NCBI RefSeq assembly: GCF_001662305.1
Contig: NZ_BDEP01000017.1
Coordinates: 248,001 to 312,000 of the forward strand
Source of the DNA: Halomonas caseinilytica
GTDB taxonomy: Bacteria; Pseudomonadota; Gammaproteobacteria; Pseudomonadales; Halomonadaceae
DNA length: 64,000 nucleotides
Direction: 5' to 3'
Shown: piece after piece, positions 1-64,000 of the stretch
Position numbering within the stretch: the stretch's first letter is position 1
How the letters are laid out: each line of letters opens with the position of its first letter
Notes under the pieces: model-generated
What the model was told of the DNA's origin: nothing
The model's database searches: none
Seen by the model: only the letters and a program-made list of their open reading frames with translations
Made by a program: the position numbers and the translations under genes

Positions 1-169
1 CGGGGCCGAAGCCGAGCTCCAGGGCATGGGGACCAAACCAGCGTTCGCACAGCGGTCCGATGCAAGCCCGTTCGGCTCGCCAGATCGCCTGTCCCGGCGT
101 ACTGGCCCAGTAACGCCGTCCTTCCTCGGCCAATCGCGCCAGGGCTATCGCTTCCCGCGAATTTGACAT
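1..169 (-). CDS. SAM-dependent methyltransferase, YafS-like (N-terminal part)
   Basis: The start of a gene that runs off the left edge. Its first 56 codons are visible, reading MSNSREAIALARLAEEG and ending near HALELGFGP, which looks like the start of a Rossmann motif I of a class I methyltransferase. A methyltransferase of this type is commonly encoded head-to-head with gloB in gammaproteobacteria, and gloB begins 101 bases away on the other strand, which supports the call. The substrate is unknown. The catalytic part lies outside the window, so the call rests on the N-terminus and context only. Confidence 0.65.
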   Translation of the reverse strand, partial: MSNSREAIALARLAEEGRRYWASTPGQAIWRAERACIGPLCERWFGPHALELGFGP

Positions 170-270
170 GATCCGCTCTTCTCTCCACAGTCTACACTTT
201 TTGCGATTTGCCCCGAGTCAGGTACCCTCGGCACCGCCGAGTCCGGCCGAGCCGCGAGGATAACGAGTCC

Positions 271-1038
271 ATGTTGAGCGTGACACCGATTCCAGCCTTC
301 AGCGACAACTATATCTGGCTATTGCGTCAGGATACGAGCGACAGCGTCTGTGTAGTCGACCCCGGCGATGCCTCTCCTGTCATCGAATGGCTGGAACGCG
401 AGGGACTGACGCTCGGCACGATTTTGATCACTCACCATCACCCCGATCATACCGGAGGGGTGTCGGAGTTGATCCAACGTTATTCGCCTCGTGTCATCGG
501 GCCTCACAACCCCTCGATCACGGGCATCGACGAACCTGTCGGCGATGGCGATGAAATCCGGGTGATGGGCCGCTTGTTCGATGTGCTCGAACTGCCCGGC
601 CATACCCTCGACCATATCGCCTTCTTCACCGCCGGCATACCGCCCCTGCTGTTCAGTGGCGACGTGCTGTTCAGCGCCGGCTGCGGCCGGCTGTTCGAAG
701 GCTCTCCCGAGCAGATGCATCAGTCGCTTTCACGACTCGACAACCTGCCCGAAGAAACGCTGGTATTCGCCGCCCATGAATACACCCTGGCCAACCTGCG
801 ATTCGCCAAAGCCGTCGAACCGGACAATAGGGACCTGGTCGAGGCCGAGCACGAATGCCTGCGCGCCAGAGAACTCGAACGTCCCACGCTACCCAGCACC
901 CTGGGCCGTGAACGTCGCATCAATCCTTTCCTGCGCTGTGACAAGGAAGGGGTGCGCCGGAGCGCATCGGAGCACGGCAGCACCGACACCGAGCTGGCAA
1001 CCTTCACCACCCTGCGCGCCTGGAAAGATTCCTTCTGA
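271..1038 (+). CDS. gloB: Hydroxyacylglutathione hydrolase (glyoxalase II)
   Basis: Hydrolyses S-D-lactoylglutathione to D-lactate and glutathione, the second step of methylglyoxal detoxification in the cytosol. The 255-residue protein is a metallo-beta-lactamase-fold enzyme with the binuclear metal motif THHHPDH at residues 54-60, further metal ligands near LPGHTLDH and FSGDVLF, and the glutathione-binding C-terminal region with NPFLRC. I chose ATG 271 because MLSVTPIPAFSDNYIW is the usual family start and an AGGA lies about ten bases upstream. The in-frame ATG at 208 would add 21 residues of Arg-rich sequence unlike the family. It is divergent from a methyltransferase gene and followed by mltD, a common arrangement. 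Confidence 0.95.
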   Translation: MLSVTPIPAFSDNYIWLLRQDTSDSVCVVDPGDASPVIEWLEREGLTLGTILITHHHPDHTGGVSELIQRYSPRVIGPHNPSITGIDEPVGDGDEIRVMGRLFDVLELPGHTLDHIAFFTAGIPPLLFSGDVLFSAGCGRLFEGSPEQMHQSLSRLDNLPEETLVFAAHEYTLANLRFAKAVEPDNRDLVEAEHECLRARELERPTLPSTLGRERRINPFLRCDKEGVRRSASEHGSTDTELATFTTLRAWKDSF

Positions 1039-1129
1039 CACCCTCTTTGGAAACGCCCTTTGAAAAGGGCCGCTGGACGACCGGCTCGGCGCTCTGTGTG
1101 CCAAGCCCCGGCGCCCCGGAGACCCTTGC

Positions 1130-2335
1130 ATGACCTATCACACAATGCGTCGACGCCTGTTCGGCTTCGCCAGTTCCCTGAGCTTGCTCGGCGCCCTGTT
1201 GGCGACCGCCCCCTACAGTCTCGAAAGTCAAGCCGCCACCATGCCTGCCGATCGCGCGACACTCGGTGCCACCTCGCAGGATACGGCTACCCTGGCTCGT
1301 TCCCGTTCACAGTCGATGGCCACTTTCTGGGGTGCTCTCGACCTTCAACCCAAGGATGCCTGGGAGCGCCTGCGCGCCAGCTTCGAATGGCGTGACCAGT
1401 GGCGTGCCGACGCCGGCCATGCCAGGGTCCAGCACTGGATCGACGAATATCGCTCGAGCCCGGAAAATATCGCCAAGATCACCGAGCGAGCCCGTCCCTG
1501 GTTGACCTGGATTGTCCAGCAGGTCGAAGCTCGCGGGCTGCCCGGTGAAATCGCCTTGGTCCCCTTCATCGAGAGCTCCTTCGATCCCGAGGCTCGCAGT
1601 CACTTCGGCGCAGCTGGCCTGTGGCAGATCATGCCGCGTACCGGGGAAGCCCTCGGTCTGCGTCGCAACAATGCCTGGGATGGCCGTCTCGACGTCGTGC
1701 GTTCCACGGAAGCGGCACTGGATTACATCGAGATGCAGGCCGACCAGTGGTACGAGGGCGATATCGAACTCTCCCTGGCCGCCTACAATGCCGGCGCCGG
1801 GACCGTGAACCAGGCCGTTCGCCTCGCCCAGTCGCAGGGCCATGCCGGCGAATACTGGGACCTGAGCCTGCCGGCGGAGACCATGGACTATGTCCCCAAG
1901 TTGCTGGCCATCGCCGCGATCATCTCCGAACCCCAGCGCTATGGCGTCAATCTTCCCGATATCGAGGGTGGCCCGGCATTCGCCCAGGTGCCGGTGACAC
2001 GCCGCGTGACCCTGGACGAAGCCGCCCGCCTGGCAGGCGTTCCCGAACAGCGCCTGGCCGAGCTCAATCCCGGGCTTCGCGCCGGAGTCGCTCATCCCCA
2101 CCAGGTCGACAATCTCCTGGTACCGATGGGGCACGCCCAACGCCTCGTGGCCGCCCTCGGATCACCGATGAACGATGCCGACGACGGCGCGGTCCATGTC
2201 GTCCAGCGAGGCGACACCCTGTCTTCCATCGCCTCCCAGCATGCCGTGGCGGCCGCGGACCTCGTTCGCTGGAACGGCCTCGACCGACCCGACGCTTTAC
2301 AACCCGGGCAGCAGCTGACACTTTCCGGTGGATGA
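1130..2335 (+). CDS. mltD: Membrane-bound lytic murein transglycosylase D
   Basis: Cleaves the glycan strand of peptidoglycan non-hydrolytically to leave 1,6-anhydro-muramyl ends, acting in the periplasm. The 401-residue protein has a hydrophobic export signal in the first 35 residues. It then has a family 1 transglycosylase domain with the catalytic glutamate E148 in FIESSFDPEA and the GLWQIMP motif just after, and at about 353-398 a clear LysM domain (VQRGDTLSSIA). A degenerate second LysM may lie near 285-325; E. coli MltD is longer (about 450) with two. No lipobox cysteine is visible, so membrane attachment by lipid is doubtful. GGAG eight bases before ATG 1130 supports this start; ATG 1145 is an alternative. 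Confidence 0.92.
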   Translation: MTYHTMRRRLFGFASSLSLLGALLATAPYSLESQAATMPADRATLGATSQDTATLARSRSQSMATFWGALDLQPKDAWERLRASFEWRDQWRADAGHARVQHWIDEYRSSPENIAKITERARPWLTWIVQQVEARGLPGEIALVPFIESSFDPEARSHFGAAGLWQIMPRTGEALGLRRNNAWDGRLDVVRSTEAALDYIEMQADQWYEGDIELSLAAYNAGAGTVNQAVRLAQSQGHAGEYWDLSLPAETMDYVPKLLAIAAIISEPQRYGVNLPDIEGGPAFAQVPVTRRVTLDEAARLAGVPEQRLAELNPGLRAGVAHPHQVDNLLVPMGHAQRLVAALGSPMNDADDGAVHVVQRGDTLSSIASQHAVAAADLVRWNGLDRPDALQPGQQLTLSGG

Positions 2336-2393
2336 TACTGAGGCGCGTCCTGGCACGCGCCGTCTTGTTGACGCAGGGAAAGGATCCTCTCCG

Positions 2394-4214
2394 ATGATGC
2401 GACTGCTCCTGCCGCTGATGGCGGTCATGGCCAACGCCTCCGCCATGGCCGCCGACCCCGCCGATGTTCCCACCCGACACGCACTTGCCCTTTACGGCGA
2501 GCCGGCACTGCACGAGGATTTCTCCCACTTTCCCCACACCAATCCGGACGCGCCGGTCGGGGGAACCCTGACCCGTGCCGCAACGGGCAGCAGTTTCGAC
2601 TCGACCAACCCGTATATCGTCCAGGGAACCCCGGCCGCCGGACTCGGCAACACCTACGACACCCTGCTCACCCGGAACCCGAACGAGCCCTTCACCATGT
2701 ATGGGCTGCTGGCCTCCGGCATTCGCCTCGACCCGCAGCGGCACTGGGTCGAGTTCGACCTCGACCCCCGGGCGCGCTTTCACGACGGCACGCCGGTCAC
2801 GGCCGAAGACGTGCTCTTCAGCTTCAAGACACTTACCGAGAAGGGGCAACCCTTATACGGAGCCTACTATGCCGGTGTGGCCGATGTGCGCGCCGTGGAC
2901 GAGGACACCGTGCATTTCGACCTGGCCGGCAGCGAGTCCCGCGAGCTTCCCTTGATCCTTGGCCAGATGCCGGTACTACCCGCCCACTACTGGCAGGATC
3001 GCGACTTCACCCAACCCACTCGTGATGCCCTGCTCGGTTCGGGCCCCTACCGGATTGCCGAGGTCGACCCGGGCCGCCGCATCGTCTACGAGCGCGTCGA
3101 CGACTACTGGGGCCGGGACCTTCCGGTCAACCGTGGTCGCCATAATATCGACCGGCTTATCTTCGACTATTACCGCGATGCTTCCGTGGCCATGGAAGCC
3201 TTCAAGGCCGGCAACCTGGACTTTCGCATCGGCTCCACGGCCCGCAACTGGGCGACCGGCTATGACTTCCCTGCCGCCAATGACGGCTTCGTCAAGCGCC
3301 TTGAGATCCCCGACGGCCAGCCCGCGGGCATGCAGGCCTATGTCATGAACCTCCGGCGCGACAAATTCCAGGACGTGCGCCTGCGCGAAGCCCTGAACCT
3401 TGCCTTCGACTTCGAGTGGCTGAACAAGAACCTCTTCTACGGCGCCTATCAGCGTACCCACAGTTACTTCGCCAATTCTGAAATGGCCGCTGAGGGACTC
3501 CCCAGTGACGCGGAGCTGGCACTGCTCGAGCCTCATCGCGACGCCCTGCCCGAGCGCGTCTTCGACTCGCCCCTGCCCATCGACATGCCCGAGGAACCCC
3601 GCGCCCGCCTCCGACGTGCCCATGAACTGCTGACCGAAGCCGGCTACACCTATCGTGACGGCCAGTTGATCACGCCCGACGGTGAGCCCTTGCGACTCGA
3701 GGTACTCCTGCACGACACTCGCTTCGAACGTATCGTGCATCCGCTGTTGCGCAACCTGAAACGGCTGGGCATTCAGGGCAAGATCCGTGTCGTGGACGTC
3801 AACCAGTACCTCAATCGCCGGGGCAACTTTGACTTCGATATCATCGTCGGCAGCTTCCCGCAATCGGCCAGCCCCGGAAACGAACAACGTGAATTCTGGG
3901 GCAGCAAGTATGCCCACGCTCCCCAGAGCAGCAACCTCATCGGGCTGGAAAACCCGGTCATCGACGATCTGGTGGAGCGCTTGATCGCCGCCGATACGCG
4001 CGCCGAGCTGGATACTGCGGCCCAGGCCCTCGATCGCGTGCTGCGCTGGGGATTCTACGTGATTCCCCAGTGGCACCTGCCAGGCACCCGACTGGCCTTC
4101 TGGGACAAGTTCGGCTGGAAGGAACCCTTCCCGGAATACGGCCTGGACCTGGACGCCTGGTGGGTCGATCCGCAACGCGCCACCCAAGTCGAAGCCCGCC
4201 AGAATGGCAACTAG
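2394..4214 (+). CDS. yejA: Periplasmic oligopeptide-binding protein YejA
   Basis: Substrate-binding component of the YejABEF peptide importer (the microcin C uptake system in E. coli). The 606-residue protein begins with a signal peptide ending near ASAMA. It then shows the family 5 extracellular solute-binding fold: GGTLTRAATGSSFDSTNP, the WVEFDLDPRARFHDG segment, and C-terminal KEPFPEYGLDLDAWW. Length matches E. coli YejA (about 604). I chose the ATG pair at 2394/2397 because AGGA sits nine bases upstream and the signal peptide starts here; an upstream in-frame ATG at 2328 overlaps mltD. It is first in the four-gene operon, with yejB 28 bases downstream. Confidence 0.93.
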   Translation: MMRLLLPLMAVMANASAMAADPADVPTRHALALYGEPALHEDFSHFPHTNPDAPVGGTLTRAATGSSFDSTNPYIVQGTPAAGLGNTYDTLLTRNPNEPFTMYGLLASGIRLDPQRHWVEFDLDPRARFHDGTPVTAEDVLFSFKTLTEKGQPLYGAYYAGVADVRAVDEDTVHFDLAGSESRELPLILGQMPVLPAHYWQDRDFTQPTRDALLGSGPYRIAEVDPGRRIVYERVDDYWGRDLPVNRGRHNIDRLIFDYYRDASVAMEAFKAGNLDFRIGSTARNWATGYDFPAANDGFVKRLEIPDGQPAGMQAYVMNLRRDKFQDVRLREALNLAFDFEWLNKNLFYGAYQRTHSYFANSEMAAEGLPSDAELALLEPHRDALPERVFDSPLPIDMPEEPRARLRRAHELLTEAGYTYRDGQLITPDGEPLRLEVLLHDTRFERIVHPLLRNLKRLGIQGKIRVVDVNQYLNRRGNFDFDIIVGSFPQSASPGNEQREFWGSKYAHAPQSSNLIGLENPVIDDLVERLIAADTRAELDTAAQALDRVLRWGFYVIPQWHLPGTRLAFWDKFGWKEPFPEYGLDLDAWWVDPQRATQVEARQNGN

Positions 4215-4242
4215 TTCTCCATCACCTGCTTGAGGAGTTGTC

Positions 4243-5316
4243 GTGGCCGCCTATACCCTGCGCCGCCTGCTGCTGATGATTCCCACCTTGCTGGGAATCC
4301 TGCTGCTCAACTTCATCATCGTCCAGGCCGCTCCCGGCGGCCCCATCGACCAGATGCTGGCTCGTTTCGAGGGACTATCCGCACAATCCAGCACCCGCCT
4401 CGAGGGTGGCGGCGGAGAGGTGGTCTCGGGCGATGATTCCCGTGGCAGTCGTGGCATGCCGCCGCAACTCATCGAACGACTGGAAGCCCAGTTCGGCTTT
4501 GACAAGCCGGCGCCGGAGCGTTTCCTCGACATGCTCGTCGACTACACGACCTTCGATCTCGGCGAGAGTTTCTTCCACGGCACCGCGGTCACGTCCCTGA
4601 TCCTCGAACGCCTGCCGGTCTCGATATCCCTGGGCCTGTGGACCACCCTGCTGGTCTATCTGATCTCGATACCGCTGGGCATCCGCAAGGCACTCAAGCA
4701 CGGAACGCGCTTCGACATCTGGACCTCGGGGGTGGTCATCGTCGGCTATGCCATTCCCGGCTTCCTGTTCGCCATCCTGCTGATCGTGCTGTTCGCCGGC
4801 GGCAGCTACTGGGACATCTTCCCGTTGCGCGGCCTGACCTCGCCAGACTTTCCCGAGCTCTCGGTCTGGGGCAAGGTAAAGGACTATTTCTGGCATATCA
4901 GCCTACCGGTCGCCGCCTCGGCCATCGGCAGTTTCGCCACCCTGACCATGCTGACCAAGAACAGCTTTCTCGACGAGATTCACAAACAGTACGTGCTCAC
5001 CGCTCGAGCAAAGGGAGCCAGTGATCGTCGCGTGCTCTATGGGCACGTCTTCCGCAATGCCATGTTGATCATCATCGCCGGCCTGCCTTCGGCACTGATC
5101 GGCATCTTCTTCACCGGCGCACTGCTGATCGAAGTGATCTTCTCTCTCAACGGCCTCGGCCTGCTGGGCTTCGAGGCCGTCATGCAGCGCGATTACCCGG
5201 TGATCTTCGGCACCCTTTATCTCTATACGCTGATTGGTCTGATCCTGAAGCTGATATCGGATCTGACCTATGTGTGGGTCGATCCCCGTATCGATTTCGA
5301 AACGCGGGAGTCTTGA
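4243..5316 (+). CDS. yejB: Oligopeptide ABC transporter permease YejB
   Basis: Inner-membrane permease that pairs with YejE to form the channel of the peptide importer. The 357-residue protein has an N-terminal membrane helix, a large periplasmic loop, then five further helices with the binding-protein-dependent transport motif for coupling to the ATPase ([20 protein letters not shown]). It starts at GTG 4243 with GAGGAG six bases upstream; no ATG gives a better fit. It ends two bases before yejE. Length agrees with E. coli YejB (364). Confidence 0.93.
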
Positions 5317-5318
5317 TC

Positions 5319-6404
5319 ATGCTCGATGCCGCGACATCTCGCTTGTCTCCCATTACGCGCCGCCGGCTTGATGTCTTCCGACGCAACCGACGCGCCCGGA
5401 TATCACTATGGATATTCATGGCACTGTTCGTGTTCAGCCTCGGTGCCGAACTGGTGGCCAACGACAAGCCACTGTTGATGCAATACCAGGGGGACTGGTA
5501 TGTCCCGCTGCTCGTGGACTATCCCGACACCGAGTTCGGCGGTTTTCTTCCTACACCGGCGGACTATCGCGATCGCTACACCCGAGAGACCATCGAGGCG
5601 GATGGCTGGATGCTCTGGCCGCCCATTCCCTATTCCTACGATACCCTGGACATGGCACTGCGCCACCCGGCGCCCTCGCCTCCGGACGGCGAGCACTGGC
5701 TGGGCACCGACGATCAGGGCCGCGACGTCCTGGCTCGGGTGATCTACGGCTTTCGCCTGTCGGTGGTCTTCGCGCTGGTACTCACCGCCGGCTCCCTCGT
5801 GCTCGGTGTCGTGATCGGCGGTGTTCAGGGCTATTTCGGCGGCAAGGTCGACCTAATCGGCCAGCGCCTCACCGAGATCTGGTCGGGCCTGCCGGTGCTG
5901 TTCCTGCTGATCGTCCTGGCCAGCCTGGTGGAACCCAACCTGTGGTGGCTGCTCGGCATCATGCTGCTGTTTTCCTGGCTGGGGCTGGTCGATGTGGTCC
6001 GCGCCGAGTTCCTGCGCGCCCGCAACCTCGAGTACGTCCGTGCCGCCCGCGCCATGGGGCTGCCCTCGCGGCTAATCATGTGGCGCCATGTGCTGCCCAA
6101 CGCCATGGTGGCCACTCTGACCTTCATCCCCTTCCTGTTCACCGGTGGCATCACCACCCTGACCGCCCTGGACTTCCTCGGCTTCGGCCTGCCCCCTGGC
6201 TCGCCTTCGCTGGGCGAACTGGTCGCCCAGGGCAAGAACAATCTCCAGGCCCCCTGGCTAGGCATCACAGCCTTCATGACACTGTCGATCATGCTCTCGC
6301 TGCTGGTATTCATCGGCGAAGGCTTGCGGGATGCCTTCGACCCCCGTCATATCCAGCACGCCGGCACGAGCACCACCGACGCGAGGGCCCTGCGCGATGC
6401 CTGA
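5319..6404 (+). CDS. yejE: Oligopeptide ABC transporter permease YejE
   Basis: Second permease of the YejABEF importer. The 361-residue protein has an Arg-rich cytoplasmic N-terminus (SPITRRRLDVFRRNRRAR) as in OppC/YejE proteins, one helix, a periplasmic segment containing HWLGTDDQGRDVLARVIYG, and a C-terminal permease domain with the coupling loop around RAARAMGLPSRLIMWRHVLP. ATG 5319 was chosen because GGGAG lies eight bases upstream and it follows the yejB stop by two bases; a longer in-frame start at 5274 lies inside yejB. Its stop overlaps the yejF start. Confidence 0.93.
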   Translation: MLDAATSRLSPITRRRLDVFRRNRRARISLWIFMALFVFSLGAELVANDKPLLMQYQGDWYVPLLVDYPDTEFGGFLPTPADYRDRYTRETIEADGWMLWPPIPYSYDTLDMALRHPAPSPPDGEHWLGTDDQGRDVLARVIYGFRLSVVFALVLTAGSLVLGVVIGGVQGYFGGKVDLIGQRLTEIWSGLPVLFLLIVLASLVEPNLWWLLGIMLLFSWLGLVDVVRAEFLRARNLEYVRAARAMGLPSRLIMWRHVLPNAMVATLTFIPFLFTGGITTLTALDFLGFGLPPGSPSLGELVAQGKNNLQAPWLGITAFMTLSIMLSLLVFIGEGLRDAFDPRHIQHAGTSTTDARALRDA

Positions 6405-8004
6405 CCAGCCTCTGTTCCAGCTCGATGACCTGACCATCGCCTTCGACGGCACGCCAGTGGTCGAATCGCTGTCCCTGGAAGTGCAACGCGGCGAGACCCT
6501 GGCCCTGGTCGGCGAATCCGGTTCCGGCAAGTCTGTCTCGGCACTCGGCGCACTCGGCCTGCTGCCTTCCAGCGCTTCACTGAGCGGTGGCCGACGGCTC
6601 GAAGGCCTCGACCTGGCAAGCCTTTCGCACCGGGAGTGGCAAGCCGTGCGCGGTGGCCGGGTCGGTTTCGTCTTCCAGGAGCCCATGACCTCCCTCAACC
6701 CTCTGCATACTGTCGGCAAGCAGATCGGCGAAGTATTGCGCTTGCACCAGGGGATGACGGGCAAGGCCGCACGCCGGCGCTGCCATGAGCTGCTAGAACG
6801 CGTTCGCCTGCCGCGCGCCGCAGAGCTTCTCGATGCCTGGCCCCACCAGCTTTCCGGTGGCCAGCGCCAGCGGGTGATGATCGCCATGGCCATTGCCAAC
6901 GCTCCGCGACTGCTGGTCGCCGATGAGCCGACCACGGCACTGGACGTCACGGTGCAACGCGAGATTCTGGCCCTGCTGGCCGAGCTGCGCGATGAGCAGG
7001 ACATGGGGATGCTGTTCATCACTCACGACCTCAACCTGGTGCGCCACCACGCTGATCGAGTGTGCGTCATGCACAAGGGACAGGCCCAGGAAACGGGCGT
7101 CGTCGATGACGTCTTCAGCTCACCGCAAAGTTCCCATACACGCGCCCTGCTGGATGCCGAACCAAGTGGACGTCCCGCCCCCCTCGCCGCCGCCAGGACG
7201 CCTCTGCTCGATGCCCAAGGCATCGCCGTGAGCTTCCAGCGCCCCAAACGTCTCTTCCAGCGGCGCCCCGCTCCCTTCGAGGCGGTCAAACCCCTGGCTC
7301 TGCAGATAGCACCCGGCGAAACGCTTGGCATCGTCGGCGAATCCGGCTCCGGCAAGAGTACGCTCGCCCAGGCGTTGCTGCGCCTTGTGCCCTGTCGCGG
7401 CACCCTCGATTTCGACGGCACGCGACTGGACCGCCTGAGCGGTGGTGACTTGCGCCGTCAACGCCGTCGCTTCCAGGTCGTCTTTCAGGATCCCTTTGGC
7501 TCCCTCTCGCCTCGCATGCCGGTATCGGACATCATCAGCGAAGGATTGCGCTTCCACCACCCTGAACTTGGCGCCGACGAGGTGGAACGTCATGTCCATG
7601 GCACCCTGAAGGAAGTCGGTCTGCCCGAGGGCTGCGCCTCGCGATATCCTCACGAATTTTCCGGCGGCCAGCGCCAGCGCATTGCCATCGCTCGCGCGAT
7701 CATCATGGCCCCTGAACTGGTGGTGCTCGACGAGCCGACCTCGGCGCTGGATCGCAGTGTCCAGGCGCAACTCGTCAGCCTGCTGCGTGAACTGCAACGT
7801 CGCCGAGGCATCAGCTATTTGTTCATCAGCCACGACCTGGCAGTGGTGCGCGCCATGGCACATCGGATCCTGGTACTGAAGGATGGTGAAATGGTGGAAA
7901 GCGGCGACTGTCTTGCGGTGCTGGAACATCCCGCCACGGACTACACGAAGGCCCTGGTGAAGGCCGCGGGGCTGCAGGAACGTCAGCCGGCCCTGCCGCA
8001 ATGA
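6397..8004 (+). CDS. yejF: Peptide ABC transporter ATP-binding protein YejF (tandem ATPase)
   Basis: Cytoplasmic energy-coupling subunit of YejABEF. The 535-residue protein carries two ABC ATPase modules in one chain. The first has Walker A GESGSGKS at about residues 37-44, signature LSGGQRQR and Walker B LLVADEPTTAL. The second has Walker A GESGSGKS near 317, signature FSGGQRQR and Walker B LVVLDEPTSAL. Fusion of the DppD-like and DppF-like subunits is normal for YejF (529 in E. coli). It starts at ATG 6397 inside the yejE stop region (8-base overlap), indicating translational coupling. It is the last gene of the operon; a convergent gene follows 30 bases later. Confidence 0.94.
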   Translation: MPDQPLFQLDDLTIAFDGTPVVESLSLEVQRGETLALVGESGSGKSVSALGALGLLPSSASLSGGRRLEGLDLASLSHREWQAVRGGRVGFVFQEPMTSLNPLHTVGKQIGEVLRLHQGMTGKAARRRCHELLERVRLPRAAELLDAWPHQLSGGQRQRVMIAMAIANAPRLLVADEPTTALDVTVQREILALLAELRDEQDMGMLFITHDLNLVRHHADRVCVMHKGQAQETGVVDDVFSSPQSSHTRALLDAEPSGRPAPLAAARTPLLDAQGIAVSFQRPKRLFQRRPAPFEAVKPLALQIAPGETLGIVGESGSGKSTLAQALLRLVPCRGTLDFDGTRLDRLSGGDLRRQRRRFQVVFQDPFGSLSPRMPVSDIISEGLRFHHPELGADEVERHVHGTLKEVGLPEGCASRYPHEFSGGQRQRIAIARAIIMAPELVVLDEPTSALDRSVQAQLVSLLRELQRRRGISYLFISHDLAVVRAMAHRILVLKDGEMVESGDCLAVLEHPATDYTKALVKAAGLQERQPALPQ

Positions 8005-8034
8005 ACGACTCCCGGTGCTACGGCTTGCCGTTGC

Positions 8035-9036
8035 CTAGTACCAGAAGGCCAGCGACAGCGAGCCGAAGCTGTCGGATTCGGGCTGTTCCCGAAACTCCTT
8101 GGTCCGCCATGCGTGGGTGACGGAAAGCTGCCAGCGATCCCAGTTGAATGCCACGCCGACCAGCGCATCGCCGACCCATTCCTCGCGATCGACGGAATGA
8201 CTGTCCTCGAAGGTATTGCCATCCAGCAGCAAGTTATGGGCCATGTAGCGCCCTTTCAGGGCCGCAAAGGCATACCAGCCAAATCCCTGATCGGGAAGAA
8301 AGAAGGAGCGTCCACCCTGGGCTGGCGCAATCGACGGGATACCGAAGCTACGGCTCAGGTTCTCGCCAAGTCGCACCCCGCCGCCGACCGACCCATAGGT
8401 ATAGAGATTGCCCAACGCGAACCCCAGGTTCGGCCCGTACTCCACCTCCAATCCATTCAGGTGCTCCCTACCGATCCAGGCCGTCTCGTAGGACAAGTTG
8501 AGGATCGGCTCGTTATGCAACTGATACTGCCAGCCTCGGGGCTTTTCGGAGTCGAGCACGTGGTGCAGCTCGCGCTGGATGGTCTCGCCACCAGCGGCCG
8601 GCCCGACGATACCGGCATCGAGATTCAGGGTGCGCAGGCGACGCCAGTCATCATGGGGAGTACTGTCGAACAGTGACACGCCCCCCAGCAACACCCCGGC
8701 ATAGGGACGATCCGATACGTCCAGAGCTTCCTCGCCGATATCGAGAGGCGTATAGATCTGGTGCGAAAGTCGATAGGCCCCGCCATCCAGTTCACCACTG
8801 GACCAACCCGGCAACCTATCGGCCAGGTCGTTCAGCCAGTGTTCGGGCGACGTCTGGAAGGACCAGGTGGCTTCAAGGCCATTGGTATAGTGGCCATCCG
8901 AGCCACCCGAATAGATGTCGTTCTCGCTCTTGAGCGTGAAGAGCCCGTCGGCATCGGCGGGACTCGCGACCACCACGAGCAGCGCCGACAGCCAAGGGAG
9001 TGCGCAATGACGAGAAAAGGCAGGCAAGCGTGACAT
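8035..9036 (-). CDS. lpxR: LpxR family outer-membrane lipid A 3'-O-deacylase-like protein
   Basis: The 333-residue protein has a signal peptide (cleavage near SPADA) and the LpxR/DUF2219 beta-barrel pattern: an Asn-Asp pair in LKSENDIYSGGSDGHYTNG, the DRPYAGVLLGGVSLF segment, the histidine-bearing ELHHVLDSEKPRGWQYQLHN segment, and a C-terminal outer-membrane motif ending SLAFWY. In Salmonella LpxR, Asn and Asp near the mature N-terminus and a His in the middle segment form the active site that removes the 3'-acyloxyacyl chain of lipid A. By analogy this protein would remodel the outer leaflet; activity is inferred. It is encoded alone, with an AT-rich upstream region carrying a direct repeat. 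Confidence 0.82.
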   Translation of the reverse strand: MSRLPAFSRHCALPWLSALLVVVASPADADGLFTLKSENDIYSGGSDGHYTNGLEATWSFQTSPEHWLNDLADRLPGWSSGELDGGAYRLSHQIYTPLDIGEEALDVSDRPYAGVLLGGVSLFDSTPHDDWRRLRTLNLDAGIVGPAAGGETIQRELHHVLDSEKPRGWQYQLHNEPILNLSYETAWIGREHLNGLEVEYGPNLGFALGNLYTYGSVGGGVRLGENLSRSFGIPSIAPAQGGRSFFLPDQGFGWYAFAALKGRYMAHNLLLDGNTFEDSHSVDREEWVGDALVGVAFNWDRWQLSVTHAWRTKEFREQPESDSFGSLSLAFWY

Positions 9037-9069
9037 GCATGGGCTCCGACGGGCTATACATACAACAAT

Positions 9070-9093
9070 GAATGTTAAAAGTTAGAATGTTAA
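9070..9093. repeat. Direct repeat upstream of the lpxR-like gene
   Basis: The nonamer GAATGTTAA occurs at 9070-9078 and again at 9085-9093, a 15-base period, 34-57 bases upstream of the lpxR-like start. The surrounding 190 bases are clearly more AT-rich than neighbouring genes. The arrangement looks like an operator or promoter element for the minus-strand gene, but the spacing is not that of a PhoP or PmrA box and no regulator can be named. Confidence 0.35.
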
Positions 9094-9226
9094 CGAATTT
9101 CGTCGGGTCGGTCCATGCCTCTCGATGTGAGTTGGGCGGCCAACCGCCAAGATAACGGTATAATGATAGAGAGAAACGCCTGATGGCGAGCGTGGACGCC
9201 ACATTGCCACCACAGACGCCACCGTT

Positions 9227-9928
9227 TCAGAACAACGCCACCTCCTCCGGCTCGAGTTCACGCCACTCTCCGGGAGCCAGTGCGTCATCGAGGAGCAGCG
9301 GCCCGATGGATTCGCGATGCAGCGCCTCGACATGGTTGCCGATGGCAGCGAACATGCGCCGAACCTGATGATAACGGCCCTCATCGATGACCAGCCTCGC
9401 GCGATGGGCATCCAGTATCGTCAACTCGGCAGGCCGGGTCGGTGCCTCGTCCCCCTCCAGCACGATGCCCTCGGCAAAGGCGTCCACCGCCTGCCTGGCC
9501 GCATCACCCTCGAGGGGACGCGCCAGTTGGGCCATGTACCCCTTGGCACAACGCCGACGCGGCGAGGTGATACGGTGTGACCACTGGCCATCATCGGTCA
9601 GCAGCAAAAGGCCCGTCGTCTCGACATCGAGACGACCGACCGGCTTCAAGCGCTCGGCCTTGGGGACATCGAGCAGATCCACCGCGCGGGGATAGAGGCC
9701 ACGCCGGGCCGTGCATTCCACGCCTTCGGGCTTGTGCAGCATGATATAGCGCACCCCCACCAAGGAGAGGGACTCTCCCAGCCAGACGACCCGATCGGCC
9801 TCTTCCACATGGCGGGCCGCCTTCTTCTCCAGTTCACCATTGACGCTGACTTCACCACGTATCAGAGCACGCTTGGCCAGACTTCGCGTCAGGTCGGTGC
9901 TTTCCGCCAGAAAACGATCCAGTCGCAT
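9227..9928 (-). CDS. rsuA: 16S rRNA pseudouridine(516) synthase RsuA
   Basis: Converts uridine 516 of 16S rRNA to pseudouridine in the small ribosomal subunit. The 233-residue protein has an S4 RNA-binding domain at residues 1-50 (RLDRFLAESTDLTRSLAKR), a HKPEGV segment near 65, and the RsuA/RluB catalytic motif GRLDVETTGLLLLT with the nucleophilic aspartate D101. The EGRYHQVRRMFAAIGNHV motif closes the catalytic domain. ATG 9928 overlaps the stop of the preceding nitrilase gene by one base (TGATG), so the two are translationally coupled; a GTG one codon upstream is also possible. Confidence 0.93.
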   Translation of the reverse strand: MRLDRFLAESTDLTRSLAKRALIRGEVSVNGELEKKAARHVEEADRVVWLGESLSLVGVRYIMLHKPEGVECTARRGLYPRAVDLLDVPKAERLKPVGRLDVETTGLLLLTDDGQWSHRITSPRRRCAKGYMAQLARPLEGDAARQAVDAFAEGIVLEGDEAPTRPAELTILDAHRARLVIDEGRYHQVRRMFAAIGNHVEALHRESIGPLLLDDALAPGEWRELEPEEVALF

Positions 9929-10743
9929 CACTCGCCAACTCCGTCCGACAGGGTGAAATGATCGGCATCGCGCCAGGCGGGAAACTTCTCGCGGAAGGCT
10001 TGCAGGTCGTCCAGCGACAAGGTGCCGGTCTTCACGAAGGGCACATCCCTGGGTTCATCGATCAACGCCTCGCCCTTGGCATCGATCAGCATGGAGTCGC
10101 CGGCGTAGCCGAGCCCCTTCGCATCCTCGCCGACGCGATTGACGCCGATCACCGGGCACAGGTTCTCCACCGCACGGGCCTGCAGCAGCACGCGCCAGGG
10201 ATGCCGACGCGGCGCCGGCCAGTTAGCGACGCACAGCAAGGCATCGTATTCGAAGTGTTCGCCGGGGGCCGGCTGCTGGCGCAGCCACACGGGGAAGCGC
10301 AGGTCATAACAGACGCTGAGCAGAATCCGGAACCCCTTGAGTTCGACGATCACCCGTTCGTGCCCCATGGCATAACGTTCGTGCTCGCCGGCCATGCGGA
10401 ACAGGTGACGCTTGTCGTAATTGACCAGGCTACCGTCCGGTCGTGCCCAGAGCAGGCGATTGAAGCACTCTTCCCCCTCGACCACCGCCACACTGCCGGT
10501 GATCACGCAGCCACGGCGCACGGCCTGGTCGCGCAACCAGGCAACAGTCGCGCTCTCATCCATGGGCTCGGCCATTTCTCTCGAGTTCATGGTGAACCCG
10601 GTGGCAAACATCTCCGGCAGCACGATCAAGTCGGTCTGATCGGCACCGAGATCACCCAGCGTCTCCTCGAGCATTCGGCAGTTGGCATCGGGATCCTCCC
10701 AGCGCAGGTCGCACTGCACCAGGGTCGTTCGCAGCTCGGTCAT
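9928..10743 (-). CDS. Nitrilase-superfamily amidase, omega-amidase (YafV) type
   Basis: The 271-residue cytosolic hydrolase has the complete Glu-Lys-Cys triad of the superfamily: E44 in LIVLPEMFATGF, K111 in NYDKRHLF and C145 in LSVCYDLRFPVW. Sequence style and length match the YafV/Nit2 omega-amidase branch, which hydrolyses 2-oxoglutaramate or 2-oxosuccinamate to the 2-oxoacid and ammonia (repair of transamination by-products). The substrate is inferred from family resemblance. It is first in a two-gene unit with rsuA and divergent from rarD. Confidence 0.85.
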   Translation of the reverse strand: MTELRTTLVQCDLRWEDPDANCRMLEETLGDLGADQTDLIVLPEMFATGFTMNSREMAEPMDESATVAWLRDQAVRRGCVITGSVAVVEGEECFNRLLWARPDGSLVNYDKRHLFRMAGEHERYAMGHERVIVELKGFRILLSVCYDLRFPVWLRQQPAPGEHFEYDALLCVANWPAPRRHPWRVLLQARAVENLCPVIGVNRVGEDAKGLGYAGDSMLIDAKGEALIDEPRDVPFVKTGTLSLDDLQAFREKFPAWRDADHFTLSDGVGE

Positions 10744-10864
10744 ACAGGGACTCCATCGTCGAACGGGACAGTCTTCAGCCTAATCGAGACACCGGCATCG
10801 CGCAGCCATGGCATCGAAACGATACCGGCCCTATGATAGGTCGGACATTCTTAGGAAGCTTAAC

Positions 10865-11773
10865 ATGCCAAGGACTCAAACCGTTTCCCCCGACGCCGGC
10901 AAGGGGGTCGGATTCGGCCTCACCGCCTACCTGATGTGGGGGTGCTTCCCGCTCTTCTTCGCCTTGTTCGAGGGGATCCCCGCCTACGAGGTACTCATTC
11001 ACCGGGTCCTGTGGTCCTGCGTGTTCCTGGTGGGGCTGGTCACCCTGCTGCGCCGCTGGTCACCAGTCGCCGAGGCCTTGCGCCATCCACGTCGGCTCGG
11101 GCGTGTTCTCGCCTGCGCGATATTGATCGGACTCAACTGGGGGCTCTACATCTATGCCGTGGAGAGCCGCCAGGTGCTCCAGGCCAGCCTCGGCTACTTC
11201 CTGACCCCGCTGGTCAACGTGACGCTCGGCCTGCTGGTACTGCGTGAACGCATGCGGCCTCTACAGGGAGTCGCCGTGGCCCTGGCGGGCATCGCCATCA
11301 TCATTCAACTGGTGATGCTCGGCGAGGTGCCCTGGATCAGCCTGGCCCTGGCACTGACCTTCGGAACCTATGGTCTGCTGCGCAAGCAGGTGCCGCTGGA
11401 CGGCCTCTCCGGCCTGTTCGTCGAAACCCTGCTGCTGATGCCGCTCGGGCTGCTGGCACTGGCCTGGCTCAGTGAAGCCGGCCTGTCCCACTTCCTGGCC
11501 AACTACCGCAGCACCTTTCTGCTGATCGCCAGCGGCGTGATCACCGCACTGCCCCTGCTGGCCTTTGCCGGTGCCGCTCGCCGCCTGCGTCTGGCCACCC
11601 TGGGCTTTCTGATGTATCTCAACCCGAGCATCCAGTTCCTGATCGCCCTGCTGGTGTTCAACGAGCCCCTGGCGCCAACGCAACTGGCAACCTTCATCCT
11701 GATCTGGTTCAGCCTGGCCCTCTACTCCTGGACAGCCTGGCAAGATCGCCCCAGGGAAGCCAACGAAGCCTGA
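10865..11773 (+). CDS. rarD: EamA/RarD family membrane transporter
   Basis: The 302-residue inner-membrane protein has about ten hydrophobic helices in two EamA repeats. The N-terminal GLTAYLMWGCFPLFFALFE and IHRVLWSCVF segments are characteristic of RarD, the family described as chloramphenicol-sensitive proteins. The transported compound is not known. I chose ATG 10865 because AGGA lies eight bases upstream and the preceding 19 in-frame residues from 10808 are hydrophilic and unlike the family. Confidence 0.85.
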   Translation: MPRTQTVSPDAGKGVGFGLTAYLMWGCFPLFFALFEGIPAYEVLIHRVLWSCVFLVGLVTLLRRWSPVAEALRHPRRLGRVLACAILIGLNWGLYIYAVESRQVLQASLGYFLTPLVNVTLGLLVLRERMRPLQGVAVALAGIAIIIQLVMLGEVPWISLALALTFGTYGLLRKQVPLDGLSGLFVETLLLMPLGLLALAWLSEAGLSHFLANYRSTFLLIASGVITALPLLAFAGAARRLRLATLGFLMYLNPSIQFLIALLVFNEPLAPTQLATFILIWFSLALYSWTAWQDRPREANEA

Positions 11774-11785
11774 CATGGCGAGCTC

Positions 11786-12850
11786 ATGACACGCCGCACC
11801 CTACTGCTGATCGGAGCAGGCCATGCCCACCTGCACCTGCTGCGTCATCGTCATCGTCTGCCGGTCGAGCGTCTCGTGCTGGTCGATCCGGGCGGCTTCT
11901 GGTATTCGGGCCTGGCCACCGGCATGCTGGGCGGTCGCTGCTCACCCGAGGCCGACCGCATTGATCCTGCCGCCCTGGCCCGTCGCCAGGGGGCCGACGC
12001 CTGTCGCGCACGTCTGGTCGGGCTCGATGCCCGGCAGCGCCAGGCGCATCTCGACGATGGCCGGACATTGGACTATACCCTGCTGTCACTCAACATCGGG
12101 TCCAGCGTTCGATATCCGACGCCTCTCCCCGATGGCCTCGAATGCTGGCCGGTCAAGCCAATTCCCTGCCTGCTCGCCCTGCGACTGCGCCTTGCGCGCG
12201 ACTTCTCTCTCGGCAAGACGCTCCGACTGGTGGTGCTGGGTGGCGGCGCCGGCGGCGTAGAAGTGGCCTGCAACCTGCGTGCCCTGGCCAGGTGGCATGG
12301 CGCCACCGCGGAGATCATTCTGCTGACCGGGCATAGCGGCCTGCTGAGCCAGGCACCTCCCGGCGCCGTCGCCTGGCTGAGACAACGTCTCGAGGTGCTG
12401 GACATCCAGGTAAGACCTCATGCCCAGGCAGCGCCAGCCGATGCCGATCACCTGATCATTGCCACCGGCCTGATCGCCCCGGCCGTCATCGAACGACTGG
12501 GACTTCCGGCGCGAGCGGAACGCGGCCTGGTCGTGACCGAAACCCTCCAGAGCCCCGCCACCCCCGAGGTCTTTGCCGCCGGCGACTGTGCAGCCCTGGA
12601 CGGGTACCGCCTTCCCCGGCTAGGGGTTCATGGCGTCCGCCAGGCACCTGTCCTGCTCGCCAACCTCGTCGCCAGCCTGACGGGCAAGGCACCATCGGCT
12701 CGCTATCTTCCTCGGCGATATGCCTTGTCGATTCTCGACCTGGGCGACGGCCAGGGGCTCGCCCTTCGAGGACGCCACTGGTGGGGTGGCCGGCTGGCCC
12801 TGCTCGCCAAGCGGTATCTGGATACGCGTTTTCTGGCACGTTATCGCTGA
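11786..12850 (+). CDS. FAD-dependent pyridine nucleotide-disulfide oxidoreductase (SelD-associated type)
   Basis: The 354-residue flavoprotein has an N-terminal FAD-binding motif with the distinctive GAGHAHLHLLR, a second Rossmann motif GGGAGGVE at about residues 150-157 for NAD(P)H, and the FAD-closing motif FAAGDCA near 270. The GAGHAH variant is typical of the oxidoreductase found beside or fused to selenide-water dikinase SelD in many proteobacteria. No selD or tRNA selenouridine synthase gene is present here. The protein resembles single-subunit NADH dehydrogenases in layout, but lacks an obvious C-terminal membrane helix. Substrate and acceptor are unknown. It follows rarD by 12 bases and could be co-transcribed. 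Confidence 0.75.
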   Translation: MTRRTLLLIGAGHAHLHLLRHRHRLPVERLVLVDPGGFWYSGLATGMLGGRCSPEADRIDPAALARRQGADACRARLVGLDARQRQAHLDDGRTLDYTLLSLNIGSSVRYPTPLPDGLECWPVKPIPCLLALRLRLARDFSLGKTLRLVVLGGGAGGVEVACNLRALARWHGATAEIILLTGHSGLLSQAPPGAVAWLRQRLEVLDIQVRPHAQAAPADADHLIIATGLIAPAVIERLGLPARAERGLVVTETLQSPATPEVFAAGDCAALDGYRLPRLGVHGVRQAPVLLANLVASLTGKAPSARYLPRRYALSILDLGDGQGLALRGRHWWGGRLALLAKRYLDTRFLARYR

Positions 12851-12920
12851 CCGACACCCGCGGATCGTTTAGGCTGTCGGAGAATTTGCCCTTCGATTCA
12901 TTCACCTGCGACTGGCCTGG

Positions 12921-14633
12921 ATGCTCAAGAAATATCTTCCGATACTGACCTGGCTTCCCCACTACACCCGTCGTCTGTTCGGTGCCGACCTGCTGGCGGG
13001 CGTGATCGTCACCGTCATGGTGATTCCCCAATCACTGGCCTATGCCATCCTCGCCGGCCTCCCGGCAGTCGTCGGCTTGTACGCCAGCATCCTGCCGCTG
13101 CTGGCCTATGCGCTGCTCGGCACCAGTCGCACCCTGGCTGTCGGGCCGGTAGCCATCATAGCGCTGATGACCGGTGCGGCCCTTTCGGGCGTGGCACCGC
13201 CAGGCTCGCCGGCCTATCTGGATGCCGCTCTCACCTTATCGTTGCTGTCCGGGGCCATGCTGCTGGTGATGGGCCTGCTACGCCTTGGCTTTTTCGCCAA
13301 CTTCCTCAGCCACCCCGTGATCGGCGGTTTCCTGTCCGCCTCGGGACTATTGATCGCCATCAGCCAGCTCACTCACCTGTCCGGCATCGACACGGCGGGT
13401 TACACGGCCCTGTCACTGCTCACAGGACTGGCCACGCACCTCGATACCCTGCATTGGCCGACGCTCGTCCTGGGGACCGGTTGCCTGGCGTTCCTGTTCC
13501 TCCTGCGTCGCTACGGCAAGATGACCTTGACGGCAATCGGCATGCCCAAGGGCCTGGCAACCCTCTGTACCCGAGCCGGTCCGGTCTTCGCCGTTATCAT
13601 CACGACCCTGCTCAGTTGGTGGCTGGACCTGGAAGCGCGGGGCGTGGCGGTAGTCGGTGATATACCGAAAGGCCTGCCCCCTCTGACCTTCCCGACCCTC
13701 GATCTGCCCCTGTGGCAGGAGCTGCTCGTGCCGGCCCTGCTGATCAGCGTGGTCGGATTCGTCGAATCGATCTCCATGGCGCAGATGCTGGCCGCCAAGC
13801 GCCGCGAACGCATCTCGCCCAACCAGGAACTGCTCGGCCTGGGAGGCGCCAACATCGCCGCCGCCTTGTCTGCCGGCATGCCCGTCACCGGCGGCCTGTC
13901 ACGTACCGTCATCAACTTCGAATCCGGCGCCAGAACTCCCATGGCCGGCGCCTTCGCCGCTGTCGGTATCGCCCTGGTCACCCTTGCCTTGACGCCGCTG
14001 CTTCGTCACCTGCCCATCGCCACCCTCGCCGCCACCATCATCGTGGCCGTGCTGACCTTGGTGGACATCCCTTTGATTCGACAGACTTGGCGCTATTCAC
14101 GCAGCGATTTCTCGGCCATGGCGCTGACCATCCTGCTGACGCTCGCCGAGGGTGTCGAAGCCGGTATCATCAGCGGGGTCGCGCTGTCCATCGGCCTCTT
14201 CCTGTATCGCACGAGCCGCCCCCACAGCGCCCTGGTCGGCCGCATTCCGGGCACCGAGCATTTCCGTAGCGTCACACGCCACAGTGCCGAAACCTTCAGC
14301 CACCTGGCACTGTTGCGCATCGACGAAAGCCTCTATTTCGCCAATGCCCGCTACCTGGAGGATACCGTCTACACCTTGGTAGCCAGCCGCCCGGAACTGG
14401 AACACGTGGTGCTGATCTGCTCGGCAGTAAACCTGATCGACGCCTCGGCGCTGGAAAGCCTCGACGCCATCAACGCTCGGCTCAAGGATTCCCGCGTCAC
14501 CCTGCACCTGGCTGAGGTCAAGGGGCCCGTGATGGATCGCCTCAAGAAGAGCCATTTCCTCGACGACTTGTCAGGCCGCGTCTTTCTCAGCACTTATGCG
14601 GCCTGGAGTGAACTGAAACGACAGGAGGCTTGA
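12921..14633 (+). CDS. SulP/SLC26 family anion transporter with STAS domain
   Basis: The 570-residue protein has a membrane domain of about 12-14 helices with SulP hallmarks: VTVMVIPQSLAYAILAGLP near residue 35, and the NQELLGLGGANIAAALSAGMP and GGLSRTVINFESGART segments. A STAS domain spans about 440-560 (LRIDESLYFANARYLEDTV, then VNLIDASALESLDAI). SulP proteins move sulfate, bicarbonate or dicarboxylates; the substrate cannot be read from sequence. ATG 12921 begins MLKKYLPILTWLPHYTRRLFGADLLAG, as expected for the family, though its ribosome-binding site is weak. It lies 121 bases upstream of regB. Confidence 0.88.
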   Translation: MLKKYLPILTWLPHYTRRLFGADLLAGVIVTVMVIPQSLAYAILAGLPAVVGLYASILPLLAYALLGTSRTLAVGPVAIIALMTGAALSGVAPPGSPAYLDAALTLSLLSGAMLLVMGLLRLGFFANFLSHPVIGGFLSASGLLIAISQLTHLSGIDTAGYTALSLLTGLATHLDTLHWPTLVLGTGCLAFLFLLRRYGKMTLTAIGMPKGLATLCTRAGPVFAVIITTLLSWWLDLEARGVAVVGDIPKGLPPLTFPTLDLPLWQELLVPALLISVVGFVESISMAQMLAAKRRERISPNQELLGLGGANIAAALSAGMPVTGGLSRTVINFESGARTPMAGAFAAVGIALVTLALTPLLRHLPIATLAATIIVAVLTLVDIPLIRQTWRYSRSDFSAMALTILLTLAEGVEAGIISGVALSIGLFLYRTSRPHSALVGRIPGTEHFRSVTRHSAETFSHLALLRIDESLYFANARYLEDTVYTLVASRPELEHVVLICSAVNLIDASALESLDAINARLKDSRVTLHLAEVKGPVMDRLKKSHFLDDLSGRVFLSTYAAWSELKRQEA

Positions 14634-14754
14634 CCCTGCCGGCATCGCCCCCGCCTCCCTGGTCCAAAGGGGCGACATAGCGTCGCGCCCCATGCAAGGC
14701 CAAGCCTAGGGTGGATCGGTTATCATCGGGGTCCGTCTCGATCGCGGAGCGTCC

Positions 14755-16026
14755 ATGCAAGCCCCTTTGCCATTACCGCTGTCCACTCCGAACCGTAACC
14801 TGGTACGTCTGACCATCGTTCGAGGCATCACCTGGACCGGTTTTCTGATCGGCGTCATCATCGGCATCGCCGGACTCGGCTTCGTGCTGGATATTCCTGC
14901 GGTGATCGCCGTGATGGCGGCGATGAGCCTGATCAACATCGGCACCTGGTGGCGCCTCGGGCGCCCCTGGGCGGTGACGCACGGTGAGTACCTCGCCCAC
15001 CTGCTCGCCGATATCGCGGGTCTTACCCTGCTGTTCTATCTCATTGGCGGCTCCACCAACCCTTTCATCGGTTACTACCTGGTGCCGGTGACCATCGCCG
15101 CGGCGACGTTGCCCTGGCGCCACGCTTGGGCGGTCGCCGTCGCCGGCATGGCCGGTTACAGCTTTCTGATGTTCTTCTATCATCCCGTCCCTCAGCTCGG
15201 CATGCCCCATGCCCAGAGCTGGGTCAATCTGCACACCCTGGGCATGTGGCTCAACTTCGGGCTTTCGGCGGGGCTGGTGACCTTCTTCATCTACAAAATG
15301 GCCCGCGCGCTGCGCAATCGTGAACAGTCGCTGTCCCGTACCCGAGAGTCGGCACTGCGCAACGAGCAGGTGCTCGCGGTGGCGACGCAAGCCGCCGGTA
15401 CCGCCCATGAGCTGGGCACCCCCTTGTCCACCATGGCGGTACTGCTGAGCGAGATGCGCGAAGATGTCGCCGGCGATGCCCGGCTGGAGAAGGACATCGA
15501 CCTGCTCCGCGAACAGGTCGATACCTGCAAGGCGCGCCTGCGCCACCTGGTCGACAATGCGGATCGTCGCCGCATGGCCAATCCCGAGGTGCGCGATGCC
15601 AAGGAATGGCTGAACAGCGTGGTGCAACGCTGGCTGGTGCTGCGCCCCGATGTCGATCATCACCTCGAGATCGCCGACAAGCGCGGCCAGCCCAAGCTGG
15701 CGGTGGACGCCACCCTGGACCAGGCACTGACCAACCTGCTCAACAACGCCGCCGACGCCAACCCCAACGACATTGCCATTCACATGGACTGGAACATCGA
15801 GGAAGTGGTCATCGACATTCGCGACCACGGCCCGGGTGTCGCCCTGTCGATCGCCGACCAGCTCGGCGACACCTTCGTCTCCACCAAGAGCAAGGGACTC
15901 GGCATCGGCCTGTTTCTGACCCACGCCACCATCAACCGCTTTGGCGGGGGCGTGAGCCTGTACAATCATCCGCAAGGCGGCACCCTGACAGAGGTCAGCC
16001 TGCCTCGTAGCGATACCTCGGCCTGA
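14755..16026 (+). CDS. regB: Redox-sensing histidine kinase RegB/PrrB/RoxS
   Basis: Membrane sensor kinase of the global redox two-component system. The 423-residue protein has six predicted helices in residues 20-182, including the quinone-site motif GGSTNPF at 98-104. The H-box is TAHELGTPLSTM with phospho-accepting H218, followed by the conserved cysteine C258 (VDTCKARL) that corresponds to the redox-active cysteine of Rhodobacter RegB. The ATPase domain has N-box NLLNNAADANP and G-boxes DHGPGV and GLGIGLFL. GGAG lies just upstream of ATG 14755. The cognate regulator regA follows 29 bases later. Confidence 0.92.
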   Translation: MQAPLPLPLSTPNRNLVRLTIVRGITWTGFLIGVIIGIAGLGFVLDIPAVIAVMAAMSLINIGTWWRLGRPWAVTHGEYLAHLLADIAGLTLLFYLIGGSTNPFIGYYLVPVTIAAATLPWRHAWAVAVAGMAGYSFLMFFYHPVPQLGMPHAQSWVNLHTLGMWLNFGLSAGLVTFFIYKMARALRNREQSLSRTRESALRNEQVLAVATQAAGTAHELGTPLSTMAVLLSEMREDVAGDARLEKDIDLLREQVDTCKARLRHLVDNADRRRMANPEVRDAKEWLNSVVQRWLVLRPDVDHHLEIADKRGQPKLAVDATLDQALTNLLNNAADANPNDIAIHMDWNIEEVVIDIRDHGPGVALSIADQLGDTFVSTKSKGLGIGLFLTHATINRFGGGVSLYNHPQGGTLTEVSLPRSDTSA

Positions 16027-16055
16027 ACCGACGCCTGAACGAGGATACAAGGAAC

Positions 16056-16595
16056 ATGCAAGAGACACCCCAACGCCTGCTGATCGTCGATGATGACGAA
16101 ATGTTCCGCCATGTGCTTCATCGCGCGATGACGCGACGCAACTTCGAGGTCCTGGTCGCCCACGACGGCAGCGAGGCCCTTGAGCTGGCACGCCTCCACC
16201 AGCCGGAATTCGCGACCCTGGACCTCAAGCTGGAACATGAGTCCGGACTCAAGCTGTTGCCGGAGCTGCTGGAACTGGTGCCAGACTGCCGCATAGTGGT
16301 ATTGACGGGCTATTCGAGCATCGCCACCGCCGTCGAAGCCATCAAGCTCGGCGCCGTCAACTACCTGTGCAAGCCGGTCGACGCCGACGAGGTACTGACC
16401 GCGCTGTCCCGGGAGGAAGGCGACCCGGAGGCCGAAGTGGCGGAAACGCCTCCCTCGATCAATCGACTGACCTGGGAGCACATCCAGAAAGTGCTGCAGG
16501 AGCACGACGGCAACATTTCCGCTACCGCCCGAGCGCTTGGCATGCACCGCCGCACCTTGCAACGCAAGCTGCAGAAGCGTCCCGTCCGGCGGTAG
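16056..16595 (+). CDS. regA: Response regulator RegA/PrrA/RoxR
   Basis: DNA-binding partner of RegB. The 179-residue protein has a receiver domain with acidic pocket VDDDE at 11-15, phospho-acceptor D56 in FATLDLKLEHESG, the switch threonine in VVLTGYSS and the conserved lysine in YLCKPVDADE. A short Pro-rich linker leads to a Fis-type helix-turn-helix ending ALGMHRRTLQRKLQKRPVRR, almost invariant in this family. RegA orthologues control respiration and electron-sink genes in response to redox state. A convergent hpt gene follows. Confidence 0.93.
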   Translation: MQETPQRLLIVDDDEMFRHVLHRAMTRRNFEVLVAHDGSEALELARLHQPEFATLDLKLEHESGLKLLPELLELVPDCRIVVLTGYSSIATAVEAIKLGAVNYLCKPVDADEVLTALSREEGDPEAEVAETPPSINRLTWEHIQKVLQEHDGNISATARALGMHRRTLQRKLQKRPVRR

Positions 16596-16712
16596 TCATC
16601 ACCGTCCCGTGACAACGCCCGGCGGCTCGAGGTCAAGCCCGGCCACAGCGGAACGGAACGACAACGACAGGGTAACGTCGGCCCCGATGACGAGGCCGAC
16701 GCCCGACACGCG

Positions 16713-17291
16713 TTACATCCCCTTCGGTGCGAAGATGCCTGGCGCGTTGCGCCAGTATCCCTTGTAGTCCATGCCATAGCCGAACACATAGCGATCGGCG
16801 ACCTCGAGACCGCAATAGTCGGCCTTGAGACCCGGCACCGCCTTGCGATCATGCCGCTTGTCCACGAGCACCGCCGTGGCAATGCTCGCCGCACCGGCCT
16901 CCCGGCAATAATCGAGAATGGCCGCCAGGGTCGCGCCTTCATCAAGGATGTCGTCGACGATAACCACGTGTCGGCCGGCCATGGGGATCTCCGGCGACAC
17001 GCGCCAGAACAGTTCGCCACCGCGAGTGCCGCCACGATAGCGAGTGGCATGCAGATAATCGACTTCGAGAGGGAAGCCCAGGCGGGTCAACAAGTGGCCA
17101 GTGGTGATCAAGCCCCCGTTCATCACGCAATAGAAAACCGGCAGGCTGTCACCGAGGTCACGGGTCAGTTCGTCGGCCATGCGGTCCAGGGCACGCTCGA
17201 CTTCCTCCTGGGAAATCAGGCAGTCGGCACTCTCCATGACCTCACGCATGTCGGCCAGGGACGGAAGGGCATCGGCATCGAGTTTAGGCAT
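16713..17291 (-). CDS. hpt: Hypoxanthine-guanine phosphoribosyltransferase
   Basis: Salvages hypoxanthine and guanine to IMP and GMP using PRPP, in the cytosol. The 192-residue protein has the PRPP-binding motif VVIVDDILDEGAT at about 108-120, an upstream flexible-loop region near YRGGTRGGELFW, and the C-terminal nucleotide-binding DRYVFGYGMDYKGYWRN. The length is slightly above the usual 175-185 because of an N-terminal acidic stretch; the Met at residue 15 is a possible alternative start. It is transcribed just after nagZ on the same strand (33-base gap). Confidence 0.9.
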   Translation of the reverse strand: MPKLDADALPSLADMREVMESADCLISQEEVERALDRMADELTRDLGDSLPVFYCVMNGGLITTGHLLTRLGFPLEVDYLHATRYRGGTRGGELFWRVSPEIPMAGRHVVIVDDILDEGATLAAILDYCREAGAASIATAVLVDKRHDRKAVPGLKADYCGLEVADRYVFGYGMDYKGYWRNAPGIFAPKGM

Positions 17292-17323
17292 CGAAGGCTC
17301 GTTGTTGCAGTGTCAAGGGAACG

Positions 17324-18337
17324 TCAGTCGGCGGCCATGGCCTCGAGGCGGGCATGCACGCGACGCCAGCGCGCCAATGCGCTCATGGCATCGAGATCGG
17401 GGCGGGCACGAGCGTAACGCAGTCTGCCGCCACGCTTGGACGTCTGCCCCTGGCAGGCTTCCAGCACTTCAAGGGCAGCGGCCCGGTCATTGCAGACCAG
17501 CAGGATGTCACACCCGGCCTCCAGGGCCAGCCGAGCCCGCTCGGCCGGTGTGCCGGCGGTGCAGGCCCCGCCCATGCTCAGGTCATCCGAGAAGATCGTG
17601 CCCTTGAAGCCCAGGGTCTCACGCAGCATGCCGAGCCAGGCCGGAGAAAATCCCGCCGGTCGATGATCGAAATCGGGATAGACCACATGCGCCGGCATCA
17701 TGCCATCTAGATGTGTAGCCAGCGCGCGAAACGGCACCAGGTCATGCGCCATCAGAGACGGCAGTGGGCGCTCGTCCACGGGCAATTCATGATGCGAATC
17801 GGCAGCGACACCGCCATGGCCGGGGAAATGCTTGCCCACTGCCGCCATGCCGGCTTCATGGAGCCCTTCGACAAAGGCACCCGCCAGCTCGCTGACGACT
17901 TCCGGGGAACCGCCAAAGCTGCGATCGCCGATGACCGAGGAAAGGCCGCTGTCGACATCGAGCACGGGAGCGAAGCTCAAATCCAGGCCACACCCCGCCA
18001 TTTCCATGCCGAGCAACCAACCGGCATCCTGGCAGAGGCGCTGGGCCACCTCCGGGGCGACCTCGTACTCGCGCCCCAGGCGTGACATGGATGGCAGCCG
18101 CGTCACCCCCTGGCGCAGGCGCTGAACGCGGCCTCCCTCCTGATCGATGGTCAGCAGCAAGTCGGGGCGAATCCGTCGAATCGACTGGCACAGTTCGCGT
18201 ACCTGGAGAGCGTCCTCGACATTGCGGCCGAACAGGATAACGCCTCCCACCGAGGGATGCCGGAGCAGTTCCTGTTCCTCGCGGCGCAGCCGTGGGCCCT
18301 CAAGGTCCAGCATCACCGGTCCGAGCGTCTGGGTCAT
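17324..18337 (-). CDS. nagZ: Beta-N-acetylhexosaminidase NagZ
   Basis: Cytosolic family 3 glycoside hydrolase that removes GlcNAc from anhydro-muropeptides in cell-wall recycling; in other bacteria its product can induce AmpC. The 337-residue protein has the GH3 signature KHFPGHGGVAADSHHELP, which contains the His-Asp dyad used as acid/base, and the nucleophile aspartate in GTIFSDDLSMGG. The N-terminus (GPVMLDLEGPRLRREEQELL) and QEGGRVQRLR are typical. Length matches E. coli NagZ (341). It is divergent from pilD and probably co-transcribed with hpt. Confidence 0.93.
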   Translation of the reverse strand: MTQTLGPVMLDLEGPRLRREEQELLRHPSVGGVILFGRNVEDALQVRELCQSIRRIRPDLLLTIDQEGGRVQRLRQGVTRLPSMSRLGREYEVAPEVAQRLCQDAGWLLGMEMAGCGLDLSFAPVLDVDSGLSSVIGDRSFGGSPEVVSELAGAFVEGLHEAGMAAVGKHFPGHGGVAADSHHELPVDERPLPSLMAHDLVPFRALATHLDGMMPAHVVYPDFDHRPAGFSPAWLGMLRETLGFKGTIFSDDLSMGGACTAGTPAERARLALEAGCDILLVCNDRAAALEVLEACQGQTSKRGGRLRYARARPDLDAMSALARWRRVHARLEAMAAD

Positions 18338-18479
18338 GGTCGCGTTCCTGACGAGATGAGGGAGCAGATTCTAGACCATCCCGCCGCGACGCGACAGCCC
18401 GTTTCGGCCCGGCGAGGCGGACAACACCACGGCATGACCCGTACAATGGTCGACAGGGACACCACGGAAGGAGATTCCC

Positions 18480-19331
18480 ATGCCCGGCACCCTCCCCTCG
18501 CTTCTGCTCTGGCCGCTCGCCGCGCTGCTGGGATTGAGTCTCGGCAGTTTCCTGAATGTGGTCATCACCCGTCTGCCGGTGATGCTGATGCGCCGCTGGC
18601 GCGCCGAGGCCCGGGCTGCTCTGTCACTCGACGCCGAGCCATCGCCTCGCTTCGATCTGCTCAGCCCGTCATCGATATGTCCTCGCTGCGAAACGCCCAT
18701 CGCCTGGCGACACAAACTCCCATTGATCAGCTGGCTCGGACTGCGTGGCCGCTGTGCCTATTGCCGACAGCCGATCAGCGCCCAGTACCCGCTGGTGGAA
18801 CTCGCCGGAGGCCTCTTCGCTGTCACGATCCTGGCGCTTCAGGGGCCTACGCTTGAAGCCGCCTTCCTCCTCGGCGCCTGTCTGACCCTGCTCGCCCTGG
18901 CGGTGATCGACCTGCGGCTGCAGCTTTTGCCGGACATCCTGACCCTGCCGCTGCTCTGGGCCGGCCTGCTCTATCACTGGCTCTTCCAGCCCCTCGGCTT
19001 GCCGGATGCCGTACTTGGCGCCATGCTCGGTTATGTGTCGCTGTGGGGCTTTCATGCCCTGTTCCAGCGCGTGACCGGCAAGCAGGGCATGGGCCATGGC
19101 GACTTCAAGCTGATGGCCGCCATGGGCGCCTGGCTCGGCTGGCCATATCTGCCCCTGCTGTTGATCCTGGCGGCAGCGGGAGGCGCCCTGTTCGGCCTGA
19201 CGAGCCAAGCCCTCGACCCCGCGAAGCGTGGCCAGCCCATGCCCTTTGGCCCCTGGCTCGCCCTCGCCGGCTGGATAATGCTGCTGGCCGGTGAGCCCCT
19301 GATGGCGTTGTATCTTCAATGGTTCTCATGA
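18480..19331 (+). CDS. pilD: Type 4 prepilin peptidase / N-methyltransferase PilD
   Basis: Inner-membrane aspartic protease that cleaves prepilin leader peptides and methylates the new N-terminus. The 283-residue protein has the N-terminal GSFLNVVITRLP motif, a cytoplasmic zinc-binding pair CPRCETP and CAYCRQP, and the two catalytic aspartates in AVIDLRLQLLPD and GMGHGDFKLMAAMGAWLG, followed by membrane helices. In Pseudomonas pilD follows pilB and pilC; here nagZ is upstream instead and no other pilus gene is in the window. The downstream pair coaE-yacG is conserved and begins one base after the stop. Confidence 0.93.
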   Translation: MPGTLPSLLLWPLAALLGLSLGSFLNVVITRLPVMLMRRWRAEARAALSLDAEPSPRFDLLSPSSICPRCETPIAWRHKLPLISWLGLRGRCAYCRQPISAQYPLVELAGGLFAVTILALQGPTLEAAFLLGACLTLLALAVIDLRLQLLPDILTLPLLWAGLLYHWLFQPLGLPDAVLGAMLGYVSLWGFHALFQRVTGKQGMGHGDFKLMAAMGAWLGWPYLPLLLILAAAGGALFGLTSQALDPAKRGQPMPFGPWLALAGWIMLLAGEPLMALYLQWFS

Positions 19332-19332
19332 C

Positions 19333-19962
19333 ATGACCTCAAGACTTCCGATCATCGGTATCACCGGCGGCATCGCCTCGGGCAAGTCGACGGTGGCACG
19401 CGCCTTCGCCCGACTCGGTATCCCCTGGGTGGATGCCGACGATATCGCCCGGGAAATCGTTGCACCAGGCGAGCCGGCACTCGACGAGATCCATCGTCGC
19501 CACGGCTCCCGAATTCTGCTCGAGGACGGCCAGCTCGATCGCCGGGCCCTGCGGGACATCGTCTTCGCCGACGAAGCCGAGCGTCACTGGCTGGAATCCG
19601 TGACCCACCCTCGCATTCGAGCCAGGCTCAACGAACGACTGGACGACTTTCGGCAACGCGAGGTTCCCTACGCCCTGCTGGTCTCGCCGTTGCTGTTCGA
19701 GTCCGGACAATCCGAGCTGGTCGACCGCTGCCTGGTCATCGATGTTCCCGAATCCCTGCAGATCGCCCGCACGGCGCGCCGCGACGGTGTTGACGAGTCC
19801 CAGGCCCGCGCCATCGTGGCAGCTCAGATGTCTCGCGAAGAGCGCCTCTCCCGAGCCGACGACATCCTGCTCAACGAAGGTGACGAGCAAGACCTGGCCG
19901 ACCGGGTCGCCGAACTCGATCGCAAGTATCGCGCGTTAGCCGGATTGCCCCCGGCACGCTGA
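19333..19962 (+). CDS. coaE: Dephospho-CoA kinase
   Basis: Phosphorylates the 3'-hydroxyl of dephospho-CoA, the last step in coenzyme A synthesis. The 209-residue protein begins with P-loop GITGGIASGKS at residues 9-19, continues with WVDADDIAREIV, and has the lid region near RTARRDGVDESQARAIVAAQ with MSREERLSRADDILLN. The length fits the family (206 in E. coli). Its ATG lies one base after the pilD stop, so translation is likely coupled. Confidence 0.95.
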   Translation: MTSRLPIIGITGGIASGKSTVARAFARLGIPWVDADDIAREIVAPGEPALDEIHRRHGSRILLEDGQLDRRALRDIVFADEAERHWLESVTHPRIRARLNERLDDFRQREVPYALLVSPLLFESGQSELVDRCLVIDVPESLQIARTARRDGVDESQARAIVAAQMSREERLSRADDILLNEGDEQDLADRVAELDRKYRALAGLPPAR

Positions 19963-20012
19963 TTCGTCATCCTTGTCACAAATCCCTCACCGCAACCCGC
20001 GACGAGCCCCCC

Positions 20013-20246
20013 ATGTCCGAGTCCCATACAGACCGCCCCCTCGAAATCGCCTGTCCCCAATGTCGGAAAAAGGTTCTCTGGACATCGGAGAACCCCTACC
20101 GCCCCTTTTGCAGCAAGCGATGCCGATTGCTGGACCTGGGTGCCTGGGCGGATGAATCCCATCGTATTGCCGGCGAGACCGCCATGGATGAAACCGATAT
20201 CGACGCCATGCTGGCCCGAGCCGACCGCGACGACCCGATGACGTGA
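20013..20246 (+). CDS. yacG: DNA gyrase inhibitor YacG
   Basis: Small zinc-binding protein that binds GyrB and inhibits gyrase in E. coli. The 77-residue protein has the characteristic zinc ligands CPQCRKKV and PFCSKRCRLLDLGAWADE (CxxC followed by CxxxC), and an acidic tail. The order pilD-coaE-yacG is conserved in gammaproteobacteria. Its stop overlaps a GTG that can start the downstream tus-like gene. Confidence 0.92.
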   Translation: MSESHTDRPLEIACPQCRKKVLWTSENPYRPFCSKRCRLLDLGAWADESHRIAGETAMDETDIDAMLARADRDDPMT

Positions 20247-21124
20247 CGATGACCACACAAGCGCCGGAGTACCGGTTACTGGCGAAACTGGAAGCAGCGT
20301 TCGACCGCCTGGTGGAGCGCGCAGAAGCCCTGGTCGACACCTGGCGTCTTTCCAACGCCGAAAGCTGGACCTTCGAAACGGCTCCAGCGGATGCCGCCTG
20401 GTTGCACCGTGCCTTGCTCGATTTCTGGTATCAGGATGGGCAGGACGGTCGCAGCACTCGCAGCTACATTGGCTTGTTCGCCGCGAACGAGGCGGTCATG
20501 GAGAAGCTCGGGGCAGTCAATGCCGCCAAGAAGGCCTTCGCCGAGCAGCTTGCCGAGATACGCCGCGAGGTACCCGGCCTGATCCCGGAGATCAAGGCCG
20601 TGCTGCCCTTTCGCCACCCGGCCCTGCATGCACACTTGCACGGTGTCGGCCTGGCGCGGCTCCATCTCAAGCAGTGCTGGCGAGCCATCCCGGCAGCCCC
20701 CGCAGAGGTATCCCGCATCCGGCTGGCCTGGTATACCAGCGGACGCTCCATCAAGCGCCTGAGCGTCCGCGACGCTGAACGCATGCTGCTGGCGCTCGAT
20801 AGCGATGCGGCTCACGTCCGCATCCAGTTACGCACCCTCGCCGGGCTTCCCGACAGCGAGCCCCTGGCCCAGGTCCAACCCCAAGCCCCCTTGATGCGTG
20901 CCAACCTGTTCTTTCGCGAACCGCTCGACAACGGCCACTCACGACAGGCAATGAACGTCGCCCTGCCCCTGTTCGTGCCGACGGCCAATGGCCAGCTTCC
21001 AGATATCAACCAGCCACCACGACACCCCCCCGAGAAGCGCACCCGAGCGAAACGCAGCGATGCTCGCCTCGAGGACACGCCGCTTTTGCCCAGTCTGCGC
21101 ATCTATCGATATCGAGACAGGTAG
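20243..21124 (+). CDS. tus: DNA replication terminus site-binding protein (Tus-like)
   Basis: The 293-residue protein aligns by eye with E. coli Tus (309 residues) along its length: an N-terminal amphipathic start (LLAKLEAAFDRLVERAEAL), the central RLAWYTSGRSIKRLSVRDAE matching RFGWANKHIIKNLHRDE in Tus, an ALPLFVPTANGQLPDIN block matching the Tus TPLIALI...GVPDVG region, and the end LLPSLRIYRYRD matching IIPRLHLYVAD. Tus binds Ter sites and blocks replication forks from one direction. The start is GTG 20243, overlapping the yacG stop, or ATG 20249. I recognised no Ter-like site in the window. A polar fork trap here is inferred, not shown. Confidence 0.75.
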   Translation: MTMTTQAPEYRLLAKLEAAFDRLVERAEALVDTWRLSNAESWTFETAPADAAWLHRALLDFWYQDGQDGRSTRSYIGLFAANEAVMEKLGAVNAAKKAFAEQLAEIRREVPGLIPEIKAVLPFRHPALHAHLHGVGLARLHLKQCWRAIPAAPAEVSRIRLAWYTSGRSIKRLSVRDAERMLLALDSDAAHVRIQLRTLAGLPDSEPLAQVQPQAPLMRANLFFREPLDNGHSRQAMNVALPLFVPTANGQLPDINQPPRHPPEKRTRAKRSDARLEDTPLLPSLRIYRYRDR

Positions 21125-21126
21125 AC

Positions 21127-21426
21127 TCAGGCGATCTTGCCCAACGCCTTCAAGGTTTCCAGGAGGTGGCTGACGCTTTCCGCCGGCTGGGCATAGTCCT
21201 GCATCAACGTCTTGAGACGATGCTCGAACATCGCTTCCCGCTCTTTTTGGCGCTCTTCCTCGTCTAATGCCGCCAAGGAGCGGACCGGGGGACCGGTGGG
21301 AATATCCAGGGTGTTATCGGGCTGTTCGAGCTCACGCAACGCTTGGGCGAAGGCGTCATCAAGCTCCCGGAACTTGCGCAACTTTTCGCGCTCATCCATG
21401 GGTTTTCGTGAATTCTGATATTTCAT
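21127..21426 (-). CDS. Small charged protein with an MvaT-like oligomerisation segment
   Basis: The 99-residue soluble protein is highly charged and predicted helical. Residues 1-35 are a charged helix, 36-50 a Pro-rich linker (DIPTGPPVR), and residues 56-92 (EEERQKEREAMFEHRLKTL then MQDYAQPAESVSHLLE) resemble residues 27-60 of the MvaT encoded 415 bases away (LKAELEFKNKLQALMSEFDK then SATDVIELL). The C-terminal DNA-binding domain of MvaT is missing. It could be a partner or antagonist of MvaT, or the match could be coiled-coil similarity only. It is convergent with the tus-like gene (stops two bases apart). ATG 21426 has no clear ribosome-binding site; ATG 21399 is an alternative. Confidence 0.6.
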   Translation of the reverse strand: MKYQNSRKPMDEREKLRKFRELDDAFAQALRELEQPDNTLDIPTGPPVRSLAALDEEERQKEREAMFEHRLKTLMQDYAQPAESVSHLLETLKALGKIA

Positions 21427-21841
21427 TCGCTACCGATCGGTTCCAAGTAAAACCGCGACGGGAAGACGACTCCGACCGTTGCCGGCCTGGTGAGGCATGA
21501 GTCTTCCAGTGTACTCGCTTGAAAAGCGACTATCATCCGTTGCTGTCAGCCAGCACGAAGCGCGAGAGCACCCGCCCACGACAACGCAAAGGGCACGGCT
21601 TCTCTGCTCCGAGAAGGCATCTGTCCCGGCCTTGACAGCACAAGGGACAGTTCAAATAGACACTGAACAAACTATGGCGTTCCCTGCTGACGACCAGGTT
21701 CACTTTGCAGGAACACCAGGGAGACATCTCTCAATCGTAAACGAAACAACACTGTCCCCAATGGGCGACAGTGTTGTTCGAAAATCGAGACGCTGTCGCC
21801 TTGCCCTGTATTATAACCAGGCAACGGCGATCAAGGCATGA
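21427..21841. other. Non-coding AT-richer spacer between the 99-residue gene and mvaT
   Basis: This 415-base stretch is less GC-rich than the rest of the window. It holds the mvaT terminator hairpin at 21745-21778 and presumably the promoter of the minus-strand 99-residue gene. An open frame at 21497-21841 on the plus strand runs through the hairpin, has no recognisable domain and no good ribosome-binding site, so I do not count it as a gene. Confidence 0.5.
21745..21778 (-). terminator. Intrinsic terminator of mvaT
   Basis: A perfect 12-base inverted repeat (AACAACACTGTC at 21745-21756 and its complement at 21767-21778) encloses a ten-base loop with additional CC/GG pairing. Read on the minus strand it lies 64 bases past the mvaT stop and its T-rich right arm is followed by TCGTTTACG. 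It is therefore a plausible factor-independent terminator with a weak T tract. A role as a bidirectional block before the 99-residue gene is possible. Confidence 0.6.
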
Positions 21842-22228
21842 TCATTCTTCCACACGAACCAACCAGGACTCGACAGTATCGGCACCGAACTCATCCTTCC
21901 ATCTCTTGAGCGTCTTCTGGTTGCCACCACGAGTCTCGACGACTTCGCCAGTATTGGGGTTCTTGTAGATCTTCAGCTTGCGCTTGCGACGGCCGCCGCC
22001 GCTGGCAGCAGCACTCTTGGAGGCAGTGCCGCCACTGGCCGTCTTGGGACTGAGCAGCTCAATCACATCTGTCGCACTCTTGTCGAACTCACTCATGAGT
22101 GCCTGCAGCTTGTTCTTGAACTCCAGCTCCGCCTTGAGACGCTCGTCGTTCTCGAGCTTTTCCAGCTCGGCCTGCAGCTGCTTGAGCTGCTCTTCCTTCT
22201 GCATGTAGTTGCTAAGCAGTGAAGACAT
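21842..22228 (-). CDS. mvaT: MvaT/H-NS family xenogeneic silencer
   Basis: Nucleoid-associated protein that binds AT-rich DNA in the minor groove, oligomerises and silences foreign genes. The 128-residue protein has an N-terminal coiled-coil dimerisation region (residues 1-60), a Ser/Gly/Ala linker with a basic patch GGGRRKRKLK, and the MvaT DNA-binding domain YKNPNTGEVVETRGGN then QKTLKRWKDEFG (88-115), with the RGGN loop at 100-103 that inserts into DNA in the Pseudomonas protein. AAGGA lies upstream of ATG 22228. It is a single-gene unit with its own promoter and terminator, between the tus-like region and rpsA. Confidence 0.93.
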   Translation of the reverse strand: MSSLLSNYMQKEEQLKQLQAELEKLENDERLKAELEFKNKLQALMSEFDKSATDVIELLSPKTASGGTASKSAAASGGGRRKRKLKIYKNPNTGEVVETRGGNQKTLKRWKDEFGADTVESWLVRVEE

Positions 22229-22275
22229 CTAAATATTCCTTGATTTACGGGATGGGAATTTTCGGGACACTTGTT

Positions 22276-22304
22276 ATTATCGCGTTTAATAACACGATGA
22301 GCAA
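22276..22304 (-). promoter_or_regulatory. Sigma-70-type promoter of mvaT
   Basis: On the minus strand TTGCTC (22304-22299) and GATAAT (22281-22276) are separated by exactly 17 bases. The -10 element matches five of six consensus positions, and transcription would begin about 40 bases before the mvaT ATG. The surrounding sequence is AT-rich, as is usual for auto-regulated H-NS-type genes. Confidence 0.5.
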
Positions 22305-22471
22305 CTCTTGCTCTCATGTCGATGGCAAGTCATGGATAGACTTTGCGCTTCGCATCCAGCTTGCGCATAGGATATAAGCATATGGCACAAATAAAAAAGA
22401 CCGAATGCCCAAGCACAACGTCAATTTTAATGTCCTTTGTCGCCCATATAAGACACCTCAATCTGAAAGCA

Positions 22472-22500
22472 TAAAAAAACACCGCCCCGAAGGGGCGGTG
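22472..22500 (-). terminator. Intrinsic terminator of rpsA
   Basis: A nine-base perfect GC-rich stem CACCGCCCC / GGGGCGGTG (22480-22488 and 22492-22500) closes a three-base loop. On the minus strand it is followed by seven T residues (22479-22473). It lies 40 bases beyond the rpsA stop and is the clearest factor-independent terminator in the window, ending the gyrA-to-rpsA gene series before mvaT. Confidence 0.9.
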
Positions 22501-22539
22501 TCGAGATGGGACTCGTCGAAGACGTCTGGCGTCGACGAA

Positions 22540-24216
22540 TCAGTCCTGACCCATCTGCTGCTTGATCAGGTCACCGATGGTAGTCGGGCCATCGCCCTCG
22601 GCATCCTGCTCGCGCAGCTTGGTCATGTTGCGACGCGTATCGTCTTGATCCTTGGCCTTGACGGACAAGTTGATCTGACGATTCTTGCGGTCCACACCGA
22701 CGATGCGAGCCTCGACGCTATCGCCCTCGTTCAGCACGTTGCGTGCATCCTCAACGCGATCAGCGCTGATCTCGGAGGCCTTCAGCACGGCGATGACGTC
22801 GGTGGCGAGCTCGACGTGAGCCTCCTTGGCATCAACCTCGACCACACGACCCGTGACGATGGAGCCCTTGTCGTTGACGGCCAGGAACTCGGCAACCGGA
22901 TCGGTATCGAGCTGCTTGATACCCAGCGAGATGCGCTCGCGCTCGGGATCGATGGACAGGATGACAGCTTCCGCCTCATCGCCCTTCTTGAAGTTGCGTA
23001 CCGCTTCCTCGCCGCTTTCGGTCCAGGAAATGTCGGACAGGTGAACCAGACCGTCGATGCCGCCTTCCAGGCCGATGAAGATACCGAAGTCGGTGATCGA
23101 CTTGATGGTACCGGAGACACGGTCGCCCTTGTTGTACTGGGCGTTGAAGGTCTCCCAGGGGTTCGCGGTGCACTGCTTGATGCCCAGCGAGATACGACGA
23201 CGCTCCTCGTCGATATCCAGCACCATGACATCCACGTCGTCGCCGACCTGAACGACCTTGGACGGGTGGATGTTCTTGTTGGTCCAGTCCATTTCGGAGA
23301 CGTGGACCAGGCCCTCGACACCCTCTTCCAGCTCGGCGAAGCAGCCGTAGTCGGTGAGGTTGGTGACGGTGGCATGCACCTTGGTGCCTTCCGGGTAACG
23401 ATCCTTGATGTTGACCCACGGATCTTCGCCCAGCTGCTTCAAGCCCAGAGACACGCGATTGCGCTCGCGGTCGAACTTGAGGACCTTGACGTTGACTTCG
23501 TCACCGACAGCCACGATCTCGCTGGGATGCTTGATGCGCTTCCAGGCCATGTCGGTGATGTGCAGCAGGCCATCGACGCCACCCAGATCGACGAAGGCAC
23601 CATAGTCGGTGAGGTTCTTGACGATACCGATGATCTGCTGGCCTTCCTGCAGCGTGGCGAGCAGAGCTTCACGCTCGGCGCTGTTCTCGGCCTCGAGCAC
23701 GGCGCGGCGGGAAACCACCACGTTGTTGCGCTTCGGATCGAGCTTGATGACCTTGAAATCGAGTTCCTTGTTCTCGAGATGCGTGGTGTCGCGCACCGGA
23801 CGCACATCGACCAGGGAGCCCGGCAGGAAGGCGCGGATGGAATCCACGTCGACGGTGAAGCCACCCTTGACCTTGCCGTTGATCACGCCCTTGACGATCT
23901 CTTCCTTCTCGAAGGCAGCTTCCAGAACCTTCCATGCCTCGGCGCGCTTGGCCTTTTCGCGAGACAGACGGGTCTCGCCGAAACCGTCTTCAACGGCTTC
24001 CAGAGCGACGTGCACTTCGTCGCCGACGGCGATGGTCAGCTCGCCGTTGTCGTCGCGGAACTGGGCCGCGGGAATCTGACCTTCGGACTTCAGGCCGGCA
24101 TTGACGGTGACCCAGTCACCTTCGATGTCGACGACGGTAGCCGCGACGATGGCGCCCGGCTCCATGTTGATGTCTTGGAGAGACTGTTCAAACAGTTCAG
24201 CAAAGCTTTCGCTCAT
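22540..24216 (-). CDS. rpsA: 30S ribosomal protein S1
   Basis: Large RNA-binding ribosomal protein needed for translation initiation on structured mRNAs. The 558-residue protein (E. coli 557) begins [21 protein letters not shown] and contains six S1 repeats, seen for example as [43 protein letters not shown] and [21 protein letters not shown]. It is encoded 179 bases after cmk, a spacer that could hold its own promoter or leader. In Pseudomonas ihfB follows rpsA; here a terminator follows and ihfB is absent. Confidence 0.97.
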
Positions 24217-24395
24217 GATGTTCCTACGTGATCAACGTGAGTGCGACCGAAGCCGCTTTCCTCCGCACCACCAGCAAGTGCGGGCCATTTCAGACTACCC
24301 TCGGGGATGTTGGCGCTGGTTCGACCTGGACGGGCTCACGGAAATCAAATGCCCATCCACGTCATCACATCTTGCCGAAGGCGCCGCAAGGGAGC

Positions 24396-25085
24396 TCAGG
24401 CATCCGGTATCAGACCCTCTCGGGCCAGCAATGCCGTCAGCCGATCCACCACTTCCGGTATCGTCAGGCTCGTGGTATCCAGTGTGACGGCATCATCGGC
24501 CGGCACCAGGGGCGCCACGCTGCGCTGCATATCCCGTGCATCGCGTGCCTGAATCTCCTTTAGAAGACTCGATAGACTAGCATCCACCCCCGCCTCTCGC
24601 AACTGCAGGTGTCGTCGCCTGGCGCGCTCTTCCGCCGACGCGGTGAGAAAGATCTTGAGCGGCGCATCCCGGAAGACCACCGTTCCCATGTCACGCCCGT
24701 CGGCCACCAGGCCGGGCGCCTGGCGGAAATCCCGCTGACGCTGCAGCAAGGCGGTGCGAACGTCGGACAGCGAGGCGACCCGGGAGGCGGCATCGCCGAC
24801 CTGCTCGGTCCGGATCTCGCCACTCACATCTCGCCTCTCGAGCAACACCCGACCCTCCCCGCCCTCGGCGAGGAAGACCACGTCGAGCCCTGCCGCAACC
24901 TGCGCCAAGGCGGGTTCGTCGTCCAGTGCCACTTCATGGCGAAGGGCTGCCAGGGCGGTGAGCCGATAGAGTGCGCCACTGTCGAGCAGATGCCATCCCA
25001 GGCGCTCGGCGACAAGCCGGCTGATCGTTCCCTTGCCGGCGCCTCCGGGGCCATCGATGGTCAGGACCGCGACCTGTTCACTCAT
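24396..25085 (-). CDS. cmk: Cytidylate kinase
   Basis: Phosphorylates CMP and dCMP with ATP. The 229-residue protein has P-loop [15 protein letters not shown] at 9-23, the LLDSGALYR segment of the substrate domain, [10 protein letters not shown] near 130, and the lid/C-terminal [16 protein letters not shown] then DDAVTLDTT. Its start overlaps the stop of the tyrA/aroA fusion gene by four bases (ATGA), giving coupled translation. Confidence 0.95.
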
Positions 25086-27340
25086 GCATCCTCCTGTTGC
25101 GCCTCGATGGTCAGCCCCACGCGCCGCGCCAGCTCGATGAAGCCGGGAAAGGACGTGGCCACATTGGCGCAGTCATCGATCGTGATCGACTCACTGGCCC
25201 GCAACGCTGCCACCGCGAAGGACATGGCAATACGGTGGTCGCCCAGGCTATCGACGCGGCCACCACCGTAGCTCGGCCCTTCGCCGCCATGACCGATGAT
25301 GTCGATGCCATCATCGTAAAGCCGGTGCTCGATGCCCAGTACCGCAAAGCCATCGGCCATTGCCTGGAGCCGATCGGACTCCTTGACCCTCAGCTCGGCG
25401 GCATCACGCAGCCGGGTCACTCCCTCGGCATTGGCCGCGGCGACGAACAGCGCCGGGAACTCGTCGATGGCCAACGGCACCTGGTCGACGGGAATGTCGA
25501 TACCCTTGAGCGGCGCATGGCGGATATGAAGATCGGCCACCGGCTCGCCGCCCACCTCGCGCGCGTTCTCCAGGCGCAAGTCGGCCCCCATCAGGCGCAG
25601 GATGTTGATCACGCCGATGCGCGTCGGATTGACACCGACATGCTCGAGCACCAGATCGGCACCCGGCGTGATCGCCGCGGCGACCAGGAAGAAGGTTGCC
25701 GAGGAAATATCGGACGGCACATCGATGGGCGACGCGGTAAGCTTGCCACCGCCCTCGAGCCAGCAGGTGTCGCCCTCACGTTCCACCCGGTAACCGAAGC
25801 CGCCCAGCATGCGTTCGGTATGATCGCGTGTCGGCGCCGGCTCACGCACTCGCGTCTCGCCCTCGGCATAAAGGCCGGCGAGCAACAGGCAGGACTTCAC
25901 CTGGGCACTGGCCATCGGCATGTCGTAGGTGATGCCCTTGAGCGCCTGCCCCCCCCGCAGCTTGAGCGGCGGACGCCCCCCCTCGGCCGTCTCGATCACC
26001 GCGCCCATCTCGCGCAGCGGGTCAGCAACCCGGCCCATGGGCCGCTTGGTCAGCGAAACGTCGCCGGTCAGCTCGGTATCGAATGCCTGACCGGCCAGCA
26101 AGCCGGCGAAGAGGCGCATGGCGGTCCCGGCGTTGCCGACATAGAGCGGCCCCGACGGCGCCTGCAGGCCATGCAACCCGACCCCGTGAATCGTCACGCG
26201 CCCCTGGTGCGGCCCCTCAATGGCAACACCCATCTCGCGGAATGCCTGCAGGGTAGCCAGACTGTCTTCACCTTCGAGAAAGCCCGACACTTCCGTGACA
26301 CCTTCCGCCAGGGCGCCCAGCATGATGGCACGGTGGGAGATCGACTTGTCGCCGGGCACGCGAATGCGCCCCCGCACGTCACCGCCGGGGCCGGCCCGGT
26401 AGCACAACGTCGTTTGTTCTTGCATTTGATACTCCGCCTGGTAACTGCTCTGGTTCAATAGAGAATCGAAGTAGTGTCGGGCATGACTGGCGCGATCGAA
26501 GGTCGACAGCATGGCATCGGCATCACCGTCGCTGACGGCTTGCCGCAGGCGAGCGAGCCCCGCTTCGAAATCATCGAGGGCAGCCAGCACCGCTTGGCGA
26601 TTGGCGGTGAAGATATCGCGCCACATGACAGGGTCGCTGCCGGCGATGCGTGTGAAGTCGCGAAAGCCGCCGGCGGCGTAACGAAATATCTCGAGCCGCT
26701 CATCCTGACGCGCCAGGGTATCCACCAGCGAAAAGGCCAGCAGATGCGGCAGATGGCTGGTGCGCGCCAGGACCTGGTCGTGGCGCTCCACTTCCATCTC
26801 CAGCACCTCGGCACCGGTCGCCTGCCACAGGGACCTTACCCGGGCCACGGCGCGCCGGTTGGTAGTCGCCATCGGTGTCAGGATCACCTTATGCTGTGCA
26901 TAGAGGTGTGGGTCGGACGCCGCCACTCCGCTCTTCTCGGAGCCCGCGATGGGATGACCGAGCACCAGGTTGACCGGCAGGCGACCGAACGCCGCTTCCG
27001 CCGCCTCGCGAATGACGCCCTTGGTACTGCCTACATCGGTGATCACCACGGACGGATCATCGGCCACGCCTTGCTCCGCCAAGGTTTCGAGCACCTCGCG
27101 CATGGCCAGCACCGGCACCGCCAGCACGATCATGCTGACCCCATCGAGCAGCATTGCCAGGTGCGTGTCTCCCCGTTCGATCAAGCCCATCTCGACGCCC
27201 CGAGCGATCTCGTCGGCATCCGGATCGCAGGCCAGCACTTCCCCTTCGAAGCCAGCGTCACGCAAGGCAGCCGCCAGAGAGCCGCCGATCAAGCCGAGCC
27301 CCACGATCAGCAGTCGGGACTCACGAACCTCATGCGCCAT
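25082..27340 (-). CDS. tyrA-aroA: Fused prephenate dehydrogenase / 3-phosphoshikimate 1-carboxyvinyltransferase
   Basis: A 752-residue bifunctional enzyme of aromatic amino acid synthesis. Residues 1 to about 305 are a TyrA-type dehydrogenase with NAD motif GLGLIGGS at 14-21, [10 protein letters not shown] at 129-138 and [11 protein letters not shown] at 227-237. Residues from about 315 are EPSP synthase (AroA), starting [19 protein letters not shown] (PGDKSISHR at 329-337), with [13 protein letters not shown], then RVKESDRL and [15 protein letters not shown] near the end. The fusion joins a step before chorismate to one after it. The same fusion is known in Pseudomonas and relatives. It begins two bases after pheA and overlaps cmk. 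Confidence 0.95.
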
Positions 27341-27342
27341 GC

Positions 27343-28434
27343 CTAGAGCACGCCCATCGGGAAGGAACCGAGCACCTTGAGCTCGGCGGCCCGTACCTGG
27401 ACTTCCTCGAGCACCGCAGCGACACGCGGTTCGTCGCGATGCCCCTTGAAGTCGATGAAGAAGACATAATTCCAGACACCGCTGCGCGACGGCCGGGTTT
27501 CCAGGCGTGTCAGATCGATCTGGTGGCGGTGAAAGGGCTCGAGCAGGTCATGCAGCGCCCCCGGCTGATTGCGCATGGCCACCACGATCGAAGTCTTGTC
27601 GTCGCCGGACATCGGCACGTCCTGATTGCCGATGATCAGAAAGCGCGTGGAGTTGTCGGGCCGATCCTCGATCTTCTCGGCGACACGCGTCAGGCCATAA
27701 AGCTTGGCGGCCATGTCACCGGCGATGGCAGCACTGTGCCACTCGGTCTTGACCAGCCTGGCCGCCTCGGCATTGGACGACACTGGCACGCGCTCGGCCT
27801 GCGGATAATGGGCGTCCAGCCACTTGCGGCACTGCGCGAAGGACTGGGGATGCGAATAGATCCGCGACACCTTGTCACGACGCGTATTGTCGGACACCAG
27901 CAGGTGATGGTGAATGCGCAGCACGACTTCACCGCAGATGCGCATGCTCGAATCCATGAAGGAATCCAGGGTGTGATTGATCACCCCCTCGGTGGAATTT
28001 TCCACCGGCACCACACCGTAATTGACGGCACCGGCCTCCACTTCGCGGAAGACCTCGTCGATGGCCGCCATCGGCAGGCTGATCGCGCTTTCGCCGAAAT
28101 GCTTGAGCGAGGCCTGCTGGGTGAAGGTGCCCTCCGGGCCCAGATAGGCCACCTTGATCGGCTGCTCCAGCGCCAGGCAGGCGGACATGATCTCACGAAA
28201 CAGCCGCGCCATTTCCTCGCTGTCCAGCGGGCCGTCGTTGAGTTCCATGATGCGACGCAGCACCTGGGCCTCACGCTCGGGACGATAGAACACCGCCTGG
28301 GGATCGTCCTTCGTCTTGGTCTCGGCCACGCTACGGGCACATTCGGCGCGCTCGCTGATCAAGCGCATGATATCGGAATCGAGCTGGTCGATGCGCTGAC
28401 GCAGCCCTTCGAGGTCCTTGGGGGTGTCGCTCAT
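27343..28434 (-). CDS. pheA: Bifunctional chorismate mutase / prephenate dehydratase
   Basis: Converts chorismate to prephenate and then to phenylpyruvate. The 363-residue protein has an N-terminal AroQ mutase domain (LRQRIDQLDSDIMRLISERA, about 1-90) and a dehydratase domain from VAYLGPEGTFTQQA, with the NSTRFLII motif of the active site. A C-terminal ACT domain (SIVVAMRNQPGALHDLLEPF and LTRLETRPSR) carries phenylalanine feedback. Unlike Pseudomonas, no hisC homologue separates pheA from tyrA. A 173-base spacer with short repeats separates it from serC. Confidence 0.96.
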   Translation of the reverse strand: MSDTPKDLEGLRQRIDQLDSDIMRLISERAECARSVAETKTKDDPQAVFYRPEREAQVLRRIMELNDGPLDSEEMARLFREIMSACLALEQPIKVAYLGPEGTFTQQASLKHFGESAISLPMAAIDEVFREVEAGAVNYGVVPVENSTEGVINHTLDSFMDSSMRICGEVVLRIHHHLLVSDNTRRDKVSRIYSHPQSFAQCRKWLDAHYPQAERVPVSSNAEAARLVKTEWHSAAIAGDMAAKLYGLTRVAEKIEDRPDNSTRFLIIGNQDVPMSGDDKTSIVVAMRNQPGALHDLLEPFHRHQIDLTRLETRPSRSGVWNYVFFIDFKGHRDEPRVAAVLEEVQVRAAELKVLGSFPMGVL

Positions 28435-28469
28435 CGGTTTCCCCTGATTATCAAATTCTTGCCTATACC

Positions 28470-28509
<40 letters not shown>

Positions 28510-28607
28510 GCCAGAAAATACCCCCGAAACTTCCGGGACAAGGTTTTTTGTTTTTCTTACAGCTTAAAGCTTATGACTTACAGCTCCCGGCGCAGCCGGG
28601 TCAGGTT

Positions 28608-29726
28608 TCAGCCCCTGCGCTTCTCGAAATCGGCCATGAAGTCCACCAGAGCCTCCACCGCTGCTTCCGGCACCGCATTGTAGAGGCTCGCCCGCATGCC
28701 ACCGACACTGCGATGGCCCTTGAGATTGAGCAGTCCGGCTTCCTCGCTTTCGGCCAGGAAGGCGTCTTCCAGCCGTGAATCGGCCAGCACGAACGGCACG
28801 TTCATGCGTGAGCGATTGCGAGGCGCGATCGGGTTCGAGTAGAACTCGCTGGCATCGATGGCCGCGTAGAGCCTGGCCGCCTTGCGATCGTTGATGGCAC
28901 TCATGGCGGCCAGGCCACCGATATCGTCCTTCAACCACTGGAAGACCAGCCCCGCCAGATACCAGCTGTAGGTCGCCGGCGTATTGATCATCGACCCCGC
29001 CTCGGCCAGGGCCCGATAGCTGAACAGACTGGGCATGTCGGCGCGCCCCTGGTCCAGCAGATCGTCGCGCACGATGGCCACCACCAGCCCGGCCGGGCCG
29101 ATGTTCTTCTGGGCGCCGGCATAGATGACCCCGAAGCGGGACACGTCCAGCGGACCGGACAGGATGCTGGACGACATGTCACAGGCCAGCGGCACTTCGC
29201 GACCGTCGGGGCGACGCAGCTCTCCTGCGTCGTTGCCGGGAATGTAGTCGAACTCCAGCCCGCCGATAGTCTCGTTCGCGGTGTAATGCAGGTAGGCCGC
29301 ATCCGACGACAGCACGATGTCCTCTGGGCGCGGCACGGCCGTATGGCCATTGGCTTCGCTGGAAGCCGCCACCGCCGCGTCACCGAACAGGTGACGCGCT
29401 TCCTTGATGGCCTTGCTGCCCCAGATACCGGTCTGCACGAAATTGGCGGTCCCGCCGGCACCCAGCAGGTTATAGGGCAAGGCGGCGAACTGCTGGGTCG
29501 CCCCGCCCTGAGTGAACAGCACCCGATAGTTGTCGGGGATCGCCAGCAGGTCGCGCAGGTCGCGTTCGGCCTGTTCGGCAATGGCCACATAGTCGCCGGA
29601 ACGATGGCTCATCTCCATGACCGAGAGGCCACGCCCCCCGTAATCCAGCATTTCCTCGCGAGCTCGCGCCAGAACCGCTTCCGGCAGCGCAGCTGGCCCA
29701 GCGCAGAAATTGTAATGACGTGTCAT
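28608..29726 (-). CDS. serC: Phosphoserine aminotransferase
   Basis: PLP-dependent transaminase of serine synthesis, and also the 4-phosphohydroxythreonine step of vitamin B6 synthesis. The 372-residue protein begins MTRHYNFCAGPAALPEAV and has the phosphate-binding loop TQGGATQQF. The PLP lysine lies in YAGAQKNIGPAGL, and the C-terminus is GHRSVGGMRASLYNAV. ATG 29726 is chosen because it is the family start; a longer in-frame ORF reaching 29828 overlaps gyrA. It follows gyrA by 19 bases, as in Pseudomonas. Confidence 0.96.
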   Translation of the reverse strand: MTRHYNFCAGPAALPEAVLARAREEMLDYGGRGLSVMEMSHRSGDYVAIAEQAERDLRDLLAIPDNYRVLFTQGGATQQFAALPYNLLGAGGTANFVQTGIWGSKAIKEARHLFGDAAVAASSEANGHTAVPRPEDIVLSSDAAYLHYTANETIGGLEFDYIPGNDAGELRRPDGREVPLACDMSSSILSGPLDVSRFGVIYAGAQKNIGPAGLVVAIVRDDLLDQGRADMPSLFSYRALAEAGSMINTPATYSWYLAGLVFQWLKDDIGGLAAMSAINDRKAARLYAAIDASEFYSNPIAPRNRSRMNVPFVLADSRLEDAFLAESEEAGLLNLKGHRSVGGMRASLYNAVPEAAVEALVDFMADFEKRRG

Positions 29727-29745
29727 CAGCGTTGTCTGTCCTTCT

Positions 29746-32436
29746 TCACTCGTCCGAGGGTTCTGTCGTGTCGTTCTCGCCGTCCGTCCCGGCCGGCGCC
29801 TCTTCATCGAGCTCGCCTTCCACGGCATCCGTTGCCTCCGGCTCGTCGATACGGACCGTCTTGACCAGCGACTCGCTTTCGCCCAGACGAATCAGCATGA
29901 CGCCCTGGGTGTTGCGCGACGAAATGGAGACCTCATCGACCCGCGTGCGCACCAGAGTGCCCTTGTCGGTGATCAGCATCATCTCGTCGGAGGCGTAGAC
30001 CTGCATGGCGGCAACCAGAGAACCGTTGCGCTCGCTCGTCTGCATGGCGATCACCCCCTGGCCACCGCGACCGCGCAAGGGGAATTCCTCGAGGCGAGTG
30101 CGCTTGCCGTAGCCGTTCTCCGAGGCGGTGAGGATATAGATCTGCCCTGTGTCGAGGGTCTCGTCGTGGCCTGCTTCCTCGCGGTTCTGATCCTCGGCAT
30201 CGATATGCTGACTGCGCGGAATGATCAGGCTGATCACCTCGGCGCCATCGAGCAGGCGCATGCCGCGCACGCCGCGTGCGGTCCGCCCCATGGCGCGGAC
30301 ATCGGATTCCTCGAAACGAATCGCCTTGCCGTTGGACGAGAGCAGCATGGCATGGTCGGAGCCGCTGGTGATGGCCGCCCCCACCAGGCGATCGCCCTCT
30401 TCCAGGTCGATGGCGATCAGGCCCACGCTGCGCGGCCGCGAGAACTGCGCCAGGCTGGTGCGCTTGACCGTGCCCCTGGCAGTAGCGAAGAAGATATAGC
30501 AATCCGGATCGTAATCGTGCACCGGCAGGATGGCGTTGATCGACTCATCCTCTTCCAGCGGCAGCAGGTTGACCAGGGGCTTGCCTCGGGACCCCCGGCT
30601 CGCCGCCGGCATCTCGTAGACCTTCAACCAGTAGACCTTGCCGCGGTTGGAGAACAGCAGCACGGTGTCGTGGGTCGAGGCCACCTGCAGGTGCTCGATG
30701 ACGTCCTCGTCCTTCATGGCCGTGGCCGACTTGCCACGCCCACCGCGACGCTGGGCCTGGTAGTCGGAAAGCGGCTGGGTCTTGGCGTAACCCGAGCGAG
30801 ACACCGTGACCACCATGTCTTCCTCGGCGATCAGATCCTCGATGGACAGATCCAGGTGACTGGCCTGGATCTCGGTGCGGCGCGTCTCGCCGAACTGGTC
30901 GCGTACGGCCACCAGTTCCTCGCGGATCACTTCCAGAAGGCGATCGGCGGACGCCAGAATAGCGGTGAGCTCGGCGATCTTCTCCAGAATGCCCAGGTAC
31001 TCGTCGAGCAGCTTCTCGGTTTCCAGGCCGGTCAGGCGATGCAGGCGCAGCTCGAGGATCGCCTGGGCCTGGGCCGGCGAGAGGCGGTATTGCGTGCCTG
31101 CCGTATCCAGCCCGAAGCCTTCCTCCAGGTCCTCGGGCTTGCAGGAGGTAGCACCGGCGCGCTCCAGCATCCCGGTCACCTGGCCGGGGGCCCAGGTCCT
31201 GTCGAGCAGCTTCTCCTTGGCCTCACTGGCCGACGGCGAGCCCTTGATCAGCTCGATCACCTCGTCGATATTGGAGATCGCGACCGTCAGGCCCTCGAGA
31301 ATATGGCCACGTTCCCGGGCCTTCTTGAGCTCGAACAGGGTCCGGCGGGTCACCACCTCGCGGCGGTGACGAATGAATGCCTCGAGCACCTCCTTGAGGT
31401 TGAGCGTGCGAGGCTCACCGCCATCCAGGGCCACCATGTTGATGCCGAAGACGTTTTGAAGCTGCGTCTGAGCAAAGAGGTTGTTGACCACGACCTCGCC
31501 GGACTCGCCGCGCTTGATTTCGATGACGACCCGGAGCCCTTCCTTGTCGGACTCGTCGCGCAGCTCGGCAATGCCATCGATGCGCTTTTCCTTGACCAGC
31601 TCGGCGATCTTCTCGATCAACCGAGCCTTGTTCACCTGATACGGCAGTTCGGTGATGATGATATGGTCGCGGCCGGTCTTCTCGTCATGCTCGATGGTGT
31701 GGCGAGCACGGACATAGATGCGGCCACGGCCGGTACGATAGGCCTCGAGAATCCCGGCCCGGCCGTTGATGATGCCCCCGGTGGGGAAATCCGGCCCGGG
31801 GATGTACTCCATGAGGTCATCGACAGACAGGGTGTAATCGTCGATCAAGGCCAGGCAGCCATCGATCACCTCCACCATGTTGTGTGGCGGAATATTGGTC
31901 GCCATGCCCACGGCGATACCCGAGGAGCCATTGACCAGCAGGTTGGGCAGCTTGGTCGGCAGCACCTCCGGGATGCGCTCGGTACCATCGTAGTTGTCGA
32001 CCCAGTCGACGGTATCCTTCTCCAGATCCGCCAGCAGCTCGTGCGCCAGGCGCGCCATGCGCACCTCGGTGTAACGCATGGCGGCTGCATTGTCGCCATC
32101 GATGGAACCGAAGTTGCCCTGGCCATCGACCAGCACGTGACGCATCGAGAAGTCCTGCGCCATGCGCACGATGGTGTCGTAGACGGCGCTGTCACCGTGA
32201 GGGTGATACTTACCGATCACATCGCCGACGACACGCGCCGACTTCTTGTAGGCCTTGTTCCAGTCATTGCCGAGCTCGTGCATCGCGTACAGCACGCGCC
32301 GATGCACGGGCTTGAGGCCATCGCGCACGTCGGGCAGCGCACGGCCAATGATCACGCTCATCGCGTAATCGAGGTACGATTGCTTGAGCTCGTCCTCGAT
32401 GTTGACTGGCAGAATCTCTCTGGCGATGTCACCCAT
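29746..32436 (-). CDS. gyrA: DNA gyrase subunit A
   Basis: Breakage-reunion subunit of type II topoisomerase that introduces negative supercoils. The 896-residue protein aligns without gaps to E. coli GyrA over its first 120 residues. It has the quinolone-resistance region [15 protein letters not shown] with serine and aspartate at the positions equivalent to S83 and D87 (wild-type state), and the catalytic tyrosine in [13 protein letters not shown]-terminal beta-pinwheel carries the GyrA-box-like RRGGRGKSA, and the tail is acidic. ATG 32436 ([16 protein letters not shown]) is the family start. First gene of the minus-strand superoperon. Confidence 0.98.
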
Positions 32437-32634
32437 GGGTCGTCGAATCCTTTGCACTGCGACAGGTAAGCGCGTCACGAGGCCGTGACACAGGGAGCGC
32501 CACCGTCAAACGACGACATGGGCAAGGCAAGGCACCTGGCGGCAAGCCCTTCGGCCCCCGCCTGACGGCACGTCATGCGCCTCACCCTTCCGTCAAGTCT
32601 CCGGCGACTCCCTGGCGCGTCATATCAGCGCCAC

Positions 32635-32664
32635 ATCATACCATTCCGGGCGAGGCAAAGCAGC
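32635..32664 (-). promoter_or_regulatory. Candidate gyrA promoter with extended -10
   Basis: On the minus strand TATGAT (32640-32635) is preceded directly by TGG, giving the TGN extended -10 pattern; a poor -35 candidate CTGCTT lies 17 bases further upstream. Transcription would start about 190 bases before the gyrA ATG. The rest of the 231-base spacer shows no better candidate by eye. Confidence 0.35.
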
Positions 32665-32667
32665 GTG

Positions 32668-33090
32668 CTATTGCGCGATTACCAGCGGCGCCATGACATC
32701 ACGCAATTCTCCCTCGATGGCAACGGCCTTGTTGCTCTTCACATCGAGCAGCACGAAGGTGAGATCGGCGCTGGCCACCAGCTTGTCATCCCTGTCGCGG
32801 CGCACCTCCTGATGCATCCGAGCGCTGCGGGTTCCGAGCTCGGCAAGAGCGGTGATCACCGTCAGATCATCGCCGGCCAGGGCCGCGCGCCGATAGTCGA
32901 TATTCAGATTGACGGCCACGAAGGCCACATCGCCACGCTGGATGACACCCGCCAGGTCGGTTCGCTCGTCGAAATAGGCCCAGCGCCCCTCTTCAAGGAA
33001 TTCCAGATAACGGGCATTGTTGACGTGTCCGTAGCCATCCAGGTGATATCCCCGGACACGCAATCCTACGGTGGAGAAACGGGAATCCAT
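32668..33090 (-). CDS. Hotdog-fold acyl-CoA thioesterase (YbgC/FadM type)
   Basis: The 140-residue protein has the 4-hydroxybenzoyl-CoA thioesterase pattern, with catalytic-loop sequence GYHLDGYGHVNNARYLEFLEE (the aspartate of the family is in HLDGYGHVNN), followed by VNLNIDYRRAALAGDDLTV. Members hydrolyse acyl-CoA esters in fatty-acid turnover. ATG 33090 is preferred because AGAGG lies ten bases upstream; a GTG at 33099 would sit almost on that Shine-Dalgarno sequence. It is divergent from rdgC, with a PsrA-like palindrome in the shared upstream region. Confidence 0.85.
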   Translation of the reverse strand: MDSRFSTVGLRVRGYHLDGYGHVNNARYLEFLEEGRWAYFDERTDLAGVIQRGDVAFVAVNLNIDYRRAALAGDDLTVITALAELGTRSARMHQEVRRDRDDKLVASADLTFVLLDVKSNKAVAIEGELRDVMAPLVIAQ

Positions 33091-33144
33091 GCGTGACACC
33101 TCTTGTCGAGAAAGCCTTGATTCTAGTCACCCCCTCGCCACCCT

Positions 33145-33162
33145 TTCAAACTCTCGTTTGAA
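33145..33162. promoter_or_regulatory. PsrA-like operator between the thioesterase gene and rdgC
   Basis: The sequence TTCAAACTCTCGTTTGAA is a perfect seven-base inverted repeat around a four-base spacer. Its core CAAAC-N4-GTTTG fits the published consensus for PsrA, the fatty-acid-responsive TetR regulator of Pseudomonas ([G/C]AAAC-N2-4-GTTT[G/C]). It lies 54 bases upstream of the thioesterase ATG and 80 bases upstream of rdgC. Confidence 0.55.
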
Positions 33163-33242
33163 TGGACTTTCCCGCGTACGCCGCTGGCACCGCCGCCTCC
33201 CTTTCGCCATAATGTGCGTCCTTTGCATGCAGGAAAGGCTCC

Positions 33243-34175
33243 ATGTGGTTCAAGCACTTGCACCTCTATCGCCTGCACGGCGCCCCCGAACTCGACCCGG
33301 CCGATCTGGAAGCGGCACTGGACGCGCAAGCCTTCCGTCCGCTGGGAGGTAGTGAAGCGCGTCGCCTTGGTTGGTGCGCTCCCGCCGGACGCGCCGGCAC
33401 TCAGCGACTGCACGAGCTGCAGGGCCAGCGGCTGCTGACCGCCCTGCGCCAGGAACGGCTCCTGCCGGCCGCCGTGGTACGCGAAGAGCTCGAGGAGCGC
33501 GTGGATGCGCTCGAGACCGCTGAAGGTCGCAAGCTGAGGCGCCAGGAAAAGCTCACCCTCAAAGAACAGATCTACGAGGAACTGCTGCCTCGCGCCTTTG
33601 TGCGCAGCCAGAAAGTCGATCTCTGGTGGGACACGCAACGAGCCTTGATCGCGGTCAACACGAGCAGCCGCAAGCGAGCCGAAGAAGTGCTCGACCTGCT
33701 GCGCGAGACCCTGGGCAGTCTCCGCGTCACGCCTCTGGCGAGTCAGACGCTGCCCATGCGCGCCATGACGACCTGGCTGGGCGACCCGGCCTCACGGCCC
33801 ACCGACCTCCAGCTCGGCGATCAGGTGGAACTCAAGGCCAAGGGCGATGACGGGGTGCTCCGCGCCCGCCAGGTGGATCTGGACAGCGATGAAATCCAGC
33901 AGTTGCTCGAAGGCGGCCGGCAGGCCAGCAGACTGGCCTTGGCCATCGAAGGCCGGCTGAGCTTCGTGCTGCATGACGACCTGGCCGTAAAGAACCTGAA
34001 TTTCGACGATGCCCTGCTCGACGAAGCTTCCCAGTCGGATGATGGCGACGACGCCCTGGTGCGACTGGAGACCGACTTCCTGCTGATGACCCAGGCACTG
34101 GCCGAGAGCATCGAGCGACTGCTCGTCTGGCTGGGCGGGGAAGCCAACTCGACCCATGACGCCCCATCCGCATGA
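33243..34175 (+). CDS. rdgC: Recombination-associated protein RdgC
   Basis: Ring-shaped DNA-binding protein that limits RecA filament activity and is linked to replication restart. The 310-residue protein (E. coli 303) begins MWFKHLHLYRLHGAPELD and contains the family segments LLPAAVVREELEERV, LKEQIYEELLPRAFVRSQ, then VDLWWDTQRALIAVNTSS. The middle has MTTWLGD and the C-terminal region LNFDDALLDEA. ATG 33243 is chosen for the conserved start. An acyltransferase gene follows on the same strand after 25 bases. Confidence 0.94.
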   Translation: MWFKHLHLYRLHGAPELDPADLEAALDAQAFRPLGGSEARRLGWCAPAGRAGTQRLHELQGQRLLTALRQERLLPAAVVREELEERVDALETAEGRKLRRQEKLTLKEQIYEELLPRAFVRSQKVDLWWDTQRALIAVNTSSRKRAEEVLDLLRETLGSLRVTPLASQTLPMRAMTTWLGDPASRPTDLQLGDQVELKAKGDDGVLRARQVDLDSDEIQQLLEGGRQASRLALAIEGRLSFVLHDDLAVKNLNFDDALLDEASQSDDGDDALVRLETDFLLMTQALAESIERLLVWLGGEANSTHDAPSA

Positions 34176-34200
34176 CCGACACCGACCACGGCCGCATCCA

Positions 34201-35364
34201 ATGAACAACACGCAAGCGACACTCTCCGACGATCCATGGGCCGAGATTCGCCCCTACCAGGACGAGGAGGTGGCCGATGTCCTCGCACGGCTGGCCAGGG
34301 ATCCGGAGCTGCTGGATGCCCTCACCCGCTTCCGGCTGCCACGCCTGGCCCGGCTGATGCCCCGCCTGTCCCGCACCATTGCCAGCGTCGCCATCCGCCG
34401 CGAGGTGCGTGGCGTCAGCGACATCAGGGCCTTTCAGGACCGCATCGCCGGCTACATGCAGCGCATGATCCGCAACTCGACCACAGACTTTCGCGCCGAT
34501 GGCCTGGAGCAGCTGGACCCGCGAACCGCCTACCTGTTCATCGGCAACCACCGCGACATCTCGCTCGATCCGGCCTTCGTCAACTACGCCCTCTATCTCG
34601 CGGAACGCGACACGGTGCGCATCGCCATCGGCGACAATCTCCTCCAGAAGCCATACGTCAATGACCTGATGCGCCTCAACAAGAGCTTCATCGTGCCACG
34701 CAGTGCTCGCGGCAAACGGGCCATGCTGGCCGCCTACCAGAAGCTTTCCGCCTACATTCGCCACTCCATCATCGAAGACAACCATTCGATCTGGATGGCC
34801 CAGCGCGAAGGCCGCGCCAAGGACGGCATCGACCAGACCGACCCGGCGATCATCAAGATGCTGACCATGGCAAGGCGAGGCGCCGAACGCCAGGCAAGCA
34901 CCGGTGACGCCATCGCCGAACTGCGCCTGGTGCCGGTATCGATCAGCTACGAATACGATCCCTGCGATATCCAGAAAGCCCGGGAACTGCACGCCGTCAA
35001 CGCCAGCGGCAACTACGAGAAGAGCGAATTCGAGGACATTCGCTCCATCGTCGCCGGCATCACCGGCCAGAAAGGCCGCGTGCACCTGCGTTTCGGCACC
35101 CCGCTGAACGCCGACTTCGACACTCCCGAAGCCGTGGCTGAGGAGATCGACCGCCAGGTACTCGCGGGCTATCATCTGTTTCCCAGCCACTTTCTGGCAC
35201 TCGAGGCCCTGGGCGATGCCCCGCACCTGCTCGACATGAGCGAGGTCACCGATGCCGACCGCGCCCGCTTCCAGGCTCGCCTGGCCGACGTTCCCGAGGA
35301 ACTGCGCGACTGGTGGCTGGCTCAGTACGCCAATCCGGTACGCAACCGCGCCGCCAGGGAGTGA
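34201..35364 (+). CDS. 1-acylglycerol-3-phosphate acyltransferase-like protein
   Basis: The 387-residue protein contains the acyltransferase block I sequence FIGNHRDISLDPAFVNYAL at about 115-133, block II-like RLNKSFIVPRSARGK, and a later block with IWMAQREGRAKDG (acidic EGR motif for phosphate binding). This is the PlsC-superfamily layout, but the block I spacing is His-Arg-Asp-Ile-Ser-Leu-Asp rather than the usual H-X4-D. No membrane helices are obvious. It probably transfers acyl chains to a glycerol-phosphate or related lipid; the substrate is not known. ATG 34201 is chosen because the upstream extension from 34156 overlaps rdgC and is His/Pro-rich. Confidence 0.75.
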   Translation: MNNTQATLSDDPWAEIRPYQDEEVADVLARLARDPELLDALTRFRLPRLARLMPRLSRTIASVAIRREVRGVSDIRAFQDRIAGYMQRMIRNSTTDFRADGLEQLDPRTAYLFIGNHRDISLDPAFVNYALYLAERDTVRIAIGDNLLQKPYVNDLMRLNKSFIVPRSARGKRAMLAAYQKLSAYIRHSIIEDNHSIWMAQREGRAKDGIDQTDPAIIKMLTMARRGAERQASTGDAIAELRLVPVSISYEYDPCDIQKARELHAVNASGNYEKSEFEDIRSIVAGITGQKGRVHLRFGTPLNADFDTPEAVAEEIDRQVLAGYHLFPSHFLALEALGDAPHLLDMSEVTDADRARFQARLADVPEELRDWWLAQYANPVRNRAARE

Positions 35365-35370
35365 CGCCCC

Positions 35371-36534
35371 ATGACCGCCATCCAGGAGCGTTCGACACAG
35401 GCCCGCGAAGCCCACAAGGTCACACTGATCGGCGCCGCTATCGACCTGGTGGTGGGCCTGGCCAAGCTGGTCGCCGGCTGGCTGGTCGGCTCGGCGGCCC
35501 TGATCGCCGACGGCATTCATTCCTTTTCCGATATCGTCACCGACCTCTTCGTGATCGCAGCCACTCACTTCGGCCGCCAGGCGCCGGACGACGACCACCC
35601 CTATGGCCACGGGCGCATCGAGACCCTGGCCACCCTGTGGCTCGGCGGCATGCTGATCTTCATCGCCGGCGGCATCGCCTGGGCCAGCCTGACCCGCTTG
35701 CTGTCCGGCGATGTCTCCACGGCGCCCGGCTTCTGGGCCATCGGCGTCGCCCTCGTCGCCCTGCTGGCCAAGGAGTGGATCTTTCGCTATACCCTGCGCA
35801 TCGCCAGGCACATCGACTCACGGCTGCTCGAGGCGAATGCCTGGCATTCCCGCTCCGACGCTCTCTCGACACTGGTCGTGCTGATCGGCCTGCTGGCCTC
35901 TCAGGTCGGGATCGGCTGGATGGATGCCGCCGCGGCCATCGTGGTCGGCGTGATGGTCGGCCAGGTAGGCGGCCGCCTGCTGTGGGAGTCCGGCCAGGAG
36001 CTGGTCGACACCGCCCTGCCCGAGGATGACCAGCGCACCCTCCACGACACCGCCATGCAGGTCCCCGGCGTCGAAGGCGTGCACGATCTCCGTACGCGCC
36101 GGATCGGGGGCGAAGTGCTGCTCGACCTGCACATCGTGGTGCCCCCCAGAGTGACGGTCTCCGAGGCCCACGAGATCGGCAACGCCGTCAGCCGCCGATT
36201 GCGCGATGTCTTCCCCAACCTGTTCGATGTCACCTTCCATATCGACCCCCAGGACGATGCCGGCGAGACCGAACACAGCTTGCGCCCCGGCCTGCCCTTG
36301 CGTGCCGATATCGAAGGCATTCTGGATGAGGCCTGGCATGGCATCGCGGCCTGGCACGATCGCGTGGCGCTGGACCTGCACTACATCGATGATCATGTCG
36401 ATGTCTCGATCTACCTCCACGCCCTGCCCGAGGGCCAGAGTCTCGACGATGCCGCCCAGGCGCTTCGCGACGCCTCACATTCGCTGACCTGGGTGGGCCG
36501 CCTGCGGGTCTGGCAAGGACCGGGCAAGGGCTGA
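35371..36534 (+). CDS. Cation diffusion facilitator family divalent metal exporter
   Basis: The 387-residue protein has six predicted membrane helices in residues 15-205 and a cytoplasmic C-terminal domain. Metal-site residues are visible in ALIADGIHSFSDIVTD (helix II) and AWHSRSDALSTLVV (helix V), with the HPYGHGRIETLATL loop, as in FieF/MamM proteins that export Zn(II), Fe(II) or Mn(II) against protons. The C-terminal domain begins near LHDTAMQVPGVEGVHDLRTR and carries an extra domain-like repeat (ILDEAWHGIAAWHDRVALDL), making the protein longer than FieF (300). It follows the acyltransferase by six bases, so co-transcription is likely. Confidence 0.88.
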   Translation: MTAIQERSTQAREAHKVTLIGAAIDLVVGLAKLVAGWLVGSAALIADGIHSFSDIVTDLFVIAATHFGRQAPDDDHPYGHGRIETLATLWLGGMLIFIAGGIAWASLTRLLSGDVSTAPGFWAIGVALVALLAKEWIFRYTLRIARHIDSRLLEANAWHSRSDALSTLVVLIGLLASQVGIGWMDAAAAIVVGVMVGQVGGRLLWESGQELVDTALPEDDQRTLHDTAMQVPGVEGVHDLRTRRIGGEVLLDLHIVVPPRVTVSEAHEIGNAVSRRLRDVFPNLFDVTFHIDPQDDAGETEHSLRPGLPLRADIEGILDEAWHGIAAWHDRVALDLHYIDDHVDVSIYLHALPEGQSLDDAAQALRDASHSLTWVGRLRVWQGPGKG

Positions 36535-36664
36535 ACGCAGGCCCATGGTTGGCCATGGGGCCGGCCCGGCGCCAGAAGATACTTGCACTCGAGAGATGCC
36601 ATCCCGGGTGCCAATCATGATATCGTGCCGCAAGGTAATGACCGTCGCGTACAAGGAGAACGCC

Positions 36665-36946
36665 ATGTCCTCATCGGAGATTCAGAAAACCCGTGTCATC
36701 AATGAGCTACGCGGCTTCATCAAGAAACTGCTGCAGGACCCCCGAATCACCGAGCAATCCCTGGAGATCGCGCGTCGGGAGCTCAGCGAAGGCGAGCAGT
36801 CGGATGTCATGGCCCGTATCGCCAATCGGATCTCGGAGACCACCAGCGTGCACATCCCGGACGATCCCGCCGACCACTCCGAAGCCGACAAGCTGTTCCT
36901 CGAGTTGCTCAAGGAAGTCGTGAGCGAGGAACAGGCCCTCTACTAA
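36665..36946 (+). CDS. Small helical protein of unknown function
   Basis: The 93-residue acidic soluble protein begins MSSSEIQKTRVINELRGFIKK; it has no Cys and no membrane segment. The sequence (LQDPRITEQSLEIARRELSE then TTSVHIPDDPADHSEADKLF) suggests a helical bundle with a short extended middle. I do not recognise a domain. It has a strong AAGGAG ribosome-binding site six bases before ATG 36665; in-frame upstream Met codons lack one. It stands alone between the metal exporter and thiI and is followed by a hairpin. Confidence 0.75.
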   Translation: MSSSEIQKTRVINELRGFIKKLLQDPRITEQSLEIARRELSEGEQSDVMARIANRISETTSVHIPDDPADHSEADKLFLELLKEVVSEEQALY

Positions 36947-36980
36947 GCACCCCAAGCCAAGCGCGCAACACCAGCGGAAC

Positions 36981-37002
36981 GGCCCTCGCTCAGCAGAGGG
37001 CC
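36981..37002 (+). terminator. Hairpin after the 93-residue protein gene
   Basis: GGCCCTC (36981-36987) and GAGGGCC (36996-37002) form a seven-base perfect stem with an eight-base loop, 35 bases past the stop codon. There is no T tract on the plus strand, so it may act as an mRNA 3'-end structure rather than a classic terminator. thiI starts 58 bases later. Confidence 0.35.
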
Positions 37003-37059
37003 TGCGCAACCACGCCTCGACTGGTAGAATGCCGCGACATTTACTGCTCGCATCGCCGC

Positions 37060-38538
37060 ATGACCTACCTGATCAAGCTCTACCCCGAGATCACCATCAA
37101 GTCTCGCTCAGTGCGCCAGCAGATGACGCGCTGCCTGACGTCCAATATCCGCAACACGCTGAAGCGCCATGACGAGGGCGTGCGCGTCCGTGGGCGCTGG
37201 GATGCCATTCAGGTACGGCTGTCGCCCGGGCTGGCCCCCGCCCGAGCAAGGGATGCTGAAAGCGCCCTGACGCGGATCTCCGGTATCCACGAGATCCTGG
37301 CCGCCGAGGAACTCCAGGTCGACGACCTGGCCTCGATTGCCGAACACGTCGTGCCGCTCTGGGGCCCATCGATTGCCGGACGCCGTTTTCGCGTCAAGGC
37401 CAAGCGACGCGGCCAGCACGCTTTCACCTCGATGGATATCGAACGCTACCTGGGTGGCCGCCTGCTCGAGGCAGCACCGGACGCCCAGGTGGACCTCACC
37501 ACCCCCGAGGTTGTCGTGCCGGTCGAGATCACCCATGACCGCCTGCAGCTGATCCGCGACAAGTGGCCGGGACTCGGCGGTTTTCCCATGGGCATCCAGG
37601 GCCAGGTCCTGAGCCTGATCTCCGGCGGTTTCGACTCCCCGGTGGCAGCCTGGCGCATGATGCGACGCGGCGTCAAGTCGCACTTCGTCTTCTTCAACCT
37701 GGGCGGCCCCGCCCACGAGGCCGGTGTTCGCGAGGTGGCGCATCACCTCTGGCAGCGCTACAGCGCCTCGCACAATGTCCATTTCATCTCGGTGCCTTTC
37801 GAGGGCGTGGTGGGCGAGATCCTGAAAACCATTCCCGACGGCCTGATGGGCGTGGTGCTCAAGCGCATGATGGTGCGTGCCGCCAGCCGGATCGCCGAGC
37901 GCGCCGGCATCCCGGCCCTGGTGACCGGCGACGCCATTGCCCAGGTTTCCAGCCAGACGCTGGCCAACCTGGCGCTGATCGACGCGGCCAGCCCGATGCC
38001 GATACTTCGCCCGCTGCTCACCGAAGACAAGCAAGCGATCATCGACCAGGCACGCCAGATCGATACCGCCCGCCATGCCGAGGTCATGCCGGAATACTGC
38101 GGCGTGATCTCCAAGCGCCCCCACGTCAAGGCCGATCCGGCCAAGGTGGCCGAGGCCGAGACAGACTTCGATTTCAGCGTTCTGGACGCCGCCATCGAGC
38201 AGGCCGTCACCACCCGCAGCAATCGCCTGATGGAGCGCCCGGCCCCGGTCACCGACGACGCGCTGCTGATCATCGACTCGCCGGCATCGCTCGACAACGT
38301 CGACGCCCCTTGCGTGATCGACATCCGCGCCCCCCAGGAGCGCGAGGAAGCGCCACTGCAACTCGACCGGGTGCCGCAACTGCAGATTCCGTTCTACGAG
38401 CTCCAGGAGCGCGCTCCGAGCCTGGATACGAACCACCATTATCTGCTGTTCTGCGATCAGGGCGTGATGAGCCGCATGCAGGCACTGCACCTTCAGGACC
38501 GCGGCCTGCGCCACTTTGGCGTCTATCGCCACCCCTGA
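37060..38538 (+). CDS. thiI: tRNA 4-thiouridine sulfurtransferase ThiI
   Basis: Uses IscS-derived persulfide and ATP to make 4-thiouridine at tRNA position 8 and supplies sulfur for thiamine. The 492-residue protein has an N-terminal ferredoxin-like/THUMP region (1-165), the PP-loop SGGFDSPVAAWRMM near residue 188, and the conserved MPEYCGVISKRPHVKA cysteine segment. A C-terminal rhodanese domain has its active-site cysteine in LLFCDQGVMSRMQAL. The C-terminal rhodanese extension is the enterobacterial-type long form, able to serve both tRNA and thiazole synthesis. Confidence 0.95.
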   Translation: MTYLIKLYPEITIKSRSVRQQMTRCLTSNIRNTLKRHDEGVRVRGRWDAIQVRLSPGLAPARARDAESALTRISGIHEILAAEELQVDDLASIAEHVVPLWGPSIAGRRFRVKAKRRGQHAFTSMDIERYLGGRLLEAAPDAQVDLTTPEVVVPVEITHDRLQLIRDKWPGLGGFPMGIQGQVLSLISGGFDSPVAAWRMMRRGVKSHFVFFNLGGPAHEAGVREVAHHLWQRYSASHNVHFISVPFEGVVGEILKTIPDGLMGVVLKRMMVRAASRIAERAGIPALVTGDAIAQVSSQTLANLALIDAASPMPILRPLLTEDKQAIIDQARQIDTARHAEVMPEYCGVISKRPHVKADPAKVAEAETDFDFSVLDAAIEQAVTTRSNRLMERPAPVTDDALLIIDSPASLDNVDAPCVIDIRAPQEREEAPLQLDRVPQLQIPFYELQERAPSLDTNHHYLLFCDQGVMSRMQALHLQDRGLRHFGVYRHP

Positions 38539-38672
38539 GCACCGGGCGAGTGCAGCCAGCACGGAAGATGCTACAATCGAGGCCCTGATTTCACGGACAT
38601 TTCTCGTGGCGACTCCGGCTCCGGAAGACGTCGAGTCGCCACGTCACGCTTCACGGGAAACCCAACGTCGCC

Positions 38673-40709
38673 ATGTCGAATACCGCTCAGCGCAAGATCC
38701 TGGTCACCAGCGCCCTGCCCTACGCCAACGGCGCCATTCACCTGGGCCATCTCCTGGAATACATCCAGACCGACATCTGGGTGCGCTTCCAGAAGAGCCG
38801 TGGCCACGACTGCCACTATGTCTGCGCCGACGATGCCCATGGCACCGCCATCATGCTGCGCGCCGAACAGGAAGGCATCACCTCGGAGGCGCTGATCGAC
38901 CGGGTCTCCCGCGATCACCAGGCGGATTTCGCCCGCTTCGGGGTGGGCTTCGACAACTATCATTCGACCCACTCCGAGGAAAACCGCTACTTCAGCGAGT
39001 TGATCTACACCCGGCTGCGTGACAAGGGACATATCGCCACCCGCGACATCGAGCAGATGTACGACCCGGCGAAGGGGCTCTTCCTGGCCGACCGCTTCAT
39101 CAAGGGCACCTGCCCGAAGTGCCGGACCGAGGACCAGTACGGCGATAACTGCGAGGCCTGTGGCGCCACCTACACCCCGGCGGAGTTGATCGATCCCGTC
39201 TCGGCGATCTCCGGGGCCACGCCCGAAGTGCGCAGCTCGACCCACTACTTCTTCAAGCTGCCCGACTTCGCCGACTTCCTGCATGAGTGGATCAACGACG
39301 GCCATGTACAGCCGCAGATCCGCAACAAGCTGCTGGAATGGTTCGAATCCGGCTTCAACGAATGGGACATCTCCCGTGACGCTCCCTACTTCGGCTTCGA
39401 GATTCCCGACGCTCCCGGCAAGTACTTCTATGTCTGGCTCGACGCGCCGATCGGCTACCTGGCAAGCTTCAAGAACCTCTGCGATCGCGAAGGCATCGAT
39501 TTCGACGCCTACTGGAACAGCGATTCCGAGGCCGAGGTCTACCACTTCATCGGCAAGGACATCGTCTACTTCCACGCCCTGTTCTGGCCGGCCATGCTGC
39601 ACGGCGCCGAGCTGCGCACGCCCACCGCAGTGAACTGTCACGGCTTCGTGACCGTCAACGGCGCCAAGATGTCCAAGTCCCGCGGCACTTTCATCAAGGC
39701 CGCCACCTACGCCGAGCACCTGAATCCGGAATACCTGCGCTACTACTTCGCCGCCAAGCTCACCGCCGGCGTCGACGACCTGGACCTGAACCTTGAGGAC
39801 TTCGCCCAGCGCGTCAATTCGGACCTGGTCGGCAAGGTCGTCAACATCGCCAGCCGTTGCGCCGGCTTCATCAAGAAGCTCGGCGGCGGCAAGCTCTCCG
39901 CCCATTGTGCCGAGCCCCAGCGCCTGGCACGCTTCATCGCCGCCGGCGACGAGATCGCCGAGCACTACGAGACGCGGGAATTCGGCCGCGCCATGCGCCG
40001 TATCATGGAACTCGCCGACGAGGCCAACACCTACATCGCCGATGCCGAGCCCTGGGTGCTGGCCAAGCAGGACGGTCGCGAGCAGGAGGTGCTCGACATC
40101 TGCTCGGTGGGCATCAACCTGTTCCGTCAGCTGATGGTCTACCTGGCGCCCGTGGTACCGGCCATGGCCGAAGACGCCCGGCGCTTCATGCAGCTCGACA
40201 GCCTGTCCTGGGAAAGCCGCCATACGTTGCTGCTGGATCACGCGATCGCCAAGTTCAAGCCTTTGATGACACGTGTCGAGACCGACCGCATCGACGCCAT
40301 GATCGAGGCGTCGAAGGAGGACCTGGTGGAAGAACAGAAACTCAAGTCAACGCCCAAGGGCCCCTTGGCCGACGACCCGATCGCCGACGAGATTGCCTTC
40401 GATGACTTCGCCAAGGTCGACCTGCGGATCGCGCGGATCGCCAAGGCCGAGTATGTCGAGGGGGCCGACAAGCTGCTGCGCCTGACGCTGGATATCGGCG
40501 GCGAGACCCGCAACGTCTTCGCCGGCATCCGCTCCGCCTACGCCCCTGAGGCGCTGGAAGGCCGACTGACGGTGATGGTCGCCAACCTGGCGCCTCGCAA
40601 GATGCGCTTCGGGGTTTCCGAGGGTATGGTGCTGGCGGCCGGCGACGACGACGGCATCTACCTGCTCGAACCGCATTCCGGCGCGCAGCCCGGCCAACGG
40701 GTAAGGTAA
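38673..40709 (+). CDS. metG: Methionyl-tRNA synthetase
   Basis: Class I aminoacyl-tRNA synthetase. The 678-residue protein has the HIGH-type motif [14 protein letters not shown] at about 15-28, and a zinc-binding knuckle [18 protein letters not shown] that marks the four-cysteine form. The KMSKS loop is in [12 protein letters not shown] near 330. A C-terminal EMAP/Trbp111-like tRNA-binding domain begins near [16 protein letters not shown]. Size is close to E. coli MetG (677). The rnfB-like gene starts nine bases after the stop. Confidence 0.97.
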
Positions 40710-40718
40710 GCCTGCGCG

Positions 40719-41693
40719 GTGACGGAACAGCCGACCCTGATCGAGGCCATCGACGCCACGCTGCCGCAGACCCAATGCGGCAAGTGTGGCCATGATGGCT
40801 GTCGTCCCTACGCCGAGGCCATCGCCGAAGGCGAGCCGATCAATCGCTGCCCGCCCGGCGGCGACGAGACCGTCGTGCGCCTCGCGGAGCTGACCGGCCG
40901 CTCCGCATTGCCGCTCGAGCAGCCCGCCCAGTCACCGCTGGTCGCGCGAATTCGCGAGGACGAGTGCATCGGCTGCACCAAGTGCATCCAGGCCTGTCCG
41001 GTGGACGCCATCCTCGGCGCCGCCAAGCAGATGCATACCGTGATCGAGAGCGAGTGCACCGGATGCGAACTGTGCGTAGCGCCCTGCCCGGTCGACTGCA
41101 TCGACCTGCTGCCCCACCCCGAGTGGCAAGCCGCCGAAGACGCGCAACAGCGACGTGATTACCTGGCGAAACGCGCGACACTCGGCCGTCAGCGCCACGA
41201 AGCGCGCAACCGGCGGCTGGCCCGCCAGGCCGAAGAAAAGCGACGCCGCCGCGCCGAGCGTCAGGCAATACGCCGTACATCCCCGGACGCAGGCGCCGGC
41301 GGCACACCAGCCAGTGCCTCGAACAATCTGCGCACGACCAGGGTCAGCCTGCTTGCCAGCCTCAAGCGCCTCGACCGCCAGCGGCAAAGCGATGAACTCA
41401 GTGCCGAAGAACGCCAGTCGCTCGAGCAGCGCGCCCATGATCTGCGCTCACGTCTCGCCGATATCGACCGTCAGCTGGAAGGCACCAAAGGCGCTACCCC
41501 GACGACATCGGCCGAGCGCCAGCGGCGTTTCGCGGCCAATGCCGCCGAGCAAGCTCGGCGTCGTGCCCGCCAGCAGTTGGCGCACGCTCAGCGTCAGGGC
41601 GACGACGACGCCATCGACGCCGCCCGCCATCAGCTCGAACGCGCCGAGCGCATGCTCGAGCAGGCTCGCGACGCTCTCTCCCGCCCGTCCTGA
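40719..41693 (+). CDS. rnfB: RnfB-like iron-sulfur protein with coiled-coil C-terminus
   Basis: The 324-residue protein has an RnfB-type [4Fe-4S] domain with C20, C23, C28 and C44 ([10 protein letters not shown]...NRCPPGG), then two ferredoxin clusters: C83/C86/C89/C93 ([12 protein letters not shown]) and C113/C116/C119/C123 ([12 protein letters not shown]). Residues 135-324 are an Arg/Ala/Glu/Gln-rich helix likely to form coiled coils. The N-terminal membrane anchor of RnfB/RsxB is missing, and no other rnf genes are nearby. It starts at GTG 40719 between metG and nth. In relatives the Rnf operon precedes nth, so this may be a retained member. Electron donor and acceptor are unknown. Confidence 0.85.
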
Positions 41694-41714
41694 TCATCCC
41701 GGAACCGATCTGTC

Positions 41715-42350
41715 ATGAACGCTCAGAAACGCCACGAGATCTTCGTCAGATTGCGCGAGCACAATCCCGAGCCGACCACCGAGCTCAACTGGAGCACGCC
41801 CTTCGAACTGCTCGCCGCCGTCCTGCTGTCCGCGCAGGCGACCGACGTGGGCGTCAACAAGGCCACCGCACGGCTGTTTCCGGTCGCCAACACGCCCGCG
41901 GCCATCCTCGAGCTGGGCCTGGATGGCTTGAAGGAACACATCAAGACCATCGGCCTTTACAACACCAAGGCCGAGAACCTGATGAAGACCTGCCGCCTCC
42001 TGGAAGACAAGCACGGCGGCGAGGTGCCCCGTTCACGCGCCGCCCTAGAGGCCCTGCCGGGCGTCGGCCGCAAGACGGCCAACGTGATCCTCAACACCGC
42101 CTTCGGCGAACCCACCATTGCCGTGGACACCCACATTTTCCGGGTTTCCAACCGCACCGGCCTGGCCAAGGGCAAGAACGTCAACGAGGTGGAACAGAAG
42201 CTGCTGCGCTACGTGCCGAAGGAATTTCGCAAGGATGCGCATCACTGGCTGATCCTGCACGGCCGCTACACCTGCGTGGCGCGCAAGCCCCGTTGCGGAA
42301 GCTGCGTGATTGAAGACCTGTGCGAATACCCGGACAAGGTCGATATCTAG
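41715..42350 (+). CDS. nth: Endonuclease III
   Basis: DNA glycosylase/AP lyase that removes oxidised pyrimidines. The 211-residue protein has the helix-hairpin-helix LEALPGVGRKTANVIL with the catalytic lysine, and the conserved aspartate in AVDTHIFRVSNR. The [4Fe-4S] cluster loop is C-x6-C-x2-C-x5-C (TCVARKPRCGSCVIEDLCEY). The length equals E. coli Nth (211). It lies 21 bases after the rnfB-like gene and is probably in the same transcript. Confidence 0.97.
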   Translation: MNAQKRHEIFVRLREHNPEPTTELNWSTPFELLAAVLLSAQATDVGVNKATARLFPVANTPAAILELGLDGLKEHIKTIGLYNTKAENLMKTCRLLEDKHGGEVPRSRAALEALPGVGRKTANVILNTAFGEPTIAVDTHIFRVSNRTGLAKGKNVNEVEQKLLRYVPKEFRKDAHHWLILHGRYTCVARKPRCGSCVIEDLCEYPDKVDI

Positions 42351-42384
42351 GAAAGCGATTCAATGCCCGCGCAAGCAGGGCCAA

Positions 42385-42579
42385 CTACTCGCGCGTCGAC
42401 GGACAGGGCGCACCGCAGGGAGCACAGGCACTGGCGTCCCGCTGCATCAACGTGGTCTTGGCACGCCCATCGCCCATGTTGAAGGCAAAGGTGGGGCTGT
42501 TCAGGTGATCGACGAGGATCAGCACCAGAATGGCCAGCAGGATCCCGACGATACGGTGACGCTTATAGGCATCCGACAT
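42385..42579 (-). CDS. Tiny membrane protein with CxxCxxxC tail
   Basis: The 64-residue protein has one hydrophobic helix (VGILLAILVLILV, residues 11-23) and a polar tail with C52, C55 and C59 in ACAPCGAPCP. A strong GAGGAG lies just before ATG 42579, 18 bases after the stop of the YeeE-like permease on the same strand, so it is probably translated. The tail cysteines could bind metal or carry sulfur. I do not recognise a family; a role with the permease is inferred from position. Confidence 0.7.
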   Translation of the reverse strand: MSDAYKRHRIVGILLAILVLILVDHLNSPTFAFNMGDGRAKTTLMQRDASACAPCGAPCPSTRE

Positions 42580-42597
42580 GGTCGTCTCTCCTCGTGA

Positions 42598-43806
42598 TCA
42601 ATTGGCCAGACGGAACCAGGGCCGCAGGCGAATACCCACCAGCGAACCGGCGAAAGCACAGGCAAACCACACCCAGGCGTGCACGCTGGCCGAGGCTAGC
42701 CCGGAGAACAGCGCACCGATATTGCAACCGAAGCCCAGGCGAGCGCCATAGCCGAGCAGCAGACCACCCACCACCGCGGCGAGAAAGGGGCGCCCCTGTG
42801 GCTTCTGTCGACTGGCCTCGTTGAAACGGCTCGCCATCCCGGCCGCCAGCATCGCCCCCAGCAGCAGGCCGAAGTTCATGACCGACGGAATATTGACAAG
42901 CACCGAGTCGGACAGCGCCTGGGCGGGATAGGCCCAGTTCCAGAACTCGAACTGGCCCATGTCGATACCGACCGCCTGCAGCGCCTTGGCCCCCCACAGG
43001 TTGAAGGCGAAGGTAATTCCCCAGGGCGAACCGCCGATAAGCAGCGTCAGGGCATTGCCGACGGCCAGCACCAGGGTCGCCCAGAGAAAGGGCCAGCGCC
43101 CCGTGAACAGGGCTCGCCACGCCCTTCCCTCGGCCGGGAGAAGACGCAGCTCGCCGTGCTCGATTTCGCCATGGGCGCGGCGTTCGATGCGGTTGACCCA
43201 GAGCGTCACCGCGCCCAGTCCCAGCCATTGAACGGCGATGGCGCCGGTCACGCCGACACTGTCGATGAGACTGATCGGGTCCACCGCCGGCAGGTCGAGC
43301 CACCAGGGCAAATGGATCGAACCAATCACCGCCCCGATGATGAAGAACAGCAGCGTGACCAGCATCCGCAGATTGCCGGCCCCCACCGTGAACAGGGTAC
43401 CCGAGCCGCAACCACCACCGAGTTGCATGCCGATGCCGAACAGGAAGGAACCGACGACCAACGAGGTGCCCACCGGAGCCACGGCACCGATCATGTTTTC
43501 ACGACCACTCCCCAGAAGGGGCACCATGATCAGAGCGGTCAGGGCGAACAGCAGTAGCTGAGCGCGCATGCCGGCCCCACGCTTCTTGGTCACCAGGTTG
43601 CGCCAGCCCGCGGTGAAACCGAAGGCACCATGGTAGAGCGCCACCCCCAGCAAACCGCCGATGGCGAACAGCGCCAGCAGAAAAGGCGCGGTCTCCAGGT
43701 AGATCAGGCCGCCCAGGACCACCATGCCGAGCAGCGCCAGGCCCACCACGAAACGATCCACGCCCGCCTCACGCACCGGCGGCGCGGCACTTGCCACTTG
43801 ACTCAT
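42598..43806 (-). CDS. YeeE/YedE (TsuA-like) sulfur-compound permease
   Basis: The 402-residue inner-membrane protein has about ten helices and the two YeeE family cysteine motifs, GIGMQLGGGCGSGTLF and GARLGFGCNIGALFSGLA. These correspond to the pseudo-symmetric cysteine sites that relay thiosulfate in TsuA/YeeE. The family takes up thiosulfate or related sulfur species. A periplasmic sulfurtransferase is encoded 71 bases upstream and a small Cys-rich membrane protein 18 bases downstream, which fits sulfur trafficking. The exact substrate is inferred from the family. Confidence 0.85.
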   Translation of the reverse strand: MSQVASAAPPVREAGVDRFVVGLALLGMVVLGGLIYLETAPFLLALFAIGGLLGVALYHGAFGFTAGWRNLVTKKRGAGMRAQLLLFALTALIMVPLLGSGRENMIGAVAPVGTSLVVGSFLFGIGMQLGGGCGSGTLFTVGAGNLRMLVTLLFFIIGAVIGSIHLPWWLDLPAVDPISLIDSVGVTGAIAVQWLGLGAVTLWVNRIERRAHGEIEHGELRLLPAEGRAWRALFTGRWPFLWATLVLAVGNALTLLIGGSPWGITFAFNLWGAKALQAVGIDMGQFEFWNWAYPAQALSDSVLVNIPSVMNFGLLLGAMLAAGMASRFNEASRQKPQGRPFLAAVVGGLLLGYGARLGFGCNIGALFSGLASASVHAWVWFACAFAGSLVGIRLRPWFRLAN

Positions 43807-43877
43807 GCGCTTCTCACCTTGAAAGACTCCATTGCGATGACGCAGGCGAAAGGGATTGAAAGACTTCTCGCCATCGC

Positions 43878-44843
43878 TCAGCTACCCAGCCCGAAGATCT
43901 CGAGCACCTTGCCGAGGCCACGCTTGGCAACGGCCAGTGGACGCTCCTCGTCCTGCGTCCACTCGGCCATCGAGCCATCGTAGAGGGACACATCCTCGAA
44001 CCCAGCGATCTCGCTCAGCACGAACCAGTCCGTCGCCGCCCAGTGCCCGGTATTGCAGAAGGATACCGTGGGCCTGTCGCCCTGAAGCCCGGCCTCGCGA
44101 ATGCGCGATTGAATCACGCCCTGATCCAGGTACCAGGCTTGCTGGCTTTCCCCCAGCAGGGTCTGGTGCGGCAAGTTGCGCGAGCCTGGAATGGTGCCCG
44201 GCGCCGTGGCGGCCGGCGACTGGTTTTCACCACGGAAGTAATCGGCGGGCCGGGCATCCACCAATTGGGAGCCCCGTTCACGCGCCGACGTCACTTCATC
44301 GGCCGTGGCCAGCAAGTCCTCGCGCAGTTGTCCCTGAAAGTCAGCGAATGCCGGACGCTTGGAGGTGCCGCTCGCCACCTCGTGTCCCTGTGCCTGCCAG
44401 CCGGCGAAGCCGCCATCGAGAATGGCCACCTCATCATGGCTCAGCACCTTGAACGTCCAGTAGACACGCGCCGCGCTGCCGAAATCCGTCGGTCCGGTAC
44501 CTGCCGGCACGATGACGACGGTATCGTCGTTGTCGATGCCCAGGCCGCCGATCAGCCGCTCCAGGCTGGAGATCGGCGGCAGGAGACCGGACACGCCATC
44601 CCGGGTCTCCCGCCAGCCATCGTCGGTATAACTGCTATAGAGACTGCCGGGGATATGGCCCGCCTCGAAACTGCCGCGATCGCCGCCATCATCGATACCG
44701 GACCGAACGTCCAGCACCACCAGGTTATCGTCGCCGAGCCTCTGAGCCAGCCAGTCGGCCGTCACCAGAGGCGGAACATCAGCCGCCAGGGCCGGTGATA
44801 TGCCGAGCACCAGCAATGCCGTCGTCAACATGGACCGCCACAT
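43878..44843 (-). CDS. Periplasmic thiosulfate/3-mercaptopyruvate sulfurtransferase (double rhodanese)
   Basis: The 321-residue protein has a Sec signal peptide (MWRSMLTTALLVLGISPALA) and two rhodanese domains. The first (LVVLDVRSG then FEAGHIPGSLYSSY) lacks the active cysteine, and the second has the active-site loop VSFCNTGHWA. It transfers sulfane sulfur, likely to cyanide or a thiol acceptor, in the periplasm. ATG 44843 is preferred because GGAG lies about ten bases upstream; GTG 44858 is in frame but would place the Shine-Dalgarno inside the gene. It starts the minus-strand sulfur cassette with the YeeE-like permease. Confidence 0.87.
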   Translation of the reverse strand: MWRSMLTTALLVLGISPALAADVPPLVTADWLAQRLGDDNLVVLDVRSGIDDGGDRGSFEAGHIPGSLYSSYTDDGWRETRDGVSGLLPPISSLERLIGGLGIDNDDTVVIVPAGTGPTDFGSAARVYWTFKVLSHDEVAILDGGFAGWQAQGHEVASGTSKRPAFADFQGQLREDLLATADEVTSARERGSQLVDARPADYFRGENQSPAATAPGTIPGSRNLPHQTLLGESQQAWYLDQGVIQSRIREAGLQGDRPTVSFCNTGHWAATDWFVLSEIAGFEDVSLYDGSMAEWTQDEERPLAVAKRGLGKVLEIFGLGS

Positions 44844-44879
44844 AATACTTGACTCCACTACTGGGGTTTAGAGGCATCC

Positions 44880-44907
44880 ATTATCCGACTCATGATTTCG
44901 ACTTCAA
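44880..44907 (-). promoter_or_regulatory. Candidate promoter of the sulfurtransferase-permease cassette
   Basis: On the minus strand TTGAAG (44907-44902) and GATAAT (44885-44880) are 16 bases apart, 37 bases upstream of the sulfurtransferase ATG. The spacing and -10 element fit sigma-70. The upstream arsA-like gene ends at 44982, so this 138-base spacer probably separates two transcripts. Confidence 0.4.
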
Positions 44908-44981
44908 TATGTTTCAAGAGAATAAATCGTCAGACTCTCGGAAGGCATCGGCATAAGGGAAAGGCAGGATACTCGCCGAGA

Positions 44982-46013
44982 TCACAACCCCTCGTCTTCC
45001 AGATGGTCGGCCAGGGTCTCGAGTACCGGCAGTCCCTGCACATCCGAAGGCAGCCAGGGTAAATGCGGCCGCGGAAGGTGTGAGAAGTCCTCATCGATGC
45101 GCGCCAGATAGCTCGCCTCCTGCCGACGCCGCGCCGCCAGGAAATCGCCATCGGCGTTCTCCGGCAGCACGCGGTTGACTAGCGCCGCCGCGACCGGAAT
45201 GCCCGCCTGCTCGAGCGAACTCACCGCACGTCCGGTCTCGAGGATCGGCAAGCGTTCCGGGGTCAGCACGAACAGGAAGGCATTGGCTTCGGCATCCTCG
45301 ATCCGCCGTCGCGCCTGGTGAAAGAGACGGCGACGCGCCAGCAGCGTCTCGGCGATGTCCCGAGTGCGCGTATCCAGGCTGTCACGTTTGCCTTCGGCAC
45401 CCTCGTCGAATGGCGAATCCAGGTCTCGGCCGGAGCCGGGCGTCAGATGATCGAACACCTTGCCCAGCTTTTCGGACTTGCGGTTGTGGGCCAGCAGGCC
45501 ATCGGTCCAGGCGGCCATGGCTTCCGGCAAGCTCAGCAGGCGCAGGGTGTGCCCGGTGGGCGCGGTGTCGAAGATGATCAGATCATAGGGAGCCTCGTCA
45601 TCGGTCATCAATCGCGACAGGCGTTCCAGCAAGGCTGCTTCCTGGGTGCCCGGCGACTGTCGCGACAACCGCATCTGGCGCTCCAGCTCGTCCATCATGC
45701 CCGGCGCGGCGTACCGGCGCATCTGCGCCGTCACCCGGGAGAGATGAGCCTCGACCTCGATATCCGGGTCGATCTCCATGGCATCCAGGCCCGGCTGAAC
45801 GCGGCGGGGGCTATCACCCAACGACGTGTCGAAAACGTCACCAAGGCTGTGGGCGGGGTCCGTCGATGCCACCAGGACACGACGCCCTCGCCGTGCGGCC
45901 AGTACGCCAAGCGCGGCGGCGACCGAGGTCTTGCCGACGCCACCCTTGCCGCCAACCCAAAGCAGGCGGCGTTCGAGCAGTTCTCTCAACGATTCATCCG
46001 GCATGCTCGACAC
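44982..46013 (-). CDS. ArsA/Get3-like ATPase without cysteines
   Basis: The 343-residue soluble ATPase has the deviant Walker A motif GGKGGVGKTS at about 21-30, switch I-like STDPAHSLGDVF and switch II FDTAPTGHTLRLLSLPE, as in one-domain ArsA/Get3 proteins. It contains no cysteine at all, so it cannot bind arsenite as ArsA does, and no arsenic genes are nearby. It is the last gene of a cassette with a cory-CC-star protein and a CstA-type transporter, all on the minus strand with tight spacing. It starts at GTG 46013, directly after the upstream stop, or ATG 46004. Function unknown. Confidence 0.85.
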   Translation of the reverse strand: MSSMPDESLRELLERRLLWVGGKGGVGKTSVAAALGVLAARRGRRVLVASTDPAHSLGDVFDTSLGDSPRRVQPGLDAMEIDPDIEVEAHLSRVTAQMRRYAAPGMMDELERQMRLSRQSPGTQEAALLERLSRLMTDDEAPYDLIIFDTAPTGHTLRLLSLPEAMAAWTDGLLAHNRKSEKLGKVFDHLTPGSGRDLDSPFDEGAEGKRDSLDTRTRDIAETLLARRRLFHQARRRIEDAEANAFLFVLTPERLPILETGRAVSSLEQAGIPVAAALVNRVLPENADGDFLAARRRQEASYLARIDEDFSHLPRPHLPWLPSDVQGLPVLETLADHLEDEGL

Positions 46014-46307
46014 TCAGCAACAGCGAAAGTCGTCCAGCGGCGAGCGCTCCATGCCCATCCGCTGATGCCAGTCGTGGAAGCGCTCCATCAACAATGGTTG
46101 CAGCTCCAGGGTGTAGTAGCCGACCGGATTCGGCATGCCCATCAGCTCAGAGAAGACCAGCAGCATGAACAGGTCGTCCTCATCGCGACGCGCCCGGGCG
46201 ATGGCGCCCCGGTAAGGGGCCGAATAGGCCTCTTCGGCCAGGTAGCGGGCCCGACCGAGCCAGCGCCGCCAGCGCCGGGCCAGAGCTTCATCCCGAGCAT
46301 CGCGCAT
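46014..46307 (-). CDS. cory-CC-star protein
   Basis: The 97-residue protein is Arg-rich at its start (ALARRWRRWLGRARYLAEEA), has the YSAPYRGAIARAR segment, FSELMGMPNPVGYYTLEL, and ends RCC directly before the stop. The terminal Cys-Cys defines the cory-CC-star family, whose genes I recall occurring beside ArsA-like ATPases and CstA-type carriers, as here. ATG 46307 has a strong AGGAGGGAAGG just upstream; the longer ORF to 46376 overlaps cstA. Function is unknown; the CC tail could bind metal, carry a disulfide or be modified. Confidence 0.85.
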   Translation of the reverse strand: MRDARDEALARRWRRWLGRARYLAEEAYSAPYRGAIARARRDEDDLFMLLVFSELMGMPNPVGYYTLELQPLLMERFHDWHQRMGMERSPLDDFRCC

Positions 46308-46321
46308 CCTTCCCTCCTGCC

Positions 46322-47995
46322 TTATTTCGCTGCCGCCTGGGCCTCGCCGCGCAGACGCTTGATCGCCGCGGTGCATTCCATGGCCACCAGGACGGAAGCG
46401 ATCAGCACCACGATATCCAGCCCCAGCAGGAAGTAGTTGCCTGCCTCGTAGAAGCTTCTCAACTGGGCCAACAGCGCCAGCACCGTCACGATCACCAGGA
46501 AGACCAGAGGCACCAGGGTATACCAGACAGGACGCCCCTTGCGCACCAGCATCACCGAGACGACCAGCAGCGTCAGCCCCGCCAGTAGTTGATTGGTGGT
46601 ACCGAACAGCGGCCAGATGATCAGCCCGCCGGAGCCATCGGCGCCAGCCCCGAAGGCCAGGACCAGGCAGCTCCCCACCGCCAGCAGTGTGGCGATCGCC
46701 GGCTTCTTCATCCAGGCCAGGTCATAGATCTCCCCCCATTCCTGGAAGATATAACGCTGCAGCCGTAGGCCAGTATCCATGGTGGTACCGGCGAACAGCG
46801 CCGCCATCACCGTCAGCAGCGTCGCCGCCGTGGCCTCCGGAATACCGATGCCATTATGGATGATGAAGGCACCGCCCTCGACGAAGGCATTCACGCCGCC
46901 CTGGCCGAAGGCATCGTACATTGCCTGCCAGTCACCGAGGCTGGCAAAGCCGGCGGTGGCCGCCAGGATCGCGCCCAGCGCCAGCATGCCTTCGCCGACG
47001 GCACCGAAGTAGCCGACGAAGCGCACATCCTTCTCGTTGTTGAGCTGCTTGGAGGTGGTGCCCGAAGCGACCAGACCATGGAACCCGGAAATGGCGCCGC
47101 AGGCGATGGTCACGAACAACAGCGGGAACAGCGAGGGCGTCCCGGCCGGCACATTGCTGTTGATGCCGGGCGCAACGATCTCGGGGTTGAGCACCGCAAT
47201 CGCGCCGTAAAGGATGATCAGCCCGATGAACAGCTGCAGGCCGTTGATGTAGTCGCGAGGCTGCAAAAGCATCCAGACCGGCAGCAGGGAAGCGATGGCG
47301 GCATAGCCGAACAGGATCAGGATCCATATCGCATTGCCCGGCATGAACCCGACCTCGGCGGGCATATGCACGGGCACCGACGGCCCGATGCCGATCAGCG
47401 CATACAGCGCCAGCACACCCAGCAGCGACACCAGCCCGAGCCCGACGATCCGCCGATAGATCAACTGGCCGATGACCAGTGCCACCAGGATGGCCCCCCA
47501 CACCGGCACCACGGCCGAGGGAAAGTCCATCATCAAGCCGGCGATCACCACCGCGAAGACCGCGTTGACCATCAGCAGCAGCAGGAAGATCACGATCATG
47601 AAGACGCTTCGCGCCCGTGCTCCGACCACCTCGCCGGTAAGCGCTCCCACCGAGCGCGCCCGATTGCGCACGCTGGCCCAGACCGCGCCGGCATCGTGTA
47701 TCCCGGCGAAGAAGATGGTACCCAGCACGACCCAGAGAAAGGCCGGCAGCCAGCCCCAGATCACCGCAATGGCCGGCCCCACGATGGGCGCCGCCCCGGC
47801 GACCGAGGTGAAGTGGTGACCCCAGAGCACGTAGCGATTGGTGGGGACGAAATCGACACCATCCTCGAACTCATGGGCGGGCGTCTGGAAATCGGCGGTC
47901 AGGCGAAAGACCTTTTCGGCGATGAACTTCGAGTAGACGAGATACCCGAGTCCCATCGCGCCAAGGCCCAGGACCAGAAGCAGCACGGCACTCAT
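46322..47995 (-). CDS. cstA: CstA family transporter (carbon starvation / peptide-pyruvate type)
   Basis: The 557-residue protein has about 15 membrane helices and CstA hallmarks: the DGVDFVPTNRYVLWGHHFTS segment after the first helix, then VAGAAPIVGPAIAVIWGWLP, FAGIHDAGAVWAS, and FHGLVASGTTSKQLNNEKD. E. coli CstA (701) and BtsT transport peptides or pyruvate; this shorter form is the type encoded with cory and ArsA-like genes. The substrate is unknown. It is the first gene of the cassette, 14 bases before cory. The 173-base upstream region contains a CATAAT-like -10 but no convincing -35. Confidence 0.9.
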   Translation of the reverse strand: MSAVLLLVLGLGAMGLGYLVYSKFIAEKVFRLTADFQTPAHEFEDGVDFVPTNRYVLWGHHFTSVAGAAPIVGPAIAVIWGWLPAFLWVVLGTIFFAGIHDAGAVWASVRNRARSVGALTGEVVGARARSVFMIVIFLLLLMVNAVFAVVIAGLMMDFPSAVVPVWGAILVALVIGQLIYRRIVGLGLVSLLGVLALYALIGIGPSVPVHMPAEVGFMPGNAIWILILFGYAAIASLLPVWMLLQPRDYINGLQLFIGLIILYGAIAVLNPEIVAPGINSNVPAGTPSLFPLLFVTIACGAISGFHGLVASGTTSKQLNNEKDVRFVGYFGAVGEGMLALGAILAATAGFASLGDWQAMYDAFGQGGVNAFVEGGAFIIHNGIGIPEATAATLLTVMAALFAGTTMDTGLRLQRYIFQEWGEIYDLAWMKKPAIATLLAVGSCLVLAFGAGADGSGGLIIWPLFGTTNQLLAGLTLLVVSVMLVRKGRPVWYTLVPLVFLVIVTVLALLAQLRSFYEAGNYFLLGLDIVVLIASVLVAMECTAAIKRLRGEAQAAAK

Positions 47996-48168
47996 GCGCT
48001 GTTGTCTCCTTGGAACAGGGGGCGGGAATGTGAACGACTATTCATTAGCAAGCTTTGCATTATGCGACGAAACGCCGCGCGAATCCATTGCGCTCACACG
48101 TGGTACGAAGGTAAACCACTGATTTTCACGGGAGACAAGACCAAAGTCGTAGAGCGTGGCGATACCGC

Positions 48169-48846
48169 TTACACCACCGAGAACTCGCCTCCTCGCTCAA
48201 CGGCCCGACGATATGCCTCACGTTCCCGGCAGCGCACCAGGAAGTTCGCCAGGTTCGGCAGCTTCGCGAGGCCACCGCGGCTTTCCAGCGCCAGGATCGG
48301 AAAGCTCATCTGGATATCGGCCGCCGAAAAATGCTCGCCGGCAAACCAGGGCGACTCGGCCAGGGCATCGTTCCAGAATCCCGCCAGCTCGCGCAGCCGT
48401 GGCCCCAGGAAACGCCGCTCGACACCCTTGGCGAACTGTCGCCCCAACGGGCGCATCAAGGCCGGCACCGGCGGTTTGTCCAGCCGCGAGAAGACCAGTC
48501 GCATCACCAACGGCGGCATCGCCGAGCCCTCGGCATGATGCAACCAGAAACGATAATCCTCGCGCGCGTCACTGCCGGCCGGCGGAACCAGCTTCCCCGC
48601 CTCGTCGAAGCGCTCCACCAGGTACTCGAGAATGGCGCCCGATTCGGCCACCGCCCGACCATCGCGACCTTCGTCGGTGATCACCGGCGCCTTGCCCAGC
48701 GGATGCACGTCCTTGAGCGACGCCGGCGCCAGCATCGTCTCGGGATCGCGCCGATAGGTCACGAGCTCATAGTCGACACCGAGTTCCTCGAGACACCAGA
48801 GCACTCGCTGTGAACGCGAGTTTTCCAGATGGTGAACATGAATCAT
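48169..48846 (-). CDS. Glutathione S-transferase family protein
   Basis: The 225-residue protein has an N-terminal thioredoxin-like domain with SRSQRVLWCLEELGVDYELV (Ser and Arg near the glutathione site), PLGKAPVITDEG with the cis-proline and the ESGAILEYLVE motif. The C-terminal domain is helical with FSAADIQMSFPIL, the N-capping motif of GSTs. The natural substrate is not known. It is a single gene, divergent from the response-regulator operon. Confidence 0.88.
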   Translation of the reverse strand: MIHVHHLENSRSQRVLWCLEELGVDYELVTYRRDPETMLAPASLKDVHPLGKAPVITDEGRDGRAVAESGAILEYLVERFDEAGKLVPPAGSDAREDYRFWLHHAEGSAMPPLVMRLVFSRLDKPPVPALMRPLGRQFAKGVERRFLGPRLRELAGFWNDALAESPWFAGEHFSAADIQMSFPILALESRGGLAKLPNLANFLVRCREREAYRRAVERGGEFSVV

Positions 48847-49018
48847 GGAATCCCTCCCTGCTCGAATGCAGTCGCCAGTCTAGATGACACCGGCGGTGCC
48901 GACGACCCCGTGCCTGCCCCGGACGTGTTGGCCCAAGGTCGTCTTTGCCCCACCTGGCGAGGCCACTAGACTGCCCAGAAAGGCCTCGTCAATCACAATG
49001 AAGCAAGAGGAAGTGCGC

Positions 49019-49390
49019 ATGGCCCGTGTGCTGGTGGTCGACGACGAACCCAATATCGTCCTGTCGCTGGAATTTCTGATGGAACAGGCCGGCTTCGAGG
49101 TCACCACCGCCGAGGATGGCGAGACCGCGCTGCGTTTCATCGCCGACGACGCGCCCGACCTGGTGTTGCTCGATATCAGCCTGCCCGGCATCGGGGGCTT
49201 CGAAGTCCTCGAGCGCCTGCGCGGCGATTCCGCTCACCGACATCTGCCGATCATCATGCTCACCGCTCACGGCCGTGAGGTGGAACGCGAGAAGGGCCTG
49301 GCCCTGGGCGCCGATGACTATATCACCAAACCTTTCTCGACCCGGACGCTGGTCGACAAGGTTCGAGCCCTGCTCGACAAGGACGCCTGA
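49019..49390 (+). CDS. Receiver-only response regulator
   Basis: The 123-residue protein is a stand-alone CheY-like receiver: acidic pocket DDE at 8-10, phospho-acceptor D52 in [13 protein letters not shown]82 in IIMLTAHG and K104 in YITKPFS. It has no output domain, so it probably acts by protein contact or phosphotransfer. ATG 49019 has AGAGGA eight bases upstream; ATG 48998 is less well placed. Its stop overlaps the start of the sensor-exonuclease gene by one base, and the likely kinase is encoded two genes later in the same operon. Confidence 0.9.
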
Positions 49391-51432
49391 TGGCCTGGCG
49401 CGTATCCGGTCTACCCCGCCGCCAGCGCCTGGTCGGCCTGTGGTTGTTGCTCAGCGGCGCCGGCCTGCTCGGCGGTGCACTCTTCGCCGCCTGGCTGGAC
49501 AGTCTCTACCAGCCCCATGGCATGGCCCGCCTGGTCCTGTGGCTCGGCTGTTTCTCCGGCGGTGCCACCCTGCTCGCCTCGGGCTTCGTGCTCGAACGCA
49601 GGCTGTTCACGCCCTTGCGTCACCTGCAAGGCCAGCTTGCCCGCCTGGCCGCCCATCCCGATGCCCCCGAGGTGTCACCGCCGACAGGCTGGCTGCGCGA
49701 CCTGGGGGCCGACCTGGCTCGCATCCATTCTGCCTGGCAGGAAGACCGCCGACGGCTGGACGATGCCCGCACCGAAGGGGCGCGGGATGCCACACGGGTC
49801 AGCCAGCGGCTCGAAGCCCTGCTGCAGACGCTGGACACTCCCTTGCTGCTCTGCGATCGCCACCACCGCCTGTTGCTCTACAACCAGGCCGCCGAGCGAC
49901 TCTTCGCCGGTCACCCGGGCCTGGGGCTGGGCAAAGCCCTCGGTGACCTGTTGCCGACGAAGGGCCTCGCCGAGATCATGGCGACATTGTCCGAGCATGG
50001 TGGCTGTCGCGAAGTATTGATCCCGCATGACGAGCACTGGCTGCATGTCGATCTGCGGCGGCTCACCAGCGACGAGACCCTGCTGACGCTCACCGACGCC
50101 ACCACCACCTGGGCGCGCGAATTCGGCCCCCAGGCCGACGTCGATCGCCTTCTGCCGGCGCTGCGCCGCCATGGCGCCGGCCTGATCAGCGCCGCCGATG
50201 CCCTCGCACACCTCCCACGCGACGACTCCCCCGAACTACGTCGGCGACTGGAAACCGTCATCGATGAGGAAGGCGACGCACTGGGCGCCAGCCTGGAACG
50301 CCTGGGTGAAGCCCATGACGCCCTGCGTCGCCAGGGCGAGCGTCTGGTGCCGCTCTGGTCCAACGACCTCTGGTCGGCCCTGGACGAACGGTTGACCACA
50401 CCGACCATCACGCCCGTGGGCATGCCGGCCTGGCTCAAGGGCGATGCGCCGGTGCTGCTCGAGGCACTCGCCGGCTTGCTCGAGACGCTCGCCGAACATA
50501 CGGGCCTTGCCGAATTCGACGGCGAGCTGTGTCTCGGCAACCACCGGGTCTACCTGGACATCTGCTGGCAAGGTGAGACACTGCCCCATCGCCGTCTGGA
50601 AGACTGGCGACATCGGCGCCTCGAACGCCTCCCTCATTCCCCCAGTGTCGAGGATGTACTGCGCCAGCATGCCAGTGATGTCTGGAGCCTTTCCGACGGT
50701 AACGGGGCAAGGTTGCGCCTGCCCTTGCCGGCGCTGCCCCGGACCGGAGCGCCTCGCCAGGCCATTCCACCGCGCCCGGAATTTCACGATTTCGATATCG
50801 CCAACCTGCCGGCCCCGGATATCGAACGCGCCCACCACGCCTTGCATGAACTCGAGATCGTTGCTTTCGACACCGAGACCACCGGCCTGGCCTTGCGCGA
50901 GGGAGACCGACTCATCAGTCTCGGCGCCTGCCGTATCGTCAATGGCCGGCTCCTGGCCGACGAGACCTTCGAGCAGCACGTCGATCCCTGCCGGCCGATT
51001 CCGCCGGCCAGCACCGCCATCCATGGCCTGAGCGACCGGGATGTCGCGGGAGCGCCGACGGCCGATCAGGTCCTGCCGCGCTTTCGCGACTATATCGGTA
51101 ACGCTGTTCTGCTGGCCCATAACGCCGCCTTCGACATGCTGGCCATCCAGACCGGCGCCGCCGATTTCGACATGCCGATAATCGATACCCTCCTGCTTTC
51201 GCGCGCCCTCGACCCCGGCCTCGACGGCCACGACCTCGATACCCTGGCGGCGCGTTACGGCCTGCGCTTTGCCCCCGGCACCCGCCACACCGCCCTGGGC
51301 GATGCCAGGGTAACCGCCCGACTATGGCTGGCCTTGAGGCGTCGACTCGAGGCCCGTGGCATCGAGAGCCTGTCGGATGCGCTGGCCTTCCAGGCGACGG
51401 CCCTCGATCGGGAGGATGCCTGCACCCCATGA
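49390..51432 (+). CDS. Membrane sensor protein fused to a DnaQ-type 3'-5' exonuclease
   Basis: The 680-residue protein has two membrane helices (about 14-36 and 44-66), a HAMP-like linker and coiled coil to about 140, then a PAS-like domain (LLQTLDTPLLLCDRHHRLLLY, 145-260). A middle region (about 265-470) resembles a decayed histidine kinase but has no H-box. From about 487 it has a DEDDh exonuclease with ExoI FDTETTGLAL (D494), ExoII LLAHNAAFDMLA and ExoIII HTALGDARVTARL, all intact. The exonuclease domain is like DNA polymerase III epsilon, but membrane anchorage excludes a normal proofreading role. It overlaps its neighbours by 1 and 4 bases. Confidence 0.85.
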   Translation: MAWRVSGLPRRQRLVGLWLLLSGAGLLGGALFAAWLDSLYQPHGMARLVLWLGCFSGGATLLASGFVLERRLFTPLRHLQGQLARLAAHPDAPEVSPPTGWLRDLGADLARIHSAWQEDRRRLDDARTEGARDATRVSQRLEALLQTLDTPLLLCDRHHRLLLYNQAAERLFAGHPGLGLGKALGDLLPTKGLAEIMATLSEHGGCREVLIPHDEHWLHVDLRRLTSDETLLTLTDATTTWAREFGPQADVDRLLPALRRHGAGLISAADALAHLPRDDSPELRRRLETVIDEEGDALGASLERLGEAHDALRRQGERLVPLWSNDLWSALDERLTTPTITPVGMPAWLKGDAPVLLEALAGLLETLAEHTGLAEFDGELCLGNHRVYLDICWQGETLPHRRLEDWRHRRLERLPHSPSVEDVLRQHASDVWSLSDGNGARLRLPLPALPRTGAPRQAIPPRPEFHDFDIANLPAPDIERAHHALHELEIVAFDTETTGLALREGDRLISLGACRIVNGRLLADETFEQHVDPCRPIPPASTAIHGLSDRDVAGAPTADQVLPRFRDYIGNAVLLAHNAAFDMLAIQTGAADFDMPIIDTLLLSRALDPGLDGHDLDTLAARYGLRFAPGTRHTALGDARVTARLWLALRRRLEARGIESLSDALAFQATALDREDACTP

Positions 51433-51614
51433 ATGCCCCGCGCCGAAAGGAGCGTCTCGTCGCCCTGATCGCCCTGGCCACGACGCTGTTCACGCCGCCG
51501 CTGCTACTGATCGCCGATCGTCTGGAGGGCGGTCTACCGCTCTATCTGTTCCTGGCCTGGGGCATCGTCATCGCCATGATGGCCTGTTTGATGGAAGATC
51601 GGCGCGGGGAGTGA
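51429..51614 (+). CDS. Small two-helix membrane protein
   Basis: The 61-residue protein begins MNAPRRKERLVALIALATTL and has two hydrophobic helices separated by a short polar loop (LIADRLEGGLPLYLF), ending in a charged tail MEDRRGE. ATG 51429 overlaps the stop of the exonuclease fusion (ATGA), and the symporter-kinase follows six bases after its stop. Small two-helix proteins (DUF4212/YjcH type) commonly precede sodium/solute symporters, and this occupies the same place. It may stabilise the symporter domain; inferred from context. Confidence 0.75.
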   Translation: MNAPRRKERLVALIALATTLFTPPLLLIADRLEGGLPLYLFLAWGIVIAMMACLMEDRRGE

Positions 51615-51620
51615 AGGTCC

Positions 51621-54371
51621 ATGAGAGACGATGTCGTGGTCCTGGCGATCGCCTTCGGATATCTGGCGCTGCTCTTCGTCATCGCCGCCTGGGGGGATCG
51701 ACGCGCCGAGCAAGGGCGCTCGGTCATCGGCTCCCCTACCGTCTATGCCTTGTCCATTGCCGTCTACTGTACCGCCTGGACCTTCTACGGCAGCGTCGGC
51801 CGAGCCGCCGAAGCCGGGCCGGGCTTTCTGCTGATCTACCTGGGGCCGACGCTGGCGATGTTCATGGGGCCACTGGTGATCCGCAAGATGGTGCGCATCG
51901 CCGCCACCCATCGCATCACCTCCATCGCCGACTTCATCAGCGCCCGCTACGGAAAGAGTACCGGCCTCGGTGCGCTGGTCGCTCTGATCGCCCTGATCGG
52001 TACCACGCCCTACATCGCCCTGCAGCTCAAGGCCATCACGCTGAGCCATGCGATGCTGGTCGACTACGCACCTGAAGGTTCCATGGCCACCGCCGAGACG
52101 AGTTTCTGGGCCGACCGCTCCTTCTGGGTGGCATTGGTGCTGGCCGTATTCATCATTCTCTTCGGGACTCGCCACCTGGACGCCAGCGAACGCCATGAGG
52201 GCATGGTCGCCGCCATCGCCTTCGAATCGCTGGTCAAGCTTGCCGCCTTTCTAGCAGTGGGCATCTTCACCGTTTTCGTGCTCTATCAGGGACCGGCCGA
52301 CCTCTTCAGGCAAGTTGCCGCCACGCCGGCCCTCACCGAAGCCCTGAGTCTGTCGTCGGTTCCTGGCGGTGCGCTCGGCTGGGTGGGCATGCTGGTACTG
52401 GCCTTCCTGGCCTTTCTCGGTCTGCCACGTCAGTTCCAGGTGCTGGTGGTGGAGAATGTCGACGAACGGCACATCCAGCGTGCCGCCTGGTTGTTTCCCC
52501 TCTACCTGCTGGTCATCAATCTGTTCGTGATCCCCATCGCCATGGCCGGCCTGCTCGGAGGCGCCGGCGAGGATCCGGACAGCTTCGTGCTGACCCTGCC
52601 CATGGCGGCGGGCGTCGATGGCCTGCCGGTACTGGTCTTCATCGGCGGCCTCTCGGCGGCCACCGGCATGATGATCGTCGAGACCATTGCCTTGTCGACC
52701 ATGGTCAGCAACCAACTGGTCATGCCCTTGCTGCTGCGTTCACGGCGCCTGCACCGCAGCCACTCGGGGTCCCTGGCCAACCGCGTGCTGGGCATTCGCC
52801 GCATTGCCATCCTCGGCATCCTACTGCTCGGCTACAGCTACCACGCCTTGATCGGCGATGCCTACAGCCTGGTCACCATCGGCCTAGTGTCCTTCGCCGC
52901 GGTCGCGCAGTTCACGCCCGCCCTGCTGATCGGTCTCTACTGGCGCGGCGCCAATCGACTCGGCGCGGGACTCGGCATGTCCGCCGGCATCCTGGTCTGG
53001 GCCTGGACCCTGCTGATCCCTGGCTTCGCCCAATCGGGCTGGCTGAATGCCGACTTTCTGGCCCAGGGCCCCTTCGGCATCGCCTGGTTGCGCCCTTATG
53101 CGCTATTCGGACTGGAAGGCTGGGACATCTACACCCATTCCCTGCTCTGGAGTCTTCTCGCCAACATCGGCCTGCTGGTCGGGGTCTCGCTGTTCAGCCG
53201 CGCCTCGCCGCTGGAACAGGCCCAGGCCGCCTTGTTCACCGAAGCGCTTCATCCACGGCTCGACCAGAGCTCGCTATGGCGCGGACATACCCTGCGAGGT
53301 GAGCTGCGCGCCTTGCTCGACCGCTACCTCGGCACCACTGCGGCCCAGCGCGTCTTCGCCGACCATGCGCCCGACGATGACGACCAGTCGGCCTCCACAG
53401 CCCTGGTCGCCCGGGCCGAACAGGCCCTGGCCGGCGCCCTGGGCAACGCCTCGGCCCGAGTGCTGATCGATTCGGTGGTTCGCGGCGAGGCACTGGATCT
53501 GGACTCGATCCTGCGCATCCTCGATACCACCTCCGAAACCCTGGAGATGAACCGCCGTCTCGAGCAGAAATCCCGGGAGCTTGCCCGCATCGGGCAGGAG
53601 CTGCGCGAGGCGAATGCCCGCCTGCGTGAGCTCGACCGCCTCAAGGACGAGTTCGTGGCCATGGTCAGTCATGAGCTGCGCACGCCCCTGACCTCGATCC
53701 GCGCCTTCGCCGAGATACTCCGCGACAATCACGAACTTCCCCAGCAGCGTCGCGAACATTTCCTGGATGTCGTGGTAAGGGAAAGCCAGCGACTGTCACG
53801 CCTGATCGAGGAGATCCTCGACCTGGCTCGCCTGGAAAGCGGCCGCCTACCCCTGGAGCCGCAGCGGCTGGATCTGGTGACCCTGACCCGCCAGGCCATG
53901 GAGGCGATACACCGCCCTCTGGAGAAACGCGGCATCGCGCTGACGTCCTGTTTCGAGGTCGACAGCGCCGAGGTGATCGGCGACCCGGATCGCCTGGAAC
54001 AGGTGATCATCAACCTGATCGACAATGCCGGCAAGTTCGCCGATCCCCACGCTCCCCGGGTCTCGCTGCACCTGGCACAACACCGGCAGGGCTTCCGTCT
54101 CGCTGTCTCCGACAACGGCACGGGTATCGACGAAGCCGAGCGCGAACGGGTCTTCGAGAAATTCCACCAGCTTCCCCATGCCGACACCACGCGAAGCAGG
54201 CCGCGCGGCAGCGGACTTGGCCTGCCCATAAGCCGCGGGATCGTCGCCCATCTGGGCGGTCGGCTATGGATCGAGGACGCTTCCGACCTCAGTGGTGCTT
54301 GCCTGGTGATGGAACTGCCGGAGGCACCGCACGAGGTCGACGATCTGTCTGGCAGCAACGCCGATGACTAG
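51621..54371 (+). CDS. Sodium/solute symporter-STAC-histidine kinase hybrid (CbrA type)
   Basis: The 916-residue protein has an N-terminal SLC5/SSS transporter domain of about 13 helices (residues 5-530; STVYALS-like start, GLPRQFQVLVVENVDERHIQ), and a STAC domain (about 545-620; LRALLDRYLGTTAAQRVF). A coiled coil leads straight to the kinase core: H-box MVSHELRTPLTSI with H684, N-box INLIDNAGKF, and G-boxes DNGTGID and GSGLGLPIS. No PAS domain is seen between STAC and the H-box. Relatives CbrA and CrbS couple nutrient transport or sensing to gene control. Ligand unknown. The receiver protein encoded at 49.0 kb is the likely partner. Confidence 0.92.
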   Translation: MRDDVVVLAIAFGYLALLFVIAAWGDRRAEQGRSVIGSPTVYALSIAVYCTAWTFYGSVGRAAEAGPGFLLIYLGPTLAMFMGPLVIRKMVRIAATHRITSIADFISARYGKSTGLGALVALIALIGTTPYIALQLKAITLSHAMLVDYAPEGSMATAETSFWADRSFWVALVLAVFIILFGTRHLDASERHEGMVAAIAFESLVKLAAFLAVGIFTVFVLYQGPADLFRQVAATPALTEALSLSSVPGGALGWVGMLVLAFLAFLGLPRQFQVLVVENVDERHIQRAAWLFPLYLLVINLFVIPIAMAGLLGGAGEDPDSFVLTLPMAAGVDGLPVLVFIGGLSAATGMMIVETIALSTMVSNQLVMPLLLRSRRLHRSHSGSLANRVLGIRRIAILGILLLGYSYHALIGDAYSLVTIGLVSFAAVAQFTPALLIGLYWRGANRLGAGLGMSAGILVWAWTLLIPGFAQSGWLNADFLAQGPFGIAWLRPYALFGLEGWDIYTHSLLWSLLANIGLLVGVSLFSRASPLEQAQAALFTEALHPRLDQSSLWRGHTLRGELRALLDRYLGTTAAQRVFADHAPDDDDQSASTALVARAEQALAGALGNASARVLIDSVVRGEALDLDSILRILDTTSETLEMNRRLEQKSRELARIGQELREANARLRELDRLKDEFVAMVSHELRTPLTSIRAFAEILRDNHELPQQRREHFLDVVVRESQRLSRLIEEILDLARLESGRLPLEPQRLDLVTLTRQAMEAIHRPLEKRGIALTSCFEVDSAEVIGDPDRLEQVIINLIDNAGKFADPHAPRVSLHLAQHRQGFRLAVSDNGTGIDEAERERVFEKFHQLPHADTTRSRPRGSGLGLPISRGIVAHLGGRLWIEDASDLSGACLVMELPEAPHEVDDLSGSNADD

Positions 54372-54432
54372 TCATGTCGAGGGCTAGGCGTGTCGATGCC
54401 TCGCCCGACGGACATCATGACGGGCAGGAACG

Positions 54433-54460
54433 AAAAACGGCGCCACCAGGGCGCCGTTTC
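54433..54460. terminator. Bidirectional terminator between the symporter-kinase gene and hlyU
   Basis: AAACGGCGCC (54435-54444) and GGCGCCGTTT (54450-54459) form a ten-base perfect stem with a five-base loop. On the minus strand the stem is followed by more T residues (five in all before CG), giving a standard terminator for argG-hlyU. On the plus strand the T run is three long, so it may also end the sensor operon, whose stop is 62 bases upstream. Confidence 0.75.
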
Positions 54461-54487
54461 TCATCGCAGGACAATGCGAGCGTCAAG

Positions 54488-54802
54488 CTAGCGCGCGTCA
54501 TCGAACAGGGCATCACCCAGCTCGTCGATCAAGCGCTCGGCCTTGCTGATCATCAAGGCATCGCAGGCTTCCCGACCGGGGACCACATCGGAGCGCTCGA
54601 AACGCTGCTCGCGTGGCTCGCCGCCCTCCGAGGCCGGCTTGCGAATCCAGCCGCTGACGCGGAACTGCCCGCCCACATCCTCGGGCTGGGACACGATCAC
54701 ATAGCCCTTGTACTCCACCGGCTCGCCCTCGACGGACGTCGATCCGGTGCGGGACTCCCTCGCTCCCCCGCCGAACAGGCCGGATAACAGTTTCTTCAGC
54801 AT
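54488..54802 (-). CDS. HlyU family protein
   Basis: The 104-residue protein starts with a short hydrophobic segment (MLKKLLSGLFGGG) and contains the HlyU family core VEYKGYVIVSQPEDVGGQFRV and SGWIRKP, ending with a helix rich in acidic residues. The family is named after a Vibrio haemolysin regulator, but many members, including this form, have no established role and should not be read as virulence genes. A GGGAG site lies upstream of ATG 54802. It follows argG by 21 bases and likely shares its transcript and terminator. Confidence 0.8.
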   Translation of the reverse strand: MLKKLLSGLFGGGARESRTGSTSVEGEPVEYKGYVIVSQPEDVGGQFRVSGWIRKPASEGGEPREQRFERSDVVPGREACDALMISKAERLIDELGDALFDDAR

Positions 54803-54823
54803 GACGCTCTCCCTCGACGTCGC

Positions 54824-56044
54824 TCAGTCCTGCTGTCGGCCCTTGCCCGCCGCAATCCGCAGCCGCAACGCATTGAGCTTGATGAAACCTTCGGCATCCT
54901 TCTGATCGTAGGCGCCGGCATCGTCCTCGAAGGTCGCGATGGACTCGTCGAACAACGAGGCATCGGAACGGCGGCCGGCCACAGTGGCATTGCCCTTGTA
55001 GAGCTTCATGCGCACCACGCCGGAGACGTGCTTCTGAGTCTCGTCGATGGCGGCCTGCAGGGCACGACGCTCCGGGCTCCACCAGTAACCGTTGTAGATC
55101 ACCTCGGCGTACTTGGGCATCAGCTCGTCCTTGAGATGAGCCTCTTCGCGGTCGAGGGTGAGCGACTCGATGGCACGGTGGGCCCGCAGCATGATGGTGC
55201 CCCCGGGGGTCTCGTAGCAGCCGCGCGATTTCATGCCCACATAACGGTTCTCGACGATGTCGAGACGGCCGATGCCGTTGTCGCCACCCAGCTGGTTGAG
55301 CTTCGACAGCACCTCATGGGGCCGCATCGGCTCGCCGTCGATGGCCACGATGTCGCCCCGCTCGAAGGTCAGCTCCACATAGGTGGGCTTGTCCGGAGCG
55401 GCTTCCGGCGACACGCTCCAGCGCCACATGTCCTCCTCGGCCTCGACCCAAGGATCCTCGAGGTTGCCGCCCTCATAGGAAATGTGCAGCAGGTTGGCAT
55501 CCATGGAGTACGGCGACTTCTTTTTCTGGCTGGAGAAGTCCACCGGGATATCATGCTGCTGGCAGTAGGCCATCAGCTTCTCGCGGGAATTGAGGTCCCA
55601 CTCGCGCCACGGCGCGATCACCTTGACGCCGGGCTTGAGCGCATAGGCGCCCAGCTCGAAGCGCACCTGGTCGTTGCCTTTGCCGGTGGCCCCGTGGGAG
55701 ATGGCATCGGCGCCGGTCTGATTGGCGATCTCGACCAGTCGCTTGGTGATCAGAGGGCGCGCGATGGAGGTACCCAACAGGTACTCGCCCTCATAGATGG
55801 TGTTGGCACGGAACATCGGATAGACATAGTCGCGCACGAACTCTTCGCGCAGATCCTCGATGTAGATCTCCTCGACGCCCAGCGCCTGGGCCTTGGCACG
55901 CGCGGGCTCGACTTCCTCGCCCTGGCCGATGTCGGCAGTGAAGGTCACCACCTCGCAGTCGTAGGTCTCTTGCAACCACTTGACGATGACGGATGTGTCC
56001 AGGCCGCCGGAATAGGCGAGCACGACCTTCTTGACATCGGACAT
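54824..56044 (-). CDS. argG: Argininosuccinate synthase
   Basis: Joins citrulline and aspartate with ATP to make argininosuccinate, the penultimate arginine step. The 406-residue protein has the N-type ATP motif [15 protein letters not shown] at 10-24, the [15 protein letters not shown] citrulline/ATP segment, and the [17 protein letters not shown] and YETPGGTIM motifs. It is the short argininosuccinate synthase form. argF, for the preceding step, lies about 1.5 kb away on the other strand, so the two are near but not co-transcribed. Confidence 0.97.
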
Positions 56045-56210
56045 GCTGAGAGCTCCTCTAGGTGAACGGTGAGCGTCGTGAAAGCCCGATTATAGCGCGC
56101 CATGCCGAGCGCGAATACCGGCGACGGGACGAGTCGGTCCCGAAATGCTAGACTCTCGCGTTTCGGGACTTTCGTGCCCAGCTTTTCGTGCCCAGGACAA
56201 GGAGAGGCGC

Positions 56211-56876
56211 ATGACCGAGGCGGTCACCCGCGAACTCATGGCGCAGCGCTTTCGCAGCTTCCTGCCCGTGGTGGTGGACCTGGAAACCGGGGGTTTCAAC
56301 GCACAGGGCGACGCGATACTCGAGATCGCCGCGGTCACCCTGACCATGGATCCCGAAGGCAACCTGATGCCTGACGCCACCTATGCTTACCATGTCACCC
56401 CCTTCGAGGGCGCCAACGTGGAGCAATCGGCGCTGGACTTCACCGGTATCCGCCTCGACGACCCGTTGCGTCGACAAGTCGCTGTCAGCGAGGCCGAGGC
56501 GCTGGGAGAAATCTTCCGGCCGGTCCGCAAGGCCATCAAGGCCCATGGATGCACTCGTGCCATCCTGGTCGGCCATAATGCGGCCTTCGACCACGGCTTC
56601 CTCAACGCCGCCGTGGAGCGTTGCGCCATCAAGCGCAACCCCTTCCATCCCTTCTCGAGCTTCGATACGGCCTCGCTGGCCGGCATGGTATACGGCCAGA
56701 CCGTGCTTGCCCGTGCCTGCCGTGCCGCCGGCATCGAATTCGACAACAGCGCCGCCCACTCGGCCCGCTACGATACCGAGCGCACCGCCGAACTCTTCTG
56801 CGCCATGATCAATCGCTACAAGGACCTCGGTGGCTGGCGACTGGCGCAACGCGAACAAGGGGTCGAGGAGCCATAG
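56211..56876 (+). CDS. rnt: Ribonuclease T
   Basis: DEDDh exoribonuclease that trims tRNA and other stable RNA 3' ends. The 221-residue protein has Exo[12 protein letters not shown], Exo[15 protein letters not shown] and Exo[17 protein letters not shown], with the RNase T features [20 protein letters not shown] and [15 protein letters not shown] 56211 follows a strong AAGGAGAGG; the in-frame start at 56145 would add 22 residues without homology. It is divergent from argG. Confidence 0.95.
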
Positions 56877-56914
56877 GCCATCACCTTGAAGTTTGAAGAA
56901 CGCCGCTTCGCGGC

Positions 56915-56978
56915 TGGAAGAGGAAAGCAGGAAAGAAAGAAGTAAAAAAAGAAAAGAAGTAGAGAAGCGGGAAGAAAA
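56915..56978. repeat. Purine-rich tract (plus strand) between rnt and grxD
   Basis: About 64 bases consist almost only of A and G on the plus strand (GGAAGAGGAAAGCAGGAAAG onward), with a few interruptions. It follows a small GCCGC-TTC-GCGGC hairpin after rnt and abuts the grxD terminator, so in the minus-strand direction it is a long pyrimidine run downstream of the terminator stem. The tract is low in complexity and unlike the surrounding genes. Confidence 0.6.
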
Positions 56979-57007
56979 CACCCCTGCAGCCATGCTACAG
57001 GGGTGTT
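56971..57007 (-). terminator. Intrinsic terminator of grxD
   Basis: AACACCCCTG (56977-56986) and CAGGGGTGTT (56998-57007) form a ten-base perfect stem, with three more inner pairs around a CAT loop. On the minus strand the stem is followed by TTCTTCCCG and then a long pyrimidine tract. It lies 59 bases past the grxD stop. Confidence 0.75.
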
Positions 57008-57065
57008 CCTCTTCCGGCTTCGAGCTTACGCCCACGGGGCGGGCGATCTTCCGGACGCAGGCCGC

Positions 57066-57410
57066 TCAGCCTTCCGGCTGATCGTCCTGATGCTTGGCGG
57101 CGGTTTCCTTGATCAGCGTCTCCAGCTCGCCGTTCTGGTACATCTCCACGACGATGTCACAGCCGCCGACCAGCTCGCCTTCCACCCACAGTTGCGGGAA
57201 CGTCGGCCAATTGGCGACCTTGGGCAACTCGGCACGAATATCCGGGTTGTCCAGCACATTGACGAAGGCGAAGCGCTCGCCGCAGGCCATCAGCGCCTGG
57301 ACGGTCTGGGCGGAGAAACCGCACTGCGGTAGCTGGGGCGTGCCCTTCATGTAGATCAGGATCGGGTTCTCGCTGATCTGCCGCTGAATGTTCTCGACGG
57401 TGGTACTCAT
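57066..57410 (-). CDS. grxD: Monothiol glutaredoxin (CGFS type)
   Basis: Iron-sulfur cluster carrier that binds a [2Fe-2S] cluster with glutathione as a dimer. The 114-residue protein has the CGFS active site (C30) in YMKGTPQLPQCGFSAQ, the WPTFPQLWVEGELVGG segment with the cis-proline and glutathione contacts, and GCDIVVEMYQNGEL. The size matches E. coli GrxD (115). It is a single-gene unit with its own terminator. Confidence 0.96.
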   Translation of the reverse strand: MSTTVENIQRQISENPILIYMKGTPQLPQCGFSAQTVQALMACGERFAFVNVLDNPDIRAELPKVANWPTFPQLWVEGELVGGCDIVVEMYQNGELETLIKETAAKHQDDQPEG

Positions 57411-57565
57411 TGTGCTTTCCCTCTGAATCGCGTGTTGACCATCGCATCAGGCAATACCCGAGCACGCTGGTCGGCCTTATGATGAAGCCATTCTACTGAT
57501 GCACGGCGCATTGCGCATCCCCCCGGGGGTGGCTAGGATGGTCGTTTTTTCCGTGGAGCGATGCC

Positions 57566-58486
57566 ATGGCTACCCGCCATTTTCTGACCCTGCTCGACCT
57601 GAGTCCGGAGGAATCTCGTTACCTGATCCAGCGCGCCATTTCGATCAAGAACGGTCTGATGACCCAAGGCCCGACCTATACGCCGTTCGCCAATCGCACA
57701 CTGGCCATGATCTTCGAGAAATCCTCGACCCGCACCCGGGTCTCCTTCGAGACGGCCATGGCACAGTTCGGGGGCCACGCGCTCTTCCTCTCCCCGCGTG
57801 ACACCCAACTGGGCCGCGGCGAGCCCATCGGCGACACCGCCCGGGTACTCGCCGAAATGGTCGACATCGTGATGATTCGTACCTTTTCCCACCAGGGACT
57901 CGAGGAGTACGCCTCGGCAAGCAGGGTGCCGGTCATCAATGCCCTCACCGACGACTACCATCCCTGCCAACTGCTCGCCGACGTCATGACCTGGACCGAG
58001 CTGCGCGGCACTATCCGGGGCCGCACCGCCGTCTGGATCGGTGATGGCAACAACATGTGCCACTCCTGGATCAACGCCGCCCGCCAGTTCGACTTCCAAC
58101 TACGCGTGGTCTGCCCCGAGGGCTACGAGCCCCGCCAGGACATCCTCGATGCCGCCGGCGACCGCGTGACCATCCATCGCGATCCCCAGACCGCCGTCGA
58201 CGGCGCCGACCTGGTGACCACCGACGTCTGGGCCTCCATGGGCCAGGAAGAGGAACAGACCAAGCGCGAGTCCGACTTCGCCGGCTTCCAGGTCACCGAG
58301 TCCTTGCTCGATCGCGCCGCCGACGATGTGCTCTTCCTGCACTGCCTGCCGGCCCACCGCGGCGAGGAAATCAGCGAAACCCTGCTCGACGATCCTCGCG
58401 CCGTGGTCTGGCAGGAAGCCGGCAACCGCCTGCATGCCCAGAAGGCATTGATCGAGTTCTTGTTGCTGGGACGCGTCGAGGCCTGA
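57566..58486 (+). CDS. argF: Ornithine carbamoyltransferase
   Basis: Makes citrulline from ornithine and carbamoyl phosphate. The 306-residue protein has the carbamoyl-phosphate site [13 protein letters not shown] near residue 52, the HPCQ-type segment [11 protein letters not shown], the ornithine loop region [17 protein letters not shown] and the [12 protein letters not shown] motif with the catalytic cysteine. Anabolic by context (no arginine deiminase genes nearby). A GC-rich hairpin follows the stop. Confidence 0.96.
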
Positions 58487-58493
58487 CCCGCAT

Positions 58494-58516
58494 TGCCCCG
58501 GCACCTCGCCGGGGCA
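58494..58516 (+). terminator. Hairpin after argF
   Basis: TGCCCCGGC (58494-58502) and GCCGGGGCA (58508-58516) form a nine-base perfect stem with a five-base loop, eight bases after the argF stop. There is no T run, so it may depend on other factors or simply protect the mRNA end; it separates argF from the carnitine operon. Confidence 0.5.
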
Positions 58517-58564
58517 GCATACGTTCGTCGCCCACACGCCGTAGATTGGCGCATCATATCAAGT

Positions 58565-58593
58565 CGATGTCGTCTTGTGCTTATTCGACATCG
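58565..58593. promoter_or_regulatory. Dyad upstream of the carnitine operon
   Basis: CGATGTCG (58565-58572) and CGACATCG (58586-58593) form an eight-base inverted repeat around 13 bases, 47-75 bases before the cdhC ATG. In Pseudomonas the orthologous operon is activated by CdhR, an AraC-type regulator. No cdhR gene is in the window, so the link is a guess from position and symmetry. Confidence 0.35.
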
Positions 58594-58639
58594 TCATCTT
58601 CACGGACACTCCTCTCAGACTCACACAGGAGGTCCGACC

Positions 58640-59548
58640 ATGAACCGCAACGTCATCCTGACCTGCGCCGTCACCGGCGCCGGCGACACCACCGGCAAGA
58701 ACCCCAACGTGCCGGTGACTCCCAGGCAGATCGCTGACAACTGCATCGAAGCCGCACGCGCCGGTGCCAGCGTGGCTCACATCCATGTGCGCGATCCCGA
58801 GACCGGCGGCATCAGCCACTCCCTGGATCACTTCCGCGAAGTGATGGAGCGCGTCCGCGAATCCGACACCGATATCGTCATGAACATCACCGCCGGTGGT
58901 GGCGGCGACTGGATTCCCGATGCCACGGACCCGACCCGCGGCGGCCCGGGCACCGACATCCAGACCCCAGCCCAGCGTCACGAGCCGGTGGGTGAACTGC
59001 TGCCGGAACTCTGCACCCTGGACTGCGGCAGCCTGAACTTCGGCGACATGGTCTACATCAACACTGCCGACTGGCTGCGCGAACACGCCCGGTTGGTGCA
59101 GGCCGCCGGCGTCAAGCCCGAGCTCGAGTGCTTCGATCTCGGCCATGTGTGGTTCGCCCGCCAGCTTCAGCGGGAGGGGCTGATCGACGGCAACCCCTTG
59201 TATCAACTCTGCCTGGGCATCCCCTGGGGCGCCGAGGCCGATACCGAAACCATGCTGACCATGCGCAACAAGCTGCCGGAAAACGCCGACTGGGCGGCTT
59301 TCGGCATCGGCCGCCATCAGATGCCGATGGTCGCCCAGGCCGCGCTGCTCGGCGGTCATGCTCGGGTCGGCCTGGAAGACAACCTCATGCTGGAGAAAGG
59401 CGTACTGGCCACCAACGGCCAGCTCGTCGAAAAGGCCACCGGCATCATCGAACATCTCGGCGGCCGCGTCATGACACCGGCCGAGACCCGCTCGCATCTC
59501 AAGCTGCGCGATCCGGTAACCGGTCGCATCGCCGGAGGTGACGCATGA
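58640..59548 (+). CDS. cdhC: 3-Dehydrocarnitine:acetyl-CoA trimethylamine transferase (BKACE family)
   Basis: A 302-residue beta-keto acid cleavage enzyme (DUF849) with the Zn-binding histidine pair in [13 protein letters not shown] (H47, H49) and the ligand glutamate in VGLEDNLML. With acetyl-CoA it would split 3-dehydrocarnitine into acetoacetate and betainyl-CoA. The assignment to carnitine, rather than another beta-keto acid, rests on its place before a carnitine dehydrogenase-like gene and a thioesterase, the same order as cdhC-cdhA-cdhB in Pseudomonas. ATG 58640 has AGGAGG upstream; an in-frame ATG at 58493 has no support. Its stop overlaps cdhA (ATGA). Confidence 0.85.
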
Positions 59549-60501
59549 GCCGCCAACTGTCCGTCATCGGTACCGGCGTCATCGGCAACGGCTGGATCGC
59601 CCGGGCGCTGGCCCAGGGCTGGGACGTGGTGGCCTTCGACCCAGCACCCGAAGCCGCCGAACGCACCCGCGACTTCGTCGCCAATGCCTGGCCCTCGCTC
59701 GAGGCGCTCGGCCTGGCCGAGGGAGCGGCCCCCACCCGCCTGACCTTCGTCGACAGCCTCGAGGAAGCGGTGGCCGGCGCCGACCTGGTCCAGGAGAACG
59801 TGCCGGAACGCCTCGAGCTCAAGTGCGAGATTCTCGCCGCCATCGACGCTGCAGCGGCACCCGGCGTGATCGTCGGCTCCTCCACGTCCGGCTTCAAGCC
59901 CAGCGACCTGCAGCGCGACTGCGCCTGGGTGCCGGGCCGGGTGATCGTCGCTCACCCCTTCAACCCGGTCTACCTGCTGCCGCTGGTAGAGCTGGTTGGC
60001 GGCGAGGCCACCGAACCCCATCAGATCGAGCTGGCCCAGGCGCTCTATCAGGAACTGGCCATGCGCCCGCTGGTGGTGCGTCGCGAGATCGAGGGCCACA
60101 TCGCCGACCGTCTGATGGAGGCGCTGTGGCGCGAAGCCCTGCACCTGGTCAACGACGGCGTGGCGACCACCGAGGAAGTCGATGCCGCCGTGGTCTACGG
60201 CTGCGGCCTGCGATGGGCGCTGATGGGCACCTTCCTGACCTTCCACCTGGCCGGTGGCGATCAGGGCATGCGTCATATGCTCGAGCAATTCGGTCCGGCA
60301 CTGAAGCTGCCCTGGACCAAGCTGGAAGCCCCGGAGCTCACCGAGGAGCTGATCGACAAGGTCGTCGAGGGCTGCGAGTACCAGGCCGCGGGCCGCCCGG
60401 TGGCCGAACTCGATCGCCGCCGCGACGACTTCCTCGTCGAGGTGCTCGGCCTGGTGAAGAAGTACTGGCCCGAGGCGGAAGGCCTCGAAGGACGAATCTG
60501 A
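59545..60501 (+). CDS. cdhA: L-carnitine 3-dehydrogenase
   Basis: Oxidises L-carnitine to 3-dehydrocarnitine with NAD. The 318-residue protein belongs to the 3-hydroxyacyl-CoA dehydrogenase family without a CoA-binding extension: Rossmann motif [14 protein letters not shown] at 9-22, [23 protein letters not shown], the catalytic His/Glu region [18 protein letters not shown], and helical C-terminal domain [18 protein letters not shown]. Length matches characterised carnitine dehydrogenases (about 320). Start and stop both overlap the flanking cdh genes. Confidence 0.88.
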
Positions 60502-60965
60502 TGGCGCTGCTCGAAACCCGCGTGGCCCCGGAATGGGTCGACTACAACGGCCACATGAACGATGCCGAGTACGCCCGAGCGTTTTCCCTGGCGGTGGAGG
60601 AACTGATGCACCGTCTCGGCCTCGACGAGAACGGCCGTCGCCACCATGGGTACACCCTCTACACCCTGGAAACCCATCTCTGCTATCGCCGCGAGGCCCA
60701 TGAGGGCCAGATACTGCATCTCGAGGCAGCGCTGCTCGAGCGTGATGCCAAGCGCCTGCATGTCTTCTTCGAGATGCGGGACAACGAGGGCAACCTGCTG
60801 GCCACCAGCGAGCAGATGCTGATGGGTATCGACAGCCAGGCCGGCCGGCCAGCGCCCTTCCCCAGCGAAGTGAATGAAGCCGTCGCGGCACTGCCCCGAG
60901 TCGAGCCCGATGCCTGGCCGGAACTTGCCGGACGGCGCATCGGCCTGCCTCCGGCCAAGCGCTGA
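60501..60965 (+). CDS. cdhB: Betainyl-CoA thioesterase
   Basis: The 154-residue hotdog-fold thioesterase has the sequence EWVDYNGHMNDAEYARAF at 9-26, and TLYTLETHLCYRREAHEGQI, in the 4-hydroxybenzoyl-CoA thioesterase style. In this operon it should hydrolyse betainyl-CoA to glycine betaine and CoA, finishing the pathway. ATG 60501 overlaps the cdhA stop by one base; a much longer in-frame ORF upstream is an out-of-frame shadow of cdhA. Confidence 0.85.
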   Translation: MALLETRVAPEWVDYNGHMNDAEYARAFSLAVEELMHRLGLDENGRRHHGYTLYTLETHLCYRREAHEGQILHLEAALLERDAKRLHVFFEMRDNEGNLLATSEQMLMGIDSQAGRPAPFPSEVNEAVAALPRVEPDAWPELAGRRIGLPPAKR

Positions 60966-61134
60966 ACGGCACCATCGACGAGATGCCGCCCGGTCATGAG
61001 CGGGCGGCAACGGGATCACCGGCCCGAGGTCCGGATCAAAGAGGATTTCGCTTATCGCTACTTCAACCCCTCCCACTCCGCCCGAGGCACCGCAGGGCGA
61101 CACTGCCTCGAACCGCGCGACATCGACGGACTAC

Positions 61135-62736
61135 ATGGTGACCGAACTGTCCCAGCGGGGGTTCTTCCAGGGTATGCACAAGGGCATGACCCTGGCCTCC
61201 GCCGGTCTGGTGCTGGCCTTCGTGCTGTTCACCGGGCTCGGCTCCGACATGGCCGGCAGCGTCTTCGGCACGGCGCGCACCTGGATCGAAGGCACCTTCA
61301 GCGGCTACTACCTGATGACCGTCATGCTGCTGATGGCCGTCTGTGCCTTCATCGTGGTCAGCCGCTACGGCAGCATCCGCCTGGGCAACGACGATAGCCG
61401 CCCCGAATTCAGCAATTTCGCCTGGTTCTCGATGCTGTTCTCTGCCGGCATCGGCATCGGCATCCTCTTCTTCGGCGTCGCCGAACCGGTCTTCTACCTG
61501 GATGACAGCGGCGCCTTCGGTTACCCCAACAATCCCCACGCCGACATGGCCGGTGCCACCGCCATCGGCTACGAACGCGCCATCGACGCCCTGCGCGTCT
61601 CGGTCTTCCACTGGGGTCTGCACGGCTGGGCCATCTACGTCATCGTCGGGATGTCGCTGGCCTACTTCGCCTATCGGCGGGGCCTACCCCTCGCCTTGAG
61701 ATCGGCCCTGTATCCCTTTATCGGCGACCGCATCTATGGACCCATCGGCCATCTGGTCGACATCCTCGGCGTACTGGGCTGCGTGTTCGGCGTCGCCACC
61801 TCGCTGGGGCTCGGCGTGAGCCAGATGGCCGTCGGCCTGCAGCGCCTGGTCGGCATCAGTGACGGCCTCGGCACTCAACTCATTCTGATCGCCGTGATCT
61901 CGGCCGTCTCTATCCTCTCGGTGGTATCCGGCGTGCAGAAGGGCATTAGGATCATTTCCGAACTCAACATCTGGGTCTCGGTTCTCGTGGTCGGCGCCTT
62001 CCTGCTCGGCGGTCCCACTCTATGGCTGATCCAGGCCTTCGGCGCGACTCTGCTCGACTACGCCGCCAACTTCATTCCCATGGGCCTGTGGTATGCCGAC
62101 GAGCCGGCGTCCGCCGACTGGCAGCAGGCCTGGACCATCTTCTACTGGGGCTGGTGGCTGGCCTGGGCGCCCTTCGTCGGGTTGTTCATCGCGCGCATTT
62201 CTCGCGGACGCACTCTGCGCGAGTTCGTGCTCGGCGTGCTGCTGGTACCGACTCTGATCATCTTCGTCTGGCTGGTGATCTTCGGCGGCAATGCGCTCTA
62301 TCAGGAGCTCCACGCCACGAGTGGTCCCGGCAATGCCGGCATCATCGAGCTGGTCAATGCCTGGAATCTGCCAGCCGCGCTGTTCGCCAGCGCCGACGGC
62401 ATCGCCGGCACCGGCACGCTGGGCTGGACACTCTCGGCACTGATGGTGTTTCTGCTGATGAGCTGGTTCGTCACCTCGTCGGATTCCGGCACCCTGGTAC
62501 TGACCACCATCCTGTCGCTCGGCAACGACGATCCGCCCCAACGTTTCCGGGTCTTCTGGGGCGTGGTGATCGGCCTGGTCGCCGCCGTACTGCTGGTGGC
62601 AGGCGGACTCAAGGCACTGCAGACCGCCTTGATTGCCGCTGCCCTGCCGTTGAGCGCGGTCATCCTAGTCATGACCGCCGGCGTGCTGGTCTCGTTGCTG
62701 CAGGAATCGCGCCGCGCGCGTCGCGCCGCCCAGTGA
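61135..62736 (+). CDS. BCCT family betaine/carnitine/choline transporter
   Basis: The 533-residue protein has about 12 membrane helices and BCCT signatures: FSAGIGIGILFFGVAEPVFY (glycine-rich helix), VFHWGLHGWAIYVIVG, and the WTIFYWGWWLAWAPFVGLFI substrate-site helix, followed by ARISRGRTLREFVLG. The cytoplasmic tails are short, unlike osmoregulated BetP with its long C-terminal sensor. ATG 61135 is the first usable start; the frame stays open back to 61000 but has no ATG, GTG or TTG. Context argues for carnitine as substrate. The 169-base spacer after cdhB could carry a promoter. Confidence 0.9.
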   Translation: MVTELSQRGFFQGMHKGMTLASAGLVLAFVLFTGLGSDMAGSVFGTARTWIEGTFSGYYLMTVMLLMAVCAFIVVSRYGSIRLGNDDSRPEFSNFAWFSMLFSAGIGIGILFFGVAEPVFYLDDSGAFGYPNNPHADMAGATAIGYERAIDALRVSVFHWGLHGWAIYVIVGMSLAYFAYRRGLPLALRSALYPFIGDRIYGPIGHLVDILGVLGCVFGVATSLGLGVSQMAVGLQRLVGISDGLGTQLILIAVISAVSILSVVSGVQKGIRIISELNIWVSVLVVGAFLLGGPTLWLIQAFGATLLDYAANFIPMGLWYADEPASADWQQAWTIFYWGWWLAWAPFVGLFIARISRGRTLREFVLGVLLVPTLIIFVWLVIFGGNALYQELHATSGPGNAGIIELVNAWNLPAALFASADGIAGTGTLGWTLSALMVFLLMSWFVTSSDSGTLVLTTILSLGNDDPPQRFRVFWGVVIGLVAAVLLVAGGLKALQTALIAAALPLSAVILVMTAGVLVSLLQESRRARRAAQ

Positions 62737-63554
62737 TGCGCCACGAGACCTTTCAGCGACGCTTCGCGCACGCACTCGATGCTATCGCCGGGTTGCCCGT
62801 GGAGGCGGCTCGGCAGCGTTACGATGCGCTCTGTTCGGGCTTCGCGCCTGCCGATCCCGCCGGCATGACGGTGCTCGACGAACGCATCGCCGGCGTCAGC
62901 GTGCGTCGCTTCCAGCCGGCCAAGTTCAAGGCTGGCCCGATCCTCTATGCGCATGGCGGTGGATGGTATCTCGGCTCACCGCGCAGCCATCACGGCATCA
63001 CGGCCGATCTCGCCGAGCGGCTGGGCCGCGAAGTGATCAGCGTCGACTATCGGCTGGCCCCGGAGGCCAGCTACGCCGAGGCTCTCGACGACTGTCGTCG
63101 AGTGGCCGAGGCCTGCGCCCCCGTGGCCATGGCCGGTGACAGCGCCGGCGGGCGGCTGGTCCTGGATGTCGCCCGGCAATCGCCGTGGCGCGGCCTACTG
63201 GGCCTGATCTACCCACCGGTGGGCCGCCTGTCCCCGACAACCCTGGGGCCGGACGCGCCGCTGCTCTCGCGGGACGATATCCTGACCTTGTGGCACGCCA
63301 TCGCCAGGGATGTCCCGATGTCCGACGATGCCTCGCCACCGGCATGCTGTATCGAGATACTGTCGGTGGAGCGCGACCCCCTCACCCGTCCGCTCGAGAT
63401 GGCAGTCGACGCCTGGCGCCACGCCGGTGCCGATATCGGCTATCGCCGAGCCCCAGGCATGCTGCACGGCGCCCTGCACGCCCATGCCAGGCTCGATGCC
63501 ATGCAGACGGCTTGGCATGACGTCTGTCATGCCTTGGCAAACCGGTTGGCATGA
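62736..63554 (+). CDS. HSL-type alpha/beta hydrolase (candidate acylcarnitine esterase)
   Basis: The 272-residue hydrolase has the HSL-family oxyanion motif YAHGGGWYLGS (71-81), nucleophile S136 in AGDSAGGRL, D214 in SVERDPLTRP and H244 in MLHGALH. ATG 62736 overlaps the transporter stop by one base, so it is translated with it. In Pseudomonas an alpha/beta hydrolase (HocS) that cleaves short-chain acylcarnitines is linked to the cdh genes; this enzyme may do the same, feeding L-carnitine to CdhA. That role is inferred. Few other clues to substrate. Confidence 0.8.
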   Translation: MRHETFQRRFAHALDAIAGLPVEAARQRYDALCSGFAPADPAGMTVLDERIAGVSVRRFQPAKFKAGPILYAHGGGWYLGSPRSHHGITADLAERLGREVISVDYRLAPEASYAEALDDCRRVAEACAPVAMAGDSAGGRLVLDVARQSPWRGLLGLIYPPVGRLSPTTLGPDAPLLSRDDILTLWHAIARDVPMSDDASPPACCIEILSVERDPLTRPLEMAVDAWRHAGADIGYRRAPGMLHGALHAHARLDAMQTAWHDVCHALANRLA

Positions 63555-63711
63555 GACCGTCGCTCGCCGCTTCAGCTACAAATTCAATTTATATCAGCGG
63601 ATAGAAATGATCGATTGTGCCGCCATTCCCGCCTGTCTAGGCTTCAGCAGCACTGCCATGTCGCCTCGCACATGACATCCGGGTCATCACTCTCATCAAG
63701 GAGTTTCACAC

Positions 63712-64000
63712 ATGTCGTCCCGACTGCTTCCCCTCGCACTCGCTGTTGCCGCCGGTTCCGCCCAGGCGGCGGCTGGCCCCTGCCACGACACCACCATGGA
63801 CCAGCAGGTCGAGACGCTGATGACCCGCCATGACATCCCAGGCGTCTCCGTGGCCATGGTGGATCATGGAAAAGTGTGCGTCAGTCATTATGGCGTAGCC
63901 TCCCGGGACACCGGCGCCACCGTGGACGATGCCACCCTGTTCGAGATCGGCTCGGTCAGCAAGACCTTCACCTCAGTGCTCGCCGCCTGGGCGCACCAAC
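63712..64000 (+). CDS. Class C beta-lactamase-like serine hydrolase (5' part)
   Basis: The first 96 residues of a gene that runs off the right edge. It has a signal peptide (LLPLALAVAAGSAQA), then MDQQVETLMTRHDIPGVSVAMV typical of AmpC and related penicillin-binding enzymes, and the nucleophile motif S81-V-S-K84 in LFEIGSVSKTFTSVLA. The KTG and YxN motifs lie outside the window, so a true cephalosporinase cannot be told from an esterase or peptidase. AAGGAG lies about eight bases before ATG 63712. It follows the hydrolase gene by 157 bases that show no other gene. Confidence 0.8.
   Translation, partial: MSSRLLPLALAVAAGSAQAAAGPCHDTTMDQQVETLMTRHDIPGVSVAMVDHGKVCVSHYGVASRDTGATVDDATLFEIGSVSKTFTSVLAAWAHQ

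Follow-up and report, generated by a model that had tools for sequence, protein, structure and literature searches.

A four-gene locus of Halomonas caseinilytica that may link an SLC5-STAC histidine kinase, through a receiver and a pseudokinase, to a membrane exonuclease

Two-component systems are known mostly to end in DNA binding, in the turnover of cyclic nucleotides or in contacts between proteins, and the degenerate kinase DivL of Caulobacter, which acts on the kinase CckA, is not known to carry an enzyme. DivL reads the phosphorylation state of a single-domain receiver, DivK (PMC4211667). CrbS is described as a hybrid kinase that acts upon CrbR, a regulator of LuxR type (PMC5715377; PMC9100948), and the regulon of this pair is reported to include PFLU5625, a protein with cAMP-binding, CBS and nucleotidyltransferase domains (PMC5715377); an operon holding DUF294 and dnaQ has been noted in Bacilli (PMC3412718).

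In a 64,000-nucleotide stretch of H. caseinilytica (the window), four consecutive genes encode a receiver, a fusion of a degenerate histidine kinase with a DEDDh exonuclease, a small putative membrane protein and an SLC5-STAC histidine kinase. Judged by comparison of sequences, they probably form a two-component pathway running from kinase to receiver to pseudokinase to exonuclease, with an enzyme at the membrane as its output. Searches of open-access literature listed no description of the fusion or of the pathway, and, if the reading is true, driving an exonuclease through a pseudokinase would add a type of output not seen before in two-component systems.

The four genes and their products

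Reading of the sequence confirmed four genes and their joins at 49019-54371 (Table 1), and the domain matches agree with the makeup given in the original prediction (receiver, exonuclease fusion, 61-residue protein, SLC5-STAC kinase). As had been predicted, the receiver and fusion genes overlap by one base (TGATG, 49388-49392), the fusion and small-protein genes overlap by four (ATGA, 51429-51432), and six bases (51615-51620) separate the latter from the kinase gene. The further argument, that coupled translation points to one complex, is weak, overlap by itself being poor evidence for one. The hairpin beyond the kinase gene (fold z -2.73, with 1 of 200 shuffles equally stable) was not picked up by the consensus scan, and the promoter scan gave no match upstream of the operon.

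Table 1. Features of the operon and of its encoded proteins, in positions of the window.
Feature	Position	Strand	Size or residues	Basis or remark
Receiver-only regulator	49019..49390	+	123 aa	Pfam Response_reg E 1.4e-31
Pseudo-histidine-kinase/DEDDh exonuclease fusion	49390..51432	+	680 aa	Pfam, AlphaFold2, Foldseek, hhalign, VIA-align
Fusion, N-terminal helices, putative two-helix membrane anchor	49417..49653	+	10-88	AlphaFold2 helices 10-40, 45-88; hydrophobicity by eye
Fusion, long helix running into PAS	49702..49830	+	105-147	AlphaFold2
Fusion, PAS	49837..50097	+	150-236	weak Pfam PAS matches
Fusion, DHp-like helical hairpin	50101..50331	+	238-314	AlphaFold2; hhalign
Fusion, degenerate CA domain, HATPase-like, lacking the N and G boxes	50347..50739	+	320-450	AlphaFold2, Foldseek, hhalign
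Fusion, DEDDh exonuclease domain, PolC/DnaQ type	50842..51369	+	485-660	Pfam, residue alignment, VIA-align
Small two-helix CbrX-like putative membrane protein	51429..51614	+	61 aa	
SLC5-STAC-histidine kinase	51621..54371	+	916 aa	phospho-His 684
Kinase, SLC5 transporter domain	51621..53210	+	1-530	alignment to 10ed_A
Kinase, STAC, boundary approximate	53223..53555	+	about 535-645	10ed_A alignment, ending at residue 617
Kinase, DHp and CA	53598..54335	+	660-905	Pfam, residue alignment
Hairpin, candidate terminator	54432..54462	none		between kinase and convergent hlyU

The receiver is a single-domain response regulator without an output domain; its phospho-acceptor D52 is conserved in 36 of 37 aligned receivers, and four further residues (D8, D9, T82 and K104) in all 37.

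The fusion had been described as a membrane PAS protein joined to an intact DEDDh exonuclease, and both the PAS (PAS_4 at E <=0.1 in 24 of the 26 members of fusion alignment A1) and the five catalytic residues bear this out; overlooked were the DHp/CA-like pseudokinase and, elsewhere, the likeness of the small protein to CbrX and the DUF294 partner. Pro256 stands where the phospho-histidine would be, and no histidine occupies this position among 45 aligned letters, or among 47 outside the host family. By hhalign the kinase-like part matches the operon's own kinase (E 5.4e-11), and the best Foldseek match of the fusion model is a WalK kinase model (E 7e-17; TM-scores low, 0.23/0.25, rmsd 18.9), with DivL (4q20) also matched; given these TM-scores and a pTM of 0.40 for the AlphaFold model, the arrangement of the domains is uncertain. 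Pfam matched HisKA in 3 of the 26 members (best E 0.013), so that support from sequence alone is weak, and it is model, Foldseek, hhalign and alignment together that describe a histidine pseudokinase, with a DHp-CA fold lacking phospho-His and ATP boxes. The receiver probably docks on this pseudokinase.

The exonuclease domain matches RNase_T (E 1.3e-28, residues 491-645) with D494, E496, D582, H633 and D638 all present, and these five residues are kept in 50 of 50 aligned sequences (the window's included) and in 61 of 61 outside the host family. Its best structural matches by VIA-align are PolC, ExoX, DinG and DnaQ epsilon (9qpc_A: Z 24.1, rmsd 1.7, 186 aligned), and all 50 matches listed are exonucleases.

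In the kinase, residues 8-617 match the CbrA SLC5-STAC chain 10ed_A (E 1.7e-75), ahead of HisKA (E 8e-22) and HATPase_c (E 3e-23) domains with the motif residues H684, N798, N802, D831 and G863, the layout of an SLC5-STAC histidine kinase (AlphaFold model pLDDT 76). Pfam found neither a PAS match (up to E 0.1) nor a receiver domain in it. K206 corresponds to CbrA K196, the lysine that occupies the Na2 site in that proton-coupled transporter, and lysine stands here in 37 of 37 aligned sequences; since a lysine sits at the Na2 site, Na+ coupling, and with it the "Na-linked" sensing of the original prediction, is not supported. Acetate genes are found near some loci, suggesting short-chain carboxylate sensing, and the ligand would most likely be of this class, acetate or pyruvate for instance.

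The 61-residue protein has no match among Pfam families at E <=0.1, shows by eye two hydrophobic stretches, which the alignment suggests are helices, and is encoded directly upstream of the kinase, so that it resembles CbrX in place and size. Aligned with a CbrX-like reading frame of its own genome it scores 42, a score reached by 6 of 2000 shuffles; in the profile comparison that reading frame ranked seventh among itself and 2000 shuffles. MerF was rejected as kin, the sole profile matches among PDB sequences (E 1.2 and 1.5) being noise.

Co-inheritance and correlated loss

Conservation of the gene set, proposed at the outset as a check, was seen in the host family. Among 29 related loci there (L057-L085), tblastn found receiver and fusion in 29, the kinase in 28 and the small protein in 24; a strict receiver rule passed 28 of 31 host-family loci, missing L057 and L078 though tblastn detects a receiver there, and L086 carries a divergent fusion without a receiver. 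Gene order is conserved within the family, and the order kinase-receiver-exonuclease occurs elsewhere (L096-L098). The fusion passes in 191 of 275 host-family genomes, the kinase in 180 and both in 178; beyond the family, fusions of this kind are spread over several classes of proteobacteria and reach other phyla in metagenome bins.

Nine host-family genomes score as kinase-less (eight by a genome-wide cut-off of 1e-200 together with the fusion flanks, so that a diverged copy elsewhere is possible; G014 alone was checked at 1e-3), and the adjacent receiver is absent in six of them and altered in three, with D52E in G014, D9G in G473, and 39% identity and T82S in G482. In the six receiver-less genomes the fusion has lost much of the DHp (four) or, by an in-frame loss, both DHp and CA (two); the catalytic DEDHD is retained in all nine. 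Such loss or alteration of the receiver and excision of the DHp in several kinase-less relatives is as a kinase-receiver-pseudokinase chain predicts. Outside the host family an adjacent receiver accompanies 32 of 45 DHp-bearing fusions versus 0 of 13 DHp-poor ones, in raw tallies of genomes and loci that ignore kinship (Rhodobacteraceae supply 6 of the 13 DHp-poor loci); the 13 of 45 DHp-bearing fusions without an adjacent receiver count against the chain. In 3 of 12 class genomes (G121, G074, G171) kinase and receiver are present and the fusion is absent, so the fusion is not their sole possible output. Taken together, the conserved set and the correlated losses favour the predicted signalling from kinase to membrane nuclease, by way of the receiver and shorn of its sodium link.

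The proposed pathway and its alternatives

Comparison supports the domain anatomy, the intact kinase, receiver and DEDDh motifs, the fusion's loss of kinase motifs, the co-inheritance, and the way in which losses of kinase, receiver and DHp go together. Phosphotransfer, docking, the direction of the switch, the ligand and the substrate are inferred. The SLC5-STAC kinase and its CbrX-like partner would sense a small nutrient, and the kinase would phosphorylate the receiver on D52; much as with DivK and DivL, the receiver would bind the pseudokinase at its DHp-like helices, and this binding, along with input from the PAS of the fusion itself, would switch the attached exonuclease. The enzyme might act on nucleic acid at its 3' ends, or on a nucleotidyl group that a DUF294 partner has attached. 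Wide distribution and natural kinase-less strains make the pathway directly testable; those strains hint which parts belong together, and the pathway would give a context to the pairs of DUF294 and exonuclease genes found by acetate genes.

A short GlnD-like DUF294 nucleotidyltransferase (at least 51% identity) is found in 27 of 30 host-family genomes with the fusion and in 0 of 31 others, and is absent from the window's genome. A DUF294 profile built from five whole proteins has matches near 35 of 45 named loci outside the host family (Pfam found PF03445 in all nine matches checked beyond those five); a tblastn search of flanks of about 1.5 kb showed no short form next to the fusions at L202-L219 and L016. 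Among other DEDDh loci used as a control, 3 of 9 have a DUF294 match (L174, L177, L183), and all three are short exonuclease frames that stand alone, as is L175, a locus that did not pass the flank limit; the DUF294 linkage is therefore wider than the fusion. No match was found at five control loci that the length of the frame and the position of the domain mark as PolC-like (L176, L179-L182), nor at L184. The fused exonuclease is not a copy of the DUF294-associated stand-alone one (profile scores of about 200-306 bits for fusions versus 54 and 53 for L006 and L007). A report on an orphan receiver of Xanthomonas (PMC7698356) is unrelated, its apparent DUF294 being DUF2946.

DUF294 might add an NMP to a target from which the DEDDh enzyme removes it, replacing the HD domain of GlnD, a reading that is unlikely but compatible with the proposed pathway. 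Besides these associations, it draws on the release of 5'-NMP by DEDDh enzymes and on one protein that unites an exonuclease-like region with CBS-DUF294; that region, however, has altered catalytic residues, the window's genome lacks the short DUF294, and we know of no DEDDh denucleotidylase. In its fullest and rather improbable form, the locus would be part of a widespread split GlnD, in which a DEDDh enzyme at the membrane erases nucleotidyl groups that DUF294 has put on a target protein (a transporter, say, or a PII-like protein or Acs), while a transporter-kinase controls this eraser via a receiver that docks on the dead kinase.

RetS is the model for a pseudokinase that heterodimerises with a kinase and tunes it, and it is rather unlikely that the fusion acts on the SLC5-STAC kinase in this way while the receiver acts on some other target. 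The DHp-like domain does share an operon with the kinase, and DHp loss alongside kinase loss is predicted here too, but in 10 of 45 named loci the receiver accompanies a DHp-bearing fusion with no kinase less than 6.5 kb away, the two are also found together in the kinase-less G014, G473 and G482, and none of the 13 DHp-poor fusions has an adjacent receiver. Degradation of a dinucleotide signal, such as the linear di-GMP that oligoribonuclease degrades, would suit a DEDDh fold in a membrane sensing context; we consider it very unlikely, given the structural matches to PolC, ExoX, DinG and DnaQ epsilon, and because Pfam scans of neighbour proteins, a small share of all neighbours, turned up no enzyme of cyclic dinucleotides. 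An operon of convenience, whose proteins are co-expressed and work apart, would fit how common gene overlap is in bacteria, but is the least credible reading, as the gene set persists through altered order and its losses are correlated.

Comparison with described systems

Like CbrXAB of Pseudomonas, the operon pairs an SLC5-STAC kinase with a preceding, overlapping or adjacent two-helix small protein, and it shares the Na2-site lysine and the alignable SLC5-STAC region. CbrA, however, contains a PAS and passes its signal to CbrB, with AAA+ and helix-turn-helix domains, whereas the operon kinase, 33% identical to the CbrA-like protein of its own genome, has no PAS match and its regulator is a receiver without an output domain; this is not a CbrA/CbrB pair. 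Over SLC5-STAC it is closer (44% identity) to the CrbS-like kinase of its own genome, whose gene also lies near DUF294 and exonuclease genes, but that protein has 1316 residues versus 916, and Pfam found no LuxR domain or DNA-binding regulator in the operon, setting it apart from CrbS/CrbR. As in described DUF294-exonuclease pairs, DUF294 is the usual neighbour of the fusion, though the window's genome is without the short form and the fused exonuclease belongs to another subfamily than the stand-alone one. The exonuclease has the fold and all five catalytic residues of the DnaQ/PolC type, with membrane helices, PAS and pseudokinase in place of a polymerase. With DivK-DivL, finally, the locus shares a single-domain receiver and a degenerate kinase, DivL being among the fold matches; unlike there, the pseudokinase here is fused to an exonuclease.

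The operon and its fused exonuclease

The four genes lie where the original prediction placed them, and the joins it claimed are present: TGATG between receiver and fusion and ATGA between fusion and small protein, followed by a 6-base gap ahead of the kinase. The genome comprises 3.57 Mb in 38 contigs; by fusion protein, its closest named relatives among the matches listed are Billgrantia saliphila and Halomonas alimentaria. A separate exonuclease gene of the RNase_T family lies about 1.8 kb downstream of the operon and is, with argG-like and hlyU genes, a common neighbour in Halomonadaceae loci.

Features of the operon and of related loci (L, locus; positions without a locus are those of the window)
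Feature	Location	Remark
Receiver	49019-49390 (+)	123 aa
Pseudokinase-exonuclease fusion	49390-51432 (+)	680 aa
Small protein	51429-51614 (+)	61 aa
SLC5-STAC-histidine kinase	51621-54371 (+)	916 aa
RNase_T-family exonuclease	56145-56876
CrbS-like cluster	L188:4328-14113	own genome, contig 6
DUF294 + stand-alone exonuclease, end to end	L189:4262-6955	own genome, contig 2; second such pair
Exonuclease-like region joined to CBS-DUF294	L196:625-2736	one protein
172-182 aa protein between DUF294 and receiver/fusion	L131:5941-6462; L147:5664-6212; L169:4906-5427; L173:5667-6185	Rhodobacteraceae
Acetate-CoA ligase homologue	L110, L124, L126, L131, L140, L147, L149, L159, L164, L172, L173	in fetched flanks

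Pfam finds exonuclease families and a weak PAS match on the fusion, and no others. Its AlphaFold2 model (26 sequences; mean pLDDT 84, pTM 0.40) runs from two N-terminal helices through a long helix, a PAS-like region, a two-helix hairpin (238-314) and an alpha/beta domain (320-448) to the exonuclease. With this model, the top Foldseek match is a model of the kinase WalK (E 7e-17, 445 columns). Further PAS-DHp-CA kinases rank next, and the list includes PolC and DnaQ exonucleases as well as NifL and DivL. The kinase rows have low TM-scores (WalK 0.23/0.25, rmsd 18.9), as would be expected if the fusion's domains were arranged differently from those of WalK-type kinases, and the match therefore speaks for the modelled domains and their order, not for their arrangement.

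A profile of the fusion aligns over 243-465 with DHp-CA of the operon's own kinase (probability 97, E 5.4e-11). Read by eye, this alignment pairs P256 with the phospho-His H684, G and T with the N-box asparagines, and W with the G1 aspartate. Histidine never occupies the phospho-His position of the fusion, either among 45 letters (plus 5 gaps) of a 50-sequence alignment that contains some non-fusion proteins or among 47 in the non-family set; H684, N798, N802, D831 and G863 of the kinase are conserved in 37/37. Since Pfam HisKA reaches only 3 of 26 fusion members (best E 0.013), it is fold and profile comparison that support the pseudokinase assignment. The exonuclease residues D494, E496, D582, H633 and D638 are kept in all 50 aligned sequences and in 61/61 outside the family, and the top structural rows for this domain are PolC (Z 24.1), ExoX (20.8) and DnaQ epsilon (20.4).

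Distribution of the gene set

Of 61 Halomonadaceae genomes, 30 have the fusion (identity of about 50% or higher), 29 the kinase (68% or higher) and 27 a short DUF294 gene (51% or higher), which encodes a GlnD-like nucleotidyltransferase; all three occur in 27 genomes and none in 31. The window's genome and G047 are without the short DUF294 gene, genome G014 has the fusion alone of these three, and one of the 31 (G024) carries a divergent fusion adjoining its own DUF294 gene. In a set of 275 family genomes, 191 have a fusion match passing E 1e-75 and 180 a kinase match passing E 1e-200; as first scored, 13 have the fusion only and 2 the kinase only. Divergent second fusion copies (L094, L095) adjoin SSF symporter genes in G259 and G128, which have the main operon too. 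Of 274 gammaproteobacterial genomes, twelve carry such a kinase without the CrbS-type long frame (cut-off 1e-100). Nine of the twelve have a fusion match, with scoring limited to four candidates per genome; in the remaining three (G121, G074, G171), a receiver still adjoins the kinase.

For other groups, 80 of at least 325 relatives of the fusion from a scan of named genomes were used. Those listed come from Gamma-, Beta- and Alphaproteobacteria; metagenome bins, in which binning errors are possible, add Desulfuromonadales, Acidobacteriota, Caldilineaceae and Nitrospirota. At 45 named non-family loci with 3 kb flanks, among the matches listed, the fusion has a receiver beside it in 23 (strict rule) and, nearby, an SLC5-STAC kinase in 16, a DUF294-profile match in 35 and an SSF symporter in 27; seven have neither kinase nor DUF294. 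At five further loci from the class, a receiver was found at 3, a kinase at 3, an SSF symporter at 2 and DUF294 at none.

Acetate neighbourhood, kinase and small protein

Pfam-checked neighbours carry DUF294 and DUF294_C, often with CBS and sometimes with cNMP-binding domains; DUF294_C shares a Pfam clan with GlnD_UR_UTase, as noted in a passage of PMC3710099. At the family loci read, the short DUF294 gene is convergent after the kinase; it is absent at 54372-54487 of the window, and elsewhere in this genome there are longer DUF294-type frames only. An acetate-CoA ligase homologue occurs in the flanks of 11 of 61 loci (64% identity or more to the L196 copy, which passes the NCBIfam AcsA cut-off). 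L196 itself has an SLC5-STAC kinase-receiver set without the pseudokinase fusion, adjoining acs and a protein whose exonuclease-like region has partly changed catalytic residues. The CrbS-like cluster of the window's genome comprises a stand-alone exonuclease (first catalytic motif not recognisable in the profile alignment), DUF294, DUF485-like and ActP-like genes (labelled by eye), a 178-aa membrane protein and a CrbS-like kinase. Over 95 residues, the 178-aa protein shares 36% identity with the product of the L131 gene between DUF294 and receiver, a product that has no Pfam family. From these neighbours, we infer acetate or a related carboxylate as a candidate ligand.

Residues 8-617 of the kinase align with CbrA (10ed_A, E 1.7e-75). 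Counted on this alignment, K206, invariant in 37/37, equals CbrA K196, which according to sections of a preprint (PMC13022988) occupies the Na2 site in a transporter reported as proton-driven. In the same sections, CbrX (about 58 aa, overlapping cbrA) is described as a hairpin of two helices that binds the SLC5 domain and is dispensable for growth on histidine; this growth result conflicts with a heading in PMC6591292, an excerpt of which reports cbrX-cbrA translational coupling, that calls CbrX essential for CbrA production. Our small protein resembles the ORF upstream of the own-genome cbrA-like gene (score 42, reached by 6 of 2000 shuffles), but a profile comparison gives no confirmation of this resemblance. 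Besides the operon's kinase, the genome encodes two SLC5-STAC kinases. Their identity to it across SLC5-STAC is 44% and 33%, and from size and context we take them for CrbS-like and CbrA-like.

The receiver as a putative link

The receiver, the putative link, is present in most arrangements and absent where DHp is poor. Outside the family, by a relaxed rule and among the matches listed, a receiver adjoins 32 of the 45 fusions whose DHp coverage is at least 0.6 and none of the 13 with lower coverage (61 loci examined, three dropped for a short upstream flank; Fisher p 3e-6, uncorrected for relatedness). The 13 loci with DHp but no receiver speak against a strict DHp-receiver rule.

Three of the 13 fusion-only genomes (G409, G525, G539) do have kinase sequence beside the fusion, at contig ends or in broken frames, and in G402 the sequence stops at a contig end. 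The nine left belong to three genera and are counted as genomes, not as independent loss events. A CrbS-type kinase is the sole kinase match in G014, searched to E 1e-3; in the other eight, the kinase is called absent because neither the search at 1e-200 nor the sequence beside the fusion gave a match. All nine keep the five catalytic exonuclease residues. G348 and G373 have no receiver, small protein or kinase beside a 482-aa fusion that retains N-terminal helices, PAS and exonuclease, with DHp and CA missing in frame (coverage 0.03 and 0.07); four others (G492, G526, G527, G529) have no receiver adjoining a fusion with DHp coverage of 0.23-0.55 and CA of 1.00. Receivers are present in G014 (80% identical; D52E, the sole D52 change among 37), G473 (60%; D9G) and G482 (39%; T82S). 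As for the kinase-only genomes, G408 (76% complete) has a broken fusion and G438 none at 1e-40.

A chain in which the kinase would signal to the receiver, the receiver to the pseudokinase and the pseudokinase to the exonuclease fits these sequences better than a direct pairing of kinase and fusion would, since the receiver is retained along with DHp where no kinase is nearby (10 of 45 named loci among the matches listed, plus G014, G473 and G482). D52E in G014 could be a phosphorylation mimic, which would suggest that the phospho-receiver is the useful form, although one case cannot show that.

The operon's individual parts all have relatives; our searches of open-access literature found no description of the whole combination. 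The receiver-pseudokinase link proposed here has a precedent in DivK-DivL, where, as described in part of PMC4211667, the catalytic domain of DivL is repurposed as an input sensor of receiver phosphorylation state.
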